From an uncultured Bacteroidota bacterium (GTDB taxonomy: Bacteria; Bacteroidota; Bacteroidia; Bacteroidales; VadinHA17): 64,000 nucleotides of DNA. The position numbers and the translations under genes were made by a program. Every line of letters starts with the position of its first letter. Position 1 is the stretch's first letter. Shown in pieces: positions 1-64,000 of the stretch. The stretch spans positions 62,001 to 126,000 of the forward strand of contig CAIJYD010000030.1 of assembly GCA_903824785.1 (NCBI GenBank). The letters run 5' to 3'. The notes beneath the pieces were generated by a model. The model searched no databases. It was not told where the DNA came from and saw nothing but the letters and a program-made list of their open reading frames with translations.

Positions 1-1
1 A

Positions 2-91
2 AAAAGAGGTGCTTTTAAAGAGATAGAAAACCCTGTATATTCTGAATTACATGCCTCACTCTATTGCCGGATCAACAGGAAATATGGTTGA
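2..91 (+). CDS. 3' end of an unidentified gene (partial)
   Basis: The reading frame entering from the left edge runs 29 codons to a TGA just before the kinase gene. The visible C-terminus ends in the residues CRINRKYG. It is the only one of the three plus frames open here; the other two have stops at 16-18 and 24-26. Its position directly upstream of a sugar kinase suggests a shared operon, perhaps with a sugar isomerase or transporter, but I do not recognise the family from this fragment. Confidence 0.45.
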   Translation, partial: KRGAFKEIENPVYSELHASLYCRINRKYG

Positions 92-121
92 AAATTGAAT
101 TTTAATGAAATCAGACAGATA

Positions 122-1480
122 ATGAGAGAGAGAGTTACTGCCATTTTTGATATCGGAAAGACAAACAAGAAAATTATTCTCTTCAACAGCGATTTTAAAG
201 TTGTTTCAGAAACCGAGCAGAAATTTGCTGAATCTGAGGACGATGATGGATTCGGATGCGATGATATTGAACTTATTGAACAATGGATAAAGGAGACAAT
301 CGTAACTCTGGTGCATTCTGAGAAATTTGATCTTCAGGCAGTTAATTTTACCACATATGGAGCAACCATAGTCTGTCTTGACGAAAATGGGAAAAGAGTT
401 ACACCGGTTTATAATTATCTGAAACCTATTGACGAAAAAATTCCTGAAAACCTGTATAAAAGGTATGGCGGAAGGGATGAATTTTGCAGAAGGACAGCAT
501 CTCCGGCTTTAGGCATGCTGAATTCAGGCCTTCAGCCACTCTGGCTCAAGACGGTTAAACCTGAAGTTTTTGCCAGAGTAAAACAGATCCTTCACTTTCC
601 GCAATACCTCTCTTATGTTTTAACAGGAAAGATCTATTCTGAGCATACCTCAATCGGATGTCATACTGCTCTGTGGGATTTCGATAATATGAGTTACCAT
701 CCATGGGTAAAAGCACTTGAACTTAATTTACCTGATCCCGTTTCGGTAGCTACTCTGAATGAAGTTGTTATTGAGGGAAAAAAACTTCAGATAGGGATTG
801 GTATTCACGACAGTTCCTCTTCTCTTGCTCCCTATTTCTCAGGAAGCAATGATCAGTTCCTGCTTCTGTCAACCGGAACATGGTGCATCAATATGAACCC
901 GTTCAATTCGGAAAAGCTTACAGCTGAACAGCTCGACAAAGACTGTCTTTGCTATATGAGTATAACCAGACAACCGGTTAAATCATCAAGGCTGTTTCTT
1001 GGGCATCTTCATGAAACAGCAGTAAACCTTTTGGCCGACCACTTCAAAGTACCCGGAGATCAGTTTAAGAACATCAGGGCGGATAATCAATTGACTGATC
1101 AGTTAAAAACTAAATTCAAAGAAAAACAGGTTTTCTTTAAGCCTGCACCCGATTCACGGGAACTGAAGGAATATATTGATCTGTATGAATTTCATTCCTA
1201 TAATGAAGCATATCATCAGCTAATGAATGAATTGTGTGAACTTACCATTGAAGCAGTAAACCTGGTTCTTCCGGCAGGAAATGATATTTCAAATATTTAC
1301 ATCACAGGAGGATTTTCAAAAAATGACCTGTTCCTGAACCTGATCTCCGAAGCTTATCCCTCAAAGCTGGTATATACTTCTGAAATTGTCAACGGTTCGG
1401 CTCTTGGGGCAGCTCTGGTTATTTCAGGCAGCAGCCCATTACTAAATCTCGGACTTACCGAATGTAAAAGAAAAAGTTAA
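122..1480 (+). CDS. FGGY-family carbohydrate kinase, rhamnulokinase-like
   Basis: Predicted cytosolic sugar kinase of the FGGY family, 452 residues, which phosphorylates a free ketose or similar sugar with ATP. The N-terminal phosphate-binding motif DIGKTNKK lies about 10 residues in, the second nucleotide motif reads LLLSTGTW near the middle, and the C-terminal ATP-binding region contains YITGGFSKND and NGSALGAAL. These are the expected landmarks of the actin-like fold. I chose the ATG at 122; an in-frame TTG at 95 would add nine residues with no family support. The DIGKTNKK form is typical of kinases found with rhamnose or fucose catabolic genes in Bacteroidota (family knowledge), but the substrate cannot be read from sequence. 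It lies right after the 3' end of another plus-strand gene and meets the efflux operon tail to tail. Confidence 0.85.
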   Translation: MRERVTAIFDIGKTNKKIILFNSDFKVVSETEQKFAESEDDDGFGCDDIELIEQWIKETIVTLVHSEKFDLQAVNFTTYGATIVCLDENGKRVTPVYNYLKPIDEKIPENLYKRYGGRDEFCRRTASPALGMLNSGLQPLWLKTVKPEVFARVKQILHFPQYLSYVLTGKIYSEHTSIGCHTALWDFDNMSYHPWVKALELNLPDPVSVATLNEVVIEGKKLQIGIGIHDSSSSLAPYFSGSNDQFLLLSTGTWCINMNPFNSEKLTAEQLDKDCLCYMSITRQPVKSSRLFLGHLHETAVNLLADHFKVPGDQFKNIRADNQLTDQLKTKFKEKQVFFKPAPDSRELKEYIDLYEFHSYNEAYHQLMNELCELTIEAVNLVLPAGNDISNIYITGGFSKNDLFLNLISEAYPSKLVYTSEIVNGSALGAALVISGSSPLLNLGLTECKRKS

Positions 1481-1485
1481 CCAGC

Positions 1486-2859
1486 TTATTTTCCTGATTT
1501 AGTCAGGCTACTCTCTTCATATAATCTTTCACCAAGGGCAGCTTTAAGTTTGAAAATACTGGCTGCATAGTCAATTCTCGATTTCAGAAGCATTAACCTG
1601 CTTTCGGAGACTGAGGTATTGGCATCCAGAAGATCAAGATTAGTTATTGTACCTGAATTAAAGCTTGTTTCTGCAAGCGAAAAGGCCTTTAATGCCTGTG
1701 TAAGCTGAAGATCAAACCGGCTTATTTTCTGACCAGCTGCAACCATATATGCCTCAGCCTCATATAATTCATTTGAGATGACCCTTTTTGTCAGTTCCGA
1801 TTCAAAGGATATTGACGATACTGCCGATTGTGCCTGGGAAAGATTGTATTTGTTTTTCATTCCGTCGAATAACGGAACCTTCAACCCTAGTCCGATGATA
1901 TAATTTGGTCTTATTTTATTCAGCTCCGGAACATATCCGTTCTTTGCTCCGCCCGAAGCAATAAGGCTCAGTAGAGGTTTGTTCTGAAGCTGAACCATCC
2001 CATACCGCAGCTGAGCCATTGTAATTTTTTTCTGATTTATAAGTACCTCATCCCTGTTATGAAAGGCAAAGGATAATATTGAATCTGTTGGAATACCGGT
2101 CAGATCGACGGTTAGCTCTGTTTTAACAACCGGACTTTTCGACTGATCATTTCCCAGCAGGGAGTTCAGAGATGCCTTTTGAGCATTCATTGCAGCAAAA
2201 AGATCTATACGCTGACTTTCAACAGTTGAAATCCTTACTTTTGTTGCAAGCACCTGATATTCTGTTGCTGAACCTGTTGCCATCATTTTTTCAACATGTT
2301 CAAGATGAGTATTCAGAGCCTCAAGCTGTTCATCCTTGATTTTAATTGCTGCCTGGAGAAAAACAAGCGTGTAGAAATTATTGACAGTCAGAAGTGACAG
2401 CCTTTGTTTTACCTGTTCAATAGTCTGCACATTAATCTCTCTGCTTTCATTCTCAAATTCAATATTCTGCCGGGTTCGTCCAAAATCATAAACAACCTGC
2501 CTGTAATTAACTGATGCGGAATAATTGTTTTCAGGGAAAAGCTGAAAGGTTCCCATATCAGGTATTGAGAGTTTGGTTACCGGCCCCATGTTGGAGAAGT
2601 TAGCGGTCATATCAGCTTCTGGATAATAGCTTGTTTTAGCAAGCCCGATTTTTGCATTGGCATTATTTACAGCCTCTTGAGCCAGTTGTATTGAGGGATG
2701 GCCTGTAATTACCTGTTCTATAGTCTGTTTCAGCGACAGAGAATCAGTATCATTCTTAATTATGCTGGGAAAAGCGGTCTGCCCATAAGAGATGTTACTG
2801 ATAAATAGTAACAATATCATAGTTAGAATAACTGATCTGCTTTTGATTTGATTATTCAT
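1486..2859 (-). CDS. TolC-family outer membrane efflux protein
   Basis: Outer-membrane channel of a tripartite efflux pump, 457 residues. The N-terminus MNNQIKSRS followed by a hydrophobic stretch and SYGQ is a signal peptide; the mature part is the long alternating helical/strand sequence of two OEP repeats, for example LDLLDANTSVSESRLMLLKS near the C-terminus. The ATG at 2857-2859 is preferred because it gives a proper signal peptide; a frame extension of 21 residues upstream reads as charged, non-signal sequence. The start overlaps the stop of the upstream MFS gene by 8 nt (ATGAATAA), which indicates translational coupling. It is the last gene of an emrA-emrB-tolC order operon. Substrate unknown. 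Confidence 0.9.
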   Translation of the reverse strand: MNNQIKSRSVILTMILLLFISNISYGQTAFPSIIKNDTDSLSLKQTIEQVITGHPSIQLAQEAVNNANAKIGLAKTSYYPEADMTANFSNMGPVTKLSIPDMGTFQLFPENNYSASVNYRQVVYDFGRTRQNIEFENESREINVQTIEQVKQRLSLLTVNNFYTLVFLQAAIKIKDEQLEALNTHLEHVEKMMATGSATEYQVLATKVRISTVESQRIDLFAAMNAQKASLNSLLGNDQSKSPVVKTELTVDLTGIPTDSILSFAFHNRDEVLINQKKITMAQLRYGMVQLQNKPLLSLIASGGAKNGYVPELNKIRPNYIIGLGLKVPLFDGMKNKYNLSQAQSAVSSISFESELTKRVISNELYEAEAYMVAAGQKISRFDLQLTQALKAFSLAETSFNSGTITNLDLLDANTSVSESRLMLLKSRIDYAASIFKLKAALGERLYEESSLTKSGK

Positions 2860-4474
2860 TTGCCGGTAGAGTTTGATTTTTTTGTTTTTTTGTATTAAGA
2901 AAGAAAATAGGTATTCCTCCAATAAGAGTTATAATACCCGCCAGAAGAAAATCATCATTAATACCCTGAATATAAGCCTGTTTGTTAAGGTTTGAAAGGA
3001 GTATTGCCTGACCTTGCCTGCTTGCATTTGCCGGAGAACTCCCGACATCATGCTGAAGATGAAACTTTATATTATTCATGGTTTTCTGGTACACCTCCGA
3101 TCCTTGCCTGAGGGCGCCTCCGAATGCCTGTCCGTGATAACCGACTCGTGTTGTCAGAAGGGTGGCAAGCAATGCCACTCCCAGACTGCCTCCCAGCTGC
3201 CTGATTGAATTGGTAATGGCTGAAGCCTGAGCCATCTTTTCACGGGGAATATCGAGAAGGGAAACTGTACTCAGGGCTGTAAACATAAGACCCATTGCAA
3301 AGCCTCTGATATACAACGAGAGCATAATGAAGTTCAGTTCAGTAAGATAGGACAATTTTGAATTAAGATAGAAACTAAAAGCAAGCAGTACCACCCCTGC
3401 AAAAATAGGAAGCTTGGGATTGATCCTGTCAGAAATTCTGCCCGATATAGGAGCAGTTATTCCCTGGATAATACCAACGGGAAGAAACACAGAACCGGCC
3501 TGAAGGGCAGTATATCCCAGGGAATTCTGAAGATATACCGGCATAAGGAAAGTACTTCCGAACATCCCGATACTGAAAATTATCAGGATGATATTTGAAA
3601 TTCCAAAATTATGATTCATTAAAAGTCTGAGATCGAGAAGTGGCTCTTTCACAGTTAATTCCGCAGTAATAAAAACAGCAAAAGAGATTAAGGCTATTGC
3701 AGCACAAGCCAGAATATATGGGGCATGCCATCCGGCAGAATTGGTAGCTGCGTTCCCTTCAGATAATGCGTAGAGCGTAAGAGGAAGAAATAAAGTAACC
3801 GAAATGAAACCGATCCAGTCAAACTTTCTGAGCTTCTTATTAATATACTCACTCTGTATAACAATAGTAAACAGCATAGCTAAAATTCCAAAGGGGATAT
3901 TTACATCGAATATAAGCTGCCAGTTAAAGCTATCAATCAGGAACCCTCCGATAAGCGGACCGAAGGAGACTGAGGCTGCCGCTGAAATAGCCCAGAAACC
4001 AAGAGCAACACCTCTCTGACTTGGTGGAAATTCGCGGGTAATAATAGCCATCCCTAGTGGTTGAATAGTTCCGGCACCCAACCCCTGAATAATGCGTGAA
4101 ATGATCAGCATATCCTCATTAGATGACATTCCGCAAAGCATTGAACCCATGGTAAAAAGAAATAACCCTATGAAATACATCCGCTTATAACCGAATTTGT
4201 CGGCAAGCCATCCCGAGGTGGGAAGCATAACTGCCATTGCAAGCATATATGCCGTAATTACCCATTCTATCTTATCAAGACCAACACCAAAAGATGCCAT
4301 TATTTTTGGCAGACCAACATTTACAATAGTAGCATCAAGTACCGCCATAAAAGTACCTAGCATAATATTGCCAAGAAGAAACCATTTGTAATTCAAGTGT
4401 TTGGGATGAAAACCTGAATTGCTTTTCCTCACCAGCTGACGGATCCGGTGAGAAGCTGTTCTCCTTTTTTCCAT
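2852..4474 (-). CDS. emrB: DHA2-family MFS multidrug transporter, EmrB/QacA type
   Basis: Inner-membrane drug:proton antiporter of 540 residues with the hydrophobicity pattern of 14 transmembrane helices. The first helix contains the DHA2 motif D1-like LDATIVNVGLP, and the loop after helix 2 contains GWLADKFGYKR, the conserved MFS motif A. The start is an ATG at 4472-4474 directly after a GTG; the ATG shares one base with the stop codon of the upstream membrane fusion protein gene (TGATG). With the EmrA-like adaptor upstream and the TolC-like channel downstream it forms a complete EmrAB-TolC pump. Likely substrates are hydrophobic compounds, as known for EmrB, but the actual range is not visible. 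Confidence 0.92.
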   Translation of the reverse strand: MEKRRTASHRIRQLVRKSNSGFHPKHLNYKWFLLGNIMLGTFMAVLDATIVNVGLPKIMASFGVGLDKIEWVITAYMLAMAVMLPTSGWLADKFGYKRMYFIGLFLFTMGSMLCGMSSNEDMLIISRIIQGLGAGTIQPLGMAIITREFPPSQRGVALGFWAISAAASVSFGPLIGGFLIDSFNWQLIFDVNIPFGILAMLFTIVIQSEYINKKLRKFDWIGFISVTLFLPLTLYALSEGNAATNSAGWHAPYILACAAIALISFAVFITAELTVKEPLLDLRLLMNHNFGISNIILIIFSIGMFGSTFLMPVYLQNSLGYTALQAGSVFLPVGIIQGITAPISGRISDRINPKLPIFAGVVLLAFSFYLNSKLSYLTELNFIMLSLYIRGFAMGLMFTALSTVSLLDIPREKMAQASAITNSIRQLGGSLGVALLATLLTTRVGYHGQAFGGALRQGSEVYQKTMNNIKFHLQHDVGSSPANASRQGQAILLSNLNKQAYIQGINDDFLLAGIITLIGGIPIFFLNTKKQKNQTLPANE

Positions 4475-5484
4475 CACTGTTTTTTAATGATCTTTACAAT
4501 GGCCGACATTCCGGATAAGATATTGTATGATGATATTTCTTTGCCGGAATCAGTTTTGTCTATGGAAATCCTGACAGAAATACGCTGGGTAACTTTAGTG
4601 AAATTTCCTGAAGCATTATTGGCAGGAATTAATGAGAAAACTGATGCGGTGCTTGTACCTGTCAGAAATACTTTGCCGTAAAACCTTTCACCCGGAAATG
4701 CATCAATGGTAAATAATACACTCTGACCGGTATGAATATCCGAAATATTGGTCTCTTCAAGAAATGCGACAACCCACAGGTTCTTGCTCATTGTAAGAGT
4801 AAAAACTGACTGACCAGGCTGAACAACATCACCGGGAAGAAGCCACCTCTTTGCAATAATTCCATCGGCGGGTGCAAATAGTCGTGTATTTTTAAGCTGG
4901 GTATCAAGAACTTTAACCTGTGCGTCGGCTGTTGCCACAGCGGAGGCAGCACTGGAGATCTGCAATTTTGAAACCAAAAGCAATGATCTGGCTGCATCGA
5001 TCTGTGCCGAGGCTGTCTCATAAGCTTTCTTTATATGGTCAAATTGCTCTGTTGTTATTACACCGCCTTCGGTCTGCTTTTTTGCTCTCGACAGATCTTC
5101 AGCAGCACGTTCGAGGCTTATTTCAAGAACCTTTATGCTTTTCTGATCTGAACTGTATTTTGCTTCAGCCTGAACTAAGTTAGCCAAAGCCTGAGCTCTC
5201 AATGCCAGTGACTGGTTTCGCTGAGCTATATAATCAGAACTGTCAAGGTCAGCAAGATGAGTACCCTGTTTTACAATATCCCCTTCACCTGCGTAATTGG
5301 CTGTTATCCGCCCAAGAATCTTTGATCCGACACTTACATTGTCAGCATCAACGTGAGCATCATCGGTAGTTATATATCCGGAATAGTCCTTATACCAGTA
5401 CCATCCGATGGCAAGTACTACGATAACAATAACTGCAAGAGGAATGTAAACTTTCAGTCTGCTGTTCTTTGATTCTGGTTTCAT
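4474..5484 (-). CDS. emrA: HlyD/EmrA-family membrane fusion protein
   Basis: Periplasmic adaptor of the tripartite pump, 336 residues. One N-terminal transmembrane anchor (LAVIVIVVLAIGWYWY) is followed by the biotinyl-lipoyl-like start YITTDDAHVDADNVSVGSK, which is diagnostic for EmrA-type adaptors, then a coiled-coil hairpin rich in Ala, Gln and Lys, and the second lipoyl half and beta-barrel (FAPADGIIAKRWLLPGDVV). First gene of the operon, followed without gap by the MFS transporter and the TolC-like channel. A well-matched -7 promoter box lies about 60 bp upstream. Confidence 0.92.
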   Translation of the reverse strand: MKPESKNSRLKVYIPLAVIVIVVLAIGWYWYKDYSGYITTDDAHVDADNVSVGSKILGRITANYAGEGDIVKQGTHLADLDSSDYIAQRNQSLALRAQALANLVQAEAKYSSDQKSIKVLEISLERAAEDLSRAKKQTEGGVITTEQFDHIKKAYETASAQIDAARSLLLVSKLQISSAASAVATADAQVKVLDTQLKNTRLFAPADGIIAKRWLLPGDVVQPGQSVFTLTMSKNLWVVAFLEETNISDIHTGQSVLFTIDAFPGERFYGKVFLTGTSTASVFSLIPANNASGNFTKVTQRISVRISIDKTDSGKEISSYNILSGMSAIVKIIKKQ

Positions 5485-5545
5485 AAAATTATTCAGTTTT
5501 TATTTTGTTTATTTTTGAGATATCAGTGGCGGATTTTTGAGTGCC

Positions 5546-5579
5546 CAAAGTTAATAATATTAGAACAAATCACTCCAAA
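5546..5579 (-). promoter_or_regulatory. Bacteroidota-type promoter for the efflux operon
   Basis: On the minus strand the box TAACTTTG (5546-5553) matches the -7 consensus TAnnTTTG and a TTTG (5576-5579) lies 22 bp upstream as a -33 box. A 5-bp dyad, TCTGG-N6-CCAGA, occupies 5581-5596 right beside the -33 box and could be an operator. The consensus is known from Bacteroides; use here is inferred from position. Confidence 0.5.
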
Positions 5580-5646
5580 CTCTGGTTCAATCCAGACACT
5601 CGTTACTTTAAACAATAGAAGGAATAATTACGGGATGTGATTATCG

Positions 5647-8600
5647 TTAATCCTTACGAAGACTTCCGGTCAGAGAATCATTTGTAACTGCCCTTATTGA
5701 AAGAAGCAGAGCAGTCAGTGCGGTTAATATTATTGCCGAAACCATAATCAGCATATAAATCCACGGAATATCCGGACTTTTCCGTATAGATGGAAGTGTT
5801 GCAATAAGTGCAGAGATAATGCCGGAAGAGACTCCTGCGAAGAGAATCAGCAATTGTTCTGAAAGTACCATTCTTCTGATCCTTTTTATGGTAAATCCTG
5901 TTGCAAGCATGAGTGCAAATTCTTTTTTACGCTGATTGTAGTTTCGCAACAGAACAAATCCTAGTCCGGCTATTCCGATAATCAGCCCGAATGCTCCAAA
6001 TACCGAGAATACAGTAAGATAAGTATTGGTAACTTCGTAAAATGAGGCCAGCCGATCAGATGTCTTCTCTACAATTATACCATGATTTTCAAGTCTCTCA
6101 TTCAAAGAATTTATGTATGGTTCAATTCTCGCAGGATCGCCATCCACAAGTAAAACTGAGCTCCCCGAAACTGACGGAAAATACCGGGTGAAATTATCCA
6201 TTCCGATAACCACGTTTCCCTGAAAAACTGAGGATTTCAGCCCCCCGGCCATAATGATATTAAGAGGCCGTCCATTCTCTGCCCGGAGTGTCAGAGTATC
6301 TCCCGGTTTTATCTTCAGTCCCCATTGAAGGACCGACTGATCGGCAATACCATATATTATATTTTTTTCAGAGACACGGTTCAGGAATTGCCAGAGACTA
6401 TCCTTATCTGAACCGGAGATTGACTCAGAAAAAGAGAATGATCCTCTGGAGATAAAACAGGAGGGATCAATTCCAAGAAGGGGAGGAGAAGTTATATGGT
6501 TAAGATTCAGACAACTTGCGTCGTTACCCGAATGTTTTTTAGCCTGAACAAATTTCATATCGCTAAGTTGCACATCATCAAGGCCTGATACTTTTTTACC
6601 CGCAACTGAATTCAGGTCCTCCCTGACAGGAATACTGTTTTCACACCAAAGAAGATATCCGCCTGTGCCACCTGAACGTTTTAGCAGCTGATCATTAAAA
6701 TCCATTTTATTTGCCGCCGTAATGAACACTGCAAAAATACCCGCAGCAATAAACAGGATTGGAGATACAGCATGAGATGGAAAAAATGAATAGTAAATCT
6801 GAGATAAGTTTCTGCTATTATCCCACCGGTTGTCATTTCTGAGTTTCTTCCCAATAAACCAGAGCCTCCATAATAACAGGAGTGTGATCAGCAGGAGCGT
6901 TCCTGAAGCAAAACAAAAGAGAGTTTCCCGGCCTTTATCAAGAAAGGATAACATAAATAAAAAAACTGCAAGAAATAACGAAACAAAAATATAAAAAAGG
7001 TGTCTTTTGGCCGGAAGGGTTTCAATAAGCTCTTTTTCTTTGCGGTTCAGCTGCTTCAGGTAACGTTTGATTTTAAATGTCATTACAGTCATTGTTGCCA
7101 GGATTGAGATTAATAATCCCGACAGTATTGACGGCAGATTAAAAAAGGCAGTGATGGTATCTGTCTGTACTGCTCCCTTCCATACGGAATTCAAGGCGGT
7201 TGTTATGCCAATATTTACCAGATATCCCGCAAATGATCCTGACATACAACCGATTAAAGCAATCATTCCCGATTCAAGCAACAGGATCCTTTCAATAAAC
7301 CGGTTATTGAAACCAAGAGCAAAAAATATTTTAACCTGCCCTCTTTTCGAATCAAAATAGAAAGAAACTGCAAGGGATAATAAAACTATTGAAGACAATA
7401 TAAGGAAAAAGCCCAGACTCAGAAAAAGTGTGCTGAAGTCAACACTCTCATCTGCTGCCTTAACCGAATCGCCTGATAAATCTGAAATAGTAAAACCTGT
7501 TCTGTCCGGATTGAGCGTTCCGCTGATTTTATCTTCAATTTCTGTCTCAGTTAATCCTGCAGGAAAACGGATAGCCGTTGCAGGACCAAAGTTATTTCCC
7601 CACAGCTCTTTTCCCTTTTCATAATTTATAAATGCTTTAGGAGTACCCTTGTATTTATTCCAGTAATCCTCATCTTTGCGACGGATCTCATCAAGTCTGA
7701 CAGGTACCCCGGCATCCCAGTCTGAGCACGATTCACTACCTGATATACCCGGAAAATCAGGCATAAGAAGTGAATCGGACAAAATTGTGTTAAAATCAAC
7801 AATACGTTTAATAATGAACCTGTTACTCCTTTCTATCAGCTTATTCAGCATATCTGGTGAATACCAGAATATCATTAAAGTATCGCCCTCAGTAGCGGAC
7901 AGGTCATCGGCCATCCAACGGTTAATAATGATATTATTGCCACTGACCATTTCAGGATATAGTGAGGAGGGCAGTGCCGATATAAAGGAATAGGGTGTTG
8001 ATGCTGCGCCCGAATTGAACCTGTTCCCCAGATAGGTAATAACAGGAGCAGAGGAGGGTATTGCATTTTTAATTTCGCCAATTATTGTTTCGTCAATAAA
8101 TACCCTGTCAGATATCAGTTCTATTCCACCACTCTTTTTGACATTCCTGAGGTTGAGACCGATATCGGATAATTTCAACACATTTTTAAGGCTCTCAAAA
8201 ACTTCTTCGCTTGATATTTCTTTATTTTCTTCAATCAGAATTCTGTTAATTTTTGCTTTATGCCCGGTAAGATCAGAAAGGTTCAAAAAAATGTTCATCG
8301 GAGTTATCTGGCTGATCGACAGAGAGAAATTTCCCGGATCACCGGGCTCAAGAACAAGACCTACCTTCATCACCATAGTACTTTCTGAACCCTTTGCCGG
8401 AGCAAACGGAGCATCAGCAGGTATATCACTTATTTCATTGAAGCGTATTATTATTTCATCTCCCGTTTTCAGACCGAGGTAATCAGAAAGCTTTTTATTA
8501 ACTGCAACTTCACCCGGATTAATATTTATTGAATTGTTGCCATGGAATCTGAAAAAATCGCCGGAGACAAACCAGATATGTGAATTGAAAGCCTCTTTCT

Positions 8601-8904
8601 GGGTGGAAAGATTCTGACTGTAACCATTCATCTCAAGAATTCCAGTGCAGCTTATCTTCGCACTATTCATAACTCTGTCAGCAAGCGACGGGTCGCAATA
8701 TCTTATGCCTGAACTGATTACAATGCCGGTGTTTCCGATACGGGCTGCCGCAGATTTTTTCAGGCTTGACCTTACTGATCTGCCGGTCAGCAGTGATCCG
8801 GTTATTACCGCTGACAATAAGGCGATAATAAGGCTCTGATAGATAACAGCTCTTTTATTATATCTGACTGAACTGTTTATAATACGAAAAAAGCCTGGGA
8901 TCAT
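5647..8904 (-). CDS. Large FtsX/MacB-like ABC transporter permease with two permease modules
   Basis: Membrane component of an ABC system, 1085 residues, roughly twice the length of a LolC/MacB permease. An N-terminal helix at about residues 22-42 is followed by a large periplasmic domain to about 490, then a set of helices (for example LGFFLILSSIVLLSLAVSF) through about 745, a second periplasmic domain, and three C-terminal helices from about 955, including FSVFGAFGLIIGIAGLGFVLL, the FtsX-core signature. This is the two-module FtsX layout seen in Bacteroidota permeases that act by mechanotransmission or lipoprotein export (family knowledge). The ATPase gene lies 21 bp upstream in the same direction. 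It is the last gene of the long minus-strand block; its link to the redox genes further upstream is only positional. Confidence 0.8.
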   Translation of the reverse strand: MIPGFFRIINSSVRYNKRAVIYQSLIIALLSAVITGSLLTGRSVRSSLKKSAAARIGNTGIVISSGIRYCDPSLADRVMNSAKISCTGILEMNGYSQNLSTQKEAFNSHIWFVSGDFFRFHGNNSININPGEVAVNKKLSDYLGLKTGDEIIIRFNEISDIPADAPFAPAKGSESTMVMKVGLVLEPGDPGNFSLSISQITPMNIFLNLSDLTGHKAKINRILIEENKEISSEEVFESLKNVLKLSDIGLNLRNVKKSGGIELISDRVFIDETIIGEIKNAIPSSAPVITYLGNRFNSGAASTPYSFISALPSSLYPEMVSGNNIIINRWMADDLSATEGDTLMIFWYSPDMLNKLIERSNRFIIKRIVDFNTILSDSLLMPDFPGISGSESCSDWDAGVPVRLDEIRRKDEDYWNKYKGTPKAFINYEKGKELWGNNFGPATAIRFPAGLTETEIEDKISGTLNPDRTGFTISDLSGDSVKAADESVDFSTLFLSLGFFLILSSIVLLSLAVSFYFDSKRGQVKIFFALGFNNRFIERILLLESGMIALIGCMSGSFAGYLVNIGITTALNSVWKGAVQTDTITAFFNLPSILSGLLISILATMTVMTFKIKRYLKQLNRKEKELIETLPAKRHLFYIFVSLFLAVFLFMLSFLDKGRETLFCFASGTLLLITLLLLWRLWFIGKKLRNDNRWDNSRNLSQIYYSFFPSHAVSPILFIAAGIFAVFITAANKMDFNDQLLKRSGGTGGYLLWCENSIPVREDLNSVAGKKVSGLDDVQLSDMKFVQAKKHSGNDASCLNLNHITSPPLLGIDPSCFISRGSFSFSESISGSDKDSLWQFLNRVSEKNIIYGIADQSVLQWGLKIKPGDTLTLRAENGRPLNIIMAGGLKSSVFQGNVVIGMDNFTRYFPSVSGSSVLLVDGDPARIEPYINSLNERLENHGIIVEKTSDRLASFYEVTNTYLTVFSVFGAFGLIIGIAGLGFVLLRNYNQRKKEFALMLATGFTIKRIRRMVLSEQLLILFAGVSSGIISALIATLPSIRKSPDIPWIYMLIMVSAIILTALTALLLSIRAVTNDSLTGSLRKD

Positions 8905-8925
8905 AATTTAATTTTTATTGGCAAA

Positions 8926-9591
8926 TCAGAGAATCAGTTTTCCATCCTTCAGATATAATATCCGTGACATTTTTTTTGCCAGAGCCTCCGAATGTGTTGC
9001 CACAACAAGTGATATGCCATATTCTCTGTTCATCTCAAGCAGCAGTTCTCCGAGAATATCTGCATTCCGGCCATCGAGAGAGCCGGTGGGTTCGTCGGCA
9101 AGCAAAAGAGAGGGACTGTTAACAAGGGCCCGCACCAGAGCAACCCGCTGGGCTTCACCGCCTGAAATGCGGGAAGGGTATTTATCTGCCAGATCAGCTA
9201 TCCCGGTCTTTTTCATAAGTTCAGCAGCTCTCTTTACTTTAGTGGTCATTTCATCTTTTGAATAATCTGCAGCCAGCAGGGGGAGAAGGATGTTCTCCCT
9301 GACAGTCAGATGTATAAGTAACAAATGATCCTGAAAAACAAAGCCGGTATTTCTGTTCCTGTAGGCGGCCGAATCATTATCATTATAGTCTGTGATTGAC
9401 GATCCACGGAAAGTTATTGTACCACTGTCAGGTTTTTCGAGCAGACCTGCAATATTCATCAAAGTTGTTTTACCGGAACCTGACGGCCCCATAATAGCCA
9501 CAGAGTCGCCTTCAGTCACATTCAGGGAGAGATTATCAAGTACCAATCCTCTGTTAATGAATGATTTTGAAATATTAGTTATAGAGAGCAT
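8926..9591 (-). CDS. ABC transporter ATP-binding protein, LolD/MacB type
   Basis: Cytosolic ATPase of 221 residues, the normal length for LolD-type proteins. Walker A is GPSGSGKTT at about residues 35-43, the Q-loop region reads FVFQDHLLL, the signature is SGGEAQRVA and Walker B is LLLADEPTGSLD, followed by the switch His in VATHSEALA. It pairs with the double FtsX permease immediately downstream and is separated by 12 bp from the glycosyltransferase gene upstream, so the three are likely co-transcribed. Confidence 0.9.
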   Translation of the reverse strand: MLSITNISKSFINRGLVLDNLSLNVTEGDSVAIMGPSGSGKTTLMNIAGLLEKPDSGTITFRGSSITDYNDNDSAAYRNRNTGFVFQDHLLLIHLTVRENILLPLLAADYSKDEMTTKVKRAAELMKKTGIADLADKYPSRISGGEAQRVALVRALVNSPSLLLADEPTGSLDGRNADILGELLLEMNREYGISLVVATHSEALAKKMSRILYLKDGKLIL

Positions 9592-9603
9592 AGGTTTGAT
9601 ATT

Positions 9604-10899
9604 TTATTTCGGAAGAACCTCATTATAGACGACAGATAAAATGGCCGACATTTTGTCGAGGGAGAGTTCTTTAATGACATTTTTCCTGCCATTTATTCCC
9701 AGTTGAATCCGAAGATTATTATTCGTAAAAAGGTTAAGCAAGTTATGAGACAACTCCTCTGCAGTATCAGGGAAATATGTAATTCCTCCCATTGTCTTTT
9801 CAACTATCTCAGGAAAAGCACCCGTTGCAGGCTGAACAACCGGGATCCCTGCTGCATTAGCTTCAAGAATATAAAGTCCGTAACCATCATGTTTTCTGAC
9901 AGGAACGCTCATGATATCGATATTATTAAAGAATTCCTCCTTACTGTTGCCCTGAAATTCCGGATAGATCCTGATAAAGCTTTTTAATCCGTTTTCTTTT
10001 ATCTTTTTTATCTGTTCTGCTATAAATGGTTTATCGTCACCGGTATAGCCACCGGAAACATGAAGGGTGAGCCCCGGAAGGCTATTCTCTTTTTTGAGAA
10101 GGATAAATGCATCGACGAGTTTGTCAAAACCATTCGGAGAACTTACTCTGCAGAAATAACCTACGGAAAGAGAATTACTCTTTTTTTCATTGTACTTAAT
10201 ATTATCCGCATCTATACCCAGAGGTACAATATGGAAATTATCGCCGGAAACACCTGTTTTAGCGATGAACAGATCTTTATAATAATTGCTTGGAGTGATG
10301 AATGAATCAACGTTAGGGGCCTCCTGTGCTATCAGCTTCCACGCTTTTGACTGGTATGGCTCAGCCATCTCATCAATCCAGTCATCCTCATTTAAAAGCG
10401 AGCAGACAATTTTCACATCAATTTTTCTTTTTATTTGCCGTGCCAGTCCGATAATAAGGGCATTTGATAAATGGATTACATCCGGTTTTCCATCCTTAAT
10501 CAGGTAATTGACAAGCCTGTTAAGCTCTTTTTCAGGAAAAGCTTTTTCACCACGTATCATGTTAAGAGTCATATCCTCCAGCCCCTCGGTGCGCGTAGTG
10601 CCGGCACGGCGCGCAGCCATCTTCAGCATAGGAGCAGAGTCAAATAATTTATCGAGAAAGACAGGCATATTCCTGAACATGGGAACCTTTTCCCTAAGGT
10701 ACATTGAAATAGCACCAAAAAAAACATTTTTATCAAGGCCTGACTCTTTGTTTGTGTCATCAGGCGGGAGATATAACGGTATTGCTGTCGCGTCAATTCC
10801 GGGAACCTTCCTGATTGCTCTTAAAAAAATCATATCGCGGTAGCAGTTACCACAATAAAATGATCCGCCGGATCCGGTTATTAAATATACTATCTTCAT
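9604..10899 (-). CDS. Glycosyltransferase family 4 (GT-B fold)
   Basis: Predicted cytosolic sugar transferase of 431 residues. The N-terminal Rossmann-like half opens with MKIVYLITGSGGSFYCGNC; the C-terminal nucleotide-sugar half carries VGYFCRVSSPNGFDKLVDA and the donor-site region KHDGYGLYILEANAAGIPVV, with the E-x7-E-like acidic motif of GT4 (the first Glu seems to be replaced around HDGYG). The SFYCGNCYRD segment at the N-terminus, with two Cys, is unusual for a GT4 and probably marks a subfamily. Donor and acceptor are unknown. It sits between a PQQ-like propeller gene (21 bp) and the ABC ATPase (12 bp). Confidence 0.82.
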   Translation of the reverse strand: MKIVYLITGSGGSFYCGNCYRDMIFLRAIRKVPGIDATAIPLYLPPDDTNKESGLDKNVFFGAISMYLREKVPMFRNMPVFLDKLFDSAPMLKMAARRAGTTRTEGLEDMTLNMIRGEKAFPEKELNRLVNYLIKDGKPDVIHLSNALIIGLARQIKRKIDVKIVCSLLNEDDWIDEMAEPYQSKAWKLIAQEAPNVDSFITPSNYYKDLFIAKTGVSGDNFHIVPLGIDADNIKYNEKKSNSLSVGYFCRVSSPNGFDKLVDAFILLKKENSLPGLTLHVSGGYTGDDKPFIAEQIKKIKENGLKSFIRIYPEFQGNSKEEFFNNIDIMSVPVRKHDGYGLYILEANAAGIPVVQPATGAFPEIVEKTMGGITYFPDTAEELSHNLLNLFTNNNLRIQLGINGRKNVIKELSLDKMSAILSVVYNEVLPK

Positions 10900-10920
10900 C
10901 TTTCCTGATCGTATTTTTGT

Positions 10921-12045
10921 TTATTTCTGTATTTTGTCTGAAAATGAGAGCAATCTTCCATCTTCAGTAAGAATATAAAAACTCCCCTTAACAACAGCAG
11001 GAGAGCTGCTTACAGGCGTACCTGCATTGAAACTCCATTTTTTTCGGCCGTCAGCCAGTCCGAGAACATAGATGTTTCCATCCATGCAGGCAAAAAGTAC
11101 TTTTCCGGAAGTTATTACAGCAGAGCTTACTATCCGGCCATTGGTTCTGTACTTCCACAATAATTTCCCGTCAGAGCCATTGTAACAATAAAGGTATTTG
11201 TCTTCTCCTCCAATTACTACTGATTTTCCCGATATTGCGGGAATAGCCAGAATTGCACCGGATTCAGCATCCGCGGTGATTTTCCAGATTATTTTCCTCA
11301 GACTTAAGTTCAAGCTGTAAACATTACCGTCATAATCTCCGAAATAGGCAATATCGTCAGAAAGGGCAGGAGAGGCTGCAATATAGACTCCGATATCAAT
11401 TGTATCCTTTTGTTTTCCGCTGAGCGGGTCAACCACTCTGATCATCCCATCGCAACCGCCGAAAACCACTTTTCTGTTTAATATTGCAGGGGTACCGTTA
11501 ACATAATTCTCTGTTTCCACTTTCCAGAGTGACCGCCCTGTTTCTGGATCAACACAATGGAGAAAATAGTCATAGCTTCCAACAACAATTCCTGCCTTAT
11601 TTCCCGATGTCCAGACATTAGCCGAACCAGCAATCTGGTTATCAGTAGTGTACGACCAGAGTAATTTCCCTGTAACCTGGTCCACAGCCCTCAGAACACC
11701 GTCATTGGAGCCGATAATTACTTTATTTCCATAAACCATTGGAGCTGCGTCAATGGCACTGCCCGCTTCAAACTTCCACTTAATCCGGCCATCGGTACCG
11801 ACGGCAAAAAGTGTTCCTTTGTCGTTTCCAAAATAGATCGTTCCATTGCTGATTACGGGAGATGATTTTGTTCTTGCAGCTGTTGAGATGCTCCAAAGCA
11901 GACGGGGAGAAGCAGGAAGTTCATATTCCGATTTCCCCGAAAGGTCACTTTTTCCTCTGAATACCGGCCATTCTGCCTCTCCCAGCTGGGCGGATAAGGA
12001 TAAAGTTAAAACTGATATAAGTAAAAGAAATAGAATGTATCTCAT
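10921..12045 (-). CDS. Secreted PQQ-like beta-propeller protein (propeller 5)
   Basis: 374 residues with a clear signal peptide (MRYILFLLLISVLTLSLSAQ). The mature protein begins AEWPVFRGKSDLSG, the opening motif shared by all five propellers of this block, then has successive blades of the type GTLFAVGTDGRIKWKFEAGS and GVLRAVDQVTGKLLWSY. Such BamB/PQQ-like propellers act mostly as periplasmic binding or scaffold modules; nothing shows that this one binds PQQ. It lies 10 bp after the NuoG-like gene and 21 bp before the glycosyltransferase, so it is the last redox-block member before the export genes. Confidence 0.85.
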   Translation of the reverse strand: MRYILFLLLISVLTLSLSAQLGEAEWPVFRGKSDLSGKSEYELPASPRLLWSISTAARTKSSPVISNGTIYFGNDKGTLFAVGTDGRIKWKFEAGSAIDAAPMVYGNKVIIGSNDGVLRAVDQVTGKLLWSYTTDNQIAGSANVWTSGNKAGIVVGSYDYFLHCVDPETGRSLWKVETENYVNGTPAILNRKVVFGGCDGMIRVVDPLSGKQKDTIDIGVYIAASPALSDDIAYFGDYDGNVYSLNLSLRKIIWKITADAESGAILAIPAISGKSVVIGGEDKYLYCYNGSDGKLLWKYRTNGRIVSSAVITSGKVLFACMDGNIYVLGLADGRKKWSFNAGTPVSSSPAVVKGSFYILTEDGRLLSFSDKIQK

Positions 12046-12055
12046 TAAATATGAA

Positions 12056-13120
12056 TTACTTTAGCTGACTTAATGCACCTGTCGGACATATTTCAATTAC
12101 CTCTTTGCTCTTTGTTTTCAAAATATCATCGAACTCTTCAGTTATTGGTTCGGAGATAATGGTTACAAATCCCCGGTGATTAAAACAGAGAGCAGGTTCC
12201 TCTTTTAAATCTTCACAAAGCCTTACACACAAGCCGCATTTAATACATTTGGCATTTTCAAAAATAAGTCCGGTCTTCTTATTTATCTTTTTTTCGATAG
12301 GAGAGTTAATAAGTTTTCCTCTGGGATCTTTAATCTGGAACTGATCGGCAAGATCTCTGAGCCTGCAATCGTCAGCGGCACGACAATCGCAATGCATACA
12401 GTTTTCAGACTCACCTGCAGCAGAAATATTATCAGGTATTTCCCTGAAACGGCTTCCTGCACCATTACACTCTTTTAACCACTCCTTCAATTCGCCCTCT
12501 TCAAGTCTGCCTGTAAGCGAAGTAAACCTCTTTGGCAATTTTCGTTTTTCTAATCCGGAGCTTGTATCTTCTTCATTATTAACCTTTTCAGAAATACTAT
12601 TTTGGAAAATATACAATTGTAAATTTCTGATTGATACAGGCAAATCTACTTTTTTTCTGCGGCAGGCATTCTCGCAATAGCCCGGGCATTCGGTACACCT
12701 TATTCCGGAATTATCAATAACAGAGACAGATAGATTAATTGCTTCCTCAAATTTCCTTTCAGCCAAAAGCCTGTTCATGAGAGGAATATTGTAACCGGCA
12801 GGGCAGACAACCCTGCAAGGCGCTTCACATTCAGCACGATGCTCCGACAACAGTAGTTCCACTGCTTTTTTTCTGATTGAAATTACATCATCTCCGGAGG
12901 TATCGATATCCATTCCTTCCTGAACCAACGCTGAACATGAAGGAACAAAACTATTTGTCCTATTGTCTTTTACCATACATACCATACAGGACGAATAATA
13001 GGGCAATCCTTCTTTATGGCAAAGTGTAGGAATAGACAAACCGGCACTTTTTGCTACCGCCAGAATGGTAAATCCTTCCGGAGCTTCATAATCAGTATTA
13101 TTTATCTTAATCTTAACCAT
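12056..13120 (-). CDS. NuoG/HndD-like iron-sulfur protein lacking a catalytic domain
   Basis: Predicted cytosolic electron-transfer subunit, 354 residues. The first 90 residues form a [2Fe-2S] ferredoxin domain with Cys34, Cys45, Cys48 and Cys62. It continues with a Cys-rich helical region (Cys98, 102, 106, then 142, 145, 149, 153) resembling the iron-sulfur domain at the start of small glutamate synthase subunits, a linker, a second Cys cluster (241, 244, 246, 252) and a C-terminal ferredoxin motif CIKCGLCVRLC at 292-302. Family members with this N-terminus normally continue into an H-cluster hydrogenase, a molybdopterin or a flavin domain; none follows here. The start overlaps the end of the NuoE-NuoF fusion gene by 8 nt (ATGGTTAA), so the two are probably made together and form a complex. 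Confidence 0.82.
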   Translation of the reverse strand: MVKIKINNTDYEAPEGFTILAVAKSAGLSIPTLCHKEGLPYYSSCMVCMVKDNRTNSFVPSCSALVQEGMDIDTSGDDVISIRKKAVELLLSEHRAECEAPCRVVCPAGYNIPLMNRLLAERKFEEAINLSVSVIDNSGIRCTECPGYCENACRRKKVDLPVSIRNLQLYIFQNSISEKVNNEEDTSSGLEKRKLPKRFTSLTGRLEEGELKEWLKECNGAGSRFREIPDNISAAGESENCMHCDCRAADDCRLRDLADQFQIKDPRGKLINSPIEKKINKKTGLIFENAKCIKCGLCVRLCEDLKEEPALCFNHRGFVTIISEPITEEFDDILKTKSKEVIEICPTGALSQLK

Positions 13121-15533
13121 TTATATTGACTGTTTCAATTGCATTTTCCGGACATATTATTCTGCAATTATCGCATTTAGTGCATGTTAACAGGTTTATT
13201 TCATGTTTTTCATACGGGTTGAACGGAATAGCATTAACCGGGCATTCCTGTGAACATTTCGTACAGCCAGTGCAATCATCTGTAACCACATATTTAATAA
13301 GGTCGCGGCATTTTTTTGACGGACAAATTCCCAAAGTATGTGCTTCATATTCTTCCCTGAAATACCTGAGACCGGTTAAAACAGGATTGGGAGAACTCTT
13401 CCCAAGTCCGCATAAGCTGCCATCTTTAACTGATTTACAAAGCTTTTCAAGCTCGCTGATATCAGCAAGGTTAGCTTTGCCTTCGCTAAGCTTTGTAACG
13501 ATATTCAGCATTTGCCGTGTTCCTATTCTGCAGAAAGTACATTTCCCGCACGACTGTTTGTGAGTGAAGGTGAGAAAGTATTTTGCCATATCCACCATAC
13601 AGTCTGAATCGTCGAGCACTACCATTCCTCCCGATCCCATCATTGCACCCATTTTTGTAAGTTCCTCAAAGTCAACGGGAGTATCGGATTCACTTGCAGG
13701 AATACATCCACCAGACGGACCACCAATCTGAACAGCTTTAAATCTCCTCCCGTCCGGGACCCCGTCGCCGATTTTTTCGACTATATCCCGGATGGTAATA
13801 CCCATCGGTACTTCGATAAGACCTCCTTTTGAGATCTTGCCTGCCAGTGCAAAGACTTTTGTTCCTTTACTCTTTCCTGTTCCGACGGAACTGAAAGCAT
13901 CAGCTCCATTTGTAATTATCCAGGGCACAAGCGAAAGAGTTTCCACATTATTAACCAGGGTGGGCAGGTTCCTGAAACCTCTTACTGCCGGATAGGGCGG
14001 CCTTAAGTGAGGCGTGCCCCGTTTGCCTTCAAGCGAAGAGATCAATGCTGTTTCTTCTCCGCAGACAAATGCGCCTGCTCCTTCAAAAATCTTAATATCG
14101 AATGAGAAATCTGTTCCGAAAACACTTTTACCAATCAGGCCTTTTACAGAGAGCTGCTGAAGGGCATTCCTAACCCGTGTTACCGCAAGGGGATATTCAG
14201 CTCTGATATAGAAAATCCCTTTGCTTGCACCTGTCGCAAATGCAGCTATAATCATCCCCTCAATAACTCGGTAAGGAAATGATTCAAGGAGCATCCTGTC
14301 CATAAATGCCCCGGGATCACCTTCATCGCCGTTGCAGACAACATACTTTGAATCACCCTTCGCCATCGATGAAATTCTCCATTTCTTACCGGTTGGAAAA
14401 CCTGCCCCTCCGCGTCCTCTTAACCCGCTTGCAGTTATAATATCGATTATGTCGCTCTTATTCTGCATATTAAGACAGCTTTTCAGCGCCTCAAATCCAC
14501 CCAGCAAACAATACTCATCAAAGGAATCAGGAGTAAGCACCCCGCTGCTGGCTGTTGCCATATGAACCTGATAATTCAAAAAGTTATTCAGATATTTTTC
14601 TCTAAGCTCTCCCGGGATATTTATCCGGCTGGTCAGCTTATCGTCAGAAATAAATGTATCGGCAAGATCGAATAAACTATGCTTTATCCGTTTGTTTATA
14701 GTCCTGGGCCTGATATGTTTAAGAAGAATCTCCTCAACCTGATGTTTTCTTACATTTGTATATCGCGAATGAACATTATCGCGGCTAACTATCTCAAGCA
14801 AAGGTGTCTGGTTACAGACTCCGACACACCCTACAGGCTTGAGCCTTATTCTCAGGTCATACTTTTCCCTGATAACAGATATCTCAGACAAGATCTCTTT
14901 ACTACCGCCGGCGACACAACAGGAACCTAAGCCAACCCTTATTTCGGCATCAATATCTTCTTCTAAATTTATATCTTCAGGTATAGCAGCAATATTTCCG
15001 CCGGCCAGAAAATCCTTAATAATTTCCTCTGCCCCGGTTGGTTTGACATTTCCGTAGGTTTTACCATCGATCTGAATAACAGGGGCAAGGGTGCAGCAAC
15101 CAAGACAGGCTACTTCTTCAATTGAGAACAGGTTATCGGCTGAAGTAAAGCCTGAGCTGTCAATTTTAAGAACTCTCCTGAAGGCATCTGCAATAAGTGG
15201 AGCTCCTTTAACGTGGCATGCTGTTCCGGAGCAGATCTTAATAGTATGTTTACCAGACGGAATATGACGGAACTGCGAATAAAAAGTTGACACGCCTGAC
15301 AACTGTTCAGGAGTTACGTCTGTAACTTTGCAGATATGCTTAAGAGCTTCTGACGGAAGGTAGTTGAGCCTTTTCTGCACCTCCTGCAGGATCAGAATGA
15401 CATTCCCGGCATCTTTACCGGTTTGCATAACCACCTGATCCACAACCAAAATGATATCATCAGCAGTCGTAGAACAGTTGCATTCTGTGGTCAATATTTC
15501 TGGATCCCTGTTTTTCAATTGTCTGAAATGCAA
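13113..15533 (-). CDS. NuoE-NuoF fusion, NADH-oxidising diaphorase subunit with extra ferredoxins
   Basis: 806 residues that oxidise NAD(P)H and pass electrons to iron-sulfur centres. Domains in order: NuoE-like thioredoxin-fold [2Fe-2S] (Cys101, 106, 143, 147); a second thioredoxin-like ferredoxin (Cys205/206, 236, 240); NuoF with FMN motif GRGGAGFPTG at 373-382, NADH motif GDEGDPGAF at 402-410, SLBB region, and the [4Fe-4S] ligands SCGKCTFC (662, 665, 668) plus Cys708; and two C-terminal [4Fe-4S] ferredoxin motifs starting at Cys754 and Cys784. This matches HndA+HndC or HydB/HoxEF subunits of bifurcating hydrogenases. No hydrogenase catalytic gene is nearby. The frame opens with TTG at 15533 and the first ATG (residue 36) would cut the NuoE domain, so a non-ATG start is likely; it overlaps the upstream gene by 19 nt. 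Confidence 0.88.
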   Translation of the reverse strand: MHFRQLKNRDPEILTTECNCSTTADDIILVVDQVVMQTGKDAGNVILILQEVQKRLNYLPSEALKHICKVTDVTPEQLSGVSTFYSQFRHIPSGKHTIKICSGTACHVKGAPLIADAFRRVLKIDSSGFTSADNLFSIEEVACLGCCTLAPVIQIDGKTYGNVKPTGAEEIIKDFLAGGNIAAIPEDINLEEDIDAEIRVGLGSCCVAGGSKEILSEISVIREKYDLRIRLKPVGCVGVCNQTPLLEIVSRDNVHSRYTNVRKHQVEEILLKHIRPRTINKRIKHSLFDLADTFISDDKLTSRINIPGELREKYLNNFLNYQVHMATASSGVLTPDSFDEYCLLGGFEALKSCLNMQNKSDIIDIITASGLRGRGGAGFPTGKKWRISSMAKGDSKYVVCNGDEGDPGAFMDRMLLESFPYRVIEGMIIAAFATGASKGIFYIRAEYPLAVTRVRNALQQLSVKGLIGKSVFGTDFSFDIKIFEGAGAFVCGEETALISSLEGKRGTPHLRPPYPAVRGFRNLPTLVNNVETLSLVPWIITNGADAFSSVGTGKSKGTKVFALAGKISKGGLIEVPMGITIRDIVEKIGDGVPDGRRFKAVQIGGPSGGCIPASESDTPVDFEELTKMGAMMGSGGMVVLDDSDCMVDMAKYFLTFTHKQSCGKCTFCRIGTRQMLNIVTKLSEGKANLADISELEKLCKSVKDGSLCGLGKSSPNPVLTGLRYFREEYEAHTLGICPSKKCRDLIKYVVTDDCTGCTKCSQECPVNAIPFNPYEKHEINLLTCTKCDNCRIICPENAIETVNING

Positions 15534-17209
15534 TAAAGGTATTTCTTCCCTCTTAAATATATCTTCTTATCAGAGAAAGCAGGAGTACAGTCGACTCTTT
15601 CTCCAAGAGGTGATTCCGCTACAAGTTTAAACTTTGAATCGGCTTCAATGATATGCATAACACCGCTTCTGTCAATAAGATAAATCAAATCATCTGCAAT
15701 AACAGGTGAAGCATAGAACTGATCCTGAAAGTAATGGGTCCAGATGGTGTCGCCCTTTTCAGCATTGTAGCAGGCAACATCACCGTTTCCGGTTGAAATG
15801 AATAAATAGTCATCAGTTGCCACGGGACTGGAAACGTCAGGGGTATAAGCGTTGTCTTCCCAGGCTATTGAGGCTCCTGTGCCGGGCTTAATAGCCGCAA
15901 GCTTTGCATAATCGGTAACAGCGAAAACCATTTTGCTGTTTACGGCTACAGAAGGCGCGACATCGCCGGTCATACATTCAACAGACCATAACTCATTGCC
16001 TGTTAAGGCATCATAGCTGACTACATTTGGATTTCCATTGATAATGACCTGGGCTTTTCCATCAAAATATCCAAGTACCGGAGAGGACCATACCGGGCGT
16101 CCCTGCCTGATAGTTTCCCACTTCTGTTCGCCGGTTTCAATATCAAAACCGATTACAGAATTCTTTGTTCTGCTGTCATATTGAACAATAAGTATGTTTT
16201 CATAAATAATCAGTGATGATGAATATCCATAGTTACTTTCAGGAACTCCAATATTTTTGGCCCATTTCTGTTTTCCTTCCATATTGAAGCAGATAATGTT
16301 GCCATTGGCAAAAACAGCGCATATTTCAGTGCCGTTTGTCGCAACAGTTGATACAGACAGACCTGCCTCCTGATCCATCTTCGGCAACTCTGCAGGCTCT
16401 CCTGCAATCCCTGAGGCTGTTCCTGTCCAAAGTAGAGCTCCCGTTTTTTTATCGATACAATAAACTTCACAATTCAATCCGCTTGCTCCGGTGATAAAGA
16501 TTTTATCGTCCCAGATAACCGGGGAGCTCTTTCCCTGTTGAGGCACCTCTGTTTTCCAGGCAATGTTTTTTCCGGAAATACCATCCCACTCAGTCGGGTA
16601 ACCTGAGCCGCCTGCTATTCCTCTGCTATCCTGTCCGCGAAAAAACGGATAATTTGATTTATCAGGCTTGGGAGCACTCTCTTTTTCGTTATTATTTGCT
16701 TTTGAAGAGAATCCTGATCTTCCTGATGGATCAGGAAGTGTGGTCCGGAGAATGAAGGAAGCCGATATTGCTGTTAAAGATATAACAGTCGCTGCGACAA
16801 GGAGATAACGTCTGCTGTTTTTCTGAATATTTACCGGCTCAGCTTTTGTTCCCGGAAATGCCGGCTTACGTTTTTCATTATCTGAAATAAGTCTCTGACA
16901 TAAGATAAAAATAATGGCACCTCCCAGCAGAAGGTAAGAGCCTGTCTCGACCTGCCACCGTGATGAGAAGTAAGCTTTTCGTGCCATAAGATCCATTGCC
17001 CTGACCATTGCTGCCTTTGAGGCATCACCCGGATCTTTGTCGTACTGATCCTTTATAGAAAGCAAAACCGGATTATCCAGGGGGTTTATTGTTTTCAGCT
17101 GTACCAGACTGAATATCATTGTCAATGCAACAATAAGTGCAAACCCGCCTGCAATCTGGCTCACTACTTTCAGAATGGTGATATCTTTTTCAGAAAAGTC
17201 GAACTTCAT
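15515..17209 (-). CDS. Membrane-anchored PQQ-like beta-propeller protein (propeller 4)
   Basis: 564 residues starting MKFDFSEKD. The N-terminal third has three hydrophobic segments (QIAGGFALIVALTMIFSLV, then LLLGGAIIFILCQRL, then LLVAATVISLTAISASFIL), so it is fixed in the inner membrane; the rest is a periplasmic propeller that opens with SNYPFFRGQDSRGIAGG and contains blades such as VYCIDKKTGALLWTG and VACYNAEKGDTIWTHY. The ATG at 17207-17209 is 4 bp after the preceding stop; the longer frame upstream would run into the NapH-like gene. It sits exactly between the membrane iron-sulfur protein and the cytosolic NADH module, so it may be a structural partner of that complex (inference). Confidence 0.83.
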   Translation of the reverse strand: MKFDFSEKDITILKVVSQIAGGFALIVALTMIFSLVQLKTINPLDNPVLLSIKDQYDKDPGDASKAAMVRAMDLMARKAYFSSRWQVETGSYLLLGGAIIFILCQRLISDNEKRKPAFPGTKAEPVNIQKNSRRYLLVAATVISLTAISASFILRTTLPDPSGRSGFSSKANNNEKESAPKPDKSNYPFFRGQDSRGIAGGSGYPTEWDGISGKNIAWKTEVPQQGKSSPVIWDDKIFITGASGLNCEVYCIDKKTGALLWTGTASGIAGEPAELPKMDQEAGLSVSTVATNGTEICAVFANGNIICFNMEGKQKWAKNIGVPESNYGYSSSLIIYENILIVQYDSRTKNSVIGFDIETGEQKWETIRQGRPVWSSPVLGYFDGKAQVIINGNPNVVSYDALTGNELWSVECMTGDVAPSVAVNSKMVFAVTDYAKLAAIKPGTGASIAWEDNAYTPDVSSPVATDDYLFISTGNGDVACYNAEKGDTIWTHYFQDQFYASPVIADDLIYLIDRSGVMHIIEADSKFKLVAESPLGERVDCTPAFSDKKIYLRGKKYLYCISDN

Positions 17210-17213
17210 TTCA

Positions 17214-18518
17214 CTATTGTACTTTAATGGGACAATATTTAAAACATCTGCCGCAGCTGTAACATTTTCCCTGATCAGGCAGATATTCAATTCTTTTGCT
17301 CCTGATTGTCAGAGATAACATCCCTATACCTAAAGAGATACCCAGGAATACTCCGGCCCATGGGGATGATTTTCTGAACCGGTCGGTAATCGTCGCTTCT
17401 TCAGCAAACAGCTGAGCTTCCGTTTTACCCGATTCTTTAAACGCGATAACTGCTTTTGAGACCGATTCGATTCCTGACTCTTTTTCTGATCGAATGGCCC
17501 TTGCAAGGCTGACATTACTGTTTACCCCGGCCAGTGAAGGGGCGAGAGTGTAAAATATAGCTGCACCTGTGACAGCAAAAACCGGTATAAGCAGAAAATA
17601 TAGTATAAATCGTTTTCTTGGTTTGGCTGGTTCTTCCCTGTTAAGTTCACTGTCGGAAGGAATTATGGCATCATAGGGACAGACTTCTTCACAGAGTCTG
17701 CAATTTGTACATTCTGCAGGTGTAATGGTAAGATGCTTTCCAGCAAATCTTGAAAAAACATTAAGCAAGACCCCATAAGGGCAAAGGTATCTGCAGTATG
17801 GCCTGTTAACAAATATCCCGGCAAGAAGCAGAAGAATTCCGAAGATTATCATTGTGTAAGGGGCGTCGAGTCTGAAGATCCCGATAAACGGATCGTATCT
17901 GCAAATAATAAACTGACTGTCAGTTGACGCAAAAAGAACGGCAAGTGCAAGATAGATAAAAGGAACGGAGGCTAGTACTGCTTCTATCTTTTTTGGAAGC
18001 TTTACCGGTTGAAAACCTGTGAGTTCCTGAATAGCACCAAGCGGGCAGACCCCTGCGCAAAAGACTCTTCCGTAAGCAAGAGCAAAAAGAAGAGGGATCA
18101 TGAAAAAGAGCAGGGCGGAGAGGGGAATTGTATATCCATCGTTAAAAAGGGCAAGGGCCACATTTTGAACCGACCCCACCGCGCAGATACAGCCCTCCCT
18201 GTAAAACCCGAAATAGGCAAGGGAAAATACCGACATCCAGATAAGACCCTGCCGCGAACGTTTTTTCAATGCCAGCCAGGTAGTAAGAGTAAGCGCACCA
18301 AGAAGGACAGCCACATCAAAATACTCCCATCCGGGGGCCCTCTGAAGCGGCATCTGATTAGTAGCATAAACATATCCCGACTCAAACTCAGGTCTCGGAA
18401 ACCGGTCCTGGGCAAAGAGAACCGCATGCCAGCATAACAGTAAAACAAAAATAATATAGGGCAAAGTTTTTTTCATTCTTATCTGAAACTCTCTTTTTTG
18501 AAATAATCTGTCAACCAT
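17214..18518 (-). CDS. NapH/NosR-like polytopic 4Fe-4S membrane protein
   Basis: 434 residues. After a hydrophobic N-terminus (TLPYIIFVLLLCWHAVLFAQ) come about six membrane helices with the paired motifs CAGVCPLG and CRYLCPYG of the NapH/NosR/CcoG group, a further CICAVGS motif, a ferredoxin motif CTNCRLCEEVCP, and a C-terminal CYSCGRCFKYCP. NapH and NosR carry electrons across or along the inner membrane between quinol and periplasmic partners. The NosR flavin domain is missing. The ATG at 18516-18518 overlaps the stop of the ferredoxin gene by 8 nt (ATGGTTGA); a second ATG at 18476 would start directly at the signal-like helix and cannot be excluded. Together with the upstream Tat ferredoxin it recalls the NapGH pair. 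Confidence 0.85.
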   Translation of the reverse strand: MVDRLFQKREFQIRMKKTLPYIIFVLLLCWHAVLFAQDRFPRPEFESGYVYATNQMPLQRAPGWEYFDVAVLLGALTLTTWLALKKRSRQGLIWMSVFSLAYFGFYREGCICAVGSVQNVALALFNDGYTIPLSALLFFMIPLLFALAYGRVFCAGVCPLGAIQELTGFQPVKLPKKIEAVLASVPFIYLALAVLFASTDSQFIICRYDPFIGIFRLDAPYTMIIFGILLLLAGIFVNRPYCRYLCPYGVLLNVFSRFAGKHLTITPAECTNCRLCEEVCPYDAIIPSDSELNREEPAKPRKRFILYFLLIPVFAVTGAAIFYTLAPSLAGVNSNVSLARAIRSEKESGIESVSKAVIAFKESGKTEAQLFAEEATITDRFRKSSPWAGVFLGISLGIGMLSLTIRSKRIEYLPDQGKCYSCGRCFKYCPIKVQ

Positions 18519-19086
18519 TGTTTTTTTCCTTGTCTTTCTGCAGATAAGGAGAACCGGCCGGGACTCTGATAATTGCATCAGAAGGGCAGGTGCGTGCTAT
18601 GGAACAATCATTGCAGTTTACACATTTATCGTGTCTTATCTGCATATATAATGAACCATTGCCAAAATCGGCACACCCCTTTACACATTTTGCACAACCG
18701 TCGCAAAGTGCCTCATTGATAGTATATTCAAAATATGGTTCTTCAACAAATTTCCTGGTAATTGCCCCGGTAGGACAGAGTTGATTTTCAGCTCCGGTAC
18801 TTATTGTTTTTACACCCTGCCGGAGATAACCGCCGCAGAGGTCGCAATAGCCGCACATCTGAAAGGCATGAACACACTTTGATGCCGATGGAGTAAGTAC
18901 GCAATTCGTCTTGCACTGACCACACTGGGTACATTTAAAGGGATCAATCTGCCAGACAAATCCGGCAGCTGAAGTTTTTTTAACAAGCGCAACAGGTATC
19001 AGGGCAAGGGGAAGGATCACTGCAAGCTTACCTGCTTTGCGCACAAAATCCCTCCTCGACTGATATTTATTCTTTTCTTTGCTCAT
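18511..19086 (-). CDS. Tat-exported polyferredoxin, NapG-like
   Basis: 191 residues with a twin-arginine signal (SRRDFVRKAGKLAV then ALIPVALVKK), so folded export with its clusters is expected. The mature part has four Cys-rich groups: CTQCGQCKTNC, the pair CGYCDLCGG with a distant LCPTGAI, CDGCAKCVKGC and CVNCNDCSIARTCP, in all enough for about four [4Fe-4S] clusters. The ATG at 19084-19086 is preferred; the frame can open five codons earlier at a TTG. Genes on both sides are tightly packed. The likely role is periplasmic electron transfer to or from the NapH-like protein encoded next; the end acceptor or donor is not visible. Confidence 0.87.
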   Translation of the reverse strand: MSKEKNKYQSRRDFVRKAGKLAVILPLALIPVALVKKTSAAGFVWQIDPFKCTQCGQCKTNCVLTPSASKCVHAFQMCGYCDLCGGYLRQGVKTISTGAENQLCPTGAITRKFVEEPYFEYTINEALCDGCAKCVKGCADFGNGSLYMQIRHDKCVNCNDCSIARTCPSDAIIRVPAGSPYLQKDKEKNNG

Positions 19087-19097
19087 ACTTCCTGCAT

Positions 19098-19262
19098 TCA
19101 ATACTTACTACAGTCTGTTTTTCCATTACAGACTTCATTTCCGGGACATCCCGAACAATCCTTCCCTGCAACTACTTTTTTTCCCAAAGCGAAAACAAGC
19201 AGGGCAAGAAGCAAAAAAAGAGAGGCCCTTATAGTTTTTTTTAAAAAATCATTTCTCGTCAT
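19098..19262 (-). CDS. Small Cys-rich membrane peptide
   Basis: 54 residues, starting MTRNDFLKKTIRAS, one hydrophobic segment (LFLLLALLVFALGKKVVAG), then a short periplasmic tail with four Cys in the order CSGCPGNEVCNGKTDC. The CxxC-x5-C-x5-C spacing suits a small metal or iron-sulfur site or disulfides. It is not a spurious frame: it is in register between two real genes with gaps of 10 and 11 bp and has a sensible signal-anchor. The next gene encodes the polyferredoxin, so it may be a small subunit of that complex. I do not recognise the family. Confidence 0.65.
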   Translation of the reverse strand: MTRNDFLKKTIRASLFLLLALLVFALGKKVVAGKDCSGCPGNEVCNGKTDCSKY

Positions 19263-19272
19263 CAGGTAGGTT

Positions 19273-20487
19273 TTATCTGGCAGAAATATCATAAACCATC
19301 AGCGATGTACCATGCCTGACGTAAAGTTTTTTATCGCGAATCACAAGATGCGCCCAGTGAGGATTGGCGCCAAAAGGAACAGGAAATGAGCTGATGATAT
19401 TAAACTCATTTGCTTTAGGTTCAACAAGCGACACCTTGCCTGATTCACTGTAAATATATAGTAATCCGTCGTTCAGAATGATGTTTGCTGGGGCGAGATC
19501 TTTCAGGGAGAAAATTTCTTTTCCTGTCATCCAGTCAAGGCAGAAAAGTCTCCGGTTTCGGTCACCTGTACCATAGATTCTTCCGTTGAGAACAACAACC
19601 CCGCCGGTCTTTGGATCAAGCTGGGCATTTCGCCACACTTCAGTAACGGAGCTGCCATCGCCTGCCAGCTTCAGCATAACGCCGCCCTTTCCGTAACCTG
19701 AAGTGCAATAGAGCATACCGTTAATAAATATTGGCGTATTAGGATGTACATTAGTGTCGTTGATATGTTCAAATTTCCAGAGCATTACACCAGTTTTTGC
19801 ATCAAAACCGCAGATATTTGTCTCCAGCATTGTGACAAGGATCTTTTTCCCCGAAAGATTAATAAGCATTGGGGAGCAATAAGCCGATTTCTCACCGGTA
19901 GCTTTACTTTTCCAGATCGTTTTTCCCGTGGTCCGGTCAAGTGCAACTACGCTTGCCCCGCTGCCGCCAGGAGCACAGTAAAGTACATTTCCGTCGGATA
20001 ACAGATTTTCAGTAACACCCCATTCAATATTCCTCCCACCAAACTCCTTTACGAGATCTATTGACCAGACTGTTTGTCCGTTTAAGCTGTTCAGACAGAA
20101 AAGTTTTAGATAGCCACTCATAAAATACATTTTGTCACCAATAATAAGAGGAGTGGATCTGACTCCATTATGACTTTCGGCCCATTCAGTGCCATATTCT
20201 TTCTTCCACAAAAGTTTTCCCTGCAGATCGAACGAAAAGACAACGCCTTTGCCGTCAATCATTCCTGTGGTGACTACTCCGTTAGCGGTTACAGCTGCAG
20301 AGGTATGGCCATCGCCCAGTTCATCGAAATGCCAGAGGAGTTTTGGTCCGCCATCGGGCCATTTTTTCATAAGGCCTGCCTCAGTATAGATACCATCTCT
20401 GTTTACCCCGCGCCACTGGAGGATATCCTGTGCAAAAATGGAGGAAGCAGATATAAAAATCAGAAGAATTAAGAGAGTTTTTTTCAT
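19273..20487 (-). CDS. Secreted PQQ-like beta-propeller protein (propeller 3)
   Basis: 404 residues with signal peptide MKKTLLILLIFISASSIFAQ. The mature start ILQWRGVNRDGIYTEAG and KKWPDGGPKLLWHF is the standard opening of PQQ-like propellers widespread in Bacteroidota and Planctomycetes. Blades follow, such as LFCLNSLNGQTVWSIDL and ICGFDAKTGVMLWKFE. The ATG at 20485-20487 gives the signal peptide; an upstream frame extension of 26 residues has no signal. A 126-bp gap and a -7 box lie upstream, so it may start its own transcript covering the ferredoxin and NADH genes. Closest in the window to propeller 1 (23008-24252). Confidence 0.85.
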   Translation of the reverse strand: MKKTLLILLIFISASSIFAQDILQWRGVNRDGIYTEAGLMKKWPDGGPKLLWHFDELGDGHTSAAVTANGVVTTGMIDGKGVVFSFDLQGKLLWKKEYGTEWAESHNGVRSTPLIIGDKMYFMSGYLKLFCLNSLNGQTVWSIDLVKEFGGRNIEWGVTENLLSDGNVLYCAPGGSGASVVALDRTTGKTIWKSKATGEKSAYCSPMLINLSGKKILVTMLETNICGFDAKTGVMLWKFEHINDTNVHPNTPIFINGMLYCTSGYGKGGVMLKLAGDGSSVTEVWRNAQLDPKTGGVVVLNGRIYGTGDRNRRLFCLDWMTGKEIFSLKDLAPANIILNDGLLYIYSESGKVSLVEPKANEFNIISSFPVPFGANPHWAHLVIRDKKLYVRHGTSLMVYDISAR

Positions 20488-20516
20488 GATAACCGGTTTT
20501 TGATGGTGAAACTTTT

Positions 20517-20524
20517 CAAATATA
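20517..20524 (-). promoter_or_regulatory. Possible -7 box before propeller 3
   Basis: Minus-strand TATATTTG matches TAnnTTTG and lies 30 bp upstream of the ATG at 20487, in the only gap above 30 bp inside the 18.6-kb block. No clear -33 TTTG is seen at the right distance, so this is tentative. Confidence 0.35.
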
Positions 20525-20613
20525 GTTAATAAAGTCGTTTGACTGAAGTTGATGTTTTCGTTCATTGTCAGGGCAGATTATTTTTAGTAATTACGAACTG
20601 CAAGCATAATGAT

Positions 20614-21531
20614 CTATTTTCGTGTGAATATGTAAAGCACTGAGTCTGCGGGATTGGCGGCATATATTGTTTTTCCATCTGCTGAAGCCAGGTCGAGTGG
20701 TATTGAGGCCATAAACTTATTAACAGAAGAGACATATTCAATAAATTCGCCTGCTTTGTTTATGATTTTAATTCTGTTCAGTCCTTTTTCAGCGGTTACG
20801 AATCCTTCAGGGATAACAGCAAAATGAGACGGGTTACAACATCCGCAGAATGCTCCGGGAGCAGCTCCTGCCTCTCCGAAATAACTTTGAAGTACTCCTT
20901 CAGCAGTTCGTGTTTCAACTCTTCTCCTGCCTGTATTTGCCACAAAGAGGGTATTGTACGAATCGAGAGCCACATCAAAATAGGGACTCGGGACAATGAA
21001 CTGACCATCATTCTGCCCAACGAGTTTCTTAACCATTCCTTTTTTATCGAGCATAAATACCATTTTGTTCCCTGCATCGGCAAATGCGACATTATTTTTG
21101 TTTGAAGCAACGGAAGTAATGATTGCATTATCTTCGAATGGGCCCCATTCATCTTTAATTACACCCCCTTCTCCAATAATAAGAATAAGTTCCATAGTTG
21201 AAGCGAAGAGAGTATCGCCATAAACTGAAAGGGAGGTAACCGGATAAGGAGTTTTGAGATTCCAGAGCAGATTTAGATTATTGTCATAGCAGGAGACATA
21301 GGAATTGCCTCCGAGAAATATTTTTCCTGACACCGAAACTGCCACCGCTTTAAGCGATCCTTCCTTCATCTTAAGCTTCTGTGAAATATTCCAATTATCA
21401 GGCGGCGCATCCTCTGTGACTATCTTTTCCTCCTTTTCAAATCCTTCAGGCCGGGCGGTATCGAAAACAATATATCCGATAAATACCACTATTACAAATA
21501 CTGAAACAATTGCTGCAGTTTTCCTGTTCAT
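20614..21531 (-). CDS. NHL-repeat propeller protein with a CGCC motif
   Basis: 305 residues anchored by an N-terminal helix (AAIVSVFVIVVFIGYIVF). The rest is a beta-propeller of NHL type: repeats such as SPYFDVALDSYNTLFVANTG and IPLDLASADGKTIYAANPA are visible. Between blades it has APGAFCGCCNPSHFAVI, a Cys-x-Cys-Cys cluster next to a His inside an otherwise Cys-poor propeller, which suggests a metal, haem or thiol site. It begins 1 bp after the stop of the upstream propeller gene. Periplasmic location is inferred from the anchor. I know no function for this subfamily. Confidence 0.75.
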   Translation of the reverse strand: MNRKTAAIVSVFVIVVFIGYIVFDTARPEGFEKEEKIVTEDAPPDNWNISQKLKMKEGSLKAVAVSVSGKIFLGGNSYVSCYDNNLNLLWNLKTPYPVTSLSVYGDTLFASTMELILIIGEGGVIKDEWGPFEDNAIITSVASNKNNVAFADAGNKMVFMLDKKGMVKKLVGQNDGQFIVPSPYFDVALDSYNTLFVANTGRRRVETRTAEGVLQSYFGEAGAAPGAFCGCCNPSHFAVIPEGFVTAEKGLNRIKIINKAGEFIEYVSSVNKFMASIPLDLASADGKTIYAANPADSVLYIFTRK

Positions 21532-21532
21532 C

Positions 21533-22993
21533 TTACTGTTTTATTCCAATGTTAAGACATAATAAATTTCTTGCATCCCTCATAATAAGGTAATTACCGG
21601 CAATTGCCATTGGTCCCCAAGCCTCGATTCCTTTAATTATCTTATGACTTGCCAGAAGGGTAACAGTGCTCTTTTCTATTTTAAAAAAATATAATGTGCC
21701 ATCGTCATCGAGGAGATACATTTTATCTCCGCTTACAATATACGGGCCAAGTCCTCTGCCGTATCTGTTTTCTTTTCCGCTCGACCAGAGTGGTTTCAGG
21801 AGATCAGATTTACTGAAACAAACAAGCTGTTTCTTGAGAGGGCCGGCATTCTCGGGCATCAGGCACCAGATATAATCTCCTGTAATTATGGGAGTCTGCT
21901 GGTCACTCGAAATCCCGTTTGTTGCTTTATGCTGCTCAAGTACAACCGCCGAGTATCCCGATCCCTCAGCATTAATTCTTATTCTTGCACCGCCTGCTCC
22001 GTAGCTCCCGAAAACAGCAATCTCATTATTACCAAGGTAGAGGGCAGAGGCTGCAGTTGTGGCAGGGTCCCAGTCTGTTGTCTTCCATAATAATTTTCCG
22101 GTATCATCTCCTTCGGCAGAAACTCCGCAAACACCACCAACTGCATTATAGACATACATCCGTTTGCCCTGTATCACCATCGGCATTATTGAATTATGAG
22201 ACATTCGCAAGGTATCGGTATTCGGTGTTTTCCAGATAACCTTACCTGTACTGCAATCTACTCCGATCATCAATGCTTTTCCGCCCGGAGCAAAAACGGC
22301 CACATCATTATCGATCAGCGGGCACTGTCCGGAATAAAAATCGGGAGTAATCCGGCCCTTCTCTTTTCCGGGGATCTCATACTCTTTTTCAAGGTCTATT
22401 GTCCATAGAAGGTTGCCATTTAAAGGATCGAGGCACATCACATGCGATCGCGGACCCAGTGATATCAGATATTTATCGGTAACAGCTGGTATGGTTCTCG
22501 AATAACCATGGTTCCTCTTCATCTCTACATAATACCAGCGTCTCCATAACTCCTTCCCTGACTTAAGAGAAAAGCATCTGAGCATATCAGCTTTTTTTCT
22601 TTCGTTATAATCGAGAAGATAAACTCTTCCGTTATGAACAGCAGGGCCGGAGTATCCTTCACCAAGCGTTGTCCTCCAGATTATTTCAGGTCCGGAGGTA
22701 TCCCATTTTTCTGCAAGTGGAGTTGAATCTTTGCTGATATTATCAAAATCAGCTCCTCTGAACCGTGGCCAGTCACCTGCAACAATTTCATCCATTTGGC
22801 CAAGAGTATCGAAAAACTCACCAATAATAACAGTATCCGACCTGGCTTCCATTTTTGGCCTGTTATCCATTCCGGGAACCCTCTCAGTAACCTCAAATGG
22901 TTGACTTTTAAGCAACCACAACAGAAAAACCACAGTGAGAACTGTAACTATTAGAGCGATAATTATTGTATATCTTTTCTTCTCAGATATCAT
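21533..22993 (-). CDS. Membrane-anchored PQQ-like beta-propeller protein (propeller 2)
   Basis: 486 residues. The N-terminus MISEKKRYTIIIALIVTVLT forms an uncleaved signal anchor; a spacer of about 60 residues follows and then the propeller, opening with DWPRFRGADFDNISKDS and EIIWRTTLGEGYSGPAV. Blades include MCLDPLNGNLLWTIDLEKEY and IGVDCSTGKVIWKTP. Start taken at the ATG 22991-22993; two codons further up is a TTG. It lies 14 bp after propeller 1 and 1 bp before the NHL gene, so these three are one transcription unit. Confidence 0.85.
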   Translation of the reverse strand: MISEKKRYTIIIALIVTVLTVVFLLWLLKSQPFEVTERVPGMDNRPKMEARSDTVIIGEFFDTLGQMDEIVAGDWPRFRGADFDNISKDSTPLAEKWDTSGPEIIWRTTLGEGYSGPAVHNGRVYLLDYNERKKADMLRCFSLKSGKELWRRWYYVEMKRNHGYSRTIPAVTDKYLISLGPRSHVMCLDPLNGNLLWTIDLEKEYEIPGKEKGRITPDFYSGQCPLIDNDVAVFAPGGKALMIGVDCSTGKVIWKTPNTDTLRMSHNSIMPMVIQGKRMYVYNAVGGVCGVSAEGDDTGKLLWKTTDWDPATTAASALYLGNNEIAVFGSYGAGGARIRINAEGSGYSAVVLEQHKATNGISSDQQTPIITGDYIWCLMPENAGPLKKQLVCFSKSDLLKPLWSSGKENRYGRGLGPYIVSGDKMYLLDDDGTLYFFKIEKSTVTLLASHKIIKGIEAWGPMAIAGNYLIMRDARNLLCLNIGIKQ

Positions 22994-23007
22994 CAGCAAT
23001 TAAATAA

Positions 23008-24252
23008 TTATTTCAGGGAGAATACACCAAGATAATCACCATGCCTTACAAATAACCTTCCTTTATCGATAACAGGATGAGCCCAGAAAGGTCCTTTTCC
23101 TTTTAAAATTTTATATTCACTTACAACATCCAGCTTTTCTTTTCCCGGTTTAACCAGACCGACATGACCACTCTTTTCTTCATAGATATATAACATTCCG
23201 TCAGCTGCAATAACAGAACCTTTATTATACCATTCTGTTATCCATACTGTTTTGCCGGTGTTCCAGTCGACGCACACCCACTTTCCGAAGGAGCTTGTTT
23301 CCCAGTTTGAGCCATAAAGAAAATTTCCCAGAAGGAGGGATGCACCAAGGCAGGGATCAAGGTCATCGTTTCTCCAGACAACGGTGGGAACAGATCCGTC
23401 GGCTTTAAGTTTCAGTTTCAGGGCTACTTTATCGTATCCGCTGGAGATAAACAAAAAGCCATCGCGGAAAAGAGGAGTATTGATATGGGCAAACCTTTTC
23501 TCAGGGCCTGTATTTTCAGCAGCATAATCGAACTTCCATATCAATTTGCCGGTATTCGGATCTACTGCAAAAACATAGTTAGCAGATTGGGTAACTATCA
23601 TTTTTTTTCCCGCGAAATCGACTATCAAAGGATTTACATACTGAGTTACATCATTTATTGAAGGAGTTTCCCAGAGAACATTTCCATTTTCAACATTTAA
23701 GGCAACCATTGCTGCTTTCTTACCTCCTGGTGTTCCAATAACCTTATTACCAATTACTACCGGAGATTCAGAAAAACCAAAATCAGGTGTTACACCATCA
23801 TATTTCTTAAAATAATTGTTGGACCATATTAACTTGCCCTCCTTGCTGATACAAACCATATCGCCCATACCGCTTACTAAAAATATTCTGCCATTGGTAA
23901 CAGTAGGATTACCACGGGTATCGGGATAATTACTATCGGAAGCTTTTCCGTACACAACCTCCCATTTTTTCTTTCCATCCTGAGTTAATGCCGTCAGAAC
24001 ATCATCATCACCTTTTCGTCCGGTAATATAAATAACGTCATCAGTGACAGTAGGACTTGAATAGCCGGTCCCGAATTCTGAAGCTTCCCATAATAGTGAA
24101 GGGCCGGCAACCGGCCATGTTTTTAATAATCCCGTCTCATTGTAAATGCCTGTACGGTCCGGTCCGCGCCACCCGTAGTGAAGCTGAGAGTAAGAAGCAG
24201 TGGTGATAATCAGTAAAATTGCTGTTGCTATTTTTAATCGTAGATAGGTCAT
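23008..24252 (-). CDS. Secreted PQQ-like beta-propeller protein (propeller 1)
   Basis: 414 residues, first gene of the minus-strand block. Signal peptide MTYLRLKIATAILLIITTAS then YSQLHYGWRGPDRTGIYNET and SLLWEASEFGTGYSSPTV, the shared opening motif. Blades include MVALNVENGNVLWETP and VFAVDPNTGKLIWKFD. Length and order match propeller 3, which suggests a duplication. Probably a periplasmic binding or scaffold protein; there is no evidence for a bound PQQ cofactor. The 560-bp region upstream must contain its promoter but no box fits well. Confidence 0.85.
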   Translation of the reverse strand: MTYLRLKIATAILLIITTASYSQLHYGWRGPDRTGIYNETGLLKTWPVAGPSLLWEASEFGTGYSSPTVTDDVIYITGRKGDDDVLTALTQDGKKKWEVVYGKASDSNYPDTRGNPTVTNGRIFLVSGMGDMVCISKEGKLIWSNNYFKKYDGVTPDFGFSESPVVIGNKVIGTPGGKKAAMVALNVENGNVLWETPSINDVTQYVNPLIVDFAGKKMIVTQSANYVFAVDPNTGKLIWKFDYAAENTGPEKRFAHINTPLFRDGFLFISSGYDKVALKLKLKADGSVPTVVWRNDDLDPCLGASLLLGNFLYGSNWETSSFGKWVCVDWNTGKTVWITEWYNKGSVIAADGMLYIYEEKSGHVGLVKPGKEKLDVVSEYKILKGKGPFWAHPVIDKGRLFVRHGDYLGVFSLK

Positions 24253-24433
24253 CCTCTAAAATATATTTCAATGAATGCGCAAGATAGAAAAACCATATGT
24301 AACAGGAGGAATAATATGATAATTAACGACTTTATTCTTATTAAATTTAAGGATTTTTAACAGCCGACAGGGTTTCCTGGTCTCAAGGTTTCAGAGTTTC
24401 AGTGTTTTTCTAACTTCAACCCCTTCACCCTTC

Positions 24434-24461
24434 GTCCTCCGAAGCTTTAGCGAAGGAGGAC
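24434..24461. repeat. REP-like hairpin
   Basis: GTCCTCC (24434-24440) pairs with GGAGGAC (24455-24461) around a 14-base middle that itself contains GAAGCTTT and TAGCGAA. Short G+C-rich palindromes in A+T-rich intergenic DNA of this kind are often multicopy in Bacteroidota; copy number cannot be judged here. Confidence 0.45.
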
Positions 24462-24642
24462 TTTCAACTCTTTTAACCCCTTTTTTCCTTTTAACTTACT
24501 TCACCCGGAACTCCAGTTCACTCCAAATATTCAGTATTCCGATATTAATAATTTGTTTTAAATTCAGTTAAAAAGTATAATATATTTATAAATACTGCAT
24601 AATATGTTAAATATGTCTATAAAACAGCACTTATTACTTCAT

Positions 24643-24678
24643 TTTGATTTTTTAATGTTGAAATAATAATTACCTTTG
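24643..24678 (+). promoter_or_regulatory. Promoter of asnB
   Basis: TACCTTTG at 24671-24678 is a full TAnnTTTG -7 box. A TTTG at 24643-24646 stands 24 bp upstream, slightly far for a -33 box. The expected start point near 24685 leaves an untranslated leader of about 125 bases before asnB that contains a short ORF. Confidence 0.5.
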
Positions 24679-24710
24679 CCAATAATTTTTTAAAAAGAGC
24701 AGCAGCAATT

Positions 24711-24755
24711 ATGAAAAAAGGGCGACGAATATCAATATGCAGTTCTGATTCATAA
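24711..24755 (+). CDS. Possible leader peptide upstream of asnB
   Basis: An ATG at 24711 opens a 14-codon frame, MKKGRRISICSSDS, ending in TAA at 24755, 55 bp before asnB and just after the predicted transcription start. Basic residues followed by Ile, Cys and Ser codons could support an attenuation-like control, but no terminator/antiterminator pair is obvious. It may be chance. Confidence 0.25.
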   Translation: MKKGRRISICSSDS

Positions 24756-24810
24756 TTGGCGATAGTAATTTTTTAAGTTCTGAAATATTCAATTAATAAA
24801 AACTAAGCAT

Positions 24811-26478
24811 ATGTGTGGGATTGTAGGAGTTTTTGATTTGAAAACCGATTATATGGAGTTAAGGGCAAATGTCCTTAAAATGTCGAAAAAGGTAAGGCAT
24901 CGCGGACCGGACTGGTCGGGTATATTTTATTGTGAGAAGGCAATACTGGCTCATGAAAGATTATCGATAGTTGACCCGCAGTCGGGAAAGCAGCCATTGT
25001 ACAGTAAAGATGGCAACCTGATACTTGCTGTTAACGGCGAGATTTATAACCATCAGGAAATCCGTAAAAAGTATGAGGATTCCTATGAGTTTCTTACTCA
25101 TTCCGATTGTGAAGTAATTCTTCCTCTTTACCGCGATAAAGGTCCTGCCTTTCTTGAGGAGTTAAATGGCATTTTTGCTTTCGCCCTTTATGACAAGGAA
25201 AAAGATTGCTACTTCATTGCCCGCGACCATATCGGCATTATTCCTCTTTATGTGGGTTGGGATTCTTTCGGGAATTTTTATGTTGCTTCGGAACTGAAAG
25301 CACTTGAAGGGGTTTGCAACAAAATTCAGGAATTTCTTCCGGGCCACTATCTCTACAGTAAGGAAGGGGTTATGACAAAATGGTACACACGCGACTGGAT
25401 GGAATACTCAGCTGTGGAAAATAACGGAACAAGCATTGAAGAACTTAAAACAGCATTCGAGGCAGCCGTTCATCGTCAGTTAATGTCTGATGTACCGTAC
25501 GGCGTACTCCTTTCCGGAGGCCTTGATTCATCGGTTGTTTCTGCTATTGCAAAGAAATTTGCCCCAAAGAGGATAGAGTCTGAAGACAAAAGTGAGGCAT
25601 GGTGGCCGCAGCTGCACTCCTTTGCAGTGGGTCTGGATGGGTCACCCGATCTGGCCGCTGCACGCAAGGTGGCAGAACATATCGGTACAATTCATCATGA
25701 AATAAATTTTACAGTTCAGGAAGGTCTCGACGCAATACGCGACGTTATTTATCATATCGAAACCTACGATGTTACAACAATACGGGCATCAACTCCGATG
25801 TACCTTCTTGCCAGGGTTATAAAATCAATGGGAGTGAAGATGGTACTTTCCGGTGAAGGTGCCGACGAGATCTTCGGCGGATATCTCTATTTTCATAAAG
25901 CTCCCGATCCTAAAGGGTTTCACGAAGAGACTGTCAGAAAGATCAGGAAACTACATCTTTACGATTGTCTGAGGGCAAACAAATCACTGGCAGCATGGGG
26001 TGTGGAAGGACGCGTTCCTTTCCTCGATAAAGAGTTTATGGATGTTGCAATGCGCCTAAATCCAAAAGACAAAATGATAAACAAGGAGCGTATGGAAAAA
26101 TGGGTTTTAAGAAAAGCCTTTGAAGATTATCTCCCGGCAAGTGTAGCCTGGAGACAGAAAGAACAGTTTTCTGATGGCGTTGGCTATAGCTGGATCGATT
26201 CTCTGAAAGCCCTTACAGCAAAAGAGGTCTCAGATGAACAGCTTAAGAATGCAAAATACAGGTTCCCTATCAATCCTCCTCCAACTAAAGAGGAATATTT
26301 CTACAGAACAATATTCCACGAACATTTCCCATCCGATTCTGCCGCTTCATGCGTCCCTTCAGTGCCATCTGTAGCATGCAGCACACCTGAAGCCCTGGCA
26401 TGGGATGCTTCATTCCGCAACCTGAATGATCCTTCTGGAAGAGCCGTAAAGAGTGTTCATAATGATTCATATAAATAA
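24811..26478 (+). CDS. asnB: Asparagine synthetase B (glutamine-hydrolysing)
   Basis: Converts aspartate to asparagine with ATP and glutamine in the cytosol; 555 residues, normal for AsnB. The catalytic Cys2 follows the initiator (MCGIVGVFD), the glutaminase domain fills the first 200 residues (motif LAVNGEIYNH), and the synthetase PP-loop reads SGGLDSS at 235-241, followed by LSGEGADEIFGGYLYFHKAP and GVEGRVPFLDKEFMD. Single-gene unit with its own promoter box and a strong terminator hairpin 60 bp after the stop. The final 35 residues (rich in Ser, Pro, Ala) extend past the conserved core. Confidence 0.96.
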   Translation: MCGIVGVFDLKTDYMELRANVLKMSKKVRHRGPDWSGIFYCEKAILAHERLSIVDPQSGKQPLYSKDGNLILAVNGEIYNHQEIRKKYEDSYEFLTHSDCEVILPLYRDKGPAFLEELNGIFAFALYDKEKDCYFIARDHIGIIPLYVGWDSFGNFYVASELKALEGVCNKIQEFLPGHYLYSKEGVMTKWYTRDWMEYSAVENNGTSIEELKTAFEAAVHRQLMSDVPYGVLLSGGLDSSVVSAIAKKFAPKRIESEDKSEAWWPQLHSFAVGLDGSPDLAAARKVAEHIGTIHHEINFTVQEGLDAIRDVIYHIETYDVTTIRASTPMYLLARVIKSMGVKMVLSGEGADEIFGGYLYFHKAPDPKGFHEETVRKIRKLHLYDCLRANKSLAAWGVEGRVPFLDKEFMDVAMRLNPKDKMINKERMEKWVLRKAFEDYLPASVAWRQKEQFSDGVGYSWIDSLKALTAKEVSDEQLKNAKYRFPINPPPTKEEYFYRTIFHEHFPSDSAASCVPSVPSVACSTPEALAWDASFRNLNDPSGRAVKSVHNDSYK

Positions 26479-26534
26479 ATAAACTATATCCATATATCTT
26501 TTATTTAGAATCTGATTTTAGTAATTCTCCTCTT

Positions 26535-26570
26535 AAACAGGCTATAATTCTAGTAATTTTAGCCTGTTTT
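26535..26570 (+). terminator. Rho-independent terminator of asnB
   Basis: AAACAGGCTA (26535-26544) and TAGCCTGTTT (26560-26569) form a perfect 10-bp stem with a 15-base loop, ending in a T run. It lies 57 bp after the asnB stop. Confidence 0.75.
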
Positions 26571-26757
26571 CACATTGATGCAAGTCATTTTATACTGAAT
26601 TCTAATTTTATTCTCTAACTTTATATCTTCATAGAATTGGAGTCTCCTTCTAAACTATGAACCGGAGTATATTTTTATGCTAACCCCATAAGAGTAAGCC
26701 AGGTAATACAAGGAGGTTCATTATCAAAGGCTTGTGAAAATCAGAATCTAATAATTA

Positions 26758-29682
26758 ATGATAATGGTGAAAAACAAAAACTCTGATTTCTTTAGGAAAA
26801 AGGCAGAAGAGTTGCTTAATATCAATATGCCGGAATCCAGATCAAAACTTTCAGATGAAGAAACTTTAAAGCTTATTCATGAGCTTGAGATTCACCACAT
26901 TGAACTTGAGTTGCAGAATGATGAACTCAGGCTGGCACAATCTGCTGCACAGGTAGCATCTGAAAAATATATCGAGTTATACGATTTTGCTCCATCAGGC
27001 TATGTTACACTTTCATCTACTAGCGAAATAGTGAAGTTGAATCATGCCTGCGCCAAGATGATTGGGAAAGAACGCTCCCGTTTGATAAATGCTATAATGC
27101 TGCTTTTTATTTCTGATGACACAAAGCAGGAATTCCTGAACTTTTTACAAAGAACAATTAATGGCATTTCCAAAGAGACATGCCAGGCAGTTCTGATCTC
27201 CGATACCATTTCCCCTGTTTATGTCCATTTTGAAGGCATTGCCTCCCTAGATGGGAGACATTGTCTTGCAACTATGATTGACATAACATCCGAAATAAAT
27301 TCGCAGAAATCATTAGAAAAATTGATCCGTCAGAAAAACCTGATCCTTGAGGCGGCAGGGGAAGGAATATACGGTGTAGATCTCGATGGCAGAAATACTT
27401 TCGTAAATCCTTATGCGCTTGATGTTTTTGGATATAATATCAATGAATTGCTGAATAAGGATTCCCACGCAGTTTTTCACCATCATTATCCTGATGGAAC
27501 TCTGTTTCCTATGGATGATTGTCCCATTCAGGCAACACTGCTATCGGGTAAGCCTTATGATGGTGAAGGTTATTTCTGGCGAAAGAATGGTACCTGCTTT
27601 CCGGTTGAATTCAGCAGTCATCCTATAATTGATGATCTTATAATCTCTGGCGCAGTTGTTACTTTTCGCGATATTACGATCAAAAAACAGGCAGAGGAGG
27701 GGATGCTTCTGCTCAAGACAGTTGTTGAGAGCTCCGATGAGGCCATAGCTCTCAGCAACCGGGACGGTGAACTTATCTACATCAATCCTGCTCACGAGAA
27801 ACTTTTCGGGCGTCCGCTCGAAGAGGCCCGTCGCATGAACTATCGCGATTTTTATCCTCCAGAGTCAATTGATATTCTGAACCACATTGTCTCTCCTGCT
27901 CTTGAGCGGGGAGAGAGCTGGGAAGGTGAAATTGATGTATTTGATAAGTCAGGTCGCCGGTTCCCGCTATGGGAGCGTGCAGGAGTCATTCCGGACTCAA
28001 ATGGCAAAATGCTTTACGGCTATGGTTTTATGCACGATATCTCAGACCGTGTCAATGCAGCGAAAAAACTAAAAAGAAACGAGGAGGTATATCGCTTAAT
28101 TACTGAAAGATCAAACGACCTGATATTTGTATTCAGATTAAAACCTGAGATAGGGTTTGAATATGTGAGTCCTTCAGCAGAAATAATTACCGGTTACACT
28201 CCTGAGGATCACTATAATGATCCCCAGCTTGGCATTAAACTTGTTCATCCCGATGACCTCCACTTTTTAGAAACAATGCAGAATGGCCTTGTTAATCAGG
28301 AGATAATAAAGCTTCGCTGGATAAAGAAGGATGGAAGTATTATCTGGACTGAATCACAGAACATACCTGTTTATAATGATGATGGAGAATTGACAGCTAT
28401 TCAGGGAAAATCTACAGACATAACCAAAAGGATTCAGGCTGAAGAGATCCTGAGGGCACGCCTCCGGATTTTAGAATTCTACCTTTCGCATACAAGAGAG
28501 GAGCTGCAGCAGAATCTGCTTGATGAACTTGAAATACTGACCGAAAGTAAGATTGGATTTTTTCACGTTGTTGAACCCGATCAGAAAACACTTAAACTTC
28601 AGAGCTGGTCAACCAGAACAATTCAGACGATGTGTTCGGCTGCAGGAAAAGGAGAACATTACAGTATTGATAAGGCCGGGGTCTGGGTTGATTGTTTTTA
28701 TCAGAAAAAACCAGTTGTTCACAACGACTATGCCTCCCTGTCTCACAAAAAGGGAATGCCTGAAGGACATGCACCTGTTTTTCGTGAACTTGTTGTTCCT
28801 ATAATACGGAACGATAATGTTGTTGCAATAGTTGGTGTTGGCAATAAACAAATTGATTATAATGAAAGAGATATCGAAATAGTCTCTCTGTTATCTGATA
28901 TGGCATGGGATATTACTGAACGAAAAGGGGCAGAAGAGGAGTTGCGCTTAGTTAATGCAGAACTTGAGCAAAGAGTAAAAGAGCGTACTGAACAGCTCAC
29001 GGCAGCCTACAAAGACATTGAATCTTTTGCATATTCAATTTCACACGATCTGCGTGCTCCTCTGCGACATATCAGCGGTTTCATAGGTCTTCTCAAAGAG
29101 ATGAGAAAAGAGCAAAGCACTCCTGAGGAGCTAAAATACATCGACACTATTTTCAACGGTGCCGTTGAAATGGGAAGCCTGATTGATGCCCTGCTCTCAT
29201 TCTCAAGATTAAACCGTGCTGAATTGCACAAGGCCATAATAAATACTTCTGATATTGTGAATCAGGTAATTAACCTGCTTGAACAGGATATTAAAGAGAG
29301 AAAGATTATCTTTAAAACGAGTAATCTGGCTGATTGTGAGGGCGATGAACAGCTTATTAGACAAGTATGGATAAATCTGATATCCAATGCTATAAAGTAC
29401 ACTGGAAAAAAAGAAGAAGCTATTATTGAAATTGGCTCACGATCCCAGAAGAACGAAATTGTTTTCTTCATAAAGGATAACGGAGCAGGATTTGATATGA
29501 AGTACTCCGGAAAGATGTTCGGTGTTTTTCAGCGTATGCATAAAGCCTCCGATTTCGAAGGCATCGGTATCGGACTGGCTATTGTAAACAGTATCATTAC
29601 CCGACATAACGGCTATTGCACCGCCGAAGGGGAGGTTGACAAGGGCGCAACATTTTCCTTCACCCTTCCAAAAAAACAATAA
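26758..29682 (+). CDS. Multi-PAS/GAF sensor histidine kinase
   Basis: 974 residues without membrane helices, so a cytosolic sensor. The N-terminus has a short coiled region (LSDEETLKLIHELEIHHIEL) and PAS 1 (about 60-185), followed by PAS 2 (about 190-310), PAS 3 (315-435), PAS 4 (445-560) and a GAF domain (about 570-720), each PAS ending in the usual DIT or DIS motif. The kinase core has the phosphoacceptor SYSISHDLRAPLRHI with His763, the N-box NLISNAIKYTG and G-boxes DNGAGFDMKY and GIGIGLAIV. The phytochrome-type dimerisation motif suggests kinase activity, but no response regulator is adjacent. The first sulfatase gene begins 35 bp downstream on the same strand, so they could share a transcript. 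Its N-terminal module is shared with the fragment at 61269-61973. Confidence 0.9.
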   Translation: MIMVKNKNSDFFRKKAEELLNINMPESRSKLSDEETLKLIHELEIHHIELELQNDELRLAQSAAQVASEKYIELYDFAPSGYVTLSSTSEIVKLNHACAKMIGKERSRLINAIMLLFISDDTKQEFLNFLQRTINGISKETCQAVLISDTISPVYVHFEGIASLDGRHCLATMIDITSEINSQKSLEKLIRQKNLILEAAGEGIYGVDLDGRNTFVNPYALDVFGYNINELLNKDSHAVFHHHYPDGTLFPMDDCPIQATLLSGKPYDGEGYFWRKNGTCFPVEFSSHPIIDDLIISGAVVTFRDITIKKQAEEGMLLLKTVVESSDEAIALSNRDGELIYINPAHEKLFGRPLEEARRMNYRDFYPPESIDILNHIVSPALERGESWEGEIDVFDKSGRRFPLWERAGVIPDSNGKMLYGYGFMHDISDRVNAAKKLKRNEEVYRLITERSNDLIFVFRLKPEIGFEYVSPSAEIITGYTPEDHYNDPQLGIKLVHPDDLHFLETMQNGLVNQEIIKLRWIKKDGSIIWTESQNIPVYNDDGELTAIQGKSTDITKRIQAEEILRARLRILEFYLSHTREELQQNLLDELEILTESKIGFFHVVEPDQKTLKLQSWSTRTIQTMCSAAGKGEHYSIDKAGVWVDCFYQKKPVVHNDYASLSHKKGMPEGHAPVFRELVVPIIRNDNVVAIVGVGNKQIDYNERDIEIVSLLSDMAWDITERKGAEEELRLVNAELEQRVKERTEQLTAAYKDIESFAYSISHDLRAPLRHISGFIGLLKEMRKEQSTPEELKYIDTIFNGAVEMGSLIDALLSFSRLNRAELHKAIINTSDIVNQVINLLEQDIKERKIIFKTSNLADCEGDEQLIRQVWINLISNAIKYTGKKEEAIIEIGSRSQKNEIVFFIKDNGAGFDMKYSGKMFGVFQRMHKASDFEGIGIGLAIVNSIITRHNGYCTAEGEVDKGATFSFTLPKKQ

Positions 29683-29717
29683 CCATTTTTACCATTTAAC
29701 ATTAACCATTATTTAAA

Positions 29718-31265
29718 ATGTTCCTTCTTCCAAACCGAATCAATATCATCCCCGGAGCAATTGGTTTAATATCACTGGCATCATTACAAACTGCATGCAG
29801 GCAACCGGTTGAAAAACCCAATATAGTAATTATTTATGCTGACGATCTTGGATATGGCGATGTCAGCTGCTATGGTGCAACAAGAGTAAATACTCCAAAT
29901 ATTGATCTGCTTGCAAATCAAGGCTTACGGTTCACGAATGCGCACTGCACCTCATCTACAAGCACACCTTCGCGCTACTCTTTGCTTACCGGCGAATATG
30001 CGTGGCGAAAAAAGGGAACTGGCATTGCCCCAGGTAATGCAATTGCAATAATCAAACCCGGAAGGACAACCATTGCTTCCGTAATGAAAAACGGAGGGTA
30101 TAAAACAGCAGTCGTAGGTAAATGGCACCTCGGCCTTGGTTCTGAAGCTGGTGCCGACTGGAACGGTGAAATTAAACCTGGTCCGATGGATATTGGTTTT
30201 GATTATAACTTTCTGATTCCTGCAACCGGCGACAGGGTTCCATGTGTATTTGTTGAGAACAGAAGGGTAGTGGGACTCGATCCGAACGATCCCATCAGAG
30301 TGAGCTACGATGAGCCTATCCTTGCTGAACCCACAGGGAAAGACCATCCTGAGCTTCTCAAAATGCATCCGAGCAATGGCCACGACATGACTATTGTAAA
30401 TGGAATAAGCAGGATAGGTTATATGAGCGGAGGGAAGTCAGCCCTCTGGACTGATGAAAACATTGCCGACACCATAACCGGAAAAGCAGTTAAATTCATT
30501 GAGGCAAACCGCGATAATCCATTTTTTCTCTACTTTTCAACACACGATATTCATGTTCCAAGGGTTCCTGCCCAAAGGTTTGCCGGAAAGAGCGGTATGG
30601 GCCCAAGAGGCGATGCCATCCTGGAATTTGACTGGTCGGTAGGAGAGATTGTTAAAACTATTGACAGGCTTGACCTTTCCCGTAAAACCATCATTATTGT
30701 TACAAGTGATAACGGGCCTGTTGTTGACGATGGCTATATGGATCAGGCCACAGAGCTTCTCGGCGACCATAAGCCTGCAGGTCCGCTGAGAGGTGGCAAA
30801 TACAGCGCATTTGACGGAGGAACGAGGGTAGTGTTTGTTGTACGTTGGAACAGCAAAATAAAACCGGGAACCTCTGCAGCACTTATTTCACAAATTGATC
30901 TGTTATCATCCTTCGCCTCACTTACCGGCCAGAAGCTTGAATCAGATGCCGCACCTGATAGCTTTGACCAGCTTGGTGCATTGCTCGGCAAAACAGACAA
31001 AGGACGCGATTGGATTATTGAACACGCAATAAACGGCAGATTATCAATTATTAAAGGAGATTGGAAACTAATAGAACCCGGACCAGGCGGTAAACTGAAT
31101 ATAAGCACAAATACCGAGACAGGAAATGATCCGCTTCCTCAGCTTTATAACCTGAAAAGTGATATCGGTGAGAAAAATAATCTGGCAGAACAAAACCCAT
31201 CTGTTGTGAATGAACTAACAGATCTTCTCCTGAAGATAAAAAATGATGGACGAACAAGATTCTGA
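29718..31265 (+). CDS. Sulfatase 1 (Ser-type arylsulfatase family)
   Basis: Periplasmic or surface sulfatase, 515 residues. The N-terminus is hydrophobic and ends LASLQTACRQP, a possible but imperfect lipoprotein site at Cys27. The metal-binding start PNIVIIYADDLGYGDVSCYG is standard for family S1; the formylglycine position is Ser82 in STPSR followed by YSLLTGEY. Later hallmarks are AVVGKWHLGLG, FSTHDIHVP and IVTSDNGPV. Ser at the key position requires an anaerobic maturase, which is encoded at 37728-39080. First of four tandem sulfatase genes. Substrate not predictable from sequence. Confidence 0.92.
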   Translation: MFLLPNRINIIPGAIGLISLASLQTACRQPVEKPNIVIIYADDLGYGDVSCYGATRVNTPNIDLLANQGLRFTNAHCTSSTSTPSRYSLLTGEYAWRKKGTGIAPGNAIAIIKPGRTTIASVMKNGGYKTAVVGKWHLGLGSEAGADWNGEIKPGPMDIGFDYNFLIPATGDRVPCVFVENRRVVGLDPNDPIRVSYDEPILAEPTGKDHPELLKMHPSNGHDMTIVNGISRIGYMSGGKSALWTDENIADTITGKAVKFIEANRDNPFFLYFSTHDIHVPRVPAQRFAGKSGMGPRGDAILEFDWSVGEIVKTIDRLDLSRKTIIIVTSDNGPVVDDGYMDQATELLGDHKPAGPLRGGKYSAFDGGTRVVFVVRWNSKIKPGTSAALISQIDLLSSFASLTGQKLESDAAPDSFDQLGALLGKTDKGRDWIIEHAINGRLSIIKGDWKLIEPGPGGKLNISTNTETGNDPLPQLYNLKSDIGEKNNLAEQNPSVVNELTDLLLKIKNDGRTRF

Positions 31266-31345
31266 GCAATTTTACCTATTTTCGGACTTTGGATCTTTCA
31301 GGATAACAACCGGAGGATAATTCAAAATTTGAAAAAATATCACAG

Positions 31346-32818
31346 ATGATTAAAATTGAATCAGCAATCGGACTTGGGATGGCTTCCATTCTGTCATTGA
31401 ACGCCTTTTCTCAGAAAAATGAGACATTTAAACCAGTTACTCCGAACATCATCCTTATACTTATGGATGACATGGGCTATGGTGACATCGGGAGAACAGG
31501 TGCAACCCGTTATGAAACCCCCAACCTCAACAGGCTTGCTAACCAGGGAATGCAGTTCACCTGGTATTATTCCCCGCAGGCAGTCAGCAGTGCATCCAGG
31601 GCAGGTTTGCTAACAGGTTGCTATCCAAACCGCATTGGCTTTTCAGGTGCTCTCATGCCCTGGGCTGAAGTCGGTATAAACTCTGAAGAGACAACAATTG
31701 CCGAAATGCTGAAAGTAAAAGGTTATCATACCTCAATAATCGGGAAATGGCATCTAGGCCATCTTAATAAATTTCTTCCGCTTCAGCACGGTTTCGATGA
31801 ATATTATGGTATTCCATATTCAAACGATATGTGGCCAGTTGATTTTGATGGAGTACCAATTAAGCTTAAAGATACCTCGAGTGCAAAGATGCATTACCCC
31901 ATTCTGCCTCTTATTGAAGGAAATGAAAAGAGAGGAGAGGTGGAAACACTTGCTGATCAGGATAAGCTTACCACCACCTATACTGAACGTGCTGTTAAAT
32001 TCATTGAGCAACATAAAAAAGAGCAGTTTTTCCTCTACCTGCCTCATTCCATGGTACATATTCCGCTTGGCGTATCAGATAAATTCAGAGGGAAAAGCAA
32101 CCAGGGACTTTATGGCGATGTTATGATGGAGGTTGACTGGTCGATAGGCGAAATAATGAAGGCACTCGAACGAAACGGCCTTGATAAAAACACTCTTGTA
32201 ATTTTCACAAGCGATAACGGTCCATGGCTCAACTTCGGAAACCATGCAGGTACAACCGGCGGATTGCGCGAGGGCAAAGGAACAAGCTGGGAGGGCGGTC
32301 AGCGGGTCCCATGCATTATGCGATGGCCCGGGGTAATACCGGAAGGAGCGATATGCAGCAAGATTGCTTCTTCAATAGATATATTACCGACACTTGCAGC
32401 AATAACCGGAGCTCCTCTTCCTGAAAAAAAGATTGACGGCATAAATATTCTCCCTCTTCTTCTGGGAAAAAAGGATATCACACCGCGACATAATTTCTAC
32501 TATTATTACCAGAAAAACAGTCTTGAAGGCGTTCAGAAGGATTACTGGAAACTGGTTCTTCCTCATAAAGGATTATCATATGTTGGTGTTGAACCGGGGA
32601 AAGACGGATGGCCGGGAAAAACTGTTAGTGTCACGCTGAATGAAGCCGAGTTATACGACCTGCGAAGAGATCCGGGTGAAAGATATAACGTGGCAGCGAT
32701 TAACCCTGAAATTGTAAAAGATCTTCAGTCGCTTGCAGAAGAGGCCCGGCAGGATCTCGGAGATGACATAACAAATAACGCGGGTGCCAACAGACGGAAA
32801 ATAGGTACAATAAAATAA
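31346..32818 (+). CDS. Sulfatase 2 (Ser-type arylsulfatase family)
   Basis: 490 residues with an N-terminal hydrophobic segment (SAIGLGMASILSLNAFSQ), so exported. Core motifs: NIILILMDDMGYGDIGRTG, the catalytic site Ser81-Ser-Ala-Ser-Arg85 followed by AGLLTG, SIIGKWHLGH and VIFTSDNGPWL. The third position of the C/S-x-P/A-x-R motif is Ala rather than Pro, a variant accepted in the family. C-terminal part ends with the usual ELYDLRRDPGE element. It lies 80 bp after sulfatase 1 and 10 bp before sulfatase 3. Confidence 0.92.
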   Translation: MIKIESAIGLGMASILSLNAFSQKNETFKPVTPNIILILMDDMGYGDIGRTGATRYETPNLNRLANQGMQFTWYYSPQAVSSASRAGLLTGCYPNRIGFSGALMPWAEVGINSEETTIAEMLKVKGYHTSIIGKWHLGHLNKFLPLQHGFDEYYGIPYSNDMWPVDFDGVPIKLKDTSSAKMHYPILPLIEGNEKRGEVETLADQDKLTTTYTERAVKFIEQHKKEQFFLYLPHSMVHIPLGVSDKFRGKSNQGLYGDVMMEVDWSIGEIMKALERNGLDKNTLVIFTSDNGPWLNFGNHAGTTGGLREGKGTSWEGGQRVPCIMRWPGVIPEGAICSKIASSIDILPTLAAITGAPLPEKKIDGINILPLLLGKKDITPRHNFYYYYQKNSLEGVQKDYWKLVLPHKGLSYVGVEPGKDGWPGKTVSVTLNEAELYDLRRDPGERYNVAAINPEIVKDLQSLAEEARQDLGDDITNNAGANRRKIGTIK

Positions 32819-32828
32819 CACTTCACCT

Positions 32829-34508
32829 ATGATAAATCTGAAACAGCTGTATGGTATAGGTATTGCTTCACTTTTAGCAGCAAATGTGAACGCCCGCCAA
32901 CCTCAAAAACATCCGAATATTCTCTGGATATCTACCGAAGATATGAGTCCTCATTTAGGCTGCTGGGGCGATAAGGTCGCCGTAACACCAAATATTGACA
33001 GACTGGCCTCGCAGGGAGCTCGTTTCACAGGAGTCTTTTCCACAGCGGCAATTAGTGCTCCTGTCAGGGCAGGTATGATAACCGGTATGTACCAGACTTC
33101 CATAGGTTGCATGCACATGAGAACCACCTCATACCGCCGCTCTGTTGAAAATCCTCTCGAGTTTACCGCAGTACCTCCTCATTATGTGAAAGCATTTACC
33201 GAATATATGCGGGCATCGGGATACTATTGCACAAACAACAGCAAAACCGACTATCAGTTTGCAAAAGACCCGGTGCCGGCCAGCATCTGGGATGAATGCA
33301 GCAAGACAGCACATTATAAAAACCGCCCCGATAAAAATCAGCCATTCTTTGCTGTTTTCAATTATCTGGGTACTCATGAAAGCCAGAACTGGGATATCAG
33401 CAAGATAAAGACCGACCCGAAAAAAGTTATCGTTCCCCCGTATTATCCCGACACTGAAATAGTACGACGAAATATTGCCAGAATGTATGATAATATTGCC
33501 CGGCTCGATTCAGTGGTAGGCGTTCTGCTGACTGAACTTGAGAATGAGGGAGAGCTGGAAAACACCATTGTATTCTTCTGGGGCGATCATGGAGACGGAA
33601 TGCCGCGTGCTAAGAGGTGGCTCTATGATTCGGGTCTTAATATCCCGCTTGTTATTAAATGGGCCGGTAATATAAAACCGGGTACCATCAATGAAAGGCT
33701 GATAAGCTCCATTGACTTCGGACCAACAGTTCTCTCCATGGCCGGGATTCCTGTTCCCGTTCACATGCAGGGGATACCTTTTCTCGGTGATCAGGCAGGA
33801 GAGCCCCGCGATGCTGTCTTTGCTGCAAGAGACAGGGTAGATGAGTCGTACGACATGATCAGATCTGTACGTACAAAAGAATGGCTCTATGTTTGTAATT
33901 ACTATCCGAATGAGCCATTTCCGATATGGGTTCCCTATCTTAATAAGATACCTGTTTTCAAAGAGATGCTCCGGCTCGATGCAGAAGGAAAACTTACCGG
34001 CCCACAGAAGAGCTGGATGGCATATTCACGTCCGCCGGAAGAGCTTTATGACGTCGTTGCCGATCCTTTCCAGATCCGGAATCTGGCTGATGACCCAAAG
34101 TATAAAACGGTAAAAGCGGAGTTAAGAAAACGACATCAGCAATGGACACTCGAAACCGGAGATATGGGGCATATGAATGAGCCGGAGATGGTTGAACAGA
34201 TGTGGCCGGGAGGCAGGCAACCGGATACTGATATACCCTATTTTATTGTCAATGCTCCGGAAGACCGGGCATCAAAAAATTACAAAACCGGTGGACTGTT
34301 CTCTTATCCTATGACTCTGAGTTTTTATTGTTCCACACACGGTGCTTCCCTGGTTTATACCTTTGAAGAAAAACCCAACCCGCACTGGCTCTTATATTCC
34401 GGGCCGTTACACCTTAAACCGGGAACTCATAATATACGGGTAAAAGCAGTCAGATACGGCTATAAGGAGAGTGAAGCGTTAAAAGGAACTTTTGAAATTA
34501 AAAATTGA
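32829..34508 (+). CDS. Sulfatase 3 (Ser-type, N-sulfoglucosamine sulfohydrolase-like)
   Basis: 559 residues, with a signal-like N-terminus (LYGIGIASLLAANVNA). Core motifs: PNILWISTEDMSPHLGCWG and Ser76-Ala-Pro-Val-Arg80, then AGMITGMYQTSIGC; the STED form and the following CMHMRT region resemble sulfamidase (SGSH)-type members of S1. The second metal region is VFFWGDHGDGMPRAKRW. After about residue 450 an extra C-terminal domain of beta type (FSYPMTLSFYCSTHGASLVY) probably is a chitobiase/FN3-like module. Sulfamidase specificity is inference. Confidence 0.9.
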   Translation: MINLKQLYGIGIASLLAANVNARQPQKHPNILWISTEDMSPHLGCWGDKVAVTPNIDRLASQGARFTGVFSTAAISAPVRAGMITGMYQTSIGCMHMRTTSYRRSVENPLEFTAVPPHYVKAFTEYMRASGYYCTNNSKTDYQFAKDPVPASIWDECSKTAHYKNRPDKNQPFFAVFNYLGTHESQNWDISKIKTDPKKVIVPPYYPDTEIVRRNIARMYDNIARLDSVVGVLLTELENEGELENTIVFFWGDHGDGMPRAKRWLYDSGLNIPLVIKWAGNIKPGTINERLISSIDFGPTVLSMAGIPVPVHMQGIPFLGDQAGEPRDAVFAARDRVDESYDMIRSVRTKEWLYVCNYYPNEPFPIWVPYLNKIPVFKEMLRLDAEGKLTGPQKSWMAYSRPPEELYDVVADPFQIRNLADDPKYKTVKAELRKRHQQWTLETGDMGHMNEPEMVEQMWPGGRQPDTDIPYFIVNAPEDRASKNYKTGGLFSYPMTLSFYCSTHGASLVYTFEEKPNPHWLLYSGPLHLKPGTHNIRVKAVRYGYKESEALKGTFEIKN

Positions 34509-34560
34509 GATCTCACAAGGCCGTAGTGCCATGTGCAATTGAATCATTAAATTTTTTATC

Positions 34561-36123
34561 ATGAAAATTAACCTCACAGTTGCAGCTGCCCTCGGATTAA
34601 CTGCAATCGCCCCGTCACTCTATTCGCAAACAGCTTCTCAGCGACCCAATATTATCTACATAATGAGTGACGACCATGCTTATCAGGCGATAAGTGCGTA
34701 TGGCGGACCACTGAAAGAGATAGCCCCGACACCAAATATAGACAGGATAGCTGCCAATGGCATGCGGTTTAACAGGTGCCTGGTTACAAACTCAATCTCC
34801 GGACCCTGCAGGGCCGTAATTCTGACAGGAAAATACAGCCATCTGAACGGGTTCGTTGCAAATGAACGTCAGCCGCCGTTCGACGGCTCACAGCAGACCT
34901 TCCCGAAACTTCTGCAGGCGGCAGGGTATAATACAGCCATGATAGGCAAATGGCATCTCGGTTCCAACCCTACAGGATTTAACTACTGGGATATTCTGCC
35001 CGGACAGGGAAATTATTATAACCCTGACTTTATTGACAAAGATGGACAGCACCTTGAGAAAGGGTACGTAACTGAGATTATTACAGACAAAAGTATTCAA
35101 TGGCTGAATGAGGCCAAAAGCTCCGGCAAGCCTTTTATGCTGATGATGCATCATAAAGCTCCGCACCGCGAATGGCAACCCGGACCTAATGAATTATCAC
35201 TTTATAAAAATGTTAAGTTCCCTGAACCTGCCACACTTTTTGATGACTATTCAAACAGGGGCACAGCAGAGAAGAGACAGGATATGACCATCTCAAAAAC
35301 TATGCGCATTGAGGAAGATCTCAAGATGTACAAAGATCGCTCAAAGATGAAAACAACCGGCCTGAACAGGATGGATCCTGAACAGCAGAAAGCGTGGGAT
35401 AATGTTTACGACCCGATTATCAGACATTTTTATGAAGAGAATCTTACCGGCGATGAGCTGGTACGGTTTAAATATCAGCGCTATCTGCAGGATTATCTGG
35501 CTTGTATTGCAGCTGTGGACAAGAGCGTGGGAAAGGTACTTGACTTCCTTAAAGAAAATGGGCTCGATAAGAATACAATAGTCATTTATGCTTCCGATCA
35601 GGGGTTCTATCTGGGCGAACATGGCTGGTTCGATAAAAGGTGGATGTTTGAGCAATCGTACCGAACCCCGTTACTCATTGAATGGCCGGGTATCACAAAA
35701 CCCGGAAGCATTAATGAAGATATGGTTTCAAATATCGATCTGGCAGAAACGTTTCTCGATTTGGCAGGAGTGAAGGTCCCTTCAGATATGCAGGGGAGCA
35801 GCATGGTTCCTGTATTAAAAGGCAAAACACCATCAGACTGGAGAAAAGAGCACTACTACCATTATTATGAATATCCCGGTTCCCATATGGTTAAACGTCA
35901 TTATGGCATAAGCACCGAAAGGTATAAGCTTATTCATTATTATTATGATATTGACGAATGGGAACTATATGATATCAAGGCAGATCCTGATGAAATGAAG
36001 AATGTGTACAACGACCCAGCATATGCCTCGGTAAAAGCCGGCTTGCATGAAAAACTTTTGAAACTGATGGAAAAGTACAAAGACAGTGACGTTCTGGCCA
36101 AATCCTTTTTACCGGTGAAATGA
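34561..36123 (+). CDS. Sulfatase 4 (Ser-type, N-acetylglucosamine-6-sulfatase-like)
   Basis: 520 residues, signal peptide up to LYSQTASQ. Core: [20 protein letters not shown], the catalytic site Ser80-Gly-Pro-Cys-Arg84 followed by [41 protein letters not shown] and [18 protein letters not shown]. The last three elements are characteristic of the GlcNAc-6-sulfatase-like S1_11 group that acts on mucin or glycosaminoglycans (family knowledge). The end has the [12 protein letters not shown] element. Fourth in the tandem array, 52 bp after sulfatase 3. Confidence 0.92.
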
Positions 36124-36175
36124 CCCTTGCAACTGACATAATTGCATACCCTTATTAAATATTGGTTTTTTAATA

Positions 36176-36183
36176 TATTTTTG
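36176..36183 (+). promoter_or_regulatory. Possible -7 box before the Amj-like gene
   Basis: TATTTTTG matches TAnnTTTG and lies 65 bp upstream of the ATG at 36249, in the 125-bp gap after the sulfatase array. No clear -33 box. Confidence 0.3.
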
Positions 36184-36248
36184 ATCGATTAAACTAATAA
36201 ATCAAACTAAGGGTAGTTTATCAGGCATTCAAATTAATTTTTAAAAAG

Positions 36249-37049
36249 ATGACTCATCAAATAATACTGGTTCTTGGACTGACATTTCTGATAAACCTGA
36301 TAACAACATTATCTTATTCGGTCAGAATTGTAGGAATCAGGACAGGAAGAATAGCTGTATCGTTTGCACTTTTTAATATTCTCGTACTGGTCTCAAGAAC
36401 AGCCAACGGATTTCAGGCTCCGCTTCTGGCCAGCACTATTGAAAAAAATATCAACTCCGGATTCGGAGCAAACCTGCTGGATTTCAGACTCATTATACTC
36501 TCCTGTACTATTTCTACAATAATGGGAGGCCTTATGATACCCACCTTTCAAAGAATTTTATCGATAGCAGTGGATAAATTCAGTATTTACAAATCTGTTC
36601 CGAAAGTTATTCTTTACGGATTTACAAAATCAGGCATAGCATCGATAAAAGAAAACATTGTAATTCCCAGTTCAAGGAACATTTCAAACATTGATCTGAA
36701 AAGTGATTTTCCGTGGAAAGTATTTATAATGAATGTAGTAGCAGTTGCTATAGTAACTGTTGGCGTATTATCATCGCTCTACGCCGGTTACTTTAATCCT
36801 GACTTCAGAACAACAGCAAGCAGCTTGTCAGCCATCATTAACGGATTTGCCACAATTCTGATGTTTGTATTTATCGATCCCTTCCTCTCTGTAATGACTG
36901 ATGAGGTTGTATTAGGGAAAACAAGTGAAAGTCTGTTCAGGAAATATATCGTCTATATGGTTTTTGCCAGAGTAATCGGAACTGTTATTGCTCAGATTAT
37001 TCTTGTACCCGCTGCCCGTCTTATTGCACTGGTAGCAGGACTGATTTAG
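36249..37049 (+). CDS. amj: Amj-family lipid II flippase
   Basis: Inner-membrane protein of 266 residues with about six helices. The N-terminal half, LINLITTLSYSVRIVGIRTG followed by RIAVSFALFNILVLVSRTAN, is the hallmark of the Amj (YdaH, DUF2837) family that flips lipid II as an alternative to MurJ in Bacillus subtilis. Amj proteins are 260-275 residues, so it is complete. It starts a two-gene unit with the SanA/YdcF-like gene 35 bp downstream, both linked to cell envelope building. Presence next to sulfatases may be coincidental. Confidence 0.88.
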   Translation: MTHQIILVLGLTFLINLITTLSYSVRIVGIRTGRIAVSFALFNILVLVSRTANGFQAPLLASTIEKNINSGFGANLLDFRLIILSCTISTIMGGLMIPTFQRILSIAVDKFSIYKSVPKVILYGFTKSGIASIKENIVIPSSRNISNIDLKSDFPWKVFIMNVVAVAIVTVGVLSSLYAGYFNPDFRTTASSLSAIINGFATILMFVFIDPFLSVMTDEVVLGKTSESLFRKYIVYMVFARVIGTVIAQIILVPAARLIALVAGLI

Positions 37050-37084
37050 CATTAACCATTAAAACAATATAGGCTGAGTTGAAG

Positions 37085-37675
37085 ATGAGATTCAATAAAT
37101 ACCTCCGGCTTATAGTTGCTGTTCTTGTCAGCAGTTTCATAATGATGATGATAAATTATGAAATTATTACTGTTACAACACGCGATCTTATATTTAAAGA
37201 ATTAACAGGCTTGCCTGTAAGTGATATCTGTCTGATACCGGGAACCCCGAAATATCTTCCCGGCGGGGGTGTAAACAGATATTATCAAAACAGAATAATA
37301 TCAGCAATTGAGCTTTATAAAAGTAAAAAGGTATCCAGGATCCTTATCAGCGGTGATACACTCAATAAATACCGTGAAAATGAGGTGGAGTTAATGAAAA
37401 ATGATTTAATGGATAAAGGAATAAGCGATACTGTTCTTATCTGCGACAGAAACGGTATCAGTACAATGAATTCAATCCGTAATTTAAATAAGTTCAAAGG
37501 AGAAAAATTTATAATTGTTTCTCAGAAGTTTCATCTGGAAAGAGCTTTATATATCTCAGGCAGGAACAAAACTGAGGCACTTGGTTATATTGCAGATGGA
37601 TCTCCCGGCTTCAGATTGAAAATCAGAGAGCTTCTGGCGCGGCTAAAAATGCAGGCAGAGTTGATGTTATACTGA
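37085..37675 (+). CDS. SanA/YdcF-like envelope protein (DUF218)
   Basis: 196 residues with one N-terminal transmembrane helix (LRLIVAVLVSSFIMMMINYE) and a periplasmic DUF218 domain. Recognised by VSDICLIPGTPKYLPGGG, then a short helix, KVSRILISGDT, and FIIVSQKFHLERALYIS, the sequence order of SanA/YdcF proteins that influence envelope permeability. The ATG at 37085 is chosen; a TTG two codons earlier is also in frame. Placed directly after the Amj-like flippase gene. Confidence 0.82.
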   Translation: MRFNKYLRLIVAVLVSSFIMMMINYEIITVTTRDLIFKELTGLPVSDICLIPGTPKYLPGGGVNRYYQNRIISAIELYKSKKVSRILISGDTLNKYRENEVELMKNDLMDKGISDTVLICDRNGISTMNSIRNLNKFKGEKFIIVSQKFHLERALYISGRNKTEALGYIADGSPGFRLKIRELLARLKMQAELMLY

Positions 37676-37727
37676 AGTGGTTTATAGCTGCCGGATAACA
37701 GCTGAAAAGGGGCAGAACAAATCTTCA

Positions 37728-39080
37728 CTAAGGCATAAACAGCGGTTTTCCTGCGCAGCAATTCTTGAATTTCTTCCCGCTTCCGCAAATACATGGGTCA
37801 TTCCGTTCCGGCATTACAGGTCTTACAGCCTGATTTTCCCTGTTCTTTATCCAGTTCATAACATTGGCAGGTGGCCTCTTGTTTTTCAGCTCCTTTGACA
37901 TATATTGCATGAATGGCTCCACGTGGTGGAAAAACATCTTATATCCCTCGCAAAGATAGTTTAACCCCTGCTGTCCGTCGGGTGTGGAAATAAATCTATG
38001 CTTGGGACACTCTCCATGGCAGGCATATCTGACATCGCATTGCAGACAATATCGCGGCAGTTTATTCCGCTTATCAGTTCCGAAGTCGAACTGGCGCTGC
38101 GACTTAACCAGGTCTATCATAGGAGTATCAGTGATATTGCCAAGGAAATATTCAGGAAAAACATAATGGTCGCATGAGAACAGATCTCCGTTATGTTCCA
38201 TCACAAGAGCATCTCCGCATGTTTCCGAGAAAACGCATAGCCCCGGCATTTCTCCGGTGTAGTTTGCAAGTGTTGTATCGAAGATCTGAACATAATATCT
38301 TGCAACATCGCTGCGGACCCATTCATTGAAGATTGTAATCAGAAATTTTCCAAACTCTTTTGAGCCTACCGACCACTCAGCAACTGAACCATTGCCTCCT
38401 GACAGCGGAGAGAGGATGCTCAGCTTTCCTGGTTCAGAATTGCAGTCTATTCTTTCAACAACCGGCAGGAACTGAATAAAACCGCTGCCTATCCGTTTCA
38501 GAAAGCGGTACGTTTCGGATGCATAACCGGCATTATAGCTGTTAACACAACTGAGTGTATTGAATTCAACTTTATGTTTGTGAAGCAATTCAATACCCTT
38601 CATAGCCATCTTAAAGGTAGGTGCTCCTGAATTAGTTTTACGGTAATGATCATGGTTATGTTCTTCACCATCTATTGAGATGCCAACCAGTATGTTATTG
38701 TCTTTAAAGAACTTGCACCAATCATTATTCAGCCTTGTACCATTGGTCTGAAATGCATTCTCAATTGTTTTCCCGGCAGAATATCTTTTCTGAAGTTCAA
38801 TTACTTTTTTGAAATAATCCAAACCGTTAAGCGTAGGTTCGCCACCTTGCCAGGTAAAAGTAACCACAGGTACCTGCTGAGCACCAATATACTCTTTTAT
38901 GAATTTCTCCAGGAGATCTTCAGGCAACCGGAAGTCGCTCTTTCCAGGGTAAAGTTTTTTCTTTTCAAGATAATAACAATAGGTACAATTCAGGTTACAT
39001 ACCGGCCCGGCCGGCTTTACCATTATATTAAAAGCATCGGGCCTTCTCAGTTTCAAGGCATCAGCGAAAAGAATATCCAT
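37728..39080 (-). CDS. Anaerobic sulfatase-maturating enzyme (radical SAM/SPASM)
   Basis: Cytosolic radical SAM enzyme of 450 residues that oxidises the active-site Ser (or Cys) of sulfatases to formylglycine without oxygen. The [4Fe-4S] motif is Cys28-x3-Cys32-x2-Cys35 (CNLNCTYCYY), followed by VTFTWQGGEPTL and the SPASM-type auxiliary cluster Cys residues in CVFSETCGDA, LFSCDHYVFP and CLQCDVRYACHGECPKHR. The end, DPCICGSGKKFKNCC, is a SEC-C zinc motif. The start at 39080 gives MDILFADALK; the longer frame adds a hydrophobic stretch with no family support. All five sulfatases here carry Ser at the maturation site, matching this enzyme. Confidence 0.93.
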   Translation of the reverse strand: MDILFADALKLRRPDAFNIMVKPAGPVCNLNCTYCYYLEKKKLYPGKSDFRLPEDLLEKFIKEYIGAQQVPVVTFTWQGGEPTLNGLDYFKKVIELQKRYSAGKTIENAFQTNGTRLNNDWCKFFKDNNILVGISIDGEEHNHDHYRKTNSGAPTFKMAMKGIELLHKHKVEFNTLSCVNSYNAGYASETYRFLKRIGSGFIQFLPVVERIDCNSEPGKLSILSPLSGGNGSVAEWSVGSKEFGKFLITIFNEWVRSDVARYYVQIFDTTLANYTGEMPGLCVFSETCGDALVMEHNGDLFSCDHYVFPEYFLGNITDTPMIDLVKSQRQFDFGTDKRNKLPRYCLQCDVRYACHGECPKHRFISTPDGQQGLNYLCEGYKMFFHHVEPFMQYMSKELKNKRPPANVMNWIKNRENQAVRPVMPERNDPCICGSGKKFKNCCAGKPLFMP

Positions 39081-39104
39081 GATAATTATTAATGAACACT
39101 GATA

Positions 39105-39134
39105 CAAAAATAGTATTATAGTTAAGATGTTCAA
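39105..39134 (-). promoter_or_regulatory. Promoter of the sulfatase maturase gene
   Basis: Minus-strand TATTTTTG at 39105-39112 (TAnnTTTG) with a TTG at 39132-39134, spacer 19 bp. It lies 25 bp upstream of the chosen ATG at 39080 and supports that start. Confidence 0.5.
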
Positions 39135-39321
39135 GAATTTTCACCGCCAGATTCCCGCAACTATTATCTCTTCACAGCCTTTCTCCTGTGGCGGCAAAGG
39201 AAACCATACTGAAAATATTTCCGCCTGATTTTTGGAAATGATCATTTTATCTTATCTTAGCACACTCTTCTGAGATGGAATAAGGGAAGTCGTTGTGCCC
39301 GTAATTAAATAACTTGTAAGA

Positions 39322-40191
39322 ATGTCTAAAATCGCCCACAGGATCTTTTTAAGCATATTGGTTGCTATAGTATTTATTACGTTAATAGCCCTTATTTACA
39401 AAGGCATGTCGTACTACGGACTTAGCCTCGAGGAGAGGGTTTATCATCCCGACCATTCCTTGCTTAAACCAAGCGGCACTCTGGGACATGGCCTTGGAAT
39501 AGCCGGTACTATTTTTATGATAATAGGAGTAAGTTCCTATATGGCCCGAAAGAGATTTCGCTTTTTACTGAGGTTAGGGATTTTAAAACACTGGCTGGAA
39601 TTTCATATTTTTCTATGTACACTAGGGCCGATACTGGTTCTTTTCCACACATCTTATAAGTTTGGCGGACTTGTGGCAATAAGTTTCTGGAGCATGGTGG
39701 CTGTTTTCCTCAGCGGTATAATCGGAAGATTTATTTATCTTCAGATTCCCCGGACAATTGAGGGACGTGAATTAAGTTTAAATGAAGTAAGGGGGCTGAA
39801 AGGCGATGTTGCCGGTACAATAAAAAATTCATATAATCTGGATGAAGAGAGCTATAATATCATTGTCGATTCAATCAAGAAAAAATTTGAATTATATCAT
39901 AAAAACGGAATTGTCCGTTATCTAAGAAAATATTCGGATGACCGGAGATCAATCAGGTCAGTAAAAAACGTATTAAAAAAGAACAACCTGCCAAAAACCG
40001 AATGCAATAAGGTGCTGGCGCTGGTAAAAGACGATATAACGCTCAACAGGAGAATTGAAAGGCTCGATACAATGCGTAACCTATTTAAATACTGGCATGT
40101 GGTTCATTCCCCGTTTGCCCTGGTAATGTTGATTATTATGGTTATTCATGTTGCAGTGACTATTGTTTTTGGATATAGATGGATTTTCTGA
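39322..40191 (+). CDS. Di-haem b-type membrane cytochrome
   Basis: 289 residues with about five membrane helices. Two pairs of His with 13-residue spacing are visible: one in EFHIFLCTLGPILVLFHTSY and one in HSPFALVMLIIMVIHV, the pattern for two transmembrane b haems with His-His ligands, as in cytochrome b561/ferric-reductase-like proteins. A soluble loop of about 100 residues (ELSLNEVRGLKG to RIERLDT) separates the pairs, and a further HWLEFH/YWHVVHS element precedes each. The end overlaps the next gene by 13 nt, so the products probably work as one unit, passing electrons between quinone or NAD(P)H and periplasmic cytochromes. Confidence 0.75.
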   Translation: MSKIAHRIFLSILVAIVFITLIALIYKGMSYYGLSLEERVYHPDHSLLKPSGTLGHGLGIAGTIFMIIGVSSYMARKRFRFLLRLGILKHWLEFHIFLCTLGPILVLFHTSYKFGGLVAISFWSMVAVFLSGIIGRFIYLQIPRTIEGRELSLNEVRGLKGDVAGTIKNSYNLDEESYNIIVDSIKKKFELYHKNGIVRYLRKYSDDRRSIRSVKNVLKKNNLPKTECNKVLALVKDDITLNRRIERLDTMRNLFKYWHVVHSPFALVMLIIMVIHVAVTIVFGYRWIF

Positions 40192-41525
40192 TTATGGAAC
40201 AGCTGATTGAAAAAATACTGATTTATTCGCTTGCCATCATTCTCTGCTTTACTATTGTTATGATCTATCTCCGTAAAAAAAGGAGAGAGTCAGGGATTGT
40301 TGAAGAGAAAATCAAAAAAGCAAAGGAAGATGGTCTTCATGAACCAATATCCCTGCATCCTGTAGTTGATGAGAACAGCTGTATCCAGACAGGCGCCTGT
40401 ATAACGGCCTGTCCGGAACACGATATCCTCGGTATAAGAAACGGAAAAGCTACCATTATAAATGCTTCGCAATGCATAGGGCACGGAGCCTGCTTCCATG
40501 CCTGCCCGACAGAAGCTATCAGTTTACGCATCGGTACCGAAAAACGTGGTGTTGATCTTCCGCATGTAAACCAGAACTTCGAAACAAATGTTCCCGGAAT
40601 ATTTATAGCCGGCGAACTCGGAGGAATGGGTCTTATTAAAAATGCTGTGGAACAAGGCAGGCAGGCAGTTGAAAATATTGTTAAATCGCTGAAGAAAGTT
40701 CCGGGAGCTGATTACGATATCATTATCATTGGTGCCGGTCCGGCTGGTATATCCGGTTGCCTGACAGCAAAAAAGAATGGGTTGAATTACCTGCTTCTTG
40801 AACAGGATACCCTCGGAGGCACTGTCTTTACATTTCCCCGTAAAAAAATTGTAATGACATCGCCAATGAATCTTCCGCTTTTCGGCAAAATCAAACTTTT
40901 TGAGACCAGCAAAACCGAGCTTCTCGATTTATGGAATACAGTCCTGAAAAAAAACAACATTTCAGTTAAGGAAAACTCAAAAGTTGAATCAATAGTTTCT
41001 GAAGAGGGAATGTTTAAAGTAGGAACACTAAAAGGCGAGTTGTTCACCTCTTCAACTGTTCTGCTTGCAATAGGAAGGAGGGGAACACCCCGTAAGTTAA
41101 ACATCCCCGGCGAGATGAAAGAGAAGGTAGCCTATCGCCTGCTTGAACCTGAAGATATCAAAGGCAAACATATTATGGTTGCCGGCGGTGGGGACTCAGC
41201 AGTAGAATCGGCGCTGATGCTTGCCGATCAGAACCACGTTATATTATCATACCGGAATGAGGTTTTCAACCGTATTAAACCGCTTAACAGTATGGCCCTG
41301 AACAAGGCTATTGCTGAAGGAAAAATCGAAGTCAGGCTTAGCACAAACCTTTTATCCATTGAAGATGATATCGTTTTGCTTTCATCAGGAAAAGAGGGAG
41401 AGAATATTACATTGAAAAACGACCTCGTTTATATCTTTGCCGGTGGCGAACTGCCAACACAATTCCTCGAAAAGGCAGGAATAAAAATAACAAAGAAATT
41501 CGGGGAAACAGTATTGAAACATTAG
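40179..41525 (+). CDS. Membrane-anchored ferredoxin/FAD oxidoreductase
   Basis: 448 residues: an N-terminal membrane helix (LIYSLAIILCFTIVMIYLRK), then two [4Fe-4S]-type motifs, CIQTGACITACP and CIGHGACFHACP, a segment resembling the flavoprotein C-terminus (PGIFIAGELGGMGLIKNAVEQG), then a thioredoxin-reductase-like flavoprotein with GAGPAGIS for FAD and VAGGGDSAVE for NAD(P)H. The order is unusual: the ferredoxin part comes first and the flavin part second. The redox-active CxxC of thioredoxin reductase is missing, so electrons should go to the Fe-S centres. It starts inside the cytochrome b gene (13-nt overlap; a second ATG at 40194 would sit just after). Probable link between NAD(P)H and the b-type cytochrome. 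Confidence 0.82.
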   Translation: MDFLIMEQLIEKILIYSLAIILCFTIVMIYLRKKRRESGIVEEKIKKAKEDGLHEPISLHPVVDENSCIQTGACITACPEHDILGIRNGKATIINASQCIGHGACFHACPTEAISLRIGTEKRGVDLPHVNQNFETNVPGIFIAGELGGMGLIKNAVEQGRQAVENIVKSLKKVPGADYDIIIIGAGPAGISGCLTAKKNGLNYLLLEQDTLGGTVFTFPRKKIVMTSPMNLPLFGKIKLFETSKTELLDLWNTVLKKNNISVKENSKVESIVSEEGMFKVGTLKGELFTSSTVLLAIGRRGTPRKLNIPGEMKEKVAYRLLEPEDIKGKHIMVAGGGDSAVESALMLADQNHVILSYRNEVFNRIKPLNSMALNKAIAEGKIEVRLSTNLLSIEDDIVLLSSGKEGENITLKNDLVYIFAGGELPTQFLEKAGIKITKKFGETVLKH

Positions 41526-41579
41526 GAGTTTAGTCCTTCAGCATCGTAAAATATGGCCAAAAACAGAATTAATTTTCCC

Positions 41580-41717
41580 CATGAACTCACCCCCTGCTTC
41601 GACTTCGCTCAGCATCCCCCTCTCTGCTCCGCAAAGAGGGGGCGTAACATACTGTATGTCTGAGCATTCCCCCTCTTTGCGGAGCAGAGAGGGGGAAAAG
41701 AAGGGGGTGAGTTCATG
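41580..41717. repeat. 138-bp nested inverted-repeat element
   Basis: Outer arms of 16 bp (41580-41595 and 41702-41717) are perfect complements, and an inner pair of 27 bp (41616-41642 and 41669-41695) is also perfect, with a loop holding the near palindrome ACATACTGTATGT. The arms each can also fold alone (CCCCTCT / AGAGGGG). There is no ORF in it. It lies between the oxidoreductase and the multihaem cytochrome genes, so it could end or attenuate transcription, or be a non-autonomous mobile repeat. Confidence 0.8.
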
Positions 41718-41796
41718 AGAACTGAGAAGATTGCAGAGATCCATAAACAAAAGAAGTAAAATAAGAGAGTTTAGAGTGAAAAATGAAAAATAAAAA

Positions 41797-43380
41797 GTGA
41801 AGAGATCCGGAATCCTGATATTGTTATGGTTATCAGTCATTAAGGTGGCTGCACAGCTTTCCCCCGGCGACTTGTCTAAACCCCATTCGCACCTTGAGGG
41901 TATGTCAAATTGTACACAATGCCATGTGCTGGGAAATAAAGTATCGGGCGAAAAATGTCTTGTCTGCCATACTGAAGTTCAGAAGAGAATAGCACTTCAG
42001 AAGGGCTATCACTCTTCATCCGATGTAAAGGGAAAAGAGTGTTTCTCCTGTCACAGCGAACATAACGGCAAAAATTTTCAGCTTATCCGGCTCGATACTG
42101 CAAAATTCGATCACAACATTACCGGCTTTGCTTTAACTGCGCCCCATGCAAAAAAAGGATGCAGAGACTGTCATGCCGGTAAATACATTGAAGATCAGAA
42201 ACTTAAAGTTAAAAAGAGCACTTATCTTGGCGTAAGCCCGGCTTGTCTGAACTGCCATGTAGATAATCATCAGAAGACACTCTCTCCTGATTGCCTGAAC
42301 TGCCATAACTCTGATTCCTTTAAACCGGCATCAAAATTTAACCATTCCACTGCAAGATTTCAACTGACCGGGAAACATATGAATGTCGATTGTCTGAAAT
42401 GCCATAAGGTGGAAATGATAAACGGGAAGAAGTATCAGGAATTCCGTGGGATGCCATTCAGCACCTGTGTTAATTGCCATAAAGATCCTCATAACAATAA
42501 ATTTGGTCTGGATTGCAAACAATGTCATAATGAAGATTCTTTCCAGGTTGTTAAAGGGGTTAAAGGTTTCGATCATAATAAAACAAATTACAAACTTGAA
42601 GGGAAACATCTGGCTGTCAATTGCAAAGCCTGCCACAAAACAAAATTTACTGACCCGTTAAAGCATGAACGTTGCATCGATTGCCATACCGATTACCACA
42701 AGAAACAGTTTACCAGGAACGGAATAACACCCGATTGCTCACAGTGTCATAGCGTTAAGGGATTTACACTTTTCTCCTATACAACCGAACAACATAATCT
42801 TGGCACTTTTCCTCTTCAGGGTTCACACAATGCAGTACCCTGTTTTGAGTGTCATAAGAAGAAGGAGGGCTGGAACTTCCGTTCAATCGGAATTAATTGC
42901 AGGGATTGTCACACCGATATCCATAAGCAATCTATTCAGGCCAAATATTATCCTGATGCCAATTGCAAAATGTGTCATACTGAAAACAGGTGGACCGATG
43001 TCACTTTCAACCATTCAATAACAGAATTTAACCTTACGGGAGCCCATACCAGACAAGCCTGCCGGGCCTGCCATTTAAAAAAGGATTCGAATGGAACAAC
43101 CCAGCTGAAATTTTCAGGAGTGCAGAAGAGCTGTACAAGCTGCCACACCGATAACCATTTTAAACAATTTGAGAAAAACGGCGTTACCGATTGCATCAGC
43201 TGCCACGATACTGAAAACTGGAAAGCTCCTAAATTCGATCACAATAATACTGCCTTCAGGCTCGATGGGAAACATATTAATGTGCCTTGTATGAAATGTC
43301 ATAAGCCGCAGCAGGAAGGGTCAGTTATTTATGTCAAGTATAAAATAAAAGAATTCAAATGCGAATCCTGTCACTCCTGA
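41797..43380 (+). CDS. Exported 20-haem c-type cytochrome
   Basis: 527 residues with a short signal peptide (GILILLWLSVIKVAAQ). Twenty CxxCH haem c sites are present, the first being CTQCH and the last CESCH two residues from the C-terminus. The repeated unit is of the cytochrome c3/NrfB-like type, with phrases such as FNHSTARFQLTGKHMNVDC repeated between haem pairs, so each block also provides distal His ligands. GTG start at 41797; no ATG precedes. The end overlaps the next cytochrome gene by 22 nt. The likely role is long-distance electron transport in the periplasm and to the outer membrane. Confidence 0.9.
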   Translation: MKRSGILILLWLSVIKVAAQLSPGDLSKPHSHLEGMSNCTQCHVLGNKVSGEKCLVCHTEVQKRIALQKGYHSSSDVKGKECFSCHSEHNGKNFQLIRLDTAKFDHNITGFALTAPHAKKGCRDCHAGKYIEDQKLKVKKSTYLGVSPACLNCHVDNHQKTLSPDCLNCHNSDSFKPASKFNHSTARFQLTGKHMNVDCLKCHKVEMINGKKYQEFRGMPFSTCVNCHKDPHNNKFGLDCKQCHNEDSFQVVKGVKGFDHNKTNYKLEGKHLAVNCKACHKTKFTDPLKHERCIDCHTDYHKKQFTRNGITPDCSQCHSVKGFTLFSYTTEQHNLGTFPLQGSHNAVPCFECHKKKEGWNFRSIGINCRDCHTDIHKQSIQAKYYPDANCKMCHTENRWTDVTFNHSITEFNLTGAHTRQACRACHLKKDSNGTTQLKFSGVQKSCTSCHTDNHFKQFEKNGVTDCISCHDTENWKAPKFDHNNTAFRLDGKHINVPCMKCHKPQQEGSVIYVKYKIKEFKCESCHS

Positions 43381-44384
43381 TCTTCTATATAATACTTTTC
43401 TTATTTAACCGGCAGACCGATCAGCCGCATGGTCCCGGTTTTAAGATCAGCTGCAATACCTGCCACAGTTCAAAAGGGTGGAAGCTTGATAAAGAAATAT
43501 ACTCCTTCGACCACAATACCACCAAACTGCCACTGACAGGTCAGCATTCCGGCACCGACTGCAGGCTTTGCCACCGGACGCTTATTTTTTCGGAGGCAAA
43601 AGCAGAGTGCAACGACTGCCATAATGATGTTCATCAGGCAACAACAGGAGGTGATTGTTCCCGTTGTCATACCTCTTCATCATGGCTTGTAAACAATATA
43701 AACGAAATCCACCAGACAAGCCGTTTTCCATTGACAGGAGCGCACAGAACTGCTGATTGCTATAAATGTCATAAGTCGGAAAGCCTGGCACGCTTCGATG
43801 TTCCCGGAATTAATTGTATTGACTGCCACCGCGAAACATATATGACAACAACAGCTCCTGATCATATACAAGCCGGTTATTCAGAGGATTGCTCGTCCTG
43901 TCACCCTCTAAACGCATTTCAATGGGCCGGAGCAGGATTTAATCATAATTTTTTCTCTCTGGCACAAGGACATGCCGGAGCAAAATGTGCCGATTGTCAT
44001 TTGAATGGAAATTACAAATCCACATCTCCCGATTGCTATTCGTGTCACAAGGCTGATTTTGAAAATACTACCAATCCCGACCACCAGACATTGAATTTTT
44101 CTGTTACCTGTTCACAATGTCATACTTTGAATCCCGGATGGAAACCTGCACCATATAAGGAACACGACAGCAAATCGTTTCCGATTTACAGCGGAGAACA
44201 CAGGGGAGAATGGAGTTCATGTACCGAATGCCATCCAAATACCTCTGATTACGCAGCATACAGCTGTATTATATGCCACGAACATAACCAGAGCAGCATG
44301 GATAGCAAACACAGAGGCAGAAGTAATTATTCATACGATAGTGCAGCATGTTTCAGATGTCATCCACGTGGAATATCAGATTAA
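43359..44384 (+). CDS. Exported 13-haem c-type cytochrome
   Basis: 341 residues, hydrophobic N-terminus (ILSLLIFYIILFLFNRQ) as signal or anchor. Thirteen CxxCH motifs, starting CNTCH and ending CFRCH, in the same repeat style as the upstream protein (FDHNTTKLPLTGQHSGTDC). It overlaps the 20-haem gene by 22 nt and precedes the barrel gene by 8 bp. The two cytochromes are related and probably arose by duplication of shared blocks. Likely partner in the same electron conduit. Confidence 0.9.
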   Translation: MRILSLLIFYIILFLFNRQTDQPHGPGFKISCNTCHSSKGWKLDKEIYSFDHNTTKLPLTGQHSGTDCRLCHRTLIFSEAKAECNDCHNDVHQATTGGDCSRCHTSSSWLVNNINEIHQTSRFPLTGAHRTADCYKCHKSESLARFDVPGINCIDCHRETYMTTTAPDHIQAGYSEDCSSCHPLNAFQWAGAGFNHNFFSLAQGHAGAKCADCHLNGNYKSTSPDCYSCHKADFENTTNPDHQTLNFSVTCSQCHTLNPGWKPAPYKEHDSKSFPIYSGEHRGEWSSCTECHPNTSDYAAYSCIICHEHNQSSMDSKHRGRSNYSYDSAACFRCHPRGISD

Positions 44385-44392
44385 TTATTTTT

Positions 44393-46003
44393 ATGAGGCA
44401 ATTAAGATTCATATTTCTCCTGTTAACTGTTTTTGGCGAACTCACCGGACAGTCATTGACTGAAAATGTACCAGGGAAGGTATCGTTTATCAGCTCACAA
44501 AATATCTATGTAAAGTTTAAGTCAACTGCAGGGATCTCTACCGGGGATACTCTTTTTGTATCAGCAGGAAATACTCTTATTCCTGTAATGACAGTTAAAA
44601 ACCTTTCGTCGGTATCCTGCGTCTGCACCGCTATTTCTGAAGCAAATCTTCAGGTTGACAAAATTATTATTGCAAAAGCAAAGATAATCACTCCGCAGGC
44701 GGAGAAAACAGCAGTTGCTGTTAAACCACAGGAAAACCAGGTAAAGAAAGTATTATCTGATTCTCTTAAAAAAGATGAAGTTAAAAATGAACTGAAACAA
44801 AGAATAAAAGGAAGCCTCTCTGCATCTTCATATTCTGACTTCTCAAATACTTCCGCCTCTAATTCAAACCGGTTCCGATATACTCTTTCTCTTGATGCCA
44901 GAAATATAGCAGACTCAAAGTTTTCCGTTGACAGCTACATCTCCTTCAAACATAAAGCGGGTGACTGGGGAGAGGTGAAGAGTAATCTGTTCAGTGCTCT
45001 TAAAATCTATAACCTTTCTGTCAGATACGATGTAAATAAAACCACTCAGATAAGTCTTGGCCGTAAAATAAATTCCAGAATATCAAATATTGGAGCAATG
45101 GACGGCCTGCAGTTTGAGAAATCAATAAATAACTTTTCAATGGGAGCCATTGCCGGAACCCGGCCCGATTATACTGACTATGGTTTCGACAGTAAACTGC
45201 TTCAATATGGTGCCTATGTCGGATATAGTTCAAAGAAAACCGGTATTACCAATGAAAGTTCACTGGCATTCATGCAGCAGACGAACAATTCAAAGACAGA
45301 CAGGAGGTTCATATATCTTCAGCATTCAAACTCAATAGTTAAAAACCTCTACTTCTTCAGTACATTCGAAGTTGACCTTTATAAACTTACCAGCGATTCA
45401 TTACCTCAGAATACCTTCAACCCAACAGGCATGTATCTTTCGTTAAGATATAAGATCACAAAAAACATTTCATTATCAGGGTCTTACGATGCCCGAAAAA
45501 ATATAATGTATTATGAAACTTACAAAACATATATCGACAGGATCCTGGAAACAGAGTTGCGTCAGGGTTTCAGGTTTCAGGTTAATTACCGTATAACAAA
45601 GGATATTATGGTTGGAGTGCAATCGGGCTATCGTTTTCTTAAATCAGATCCCCATCCATCGAAAAATGCCTATGGTTATCTCACCTACAGCAGGATTCCG
45701 GGAGTTAATATCTCAGCCACACTCTCTGCAACATTACTGGAATCAAATTATATGAATGGAAAAATTCTGGGCTTAAGTATCTCCCGCGAACTATTCAAAG
45801 GAAAACTAAGTACAGACATTGGCTACCGTTATGTTGATTACAGATTGCCTGAAAACTTACTAAATATCAGGCAGAGCATTGCTGAAATGAATCTCTCATG
45901 GCAGATATTTAAGAACCTGTCACTTTCAATGAATTACGAAGGAACCTTCGAAAAGCTGGATAAGTATAACAGGATCTATCTGCAGGTGAGAAAAAGATTC
46001 TGA
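44393..46003 (+). CDS. Outer-membrane beta-barrel-like protein with N-terminal domain
   Basis: 537 residues; signal peptide RQLRFIFLLLTVFGELTGQ. A small domain (VPGKVSFISSQNIYVKFKST to IIAKAK, residues about 25-100) is followed by a low-complexity linker (residues about 100-140, Lys/Val/Gln-rich) and then about 390 residues of alternating amphipathic strands with aromatic ends, finishing LSMNYEGTFEKLDKYN and the terminal KRF, typical of outer-membrane barrels. Start at ATG 44393. Its position after two multihaem cytochromes suggests the barrel through which electrons cross the outer membrane (inference). Confidence 0.75.
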   Translation: MRQLRFIFLLLTVFGELTGQSLTENVPGKVSFISSQNIYVKFKSTAGISTGDTLFVSAGNTLIPVMTVKNLSSVSCVCTAISEANLQVDKIIIAKAKIITPQAEKTAVAVKPQENQVKKVLSDSLKKDEVKNELKQRIKGSLSASSYSDFSNTSASNSNRFRYTLSLDARNIADSKFSVDSYISFKHKAGDWGEVKSNLFSALKIYNLSVRYDVNKTTQISLGRKINSRISNIGAMDGLQFEKSINNFSMGAIAGTRPDYTDYGFDSKLLQYGAYVGYSSKKTGITNESSLAFMQQTNNSKTDRRFIYLQHSNSIVKNLYFFSTFEVDLYKLTSDSLPQNTFNPTGMYLSLRYKITKNISLSGSYDARKNIMYYETYKTYIDRILETELRQGFRFQVNYRITKDIMVGVQSGYRFLKSDPHPSKNAYGYLTYSRIPGVNISATLSATLLESNYMNGKILGLSISRELFKGKLSTDIGYRYVDYRLPENLLNIRQSIAEMNLSWQIFKNLSLSMNYEGTFEKLDKYNRIYLQVRKRF

Positions 46004-46104
46004 TTTTTTTTGCAGTTATCCATTGTGATGGAATAACCTTTATTAGCTTTACTATATGTTTATCAGGTAAAAAATTTATCGGCTTATATCCCGGTTTTGC
46101 TTTT

Positions 46105-46146
46105 CGTGTAGGGTTTCTACTACAGCGTGTAGGATTTCTACTACAG
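46105..46146. repeat. 21-bp tandem repeat, two copies with internal dyad
   Basis: Units 46105-46125 and 46126-46146 differ at one base (GGGT/GGAT). Each contains TGTAG-N8-CTACA, a dyad of 5-bp arms. The period of 21 bp is two helical turns, which puts both copies on one face, as in tandem regulator binding sites of LytTR type. It lies 149 bp before the pentapeptide-repeat gene. Confidence 0.6.
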
Positions 46147-46294
46147 AAAATTGAGCGTTTTCCTTACAAGAAATGTTGTTTGATTGTAGTACTTTTATGT
46201 TAATATTTTAACAAGGCCGTCGAGATTAATTTTAATACGGGGAAAAATCCTGTCTTCTTAACAGGAACCTGAATTCAGGTAATCAAAAGCTGAG

Positions 46295-46978
46295 ATGATG
46301 AATGATATTGAAAGAGTCAGAGAATACTTAAGTAGCGGTTCAATAGGTAAAATCTGCCTTGCTGATGCCGACCTCAGGGATGCTGACCTGAGAGGTGCTG
46401 ACCTTAAAGGAGCTAATCTCATCTATGCTGATCTTAGCGGTGCTGACCTCTATAATTCAGACCTTAGTTGTGCTAATCTCACAGAAGCTTTCCTCAATAA
46501 TTCTGATTTAAGAAGTGCCAATCTCTCCGGTGCCAACTTATCCGATGCTAATCTGACAGGCGCCTATCTTAATAATGCCGACCTCACAGACGCTGATCTC
46601 ACAGATGCCAACCTGAGTGATGCCAATCTGAGCAATGCTGACCTCAGTGGTGCCAGGCTTAACAATGCTTACCTGAGAGGTGCCATACTGAAAGGTGCCA
46701 TACTCAAAGAAGCTGTTCTGGTCGGGGAAGATTTTACAGGAGAAAACCTGGCAGGAGCAGATCTGACAGGAGCCGACCTAAGAGGAGCCAACTTCAGGGG
46801 TGCTAACCTTACAGGTGTCATACTTAAAAATGCTGACCTCCGGGGTGCCTGTATGAGAGGGGCTTTCCTCAGAAATGCTGACCTGAAGAACAGTGACTTA
46901 AGAAACGCTGATCTCACTGATGCTGTGATTGCCGGCGCTATTCTCGATGGAGCGGAATTGTCAGATTTCAGAAAATAG
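46295..46978 (+). CDS. Pentapeptide-repeat protein
   Basis: 227 residues, of which about 195 are right-handed beta-helix pentapeptides of the A(D/N)LxX type, such as ADLRDADLRGADLKGANL, with one interruption near EDFTGENLAG. The short N-terminus MMNDIERVREYLSSGS is helical and the end is not hydrophobic, so the protein seems cytosolic. Functions in the family range from gyrase mimicry to unknown structural roles; I see nothing that decides. It is 20 bp before the fifth sulfatase gene. Confidence 0.85.
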   Translation: MMNDIERVREYLSSGSIGKICLADADLRDADLRGADLKGANLIYADLSGADLYNSDLSCANLTEAFLNNSDLRSANLSGANLSDANLTGAYLNNADLTDADLTDANLSDANLSNADLSGARLNNAYLRGAILKGAILKEAVLVGEDFTGENLAGADLTGADLRGANFRGANLTGVILKNADLRGACMRGAFLRNADLKNSDLRNADLTDAVIAGAILDGAELSDFRK

Positions 46979-46998
46979 AAAATCAAAAAATAAAATAT

Positions 46999-48540
46999 AT
47001 GTACAGCAGGAACCTTACAGCAATTAAGATCCTTGGAATCAGTGCACTTCTTGTCCAATGCAGATCGGGAGAAAAGAGTGCTTCAGAAAAAAACACCGAC
47101 AGACCAAACATAATCTATATTCTGGCTGATGACCTGGGCTATGGCGACCTTGGTGTTTACGGTCAGAAAAGGATTGAAACTCCGAATATTGACAGGCTGG
47201 CTGCCAACGGGATGCTTTTTACACAGCACTACTCCGGGGCTCCCGTAAGTGCACCCTCAAGATGTGTACTTTTAACCGGAAAACACACCGGCCATTCGCA
47301 GGTAAGGGGAAATGATGAATGGGGAAGCAGGGGAGACGTCTGGAACTACAGGGCAATGATTGCCGATTCAACACTCGAAGGCCAGCGCCCTTTGGCAACA
47401 GGCACAATAACAATAGCCGGGCTGTTGCAGAAAGGTGGCTATAAAACAGGGATGGTCGGTAAATGGGGACTCGGTGCACCACATACAGAAAGCATCCCCA
47501 CAAAGATGGGATTTGACTATTTCTTTGGGATAAACTGCCAGCGAATGGCACATACCTATTACCCGCTATTCCTCTATGAAAACGAACACAGGGTCTATCT
47601 TAATAATGATACAGTGGCTCCAAACACGAGACTCCGGGAAGGAGCAGACCCATATAATCTTTCAAGCTATGATGCCTATAACCTCAAGGATTATGCTCCT
47701 GACAGGATGTTCGCCCGTATTACAGATTTTGTGAATAACAACAAAGATACCACCTTCTTTCTCTACTGGGCAACACCAATACCTCATGCTGCACTTCAGG
47801 CGCCGCAAAAATGGATAGATTTTTATGTAAAGAAATTCGGCGATGAAAAACCATATTCCGGCGATCAGGGTTACTTCCCTCACCGCTATCCGCATGCAGC
47901 CTATGCAGGAATGATATCTTACCTTGACGAACAGGTAGGAAAACTGGTACAGCAACTCAAAGAGCTGGGAATTTATGAAAATACACTGATTGTCTTATCA
48001 AGTGACAATGGCCCGACCTATAACGGAGGTACCGACTCTCCATGGTTCGACAGCGGAGGACCTTTCAGAAGTGAGCAGGGGTTCGGAAAAGGAAATGTCA
48101 ATGAAGGAGGGATAAGAGTGCCGATGATTGCCAGCTGGCCCCTCAGAATAAAACCTGGTGCTGTTTCGGACCATATCTCAGCATTCTGGGATGTTCTGCC
48201 GACACTCTGTGATGTTGCCGGAATAAAGCCGCCAGAAAACATTGATGGAATAAGTTTTCTGCCTGAATTAACCGGCGGAAATCAGGTGAAACATGAATAT
48301 CTATATTGGGAATTCCCTGAATCGGGTGGACAGCAGGCTGTTATATCGGGCGATTTCAAAGCTATGAGAAAGAATATGGACAAGGGAAACAGGGAATTTG
48401 TACTGTTCAATCTGAAAACAGACCCCGGAGAAACAGAAAATATTGCTTCAGCAAACCCTGATATCATTTTGAAAATAAAGGAAATAATCAAGAAAGAACA
48501 TCAGGACTCTCCGACAAATCCACGTTATGTTAACGAATAA
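46999..48540 (+). CDS. Sulfatase 5 (Ser-type arylsulfatase, lipoprotein)
   Basis: 513 residues; N-terminus LGISALLVQCRSG contains a likely lipoprotein Cys, so periplasmic or surface-attached. Core: RPNIIYILADDLGYGDLGVYG, the catalytic site Ser84-Ala-Pro-Ser-Arg88 followed by CVLLTGKHTGHSQVRG, GMVGKWGLGAPH (here Gly replaces the usual His after KW) and IVLSSDNGPTYNGG. The KW-G change in the GKWHLG motif sets it apart from the other four sulfatases. It is not contiguous with the other four (10.9 kb away). It ends 16 bp from the convergent mnmE gene. Confidence 0.9.
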   Translation: MYSRNLTAIKILGISALLVQCRSGEKSASEKNTDRPNIIYILADDLGYGDLGVYGQKRIETPNIDRLAANGMLFTQHYSGAPVSAPSRCVLLTGKHTGHSQVRGNDEWGSRGDVWNYRAMIADSTLEGQRPLATGTITIAGLLQKGGYKTGMVGKWGLGAPHTESIPTKMGFDYFFGINCQRMAHTYYPLFLYENEHRVYLNNDTVAPNTRLREGADPYNLSSYDAYNLKDYAPDRMFARITDFVNNNKDTTFFLYWATPIPHAALQAPQKWIDFYVKKFGDEKPYSGDQGYFPHRYPHAAYAGMISYLDEQVGKLVQQLKELGIYENTLIVLSSDNGPTYNGGTDSPWFDSGGPFRSEQGFGKGNVNEGGIRVPMIASWPLRIKPGAVSDHISAFWDVLPTLCDVAGIKPPENIDGISFLPELTGGNQVKHEYLYWEFPESGGQQAVISGDFKAMRKNMDKGNREFVLFNLKTDPGETENIASANPDIILKIKEIIKKEHQDSPTNPRYVNE

Positions 48541-48556
48541 ATAATTAGGCTGCCGG

Positions 48557-49960
48557 TTACTTTCCGATACAAAAGTTCCTGAATATATTTCCAAGGATCT
48601 CATCGGAGGTAATCTCGCCTGTTATCTCGCCAAGGTAGTGAATTGCCTGACGTATATCGATGGCCAGAAAATCTTCGGAGATTTGATTATCAAGGCCGGT
48701 CAATACTCTTTCCAGACTTTCAGAAACTCGCAGCAGCGCTTCATAATGCCTTATATTAGTGATTATTACATCATCCGAACTCAACTTATCCTTTTCAATA
48801 ACTTCACTTAACTTAACCTTAAGTTCATCCAGACCCGATTTCTCTGTGGCGGAGATAAAAAGAAGAGGCTCTTTCTCCTCCCTCTTTATATTCGCTGCAA
48901 GCTCCGCTCTCTTTCCCGCAGTTGCCAGATCTGTCTTATTAATAATAATGAAAAGTCGTTTTTCGGTACCTCTTATCAATTCTCTGATTGCCTCTATGCG
49001 CCTGTTTATCAGCTCTGCAGATTCAGTTATATCATCAGTCAGAAGGATAACCGATGCCTGACTTATCTTCTCATGGGTTTTCTTTATACCCAAAGCCTCT
49101 ATAATATCTGATGTTTCCCGCAAGCCGGCTGTGTCAATAAATCTGTACTCAACTCCTTCAATATCAATTGTCTCTTCAATAGTATCCCGTGTTGTGCCGG
49201 GTATTTCAGAAACTATTGCCTTCTCTTCCATCAGCAGAGCATTAAGAAGGGTCGATTTCCCCGAGTTGGGTTTTCCTACAATCGCAACAGGTATCCCATT
49301 CTTTAAAGCATTACCCGTCTTGAACGATTTTGTCAGGTTATCAGCCAGCTGCTTAATGGTGATGATTATTGCAGAAAGCTTTTTTCTGTCTGCAAATTCA
49401 ACATCCTCTTCTCCGAAATCGAGCTCAAGTTCAATAAGTGATGCAAAATTCAGGAGCTCAGATCGGAGCCTGCTTATCTCACCCGAAAAGCCACCTCTCA
49501 TCTGATTCATTGCTACTCTGTGATAAGCTTTTGCTGATGAAGCTATAACATCGGCAACAGCCTCAGCCTGAGAAAGATCTAACCGTCCGTTTAAAAAAGC
49601 CCGCTGGGTAAATTCCCCAGGTTGTGCCGGAATAGCTCCGTTTTTTATTAATAACTCCAGAATTCTCTTTTTTATATAAGGCGAAGCATGACATGAAATC
49701 TCCACCGACTCCTCACCAGTATAGGAACGTGGTGCCCTGAAGATACTTACCAGTACCTCGTCAATGATTTCGTTGTCTGAACAGATCTTTCCGAAAACTA
49801 TCGTAAAGCCCTTTTGATTAATCAGTTGAATGCTTTTATCTGAAGGGAAAAAAATCTTTCCGCAAATACCCAGGCTATCGGATCCACTAATCCTTATTAC
49901 TGAAATTGCACCACCTGAACCTGTTGCAGGTGCACATATTGTCTCTTCACGCCTTACCAT
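48557..49960 (-). CDS. mnmE: tRNA modification GTPase MnmE (TrmE)
   Basis: 467 residues, standard length. Together with MnmG it installs the xm5U34 modification on tRNA. The N-terminal folate-binding domain has ICAPATGSGGAISVIRISG, the GTPase insert has G1 GKPNSGKST, G3 DTAGLRET and G4 NKTD, and the protein ends in the essential FCIGK. The ATG at 49958-49960 gives the normal N-terminus MVRREETICAP. Single-gene minus-strand unit between plus-strand genes. Confidence 0.97.
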   Translation of the reverse strand: MVRREETICAPATGSGGAISVIRISGSDSLGICGKIFFPSDKSIQLINQKGFTIVFGKICSDNEIIDEVLVSIFRAPRSYTGEESVEISCHASPYIKKRILELLIKNGAIPAQPGEFTQRAFLNGRLDLSQAEAVADVIASSAKAYHRVAMNQMRGGFSGEISRLRSELLNFASLIELELDFGEEDVEFADRKKLSAIIITIKQLADNLTKSFKTGNALKNGIPVAIVGKPNSGKSTLLNALLMEEKAIVSEIPGTTRDTIEETIDIEGVEYRFIDTAGLRETSDIIEALGIKKTHEKISQASVILLTDDITESAELINRRIEAIRELIRGTEKRLFIIINKTDLATAGKRAELAANIKREEKEPLLFISATEKSGLDELKVKLSEVIEKDKLSSDDVIITNIRHYEALLRVSESLERVLTGLDNQISEDFLAIDIRQAIHYLGEITGEITSDEILGNIFRNFCIGK

Positions 49961-49980
49961 TTTTAATATCTGATTTGAAA

Positions 49981-50011
49981 CAAATGTATGAAACTTAATT
50001 GAGGTGCGAAA
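49981..50011 (-). promoter_or_regulatory. Promoter of mnmE
   Basis: Minus-strand TACATTTG (49981-49988) matches TAnnTTTG, with TTTC at 50008-50011, spacer 19 bp, and lies 21 bp before the chosen start. Good agreement with a Bacteroidota promoter. Confidence 0.45.
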
Positions 50012-50184
50012 CCACTTATTTTTGTGTGAAAAAAATAACAGATAATTCATCGGATAGCTTTTGCTGCCTGATCATGCTTATGGTTGAATAAGATTAAAAA
50101 AATCAATTAATCGTCTTAAAAAATAACCATGAAAAACCTCTTGTTCTTAATAAATGCAATAACTTGCGGCAAATTTTCTTAAAC

Positions 50185-53100
50185 ATGATGGACGATACCG
50201 TAGTCAGGGAAAACAGGATCTTAAAAAAAATTGCTCAGTCTGCTGGTGGGGCAGCAATGCTTATTGGTTTAAGTACTCTCTTTTTTCTTTCAGCCGCCAT
50301 TGACAATCCGTTCCAGTTGTTTAAGGATTTTAAACCTATGTCGCCTTCAACAGCTATTCTGTCAGCCATTTATGGTTTTTTGCTACTATCGGGAAGTTAT
50401 AAAGTTGAAAACCGGACTAAAAGATTTGCTGTTACATTGATGGTAATCATATTTACATCCTACTCACTTCTTAAATTTCTTGAATATTATCTGGGAACAA
50501 ATCTCACACTCGATTCATATCTTTTCCCGATTGACAAAAAATTTACAGGGATCCCTCATAACCGTACTTCGCCTATCTCAGGACTGTTATTCTTTTTCTG
50601 CGGTGCAGCTATCCTGATCCGCCTGTATTTAAGTTCCCGTCAAAAATGGATGAGCTTAATCGGGATTATAGGAATCGGGATAGTCTATATCGGCTATGCG
50701 GGTCTCATTGGATATATATTCGGTACTCCCTTTCTCTATGGTGGAAATATTATACCGCTCTCATTTAACACCACATGCGTATTTTTACTATTGGGATGGG
50801 GAATTGTTGCAATTAGCGGCAGGGAGAGCTTTGCTTTGAAAACGGTAACTGGTACAACTGCCAGTGCCAGACTCCTCAGAGTGCTTATTCCACTCATTGC
50901 GGTTATTCTGATTGTTGACGAATTAATAGATTCTATATTTTCTCAATTCAATGTTGACTCCATTCTCCTTTCAACCGTATCTGTACTGATACTGATACCG
51001 CTTACTGTATGGCTGGTAGTAAGAGTTTCACGCATTGTTTTCAGAGAAGCAGAACAGGCACATGAGGAGCTCGAGAATTCATATGTTTTGTTAAAGGAAA
51101 ATGATGACAGATACCGTAATCTTATCGAGAGTGCAGCCGATGCCATTATAACCATTGATAGTGAAGGGCGGATAATTTTGTTCAACCACGCGGCAGAAAC
51201 TATTTTCGGATATTCTGCCAATGAGCTGTTTCTCAGTCCGGTTGATTTTCTTGTTCCGGATATTCTGGGGATCAGCCACAAAAACAGAATTAGTAACTTT
51301 AAGAGTACAGGACAATCATCAATATTCAGAATCGCCAGGCAGCTTTATGGCAAAAGAAAAGGAGGTGAGCTTTTCCCTCTTGAAATTTCCGTTTCAGTAA
51401 CAAATGTAAAGAATGATACCAACTATACCGCAATAGTACGCGACATCTCAATAAAATTCAAAGAAGAACAGCTGATTAAAGAGAGTGAAGAAAGGTTTAA
51501 CCAGCTCTCGGAACATTCCAGATTATATACCTGGGAAGTCGATTCCAACGGGCTTTATACATTCATCAGCCGGACATCCACCCTGATACTGGGTTATACC
51601 CCTGAAGAAATAATTGGCAAAAAACATTTTTACGACCTTCATCCCAAAAATGAGCGGGAAGCTTTCAAAAAAGCAGCTTTCGAAGTGTTCCGTCGCAAAG
51701 AACCTTTTCATAACCTTGAAAATACTGCGAAGACCAAAGATGGGGAGCTTATATGGCTCGTAACCAATGGAATCCCTATCATGGACAATAACGGCGCCTT
51801 AACCGGATATACAGGATCAGATTCAGACATCACTGAACTTAAACAAAAGGAGAAAGCACTTAAAGAGAGTGATGATAAGTACCGGGTACTGTTTGAAAGT
51901 GCGAATGAAATAATCGTTGTTCTTCAGGACGGAATGATCCGCATGATCAACTCTGCTTCAGAAGAAATCACAGGCTTCACGAAACAGGAACTTTTGGATG
52001 CCCCGTTTGTTTCATTTCTTCATGCCGATCATAAAGAGCTTCTTATAGAACGATATAAGTTGCGGATGGAAGGAAAACCGGCACCCAGCAGATACGAATT
52101 CCAGCTGATTGCAAAAAACGGAGAAATTTTATGGTTCCAGAATAATTCAGTCCTGATCAATTGGGAAGACCGGCCGGCAACTCTGAACTTCCTGACAAAT
52201 ATCTCCGCTCTAAAGCAGGTAGAAGAAGAATTGACTGAATCAAATAGCAGGCTGAAATCGGCCATTACCGAAGCAACTTTACTTGCTGAAAAGGCTGAAG
52301 CTGCCAGCAGGTCTAAAAGCACATTTCTTGCAAATATGTCTCATGAAATACGTACACCGCTCAATGCAATAATAGGGTTTTCACAACTGATGAACCGTGA
52401 CAAATCATTGACAGATACGCAGAAAGATTACAATAACTCCATTACCCGGGCTGGCGAACATCTCTTAGCTCTCATAAATGATATTCTGGAACTTTCGAAA
52501 ATTGAAGCCGGGCGATCAGATTTGAATTTAGCAAATACCGATTTTTACTCTTTTCTCTCAGGTATACAGGTAATTTTCAAAGAACAGGCGCAAAATAAAA
52601 ACATCCAGTTTATTTTTGAATCGGCCGACGATATGCCGAGGTATATTATTATTGATGAAAACAAATTACGCAGGATCTTTTTCAATCTGGTCGGAAATGC
52701 AATTAAATTTACTGAAGAAGGTGGCGTGGCAGTACGTACCCGCATTGATAAAGTAAAAGATAATGAAAGCAGACTGATTGTTGAGATTCAGGATTCAGGA
52801 CCGGGTATTTCCGTTGACGAGATGAGCAAACTCTTTAGGCAATTCGAACAGACAAGTTCAGGGATAAAAAAAACCAGCGGCACCGGCTTAGGTCTTGCCC
52901 TCAGCCGCGAACTGGCCCTGCTCATGAATGGCAATATCACAGTTACCAGCGAATCAGGCCTGGGCTCATTGTTTATTTTAAATGTTGAAGTAAAAGATGG
53001 AAATACCATACCGGCAGAAGAAATTGTCACAAAACGTGTAATCGGTATTAAAGAAGGAGAGGGACCATATCGCATATTGGTTGTTGATGACAAACCTGAG

Positions 53101-53715
53101 AACCTTTTGGTTATAGTAAAGTTGTTGGGAACTGTTGGATTTGAGACTAATAAAGCATCAAACGGAGAAATTGCAATTGAAATATTCAACCAGTGGGATC
53201 CACATCTGATCTTAATGGATATGCGTATGCCGGTTATGGACGGTTATGAGGCTACACGTCTAATAAGATCAACTGAAAAAGGAAATAAAATACCTATTAT
53301 TGCGCAGACTGCCAGCGAGTTTGAAGAGAATAGAAAAAATAGTGAGCTTAGACTGGATGGTTATATACGCAAACCTTTCAGGGAAAACGTATTATTTAAT
53401 CTGATAGGAAAAATGCTGGATATAAAATATATCTATGATTTTGAGAATGAACCTGTTAGTCAGGTATATTATCAGAATAATGAAAATAGTCTGGCAGACG
53501 ATATTGCAAAATTGTCAAAGAATCTTTTATTACAAATGAGAAATGCAGTTTCGGTTGCTAATTTTGGCTTACTTAACAGCCTTATCAGAAAAATAGAGGC
53601 GGAGAATCCGGTTCTGTCAAAACACCTTATAATGAAGGCTGATAATTACGACTATGAATATTTACAGAAAATTCTAATTACAACAGATCAAAATAAAAGT
53701 GATAAAAATGAATGA
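50185..53715 (+). CDS. Membrane hybrid histidine kinase with PAS domains and receiver
   Basis: 1176 residues. About eight N-terminal membrane helices (to about residue 285), then three PAS domains (about 310-430, 435-560, 570-690), a coiled region, HisKA with phosphoacceptor His720 in NMSHEIRTPLNAI, HATPase (DSGPGISVDEM, GTGLGLALS), and a C-terminal receiver with VVDDKPENLL and Asp1012 in LILMDMRMPVMDG. A tail of about 75 residues follows with no clear HPt motif. The start is the ATG at 50185; the frame opens earlier with TTG. It ends in an 8-nt overlap (ATGAATGA) with the receiver-kinase gene. The signal sensed is unknown. Confidence 0.9.
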   Translation: MMDDTVVRENRILKKIAQSAGGAAMLIGLSTLFFLSAAIDNPFQLFKDFKPMSPSTAILSAIYGFLLLSGSYKVENRTKRFAVTLMVIIFTSYSLLKFLEYYLGTNLTLDSYLFPIDKKFTGIPHNRTSPISGLLFFFCGAAILIRLYLSSRQKWMSLIGIIGIGIVYIGYAGLIGYIFGTPFLYGGNIIPLSFNTTCVFLLLGWGIVAISGRESFALKTVTGTTASARLLRVLIPLIAVILIVDELIDSIFSQFNVDSILLSTVSVLILIPLTVWLVVRVSRIVFREAEQAHEELENSYVLLKENDDRYRNLIESAADAIITIDSEGRIILFNHAAETIFGYSANELFLSPVDFLVPDILGISHKNRISNFKSTGQSSIFRIARQLYGKRKGGELFPLEISVSVTNVKNDTNYTAIVRDISIKFKEEQLIKESEERFNQLSEHSRLYTWEVDSNGLYTFISRTSTLILGYTPEEIIGKKHFYDLHPKNEREAFKKAAFEVFRRKEPFHNLENTAKTKDGELIWLVTNGIPIMDNNGALTGYTGSDSDITELKQKEKALKESDDKYRVLFESANEIIVVLQDGMIRMINSASEEITGFTKQELLDAPFVSFLHADHKELLIERYKLRMEGKPAPSRYEFQLIAKNGEILWFQNNSVLINWEDRPATLNFLTNISALKQVEEELTESNSRLKSAITEATLLAEKAEAASRSKSTFLANMSHEIRTPLNAIIGFSQLMNRDKSLTDTQKDYNNSITRAGEHLLALINDILELSKIEAGRSDLNLANTDFYSFLSGIQVIFKEQAQNKNIQFIFESADDMPRYIIIDENKLRRIFFNLVGNAIKFTEEGGVAVRTRIDKVKDNESRLIVEIQDSGPGISVDEMSKLFRQFEQTSSGIKKTSGTGLGLALSRELALLMNGNITVTSESGLGSLFILNVEVKDGNTIPAEEIVTKRVIGIKEGEGPYRILVVDDKPENLLVIVKLLGTVGFETNKASNGEIAIEIFNQWDPHLILMDMRMPVMDGYEATRLIRSTEKGNKIPIIAQTASEFEENRKNSELRLDGYIRKPFRENVLFNLIGKMLDIKYIYDFENEPVSQVYYQNNENSLADDIAKLSKNLLLQMRNAVSVANFGLLNSLIRKIEAENPVLSKHLIMKADNYDYEYLQKILITTDQNKSDKNE

Positions 53716-54817
53716 TTTGAAGTCAGATTCTGATATGCCGGGCATCCTTCTTGTTGATGATATACCTGACAATCTTAAGATTATGGGCAACATTCTCAGG
53801 AATGAAGGATACAATGTGAGGCAGGTTCTCAGTGGGGCCCTTGCACTACAGGTAGCAGAACTTGAAATTCCGGATCTAATTCTACTGGATATAATGATGC
53901 CGGGAATGGATGGTTATGAAGTTTGCCGCCGCTTAAAAGAAAACCCTAAATTAAAAGATATCCCTGTAATTTTTATAAGCGCGCTAAACGACACAAGTGA
54001 TATTGTCAGAGCACTTAAAACAGGTGGCGTGGATTATATTAATAAACCATTCAAGGCTGAGGAGGTAAAAGCCCGCGTACACACCCACCTCATAATTTAC
54101 CGGCAAAATAAAGAACTGAAGGAACTTAATGCCACTAAAGATAAGTTTTTCTCAATCATAGCACACGACCTCAGAAATCCTTTCACCGGATTTCTTGGTC
54201 TCACCAAAATGATGCAGGAAGAGATAAAACTACTCTCTACTAACGAAATAGAAGATATGGTTGGATTGCTTAACACGTCAGCTAACGACCTAATGAGCCT
54301 TCTTGAAAACCTGCTGGAATGGGCAAAGATGCAACGGGGTATCACCAGTTTTAATCCTGTTCAATTTCTTCTGACAGGAAGCATTCTTAACTGCATCAAG
54401 CACTCATCAGATTCTGTGCGTAAGAAGGAGATTACTACCAAAATTAATATTCCTGCAGATCTGAAAGCATTTGCTGACATTCAAATGTTCGAAACCGTTC
54501 TCCGCAACCTGTTCAGCAATGCTGTAAAGTTTACACCTAAAGGCGGAAAGGTAACTGTTTCAGCCCGAAAAGAGAATAATAATTTTCTGGAAGTTGCTGT
54601 CAGCGATACGGGTATTGGTATGAATAATGATTTGAAAGACAAACTGTTCCAGATCAGTGAAAAAACGGGGCGCCAGGGCACTGAAGGAGAACCAAGCTCA
54701 GGACTGGGATTAATTATATGTAAAGATTTTATTGAAAAACATGGAGGCAAAATATGGGTGGAAAGTGAAGAGGGCAAAGGGACAACCTTCTATTTTAACC
54801 TTCCTCCGGCTTCATAA
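53708..54817 (+). CDS. Receiver-histidine kinase (REC-HisKA-HATPase)
   Basis: 369 residues, cytosolic. An N-terminal receiver (LLVDDIPDNLKIMG, phospho-Asp61 in LILLDIMMPGMDG, K in INKPFKAEEV) is joined directly to a kinase core with phosphoacceptor His153 in SIIAHDLRNPFTGF, NLFSNAVKFTPKGG, DTGIGM and SGLGLIICKDF. The receiver likely controls the kinase it is fused to and receives phosphate from the upstream hybrid kinase, whose gene it overlaps by 8 nt. No DNA-binding domain, so the output is another protein. ATG at 53708 used; a GTG nine bases earlier is also in frame. Confidence 0.9.
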   Translation: MNDLKSDSDMPGILLVDDIPDNLKIMGNILRNEGYNVRQVLSGALALQVAELEIPDLILLDIMMPGMDGYEVCRRLKENPKLKDIPVIFISALNDTSDIVRALKTGGVDYINKPFKAEEVKARVHTHLIIYRQNKELKELNATKDKFFSIIAHDLRNPFTGFLGLTKMMQEEIKLLSTNEIEDMVGLLNTSANDLMSLLENLLEWAKMQRGITSFNPVQFLLTGSILNCIKHSSDSVRKKEITTKINIPADLKAFADIQMFETVLRNLFSNAVKFTPKGGKVTVSARKENNNFLEVAVSDTGIGMNNDLKDKLFQISEKTGRQGTEGEPSSGLGLIICKDFIEKHGGKIWVESEEGKGTTFYFNLPPAS

Positions 54818-54873
54818 CAGGCAGGGTATGATATATATTACCCCTATATAATCAAAAGCAAAAAATAAATAGG

Positions 54874-54881
54874 TATTTTTG
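54874..54881 (+). promoter_or_regulatory. Possible -7 box before sucD
   Basis: TATTTTTG matches TAnnTTTG; it lies 67 bp upstream of the ATG at 54948. No TTTG at the -33 position, so only moderately supported. Confidence 0.3.
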
Positions 54882-54947
54882 AAATTGTGCTGATGAGCAA
54901 CGGCAATATGAGAAACTACATTATTTTTAATCACTAAATATCTTATT

Positions 54948-55823
54948 ATGAGTGTTTTGTTAAATAGTAACTCCAAAATTATTGTACAAGGATTTACAGG
55001 AAGTGAAGGGACTTTTCACGCTACCCAGATGATTGAATATGGAACAAAAGTTGTCGGAGGGGTAACACCGGGAAAAGGAGGTCAGCTACATCTTAATCTG
55101 CCGGTCTTTAATACCGTAAGAGATGCCGTATCAAAAACCGGTGCCGATGTATCTGTCATATTTGTACCACCCCCCTTCGCTGCCGATGCCATTCTCGAAG
55201 CTGCCGATGGTGGAATAAAGCTTATTGTCGCAATAACTGAAGGTATTCCTGTTTCCGATATGGTTATGGTTAAGGAACATCTCAGTTCACTCGACTGCAG
55301 GCTTATCGGACCAAATTGTCCGGGTATTATTACACCCGGCGAATCGAAAGTCGGAATTATGCCAGGTTTCATTCACAGAAAAGGTACTGTAGGAATCATA
55401 TCACGATCAGGCACATTAACCTATGAAGCAGTTGATCAGGTTACAAAAATGGGGCTTGGCCAGTCAACATGTATCGGTATCGGGGGCGATCCGGTTGTAG
55501 GAACCACAACACTGGATGCAGTCAGATTACTTATGGAAGATGATGACACTGAAGCCATTGTAGTAATAGGGGAGATCGGCGGAAATATGGAAACAGAAGC
55601 TGCTGAATGGATCAGGGAAAATAGCACCAAACCGGTTATCGGGTTTATAGCCGGTCAGACAGCTCCAAAGGGACGTAAGATGGGACATGCCGGAGCCATA
55701 ATAGGAGGGAAGACAGATACAGCAACCGCAAAGATGGAAATAATGAAGAACTGCGGTATACATGTTGTTCAGTCTCCTGCAGAAATTGGTATTACTGTTC
55801 TGAAGGCATTACAGGCATTATAG
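54948..55823 (+). CDS. sucD: Succinate-CoA ligase, alpha subunit
   Basis: 291 residues. Alpha subunit of the cytosolic TCA-cycle enzyme making or using succinyl-CoA. The CoA-binding motif [14 protein letters not shown] lies near the N-terminus, the phosphorylated His247 is in GHAGAIIGG, and [12 protein letters not shown] and [10 protein letters not shown] are typical. The usual partner gene sucC is not adjacent, which is the odd point; it may be elsewhere. Followed by fabG after 93 bp. Confidence 0.95.
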
Positions 55824-55884
55824 ACATCAGGGCGCTACGGCTTGCGGCCTGGATTTTCAACTTTCGGCTAAAAAAACTTTTCTT

Positions 55885-55892
55885 TACATTTG
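55885..55892 (+). promoter_or_regulatory. Possible -7 box before fabG
   Basis: TACATTTG matches TAnnTTTG and is 25 bp upstream of the fabG ATG. No good -33 box. Confidence 0.35.
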
Positions 55893-55916
55893 CAGAAATT
55901 TAATAATCCGAAATAA

Positions 55917-56663
55917 ATGGGACTTCTGGAAGGAAAAACAGCTCTGATCACCGGAGCATCACGTGGCATAGGCAAGTCAATAGCTCACCGGTTTGCACTT
56001 GAGGGTGCCGACATTGCCATAACAAATATAGTTGATGATGAGGAATTTAAGGCAACTATTAAAGAGATTGAAGCTCTGGGAGTAAAAGCAAAAGGTTATG
56101 TGTCGAATGCTGCAAGCTTTGACGATTCACAACGGTTAATAAATGATGTGGTAAAAGATTTCAGCCGTATTGATATACTTGTTAATAATGCCGGAATCAC
56201 CAGAGATACATTGCTGATGCGGATGACAGAGGATCAATGGGATTCCGTTATCGCTGTAAACCTGAAGTCGGTCTTTAATCTTACCAAAGCAGTGCTTCAG
56301 ACTATGCTCAAACAAAGGTATGGCTCTATAATAAATATGAGTTCCGTTGTTGGCGTTACAGGCAATGCAGGTCAGAGTAACTATTCCGCTTCTAAAGCCG
56401 GTATTATAGGTTTTACAAAAAGTATTGCAAAAGAAGTAGGATCTAGAAATATCCGCTGCAATGCAATAGCTCCCGGGTTCATTCTTACTGAAATGACAGA
56501 AAAACTACCTGAAAATGTAAAAAATGAATGGGCAGAAAGAATACCTCTCCGACGTGGCGGAACCCCTGAGGATGTGGCAAATACAGCTTTATATTTAGCT
56601 TCGGAACTCTCTTCTTATATAACCGGACAAACAATTCATGTGTGCGGAGGTATGTTAACTTAA
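55917..56663 (+). CDS. fabG: 3-oxoacyl-ACP reductase
   Basis: Short-chain dehydrogenase of 248 residues that reduces 3-oxoacyl-ACP with NADPH in fatty acid elongation. Cofactor motif TGASRGIG at 14-21, NNAG in the middle, and the catalytic YSASKAG. C-terminal region GQTIHVCGGM agrees with FabG. Highly conserved length; the gene stands alone. An identical fold is used by many other dehydrogenases, but this sequence is of FabG type. Confidence 0.92.
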   Translation: MGLLEGKTALITGASRGIGKSIAHRFALEGADIAITNIVDDEEFKATIKEIEALGVKAKGYVSNAASFDDSQRLINDVVKDFSRIDILVNNAGITRDTLLMRMTEDQWDSVIAVNLKSVFNLTKAVLQTMLKQRYGSIINMSSVVGVTGNAGQSNYSASKAGIIGFTKSIAKEVGSRNIRCNAIAPGFILTEMTEKLPENVKNEWAERIPLRRGGTPEDVANTALYLASELSSYITGQTIHVCGGMLT

Positions 56664-56688
56664 AAATATTTATTATCTTTACAGAACC

Positions 56689-56774
56689 GCAGGGCGCCTA
56701 TCCTTTCTAGCACGAGGAAATGCAGCGAGACATATTATTCCACAATTATTTTAAAAGGGCGCCCTGCTTCTTTT
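56689..56774 (+). ncRNA. Candidate structured RNA or long-loop terminator
   Basis: GCAGGGCGCC (56689-56698) and GGCGCCCTGC (56758-56767) form a perfect 10-bp stem around a 59-base loop that itself has CACGAGGAAATGCAGCGAG, then a T run (56768-56775). A TATCTTTA box, one base off the -7 consensus, ends about 9 bp before the stem. Either a small RNA with its own terminator or the terminator of fabG. No ORF. Confidence 0.4.
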
Positions 56775-56792
56775 TTTAACAGCACTCTGACG

Positions 56793-58019
56793 ATGCACAA
56801 TTCCATATTTTTCTTAATTCTTATTATTCCTTTAACCGGCTTTGCTATTGAGAGATACCTTGACCATCTGAATAACTCAATGTGGTCCGATACCCTTCCC
56901 GATAAGCTGAAAGGTATCTGCGACGCGGATGAATACAGGAAAACCCAGTTATACCAGAAAGAGAATAACCGCCTTTCATTAATGACATCAGTCTTTAATC
57001 TGGCAGTCATCCTGATTATGATTATTTCCGGAGGTTTTGCCTTTATCGACACTTTTGCCCGTACCTTAAGCCTCAATACTGTGGTTATCTCGCTTCTTTT
57101 TTTCGGAATAATAGGCTTTGCTTCGGACCTGATAAATATCCCTTTCTCCGTTTATGATACTTTTGGGATTGAGAAGAAATACGGTTTCAACACAACCTCT
57201 GTCAGGACTTTCATAACCGATCATTTCAAATCGTGGTTTATTGCCTTGCTGGTCGGAGCTCCTGTACTGGGTCTGATAACCTGGTTTTATTACAAGACCG
57301 GCACAAACTTCTGGCTTTATGCCTGGAGTCTGATCACACTTTTTTCAGTTTTCATAAACCTTTTCTATTCTGAGCTGATTGTTCCATTGTTCAACAAACA
57401 AATACCGCTGCCGGAAGGATCATTAAGAACAGAGATAGAAACTTTTGCACAAAAAACCGGATTCAGGTTAAAAAATATCTATATAATCGACGGATCAAAA
57501 AGAAGCACCAAGGCAAATGCATATTTTTCGGGATTCGGGCCGAAGAAGAGAATAGTCCTTTACGATACATTAGAAAAAGAACTGTCTGAAGAGGAGATTG
57601 TTGCAGTTCTGGCACACGAAATAGGCCATTATAAAAAGAAACATGTTCTGCTGGCTCTCTTGTTTTCTGTGCTGCTGACAGGAGTAATGCTTTTCCTTTT
57701 TTCGCTTGTTGTGAATAATCCACGGCTGTCGCAGGCTTTGGGATCGGAGAATACAAGTTTTCATCTCGGACTGATTGCCTTTGGTATACTTTACAGTCCG
57801 TTATCCTTGATTATAGGTATGTTTTCAAATTATATCTCCCGTAGAAATGAGTTTGAAGCTGACCGGTTTGTAACCGACAACCACCAGCCTGCAATTCTGG
57901 CAGCTGCATTAAAAAAGCTTTCGGTTAAAAACCTTTCAAATATGATGCCTCATCCGGCATATGTTTTTTTTCACTATTCCCATCCTCCTTTGCTCAGCAG
58001 GTTGGAAAAGCTGGAATAA
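56793..58019 (+). CDS. M48-family zinc metalloprotease, Ste24-like
   Basis: Membrane protease of 408 residues with about seven hydrophobic segments, similar in length and order to CAAX prenyl protease 1 (Ste24/HtpX relatives). The zinc site is HEIGH at 275-279 within VLAHEIGHYKKKH and the third ligand is in NEFEADRF. The intervening YFSGFGPKKRIVLYD motif is the Ste24 type. In bacteria it likely degrades or cleaves membrane proteins; the substrate is not known. The stop lies 28 bp before the tRNA-Thr gene. Confidence 0.92.
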   Translation: MHNSIFFLILIIPLTGFAIERYLDHLNNSMWSDTLPDKLKGICDADEYRKTQLYQKENNRLSLMTSVFNLAVILIMIISGGFAFIDTFARTLSLNTVVISLLFFGIIGFASDLINIPFSVYDTFGIEKKYGFNTTSVRTFITDHFKSWFIALLVGAPVLGLITWFYYKTGTNFWLYAWSLITLFSVFINLFYSELIVPLFNKQIPLPEGSLRTEIETFAQKTGFRLKNIYIIDGSKRSTKANAYFSGFGPKKRIVLYDTLEKELSEEEIVAVLAHEIGHYKKKHVLLALLFSVLLTGVMLFLFSLVVNNPRLSQALGSENTSFHLGLIAFGILYSPLSLIIGMFSNYISRRNEFEADRFVTDNHQPAILAAALKKLSVKNLSNMMPHPAYVFFHYSHPPLLSRLEKLE

Positions 58020-58034
58020 ATTTCCATATATTTG
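58002..58034 (+). promoter_or_regulatory. Promoter of tRNA-Thr
   Basis: TATATTTG at 58027-58034 (TAnnTTTG) with TTG at 58002-58004, spacer 22 bp; the tRNA begins 13 bp after the -7 box. Confidence 0.5.
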
Positions 58035-58047
58035 CACGAAATATTTT

Positions 58048-58120
58048 GCCTCCTTAGCTCAGTTGGTAGAGCAGCTCATTCGTAATGAGCAGGTCGTGGG
58101 TTCGAGTCCCATTGGAGGCT
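58048..58120 (+). tRNA. tRNA-Thr (anticodon CGT)
   Basis: 73-base cloverleaf: acceptor GCCTCCT, D arm GCTC/GAGC, anticodon stem GCTCA/TGAGC with loop TTCGTAA (anticodon CGT, reads ACG), T arm GTGGG/CCCAT with loop TTCGAGT, acceptor 3' TGGAGGC. The last acceptor pair (7:66) is a T-T mismatch. The discriminator is T and CCA is not encoded. Confidence 0.93.
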
Positions 58121-58355
58121 CTATAATATTGATAAACAATCTATTAGATTTGAGATAATATATTATTAACCAGATTAATATTTTGTTTTCTTTATTCCAA
58201 TCATTATTATTTCATCCTCAGTCGTACGACAAAAAGGTTCACTTCTATGAGTTGTGCTGTAAAAGAAAACGTTGTAATTTTATGACTGATCCGTCAGATC
58301 CGGAATAGAAAATACTGAAGAAAGTAATTTCCAGATAATTTATAAATAATTCAAT

Positions 58356-59318
58356 ATGAAAACATTACGAAAAGAAGCAATTAAAAATTTATTTGTTGGT
58401 TTTTATAACCATTTTTTCCGGAATTGTTGTATCGTTTGCACACTGCTGCTGGTATTAACTTTTACGAGTACTGTTTCAGCTCAGGTGCATAAATTTACTG
58501 AAGAGCAGATGAAGGATTTTACTTCACTTAATCCTTACGGCCGTTTTCCTGATGGCCGACCCATGATCCCGGATGAAGTACTCGATACGGTCAGGCAGAT
58601 GCAAATCCAGGTTATAGAGGCTATAGGAACGCTGACATCACATAAATATAATAACCAATTCGATGGAAACTGGAAAACGCTCATTCCGGGTAAGAAAATT
58701 ATGGGGCGTGCTGTTACTGTACAATTCATGCCAACCAGGCCCGACCTGGAAGCCGGCATACAAAATGTAGCTAAGAAAAACAATTATATAAGCGTTACCA
58801 AAACAAACACTATCGATATGCTTCAGAAAAACGATCTGGTCGTTGTCGATCTATTCGGTAAGATAGAGGGTGGACTTCCATATGTAGGAGACAAGCTGGC
58901 CTATTATATCTGGAAGACAACAGGCACTGGTCTTATTGTTGATGGGGGCATTTATTACCTGGAAACTATTGCACGAAGTGGCATGCAGGCTTTTTATCGT
59001 GGTACACAAATTGCTTTATCGGGACAAGCGATCGTATCCGGCGTCAATATTCCGATCCGTATTGGTAGTGCAGTTATTATGCCCGGGGATCTTGTTATTG
59101 GTGACGATGATGGAATTTTAGCTATCCCACCTCAATTTGTTTCAGAAGTTATTAAAACCACTATTACAAATCGCCGGCGTGATGTCTGGATCAAGAAGGC
59201 GTTCGACCTCGGTAGATTTAAGTCAAACGAAATATATGGGTCACCGAAAGATCCGGTGTTACTCAAGCTATTCAATGATTACAAAGCGACCGGGGACCCT
59301 AAATTTCTGCCAAAGTAA
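58356..59318 (+). CDS. Exported RraA-family protein
   Basis: 320 residues with an extended N-terminus containing a hydrophobic segment, IVCTLLLVLTFTSTVSAQ, which looks like a signal peptide, then an RraA-like domain (about 75-290). Recognised by IPGKKIMGRAVTVQFMPTRP, NDLVVVDLFGKIEGGLPYVG, GLIVDGGIYYLE and PGDLVIGDDDGILAIPPQFV. RraA-like proteins include RNase E inhibitors and HMG/CHA aldolases; the conserved Arg and Asp of the aldolase active site appear in the VVDLFG and VDGG regions. An exported form is unusual and points away from an RNase regulator towards aldolase-like or unknown activity. Confidence 0.8.
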   Translation: MKTLRKEAIKNLFVGFYNHFFRNCCIVCTLLLVLTFTSTVSAQVHKFTEEQMKDFTSLNPYGRFPDGRPMIPDEVLDTVRQMQIQVIEAIGTLTSHKYNNQFDGNWKTLIPGKKIMGRAVTVQFMPTRPDLEAGIQNVAKKNNYISVTKTNTIDMLQKNDLVVVDLFGKIEGGLPYVGDKLAYYIWKTTGTGLIVDGGIYYLETIARSGMQAFYRGTQIALSGQAIVSGVNIPIRIGSAVIMPGDLVIGDDDGILAIPPQFVSEVIKTTITNRRRDVWIKKAFDLGRFKSNEIYGSPKDPVLLKLFNDYKATGDPKFLPK

Positions 59319-59383
59319 TTTACACAGGTTGTCTTAATCGTTTTGAAAATAGCAGATTGATTTTAAATGCAACGATCAGATAA

Positions 59384-59414
59384 TTTGGTGAATTGAATCT
59401 ATTGATTATTTTTG
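59384..59414 (+). promoter_or_regulatory. Promoter of tRNA-Gly
   Basis: TTTG at 59384-59387, spacer 19 bp, TATTTTTG at 59407-59414: a full match to the Bacteroidota -33/-7 consensus, 21 bp before the tRNA. Confidence 0.6.
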
Positions 59415-59435
59415 TCACCTCATAATTATTCTATT

Positions 59436-59507
59436 GCGGGAGTAGCTCAGGGGTAGAGCATCAGCTTCCCAAGCTGAGGGTCGAGGGTTCGAATCCCTTT
59501 TCCCGCT
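59436..59507 (+). tRNA. tRNA-Gly (anticodon CCC)
   Basis: 72-base cloverleaf: acceptor GCGGGAG / TTCCCGC, D arm GCTC/GAGC, anticodon stem TCAGC/GCTGA with loop TTCCCAA (anticodon CCC, reads GGG), T arm GAGGG/CCCTT with loop TTCGAAT. Discriminator T, CCA not encoded. Confidence 0.93.
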
Positions 59508-59680
59508 CAAACAAAAGGCTGTGCAAACAGCCTTTTATTATTTACCAGGGACGACCCGGGTTTATCCGGGGGAGGAGCTGGTAAATAATAAAGAGCGAAA
59601 CGAAGTGGAGCTTTTGTTTGAAAGCACCACCCTCCGGGGAACGTTGCGCTGAAGGCGCAACAATCCTTTTCCCGCTCAAA
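59491..59680. mobile_element. Small structured element bounded by copies of the tRNA-Gly 3' end
   Basis: The tRNA 3' end with flank (59491-59511, AATCCCTTTTCCCGCTCAAA) recurs at 59662-59680 as AATCCTTTTCCCGCTCAAA, one base shorter. Between them are nested inverted repeats: a 10-bp pair CAAACAAAAG (59508-59517)/CTTTTGTTTG (59611-59620), a 14-bp pair (59535-59548 / 59578-59591), and a hairpin GTTGCGC/GCGCAAC (59644-59660). No gene is encoded. Direct repeats of a tRNA end usually mark integration sites; here the insert is under 170 bp, so this is a remnant, a MITE-like repeat or a processed tRNA duplication. Confidence 0.55.
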
Positions 59681-60010
59681 AAAAAGGGTGAATGACAATA
59701 CAGGAAATCAAGTTATTCACTACAAAGTAATTGTGAATGACTGCAGTATTTATTCAATGGCTTGTAGTGATGAAGAGCTTGGATTGCAAATTGACACGAG
59801 TTTTAGATGAGGGTCTGCATTCAACTGCAGGCAAGACCATAAAAATATGTTCCACAGACTTTTTTTGAATTCGCTTAGAAGTGATGTAAAAAACAATCCT
59901 TTTCAGAGACTTCTGCAAAGAATGGTAGTAAATGTTTCTTATTTTACTGATACCTGAACATAAATATTGGTATACGCTGCCTCGGCTTCTTTATCACATC
60001 AGCACATCAA
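59508..60010. other. 503-bp intergenic region after tRNA-Gly
   Basis: Holds the tRNA terminator and the structured element with the tRNA 3'-end copy (both listed). The rest (59690-60010) is A+T-rich with no ORF, repeat or RNA that I can support. Confidence 0.7.
59513..59536 (+). terminator. Terminator of tRNA-Gly
   Basis: AAAAGGCTG (59513-59521) and CAGCCTTTT (59528-59536) pair over a 6-base loop, starting 6 bases after the tRNA end. Confidence 0.75.
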
Positions 60011-60496
60011 TCAGTTTTTAATGATTTTGAATGTCTTTATTACTTTTTTATTGTCAGTTATTTTTAAAAAATAGGTTGCCGGAAAAAGGTTCTGCATTGA
60101 AATAATTGTCTCCTGACCTTCAATTTTTATTGTCCGGAGAAGGCTGCCGTTTATGTCATAAAGAGAGGCAATGCATTGACTCTTTACCTCTCCATCAATT
60201 TTAAGATTCAGATAGTCTGTTGCAGGGTTCGGATAGACTACCATTTCCAGGGAAATGTCTTTTGCTGCTTCAATACCTGTAATTACTGATATCTCATAAG
60301 GTTGTTGAACTCCCTGGGCAACACTGCCATTTGAGTTGGAGGTTGTGTTATAAACAATCTGCCCGACGGTATAACTTACCGATCCTGAGCCTGTAGCGGT
60401 TCCACCTGATGTCGGGATTGTGGTTTGAGCCTGCATTCCTGTATATCCAATCAAAAACAGGATTATTAAAACATATTTTAGTTTGATGTTTCGCAT
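60011..60496 (-). CDS. T9SS type A sorting-domain protein (small secreted)
   Basis: 161 residues. Signal peptide LKYVLIILFLIGYTGMQAQ; a short low-complexity part (SGGTATGSGSVSYTVGQIVY) and, from about residue 80, a complete type IX secretion C-terminal domain: MVVYPNPATDYLNLKIDG, ASLYDINGSLLRTIKI and AFKIIKN-like ending KTFKIIKN. Such C-terminal domains drive export through the outer membrane and surface attachment. The cargo is very short, so the protein is essentially sorting domain plus a Gly/Ser/Thr repeat. Isolated minus-strand gene. Confidence 0.85.
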   Translation of the reverse strand: MRNIKLKYVLIILFLIGYTGMQAQTTIPTSGGTATGSGSVSYTVGQIVYNTTSNSNGSVAQGVQQPYEISVITGIEAAKDISLEMVVYPNPATDYLNLKIDGEVKSQCIASLYDINGSLLRTIKIEGQETIISMQNLFPATYFLKITDNKKVIKTFKIIKN

Positions 60497-60558
60497 AGGT
60501 TAGGTCTTTATATTTTTGAATTTTGTTTTATCTATAGTTTTTTCTCTTTGATTTTCAA

Positions 60559-60753
60559 TTAAGTTATCATTTCATCATGGCTGCTTTTGATTGATGTGAA
60601 TAGACTAACACCAAAAACTCCGATGAAAATTATAAACTCCATTAATACCGTTCTCCAATCTGATAGGCCAATTATAGCAAAGAAAACTTCGACCATTATT
60701 AATATTGATAACAGTATGGTGAATAAGACAGTTATTTTAGAGAAAATCCCCAT
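60559..60753 (-). CDS. Small hydrophobic protein, two membrane segments
   Basis: 64 residues with two hydrophobic segments (KITVLFTILLSILIMVEVFF and MEFIIFIGVFGVSLFTSI) and a charged end. ATG start, 62 bp upstream of the T9SS gene in the same direction. Could be a real small membrane protein or a chance frame in A+T-rich DNA; no family recognised. Confidence 0.35.
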   Translation of the reverse strand: MGIFSKITVLFTILLSILIMVEVFFAIIGLSDWRTVLMEFIIFIGVFGVSLFTSIKSSHDEMIT

Positions 60754-61268
60754 TTGGTTAATACTTAATTAATTCATTAATAATCTGTTTATTATCGGAT
60801 ACATTAATAGTTGCTCTATTCTTTTTTTGCTTGTTTTATTAAAATGAATAATCCTGAAAGTCCCGACTGACATATTATTATGAATTGATTTCATTTAAAA
60901 AATAAACTAAAAGATATTGTTCCCCCAACTAAGTATGAAAAATTTCTGCAAGTAATAAAAAATATTCCCAATCCCCAATATTTATTATTTAACTGGAGGT
61001 ATTTGATGATTTATGGTAGCAGCTGGTGAGTTAACGGGAAATCGAGTTTACCGTTTTTCCAGCGTAATTGTAAAAAGTTTTGTTCAATTGATTTCAAAGA
61101 GCACAGTATATCTAACCAAAGGGCGTGCCAGAGATAATGGAAAATCTGAAACAGGTTAATTACAGATAGATAATCACCAGAGGATATGTTAATTAAAAGT
61201 AAATCTTATTTTATCAGATGAAAGGCTGAGAGTGTTATAATGTAGAGATTATGATGTTTATGTTGAAA
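60754..61268. other. 515-bp intergenic region
   Basis: A+T-rich, no ORF above about 30 codons that looks real, no tRNA, no strong inverted repeat. It follows the broken end of the PAS fragment and could contain decayed sequence. Confidence 0.6.
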
Positions 61269-61973
61269 TTATCGCACTAGTGTGCGGAAATAGGGGAAAT
61301 CGGCACGTTTTTGTTTCTCATCGTTCTGATATGCCAGTTCTACGTTGGCAATAGTCAATTCATCGGCACGTTTTTGCTTCTCTTCGTTTTGATATATTAA
61401 TTCTTGGTTGGAAATTTCTAATTCAGCTTTTGTCTTATGGAGTTCAGTAATATCAGCTATGGTCATAAGACATTCTTCCCTATTTTCAACAGCAATACCA
61501 GAAATAAGAAAATATTTTGGTAAATCGTTATTAGACAATACAGTAACTTCACACAATTCTTTTGCTTTGTTCTTGAATACTTTTTCTAAAAACAGATTGA
61601 AGATTGGTTTTGTGTCGTCAGAAACAAAAAAGCCAAAACGACTTCCTATTAGTTTCAATGGTCCTTTACCAAGCATTTTTGACCCCAACAGATTCAATTT
61701 AGAGATTTCACCTTCTTTTGAAAGTGTAAAATAGCCAATTGGTGCATAGTCGTACAATTCCTGATATAATTTACAGGAACGACTTCTCTCGGCTTCGGCA
61801 TGTCTTAATTCAACAATTTGTATTTCCAGCTCATTCTGGTGCACCTCAAGTTCATGATTAAGTTTCTGTGCATCAGTTTCAGAAAGAGAAAAATTTATTG
61901 ATGGTTGTTTTTTTAATCTCGCTTCTGCTTTTTGGCGAAGGATTAATGCTTGAGATGTGTTCTCTTTTTTCAT
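61269..61973 (-). pseudogene. Truncated PAS-domain sensor protein fragment
   Basis: The start MKKENTSQALILRQKAEARL opens a module closely similar to the N-terminus of the kinase at 26758: coiled LNHELEVHQNELEIQIVELR, then one PAS domain (LYDYAPIGYFTLSKEGEI to LMTIADITEL). It continues in a coiled-coil with a 21-residue repeat (NEEKQKRADELTIANVEL, NDEKQKRAD; 63-bp period at 61301/61364) and then stops after the unrelated tail FPYFRTLVR. Complete relatives go on to a histidine kinase core, which is missing, so this is probably a 3'-truncated gene. The 16 codons before ATG 61973 in the open frame come from a repeat hairpin and are left out. Confidence 0.65.
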
Positions 61974-61983
61974 TTTTAAGATA

Positions 61984-62003
61984 CCTCGCTGCTTGCCGCG
62001 GGG
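61984..62003. repeat. REP-like hairpin upstream of the PAS fragment
   Basis: CCTCGCTGCTTGCCGCGGGG folds into an imperfect G+C-rich hairpin. When read as protein on the minus strand it gives NETPRGKQRGIL, which is a recurring false N-terminus in Bacteroidota ORFs, as I recall, and suggests a multicopy intergenic repeat. Confidence 0.4.
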
Positions 62004-62021
62004 AGTTTCATTAAACGTCAA

Positions 62022-62364
62022 ATGACAACTTTAAGAATTGGGAAATTGAAAAGAATAAATCTGATCATATAAATGTAATTGTTTGATTTTCAATAAACAA
62101 ATTTTATTCAACTTCATTATAGTATTATATATCAATGTATTACGATAAAGGTTATTTCAAATCCCATCAAATCAATAGCATTCAGCATCTTTTTTTGCCT
62201 GATACAATGAAAAGCATAGAAATTTATATAACTGATTTTCGACTAATTTACACCCATCGCATTAGCAAGCTCCCCTTATTCTAAATAGCCTGCGAAACGA
62301 TGCTGCATATTTTTTTAGATCGGCATTCGCAGAATTGAAATACCGGTCCAGGTTGTCAGTGTTT
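62022..62364. other. 343-bp intergenic region
   Basis: Between the PAS fragment and the HD-domain gene. A+T-rich; I see no ORF, RNA or repeat. It must contain any promoter of the PAS fragment. Confidence 0.6.
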
Positions 62365-63000
62365 TCAACTTTTGACTTTAGGCACTCCAAACTCCCATTC
62401 ACTGTAAAACTGCTTCAGGAATACTTCCATAAACTCGTGTCTTTCAATAGCTAATCGCTTTGCTGTCAGGGTATTCATTCCGGATTTCAAAACCAGAAGC
62501 TTTTCATAGAAATGGCTGATAGTTGAGGAGCTTTTCTGTTCCGTTTCAGGATTATAAATCTTATTATTTCTGAATCCTCCATAATTAAATGCCCTCGCGA
62601 TGCCAATAGCCCCAATTGCATCAAGCCTGTCAGCATCCTGAATAATAAAAAGAACCGGATCCTTCAGATTTCCCGAAGGATTCTTTTTACTGAATGAAAC
62701 ATTCCTTACAACAGAGACCACCTGTTCCTTTATATTTGTCAATCCGATCTCATCCATAAAAAGTTCAATCCGGGCAAATCCTTTCTCAGTTTCGCTGCCT
62801 GCAAATTTCGAATCAACCGAATCATGCAGCAGTGCAGTTACTTCCAGAATGAAGGGATCAGCTGCCGCCTCCTGTTCATTTATATATAATGCAAGCCGCC
62901 TTACTCTTTCAATATGCCACCAGTCGTGGCCACTGTCATAACCTGCCATATTCTGCCTGACAAACTCCTCGGTTGCTTTTATTGCTTCGGTTTTATTCAT
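62365..63000 (-). CDS. HD-domain phosphohydrolase
   Basis: 211 residues, cytosolic. HD superfamily of the YedJ/YpgQ type: first metal His in SGHDWWHIERVRRLALYI, the HD pair in TALLHDSVDSKF, and a later Asp in IQDADRLDAIGAIGIARAF. These proteins hydrolyse (d)NTPs or related phosphate esters; the substrate is not determined. ATG at 62998-63000. Divergent from cinA, sharing a 69-bp intergenic region. Confidence 0.88.
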   Translation of the reverse strand: MNKTEAIKATEEFVRQNMAGYDSGHDWWHIERVRRLALYINEQEAAADPFILEVTALLHDSVDSKFAGSETEKGFARIELFMDEIGLTNIKEQVVSVVRNVSFSKKNPSGNLKDPVLFIIQDADRLDAIGAIGIARAFNYGGFRNNKIYNPETEQKSSSTISHFYEKLLVLKSGMNTLTAKRLAIERHEFMEVFLKQFYSEWEFGVPKVKS

Positions 63001-63069
63001 TTTCTGATATTTAATTGCCAGATGAACTTACAAAATATATTTTTGTAAACCATTTAAACTGAAAAAATA

Positions 63070-64000
63070 ATGAAGGCATCAATAATAACAATCGGAGACG
63101 AGCTTCTTATCGGACAAACTATCGACACCAACTCAGCGTGGATGGGAGCGGAATTGAGCAAATCGGGGTTTGATGTTTACCGGATGACATCAATTCACGA
63201 CAGGAGGGAGGAGATAATTTATGCACTGGCCGAAGCAGAAGGAAAGTGCGATGTTGTTCTTATAACAGGCGGACTTGGTCCTACCAGCGACGATATTACA
63301 AAGCAGACCTTATGCAACTATTTCAATACCAGCCTGATTGTAAATGATGAAGTTCTAAGGATGATAGAAGGAATGATGATCCGCCGGAATTTCCCGATGA
63401 ATGAAAATAACCGACGGCAGGCTGAGGTTCCGAAAACCTGCAGAGTTCTTTATAATGCAGCAGGCACCGCACCCGGAATGTGGTTTGAAAAGAGTGGAAC
63501 CATTTTTATATCCATGCCTGGTGTTCCCGGCGAGATGAAATACCTTATGACAGAACATGTCCTTCCTGAGCTGAACAGGCGCTTCACTTCTCAAATCATC
63601 ATCCACAGAAATATAATGACTTATGGAACATTCGAAGCAAAACTTGCTGAAATCCTTTCAGGCTTTGAATCAGCTCTGCCTGAAAATATCAAACTGGCAT
63701 ATCTGCCTGCCTCTGGGGTAATAAAACTGAGACTTACAGGAACAGGCATTGACCACGATTCATTATCAGACAGTATTAACAGCCAGGTCAGGAAGCTATA
63801 TGAGATCATTCCTGAATTTATTTACGGTGAGGATGAAGAATCGCTTGAAATGGTAATAGGAAAGCTTTTAAGATCCGAAAACAGTACCCTCTGCACGGCT
63901 GAGAGCTGTACAGGTGGAGAAATTGCCCATCTTCTGACCACTGTTGCCGGAAGCTCTGCATATTATAAAGGTTCGGTTGTGGCATATTCAAATTCCATTA
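63070..64000 (+). CDS. cinA: CinA, competence/damage-inducible protein A (3' end outside the window)
   Basis: Partial: 310 codons are visible and the frame runs off the right edge. The N-terminal molybdopterin-binding-like domain opens MKASIITIGDELLIGQTIDT with VVLITGGLGPTSDDITK, and the C-terminal nicotinamide-nucleotide amidase domain begins CTAESCTGGEIAHLLTTV and VVAYSNS near the end. About 100 residues should follow. It recycles NMN as part of pyridine nucleotide salvage (family knowledge). ATG at 63070. Confidence 0.93.
   Translation, partial: MKASIITIGDELLIGQTIDTNSAWMGAELSKSGFDVYRMTSIHDRREEIIYALAEAEGKCDVVLITGGLGPTSDDITKQTLCNYFNTSLIVNDEVLRMIEGMMIRRNFPMNENNRRQAEVPKTCRVLYNAAGTAPGMWFEKSGTIFISMPGVPGEMKYLMTEHVLPELNRRFTSQIIIHRNIMTYGTFEAKLAEILSGFESALPENIKLAYLPASGVIKLRLTGTGIDHDSLSDSINSQVRKLYEIIPEFIYGEDEESLEMVIGKLLRSENSTLCTAESCTGGEIAHLLTTVAGSSAYYKGSVVAYSNSI

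Follow-up and report, generated by a model that had tools for sequence, protein, structure and literature searches.

A conserved five-gene cluster of Bacteroidota as a candidate NAD(P)H-driven porin-cytochrome conduit

A cluster of five genes in an uncultured Bacteroidota bacterium, encoding a cytochrome b (b), a membrane-anchored Fe-S flavoprotein (F), two multihaem c-type cytochromes (P and X) and a predicted outer-membrane barrel (O), probably forms a trans-envelope porin-cytochrome electron conduit that is used in the outward direction. Gene content, conserved clustering, motifs, the barrel prediction and the arithmetic of haem sites are observed directly, and from these we infer haem insertion, localisation, route, direction and acceptor. 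The DNA letters alone had already led to the proposal (hereafter the sequence-only reading) that electrons may run from NAD(P)H across the inner membrane and along multihaem cytochromes to a barrel, and such a path still appears to be the best reading of the locus.

The window, the whole stretch of 64,000 nucleotides that was analysed, holds the five genes on the forward strand between positions 39322 and 46003, as first placed (Table 1). The tight packing of five co-directional genes described in the sequence-only reading is borne out by the ORF coordinates: b and F overlap by 13 nt (40179-40191), P and X overlap by 22 nt (43359-43380), and X and O are separated by 8 bp (44385-44392), assuming that O begins at the ATG at 44393. 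The spacing of 271 bp between F and P (41526-41796), absent from that reading, holds a dispersed genomic repeat, and F and P lie within ~50 bp of each other or overlap in 23/24 relatives examined. A functional role for the gap was rejected, as the gap is a dispersed repeat; it is probably an insertion and is not counted among the components of the conduit. Scanning the whole window in six frames revealed no CXXCH outside P and X in other open stretches longer than 60 aa.

Table 1 Features of the cluster, in positions of the window
Feature	Position	Strand	Length	Basis
Gene b, inner-membrane cytochrome b	39322..40191	+	289 aa	Motifs, model
Gene F, membrane-anchored Fe-S flavoprotein	40179..41525	+	448 aa	Pfam domains, PDB relatives
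Dispersed palindromic repeat between F and P	41570..41730	.		Matched by 43 pieces of the genome
Gene P, 20-haem cytochrome c, putative periplasmic bridge	41797..43380	+	527 aa	20 CXXCH
Gene X, 13-haem cytochrome c, putative outward wire	43359..44384	+	341 aa	13 CXXCH
Gene O, predicted outer-membrane barrel	44393..46003	+	536 aa	AlphaFold2 model

The grouping of the five genes is conserved far beyond chance, since in 86/128 unique related loci the five gene types are neighbours (six duplicates sharing a protein stretch were removed from this set, and seven loci of the own genome were excluded). Among the 86, the order b-F-P-X-O, that of the sequence-only reading, recurs in 64; 13 keep this order but carry an additional X or have one gene split, and nine have F at the end. 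Because the clustering persists with F at the other end in these nine loci, F looks like a true part of the system. Most of the other 42 loci (36) lie at or close to an edge, which here means the end of the stretch read and not always a contig end. Loci on named contigs are the best 80 of at least 544 and are therefore near relatives. One locus, L061, lacks b only in the ORF table, and tblastn shows b on a contig of equal length (L117).

The sequence-only reading had taken such conduits to be rare in Bacteroidota; this does not hold, as b was found in 40/395 sampled Bacteroidota genomes. MtrB was found in 1/395 of these genomes as a single strong match, and 0/14 control genomes matched, so this search had no further positive control. 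Emticicia oligotrophica DSM 17448, which is in culture, carries the cluster on plasmid pEMTOL02 (EMTOL_RS21085-RS21110), where it is accompanied by the haem-ligation genes CcsA/ResB. Plasmid searches with P and O returned the Emticicia cluster, and P also gave two partial matches. No nitrite, tetrathionate or other terminal reductase was recognised, by reading of family names, among the 12 largest flanking families listed (602 flanking ORFs at 81 loci), and a nitrite or tetrathionate reductase as partner of the cytochromes was rejected on this ground.

Gene b carries the motifs W91-X3-H95-X13-H109, S131GIIG135 and W258-X3-H262-X13-H276, and both WX3HX13H motifs together with SGXXG are conserved in 81/81 relatives, which suggests that b binds two b haems. 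A model of modest confidence (pLDDT 74.8, pTM 0.59) contains five membrane-type helices, of which the third and fifth bear the two HX13H pairs. No curated family matched b, PF01794 gave no match at E 0.1, a profile of b returned 13 chance-level matches and no cytochrome among solved structures, and a fold search with the model (pTM 0.59) gave no match, the best having an E of 0.62. Distant homologues of b adjoin 7-haem cytochromes, and an FAD/NAD/2Fe-2S protein lies next door in 3/4 cases (one by Pfam and two by annotation). In F, a hydrophobic segment at the N-terminus (residues 13-31) is followed by a ferredoxin-type domain and an FAD/NAD(P) domain. Fer4_10 and Pyr_redox_3 score above cut-off, PDB relatives are of the TrxR/FNR type, the second cysteine of each cluster motif is replaced, and the N-terminal anchor is present in 74/74 relatives. 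F scores below the cut-off for the bacillithiol disulfide reductase YpdA (TIGR04018, 160.2 bits against 339.9).

The CXXCH counts agree with the two haem numbers given in the sequence-only reading, and a chance run of CXXCH was rejected as an explanation. P and X are homologous to each other and both match PF14522 (Cytochrome_C7 and related; 78.5 and 45.3 bits, respectively, cut-off 24.8), while both fall below the cut-off of 40 bits for nanowire_3heme (TIGR04257, NCBIfam; 15.1 and 15.3 bits). P is nearly fixed in size, with 20 or 23 haems in 107/117 ORFs; the 23-haem form occurs in all eight uncut loci titled Saprospiraceae and in Emticicia, and the ten odd ORFs comprise three with 19 haems plus seven fragments or short ORFs (two each at L106, L122 and L174, one at L137). 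X ranges from 9 to 64 haems across relatives. Its count leaves a remainder of one on division by three in 105/116 ORFs when CX3CH/CX4CH sites are included, and in 87/116 on strict CXXCH alone. The 11 exceptions to the former figure are four split-looking ORFs (two at L048, two at L131), three 9-haem second copies (L185, L186, L188) and the X of L060, L063, L090 and L125.

The spacing of haem sites points to the same regularity. Here X reads 36-16-16-34-19-25, a seven-haem head, followed by 32-16-25 and 37-15-28, two triheme modules. The exact head signature is found in 81/116 X, most others being off by one spacing, and it is missing from three 10-haem forms (L179-L181) and the long X of L179; modules fit in 543/546 cases, computed only on the 81 X with the exact signature. 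Judged from these counts and spacings, X differs between lineages in steps of one complete triheme module, which follow a head of seven haems. The sequence-only reading had pictured a 13-haem plug, which is not the general case, because X here is a short form of a family reaching 64 haems. On a tree of 72 loci (one FastTree of b+F, midpoint rooted, each taxon having one uncut b, F, P and X, with 70/72 X counts equal to 1 modulo 3), the haem number of X requires at least 46 changes, against 50-57 with shuffled labels in the steps listed, and its remainder modulo 3 requires two. The P count changes seven times; since shuffled labels give 7-9 in the steps listed, this reflects how few loci differ and not strong inheritance. 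Of two long X genes tried in a tandem-repeat search, that of L054 holds head-to-tail DNA repeats (period 429 bp, 2.7 copies, 89% matches), which by their sequence are recent copies, and that of L147 holds no tandem DNA repeats.

The AlphaFold2 model of O (mean pLDDT 84.0, pTM 0.63) comprises a small N-terminal beta domain (~23-97), a linker and 22 strands (137-535; counted from the DSSP list), with no plug domain of its own. Being of O by itself, the model shows no cytochrome interface and speaks neither for nor against a cytochrome seated in the barrel. Its fold matches large barrels generally, including ushers, Occ porins and TonB receptors; porins score highest, and barrels of the TonB-receptor, SusC and usher types align over 322-352 residues. 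The best 50 fold matches listed per search did not include MtrB, which excludes nothing.

Given these features, we favour a conduit in which NAD(P)H would reduce the FAD of membrane-anchored F, whose Fe-S clusters would pass electrons to a cytoplasmic-side haem of b, and b would carry them across the inner membrane to a periplasmic-side haem. P, as a 20-haem wire, would then bridge the periplasm, and the near-constant seven-haem head of X could dock to P and/or O, so that X would take electrons through the outer membrane, its triheme modules acting as an outward wire with a length set by lineage. We infer that P spans the periplasm and that X reaches outward, the surface exposure of X being conjectural because neither a lipobox (0/92) nor a recognised surface-export signal was found in it. 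The most likely use would be disposal of surplus reductant to extracellular acceptors, such as Fe(III)/Mn(IV) minerals, humics, electrodes or partner cells. Emticicia and Saprospiraceae are aerobes, and such carriers therefore fit a purely anaerobic electron sink less well.

The presence of aerobic carriers also lends weight to an inward conduit, in which a donor outside the cell (Fe(II), a mineral or a partner cell) would supply electrons that pass through X, O and P to quinone or NADP+ via b and F. Multihaem wires are bidirectional in principle, and PCC3, the nearest described layout, was proposed for iron oxidation; however, F belongs to the TrxR/FNR type, which oxidises NAD(P)H, and by established principle the inner-membrane step of an inward flow to NADP+ would run uphill, so that we regard this direction as unlikely. 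Less probable again is a quinone-fed conduit, in which b would oxidise quinol and F would only tune or regulate the flow: He et al. (PMC5566968) model the PCC3/PCC4 inner-membrane protein as quinone-active, and PCC3 as described has four genes without a flavoprotein. Against this reading stand the anchoring of F in every relative and its retention with the cluster in both gene orders. That P and X merely store charge or serve a periplasmic reductase, with O an ordinary porin in the operon by chance, would suit the resemblance of O to large porins and the lack of a recognised surface signal in X, but is very improbable given the clustering of O with these genes in 86/128 loci, the lack of a terminal reductase among the 12 largest flanking families listed and the length of an extended 61-64-haem X, which at the ~1 nm per haem of a multihaem wire would exceed that of the periplasm.

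Most of the electron conduits known so far come from Proteobacteria and Geobacter, whereas b occurs in about a tenth of the sampled Bacteroidota genomes, against MtrB in a single one. The five genes could serve as a marker set for electroactive Bacteroidota. More tentatively, and with the balance of probability somewhat against it, the outward conduit may represent a wire that is driven by NAD(P)H, occurs throughout the phylum and obeys two rules of length, in which P is a ruler of 20 or 23 haems matched to the intermembrane distance and X is an antenna of a near-constant seven-haem head plus n triheme modules (n ~1-19), which lineages gain or lose, thereby setting the reach of each cell. If P is such a ruler, the periplasm of 23-haem carriers would be about one module wider, and the two sizes of P make the question of periplasm measuring directly testable. 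If X is such an antenna, its length would set the distance of electron transfer. X also offers a natural series of cytochrome wires, from about 10 to 64 haems in triheme steps, with which to ask whether length sets reach or charge storage.

Among known systems, MtrAB/MtoAB/PioAB share with this cluster a multihaem cytochrome and a large outer-membrane barrel. The judgement of the sequence-only reading that the proteins are not MtrA or MtrB homologues stands by profile, and an Mtr-type conduit was rejected: O gave no match to PF11854 (the MtrB_PioB family) at E 0.1 and no profile similarity to one Bacteroidota MtrB (hhalign probability 0.8%), and P, with its 20 haems, reached 51 bits against a cut-off of 192.2 for the DmsE/MtrA decahaem profile. 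Triheme c7 polymers share the triheme repeat, and a profile of P matches 3ov0, which we take to be the Geobacter dodecahaem GSU1996, at E 6.8e-9; they differ in that P and X are below the nanowire_3heme cut-off and belong to a membrane-to-outside gene set. The OmbB-OmaB-OmcB conduits of Geobacter, reported also in Ignavibacteria (PMC7399161), resemble the cluster by description in general plan (barrel, periplasmic and outer cytochrome). NADPH oxidases and ferric reductase domain (FRD) proteins recall the two HX13H pairs of b and its NAD(P)H/FAD partner; He et al. also noted the two pairs in the PCC3 inner-membrane protein (PMC5566968). By contrast, b has no PF01794 match and F, a TrxR-type flavoprotein that contains Fe-S clusters, is a protein of its own.

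Closer than MtrAB, which the sequence-only reading had offered as the parallel layout, is PCC3, a complex of porin and cytochromes postulated in iron oxidisers (He et al. 2017, PMC5566968). Its cluster is described as encoding an inner-membrane protein of ~300 aa in which WX3HX13H occurs twice alongside SGXXG, as in all the relatives of b, a barrel and two cytochromes, one periplasmic with some 20 or more haems and the other differing widely in haem number; here, too, a barrel, two large multihaem cytochromes and an inner-membrane protein are clustered. Plasmid-search matches with P and O included no PCC3 sequences, and PCC3 porins have up to 42 predicted strands against 22 in O, although the strand numbers of PCC3 porins differ among themselves and come from a different prediction method. 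Gallionellaceae PCC3 outer cytochromes have 10-16, 18, 15, 17 and 26-35 haems with no triheme step (PMC10734462), in contrast to the triheme steps of X. As described, PCC3 is reported in Alpha-, Beta- and Gammaproteobacteria and has four genes without a flavoprotein, whereas the present cluster lies in Bacteroidota and adds the NAD(P)H-type F. Compared by description of its parts, by layout and by the b motif, PCC3 is the nearest described layout that the Bacteroidota cluster resembles.

The cluster comprises a cytochrome b (b), an Fe-S/FAD/NAD(P) protein (F), two multihaem cytochromes (P and X) and a predicted outer-membrane barrel (O). Its five ORFs, their overlaps, the 8-bp gap and the 20 and 13 CXXCH sites all agree with the sequence-only reading, which had proposed an extracellular electron conduit. 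By family profiles, the upstream neighbours are Amj, a SanA-like protein and an anaerobic sulfatase maturase, and the downstream neighbour is a pentapeptide-repeat protein; these look unrelated, and on both flanks, farther out, we read sulfatase-like ORFs. A palindromic dispersed repeat (window 41570-41730), which has 43 matching pieces in the same genome, lies inside the operon between F and P and could influence transcription from one to the other.

Genes of the putative conduit and their coordinates in the window
Gene	Product	Coordinates	Type
b	cytochrome b	39322-40191	ORF
F	Fe-S/FAD/NAD(P) protein	40179-41525	ORF
P	20-haem cytochrome	41797-43380	ORF
X	13-haem cytochrome	43359-44384	ORF
O	predicted outer-membrane barrel	44393-46003	ORF

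The five-gene order, searched for elsewhere as that reading had suggested, recurs. Among 128 loci, retained from the DNA surrounding relatives after 6 duplicates were taken out, 64 have the order b-F-P-X-O, 13 keep this order with one gene split or an additional X, and 9 have b-P-X(-X)-O-F; 36 of the other 42 lie at or close to the end of the stretch read. A second gene order, in which F comes last or nearly so, is seen in L179-L181, L183-L188, L190-L192 and L194; O in these loci is either highly divergent or not recognised, and some of them carry an additional X of 9 or 10 haems. Two things run counter to the pattern: b stands alone in two loci (L178, L193), and the expected place of O is taken in L186, L190, L191 and L192 by an ORF of 536-605 aa that has no match.

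A profile of b, run over named contigs of Bacteria and Archaea, gave at least 544 relatives, and the best 80 of these, our named set, bear titles of Bacteroidota groups save two 'uncultured bacterium' and one 'Chlorobiota bacterium'. In the phylum sample of 395 genomes, b is present in 40 (the source genome counted) and MtrB_PioB, the barrel family of Mtr/Pio conduits, in 1. O was matched in 29 of 247 same-order genomes, again counting its own, with 40-51% identity in the other 28. Close kin can be without the set: O is missing from the genomes sampled for its own genus (G112) and family (G212). The cultured type strain Emticicia oligotrophica DSM 17448 carries the cluster on plasmid pEMTOL02, where a CcsA/ResB-type haem-ligation gene precedes it and a 'GW dipeptide domain' protein comes after the barrel. 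Directly behind b, 14 of 26 phylum loci have a membrane-anchored-looking ORF (L171:10736-11329 and 13 similar ORFs), named TPR-type on weak profile scores only and possibly a haem-ligation helper. Of the 81 named loci, 21 have close to the cluster an ORF of about 244 aa that resembles a lipoprotein (for example L090:17874-18608) and matches nothing in Pfam or NCBIfam.

P and X, both c7-like by family profiles, are homologous, and the best solved relative of P in a profile search is the c7-type structure 3ov0. Their lengths behave sharply differently: of 117 P ORFs, 89 have 20 haem sites and 18 have 23 (within the named set, the 23-haem form occurs in 15 loci, of which 8 bear Saprospiraceae titles, one is Emticicia and 6 are others), whereas X ranges from 9 to 64 across 116 ORFs. 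The X count equals 1 modulo 3 in 105 of the 116 when CX3CH and CX4CH sites are included, and in 87 on CXXCH alone; the commonest remainder modulo 2, 4 and 5 accounts for 71, 45 and 33, respectively. On a b+F tree of 72 loci, no fewer than 46 changes are needed to explain the X count and two to explain its remainder modulo 3, and 16 of 24 sister pairs are unlike in X, 15 of them by a multiple of three. The triheme rule is therefore not just inheritance from a few ancestors. X has a seven-haem head (spacings 36-16-16-34-19-25), followed by modules spaced about 32-16-25; the head is matched within 2 residues at all spacings in 81 of 116 ORFs, and 543 of the 546 modules behind these heads fit. Alignment of 13-haem with 16-haem X proteins gives a single clean insertion of about 72 residues. 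A second X in the same genome (L067:2-2515, - strand, contig C47) shows the same seven-haem head and then nine triheme modules, 34 CXXCH in all, up to the contig end that cuts it, with no b, F, P or O within the 12 kb read; near-identical modules may be the cause of this assembly break. Elsewhere in this genome, L070:8893-10413 and L073:8006-9565 encode an odd fusion of an NrfH/NapC-like N-terminus (4 CXXCH) to a GldK/EgtB-like C-terminal domain.

In the mechanism we propose, electrons would pass from NAD(P)H to F, from F to b, from b to P, and from P to X inside O, which would deliver them to the cell exterior. F has an N-terminal hydrophobic anchor, a feature of 74/74 relatives, and combines a ferredoxin-type domain with a TrxR/FNR-type flavoprotein domain. 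Both ferredoxin-type motifs (F residues 71 and 102) lack the usual second cysteine, whose place is taken by T/S in 79/79 relatives in the first and by His in 77/79 in the second (8 of these 77 by visual reading); the Fe-S clusters are thus likely to be unusual, and one is perhaps His-ligated. For b, no curated family scored above cut-off, and a model of modest confidence predicts five membrane-type helices. Two WX3HX13H motifs together with SGXXG are present in 81 of 81 relatives; this is the signature given by He et al. (PMC5566968) for the inner-membrane protein of PCC3, discussed below.

At the outer membrane, the model of O (pLDDT 84, pTM 0.63) has 22 strands, counted from its strand list and taken to form a closed barrel; a small beta domain and then a loose linker precede them. 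Occ-type porins gave the highest Z in a fold search (18.9, about 270 residues aligned), with TonB-receptor and SusC barrels near behind (about 330-350 residues). The model contains no plug domain of O's own and, since so wide a barrel would leave a large hole if unplugged, O would be expected to hold an occupant, for which the seven-haem head of X is the candidate and the end of P the alternative. A lipobox-like motif occurs in 0 of 92 X proteins; 60 of the 92 have a site that loosely resembles one for signal peptidase.

Outward flow would store no energy at b, because the electrons, like those of NADPH oxidases, depart from the negative side; we therefore read an outward conduit as an outlet for excess reductant or a means of mobilising minerals. 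Inward flow through the same conduit and a link to quinone are both live alternatives to this outward, NAD(P)H-fed route.

Plasmids of Methylophaga, Spirosoma, Sphingobium and Acetobacter (L075-L078) bear distant, short b homologues, each with two HX13H pairs and an adjoining 7-haem cytochrome, among metal-resistance genes. Pfam identifies a FAD/NAD/2Fe-2S protein beside the Methylophaga homologue; annotation places a FAD-type oxidoreductase next to the one in Spirosoma and a 2Fe-2S protein next to that of Acetobacter, and lists no flavo- or 2Fe-2S protein there in Sphingobium. Profile comparison backs the homology for Methylophaga (98.8%), the one of the four so compared. This pairing of HX13H cytochrome b and 7-haem cytochrome forms a small candidate transmembrane redox module.

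In the literature consulted on extracellular electron transfer, porins and multihaem cytochromes of Bacteroidota, PCC3 and triheme modularity (PMC9769843 included), the accessible text held no description of the five-gene set or the triheme rule. One anode-enriched Bacteroidetes genome is reported to hold six multihaem cytochromes clustered with a barrel, a set described as uncharacterised (PMC8258643); it may or may not be the present system. Outer cytochromes of Burkholderiales vary through inserted CxxCH domains (PMC7399161). The closest described layout is PCC3, the putative porin-cytochrome complex of iron oxidisers, whose periplasmic cytochrome in Gallionellaceae has 21, 24 or 27 haems and whose outer cytochromes have 10-16, 18, 15, 17 or 26-35 (PMC10734462). 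Unlike X, these outer cytochromes follow no triheme step in the counts given there, and PCC3, as described, consists of four genes without a flavoprotein, whereas the present cluster has five, including F.
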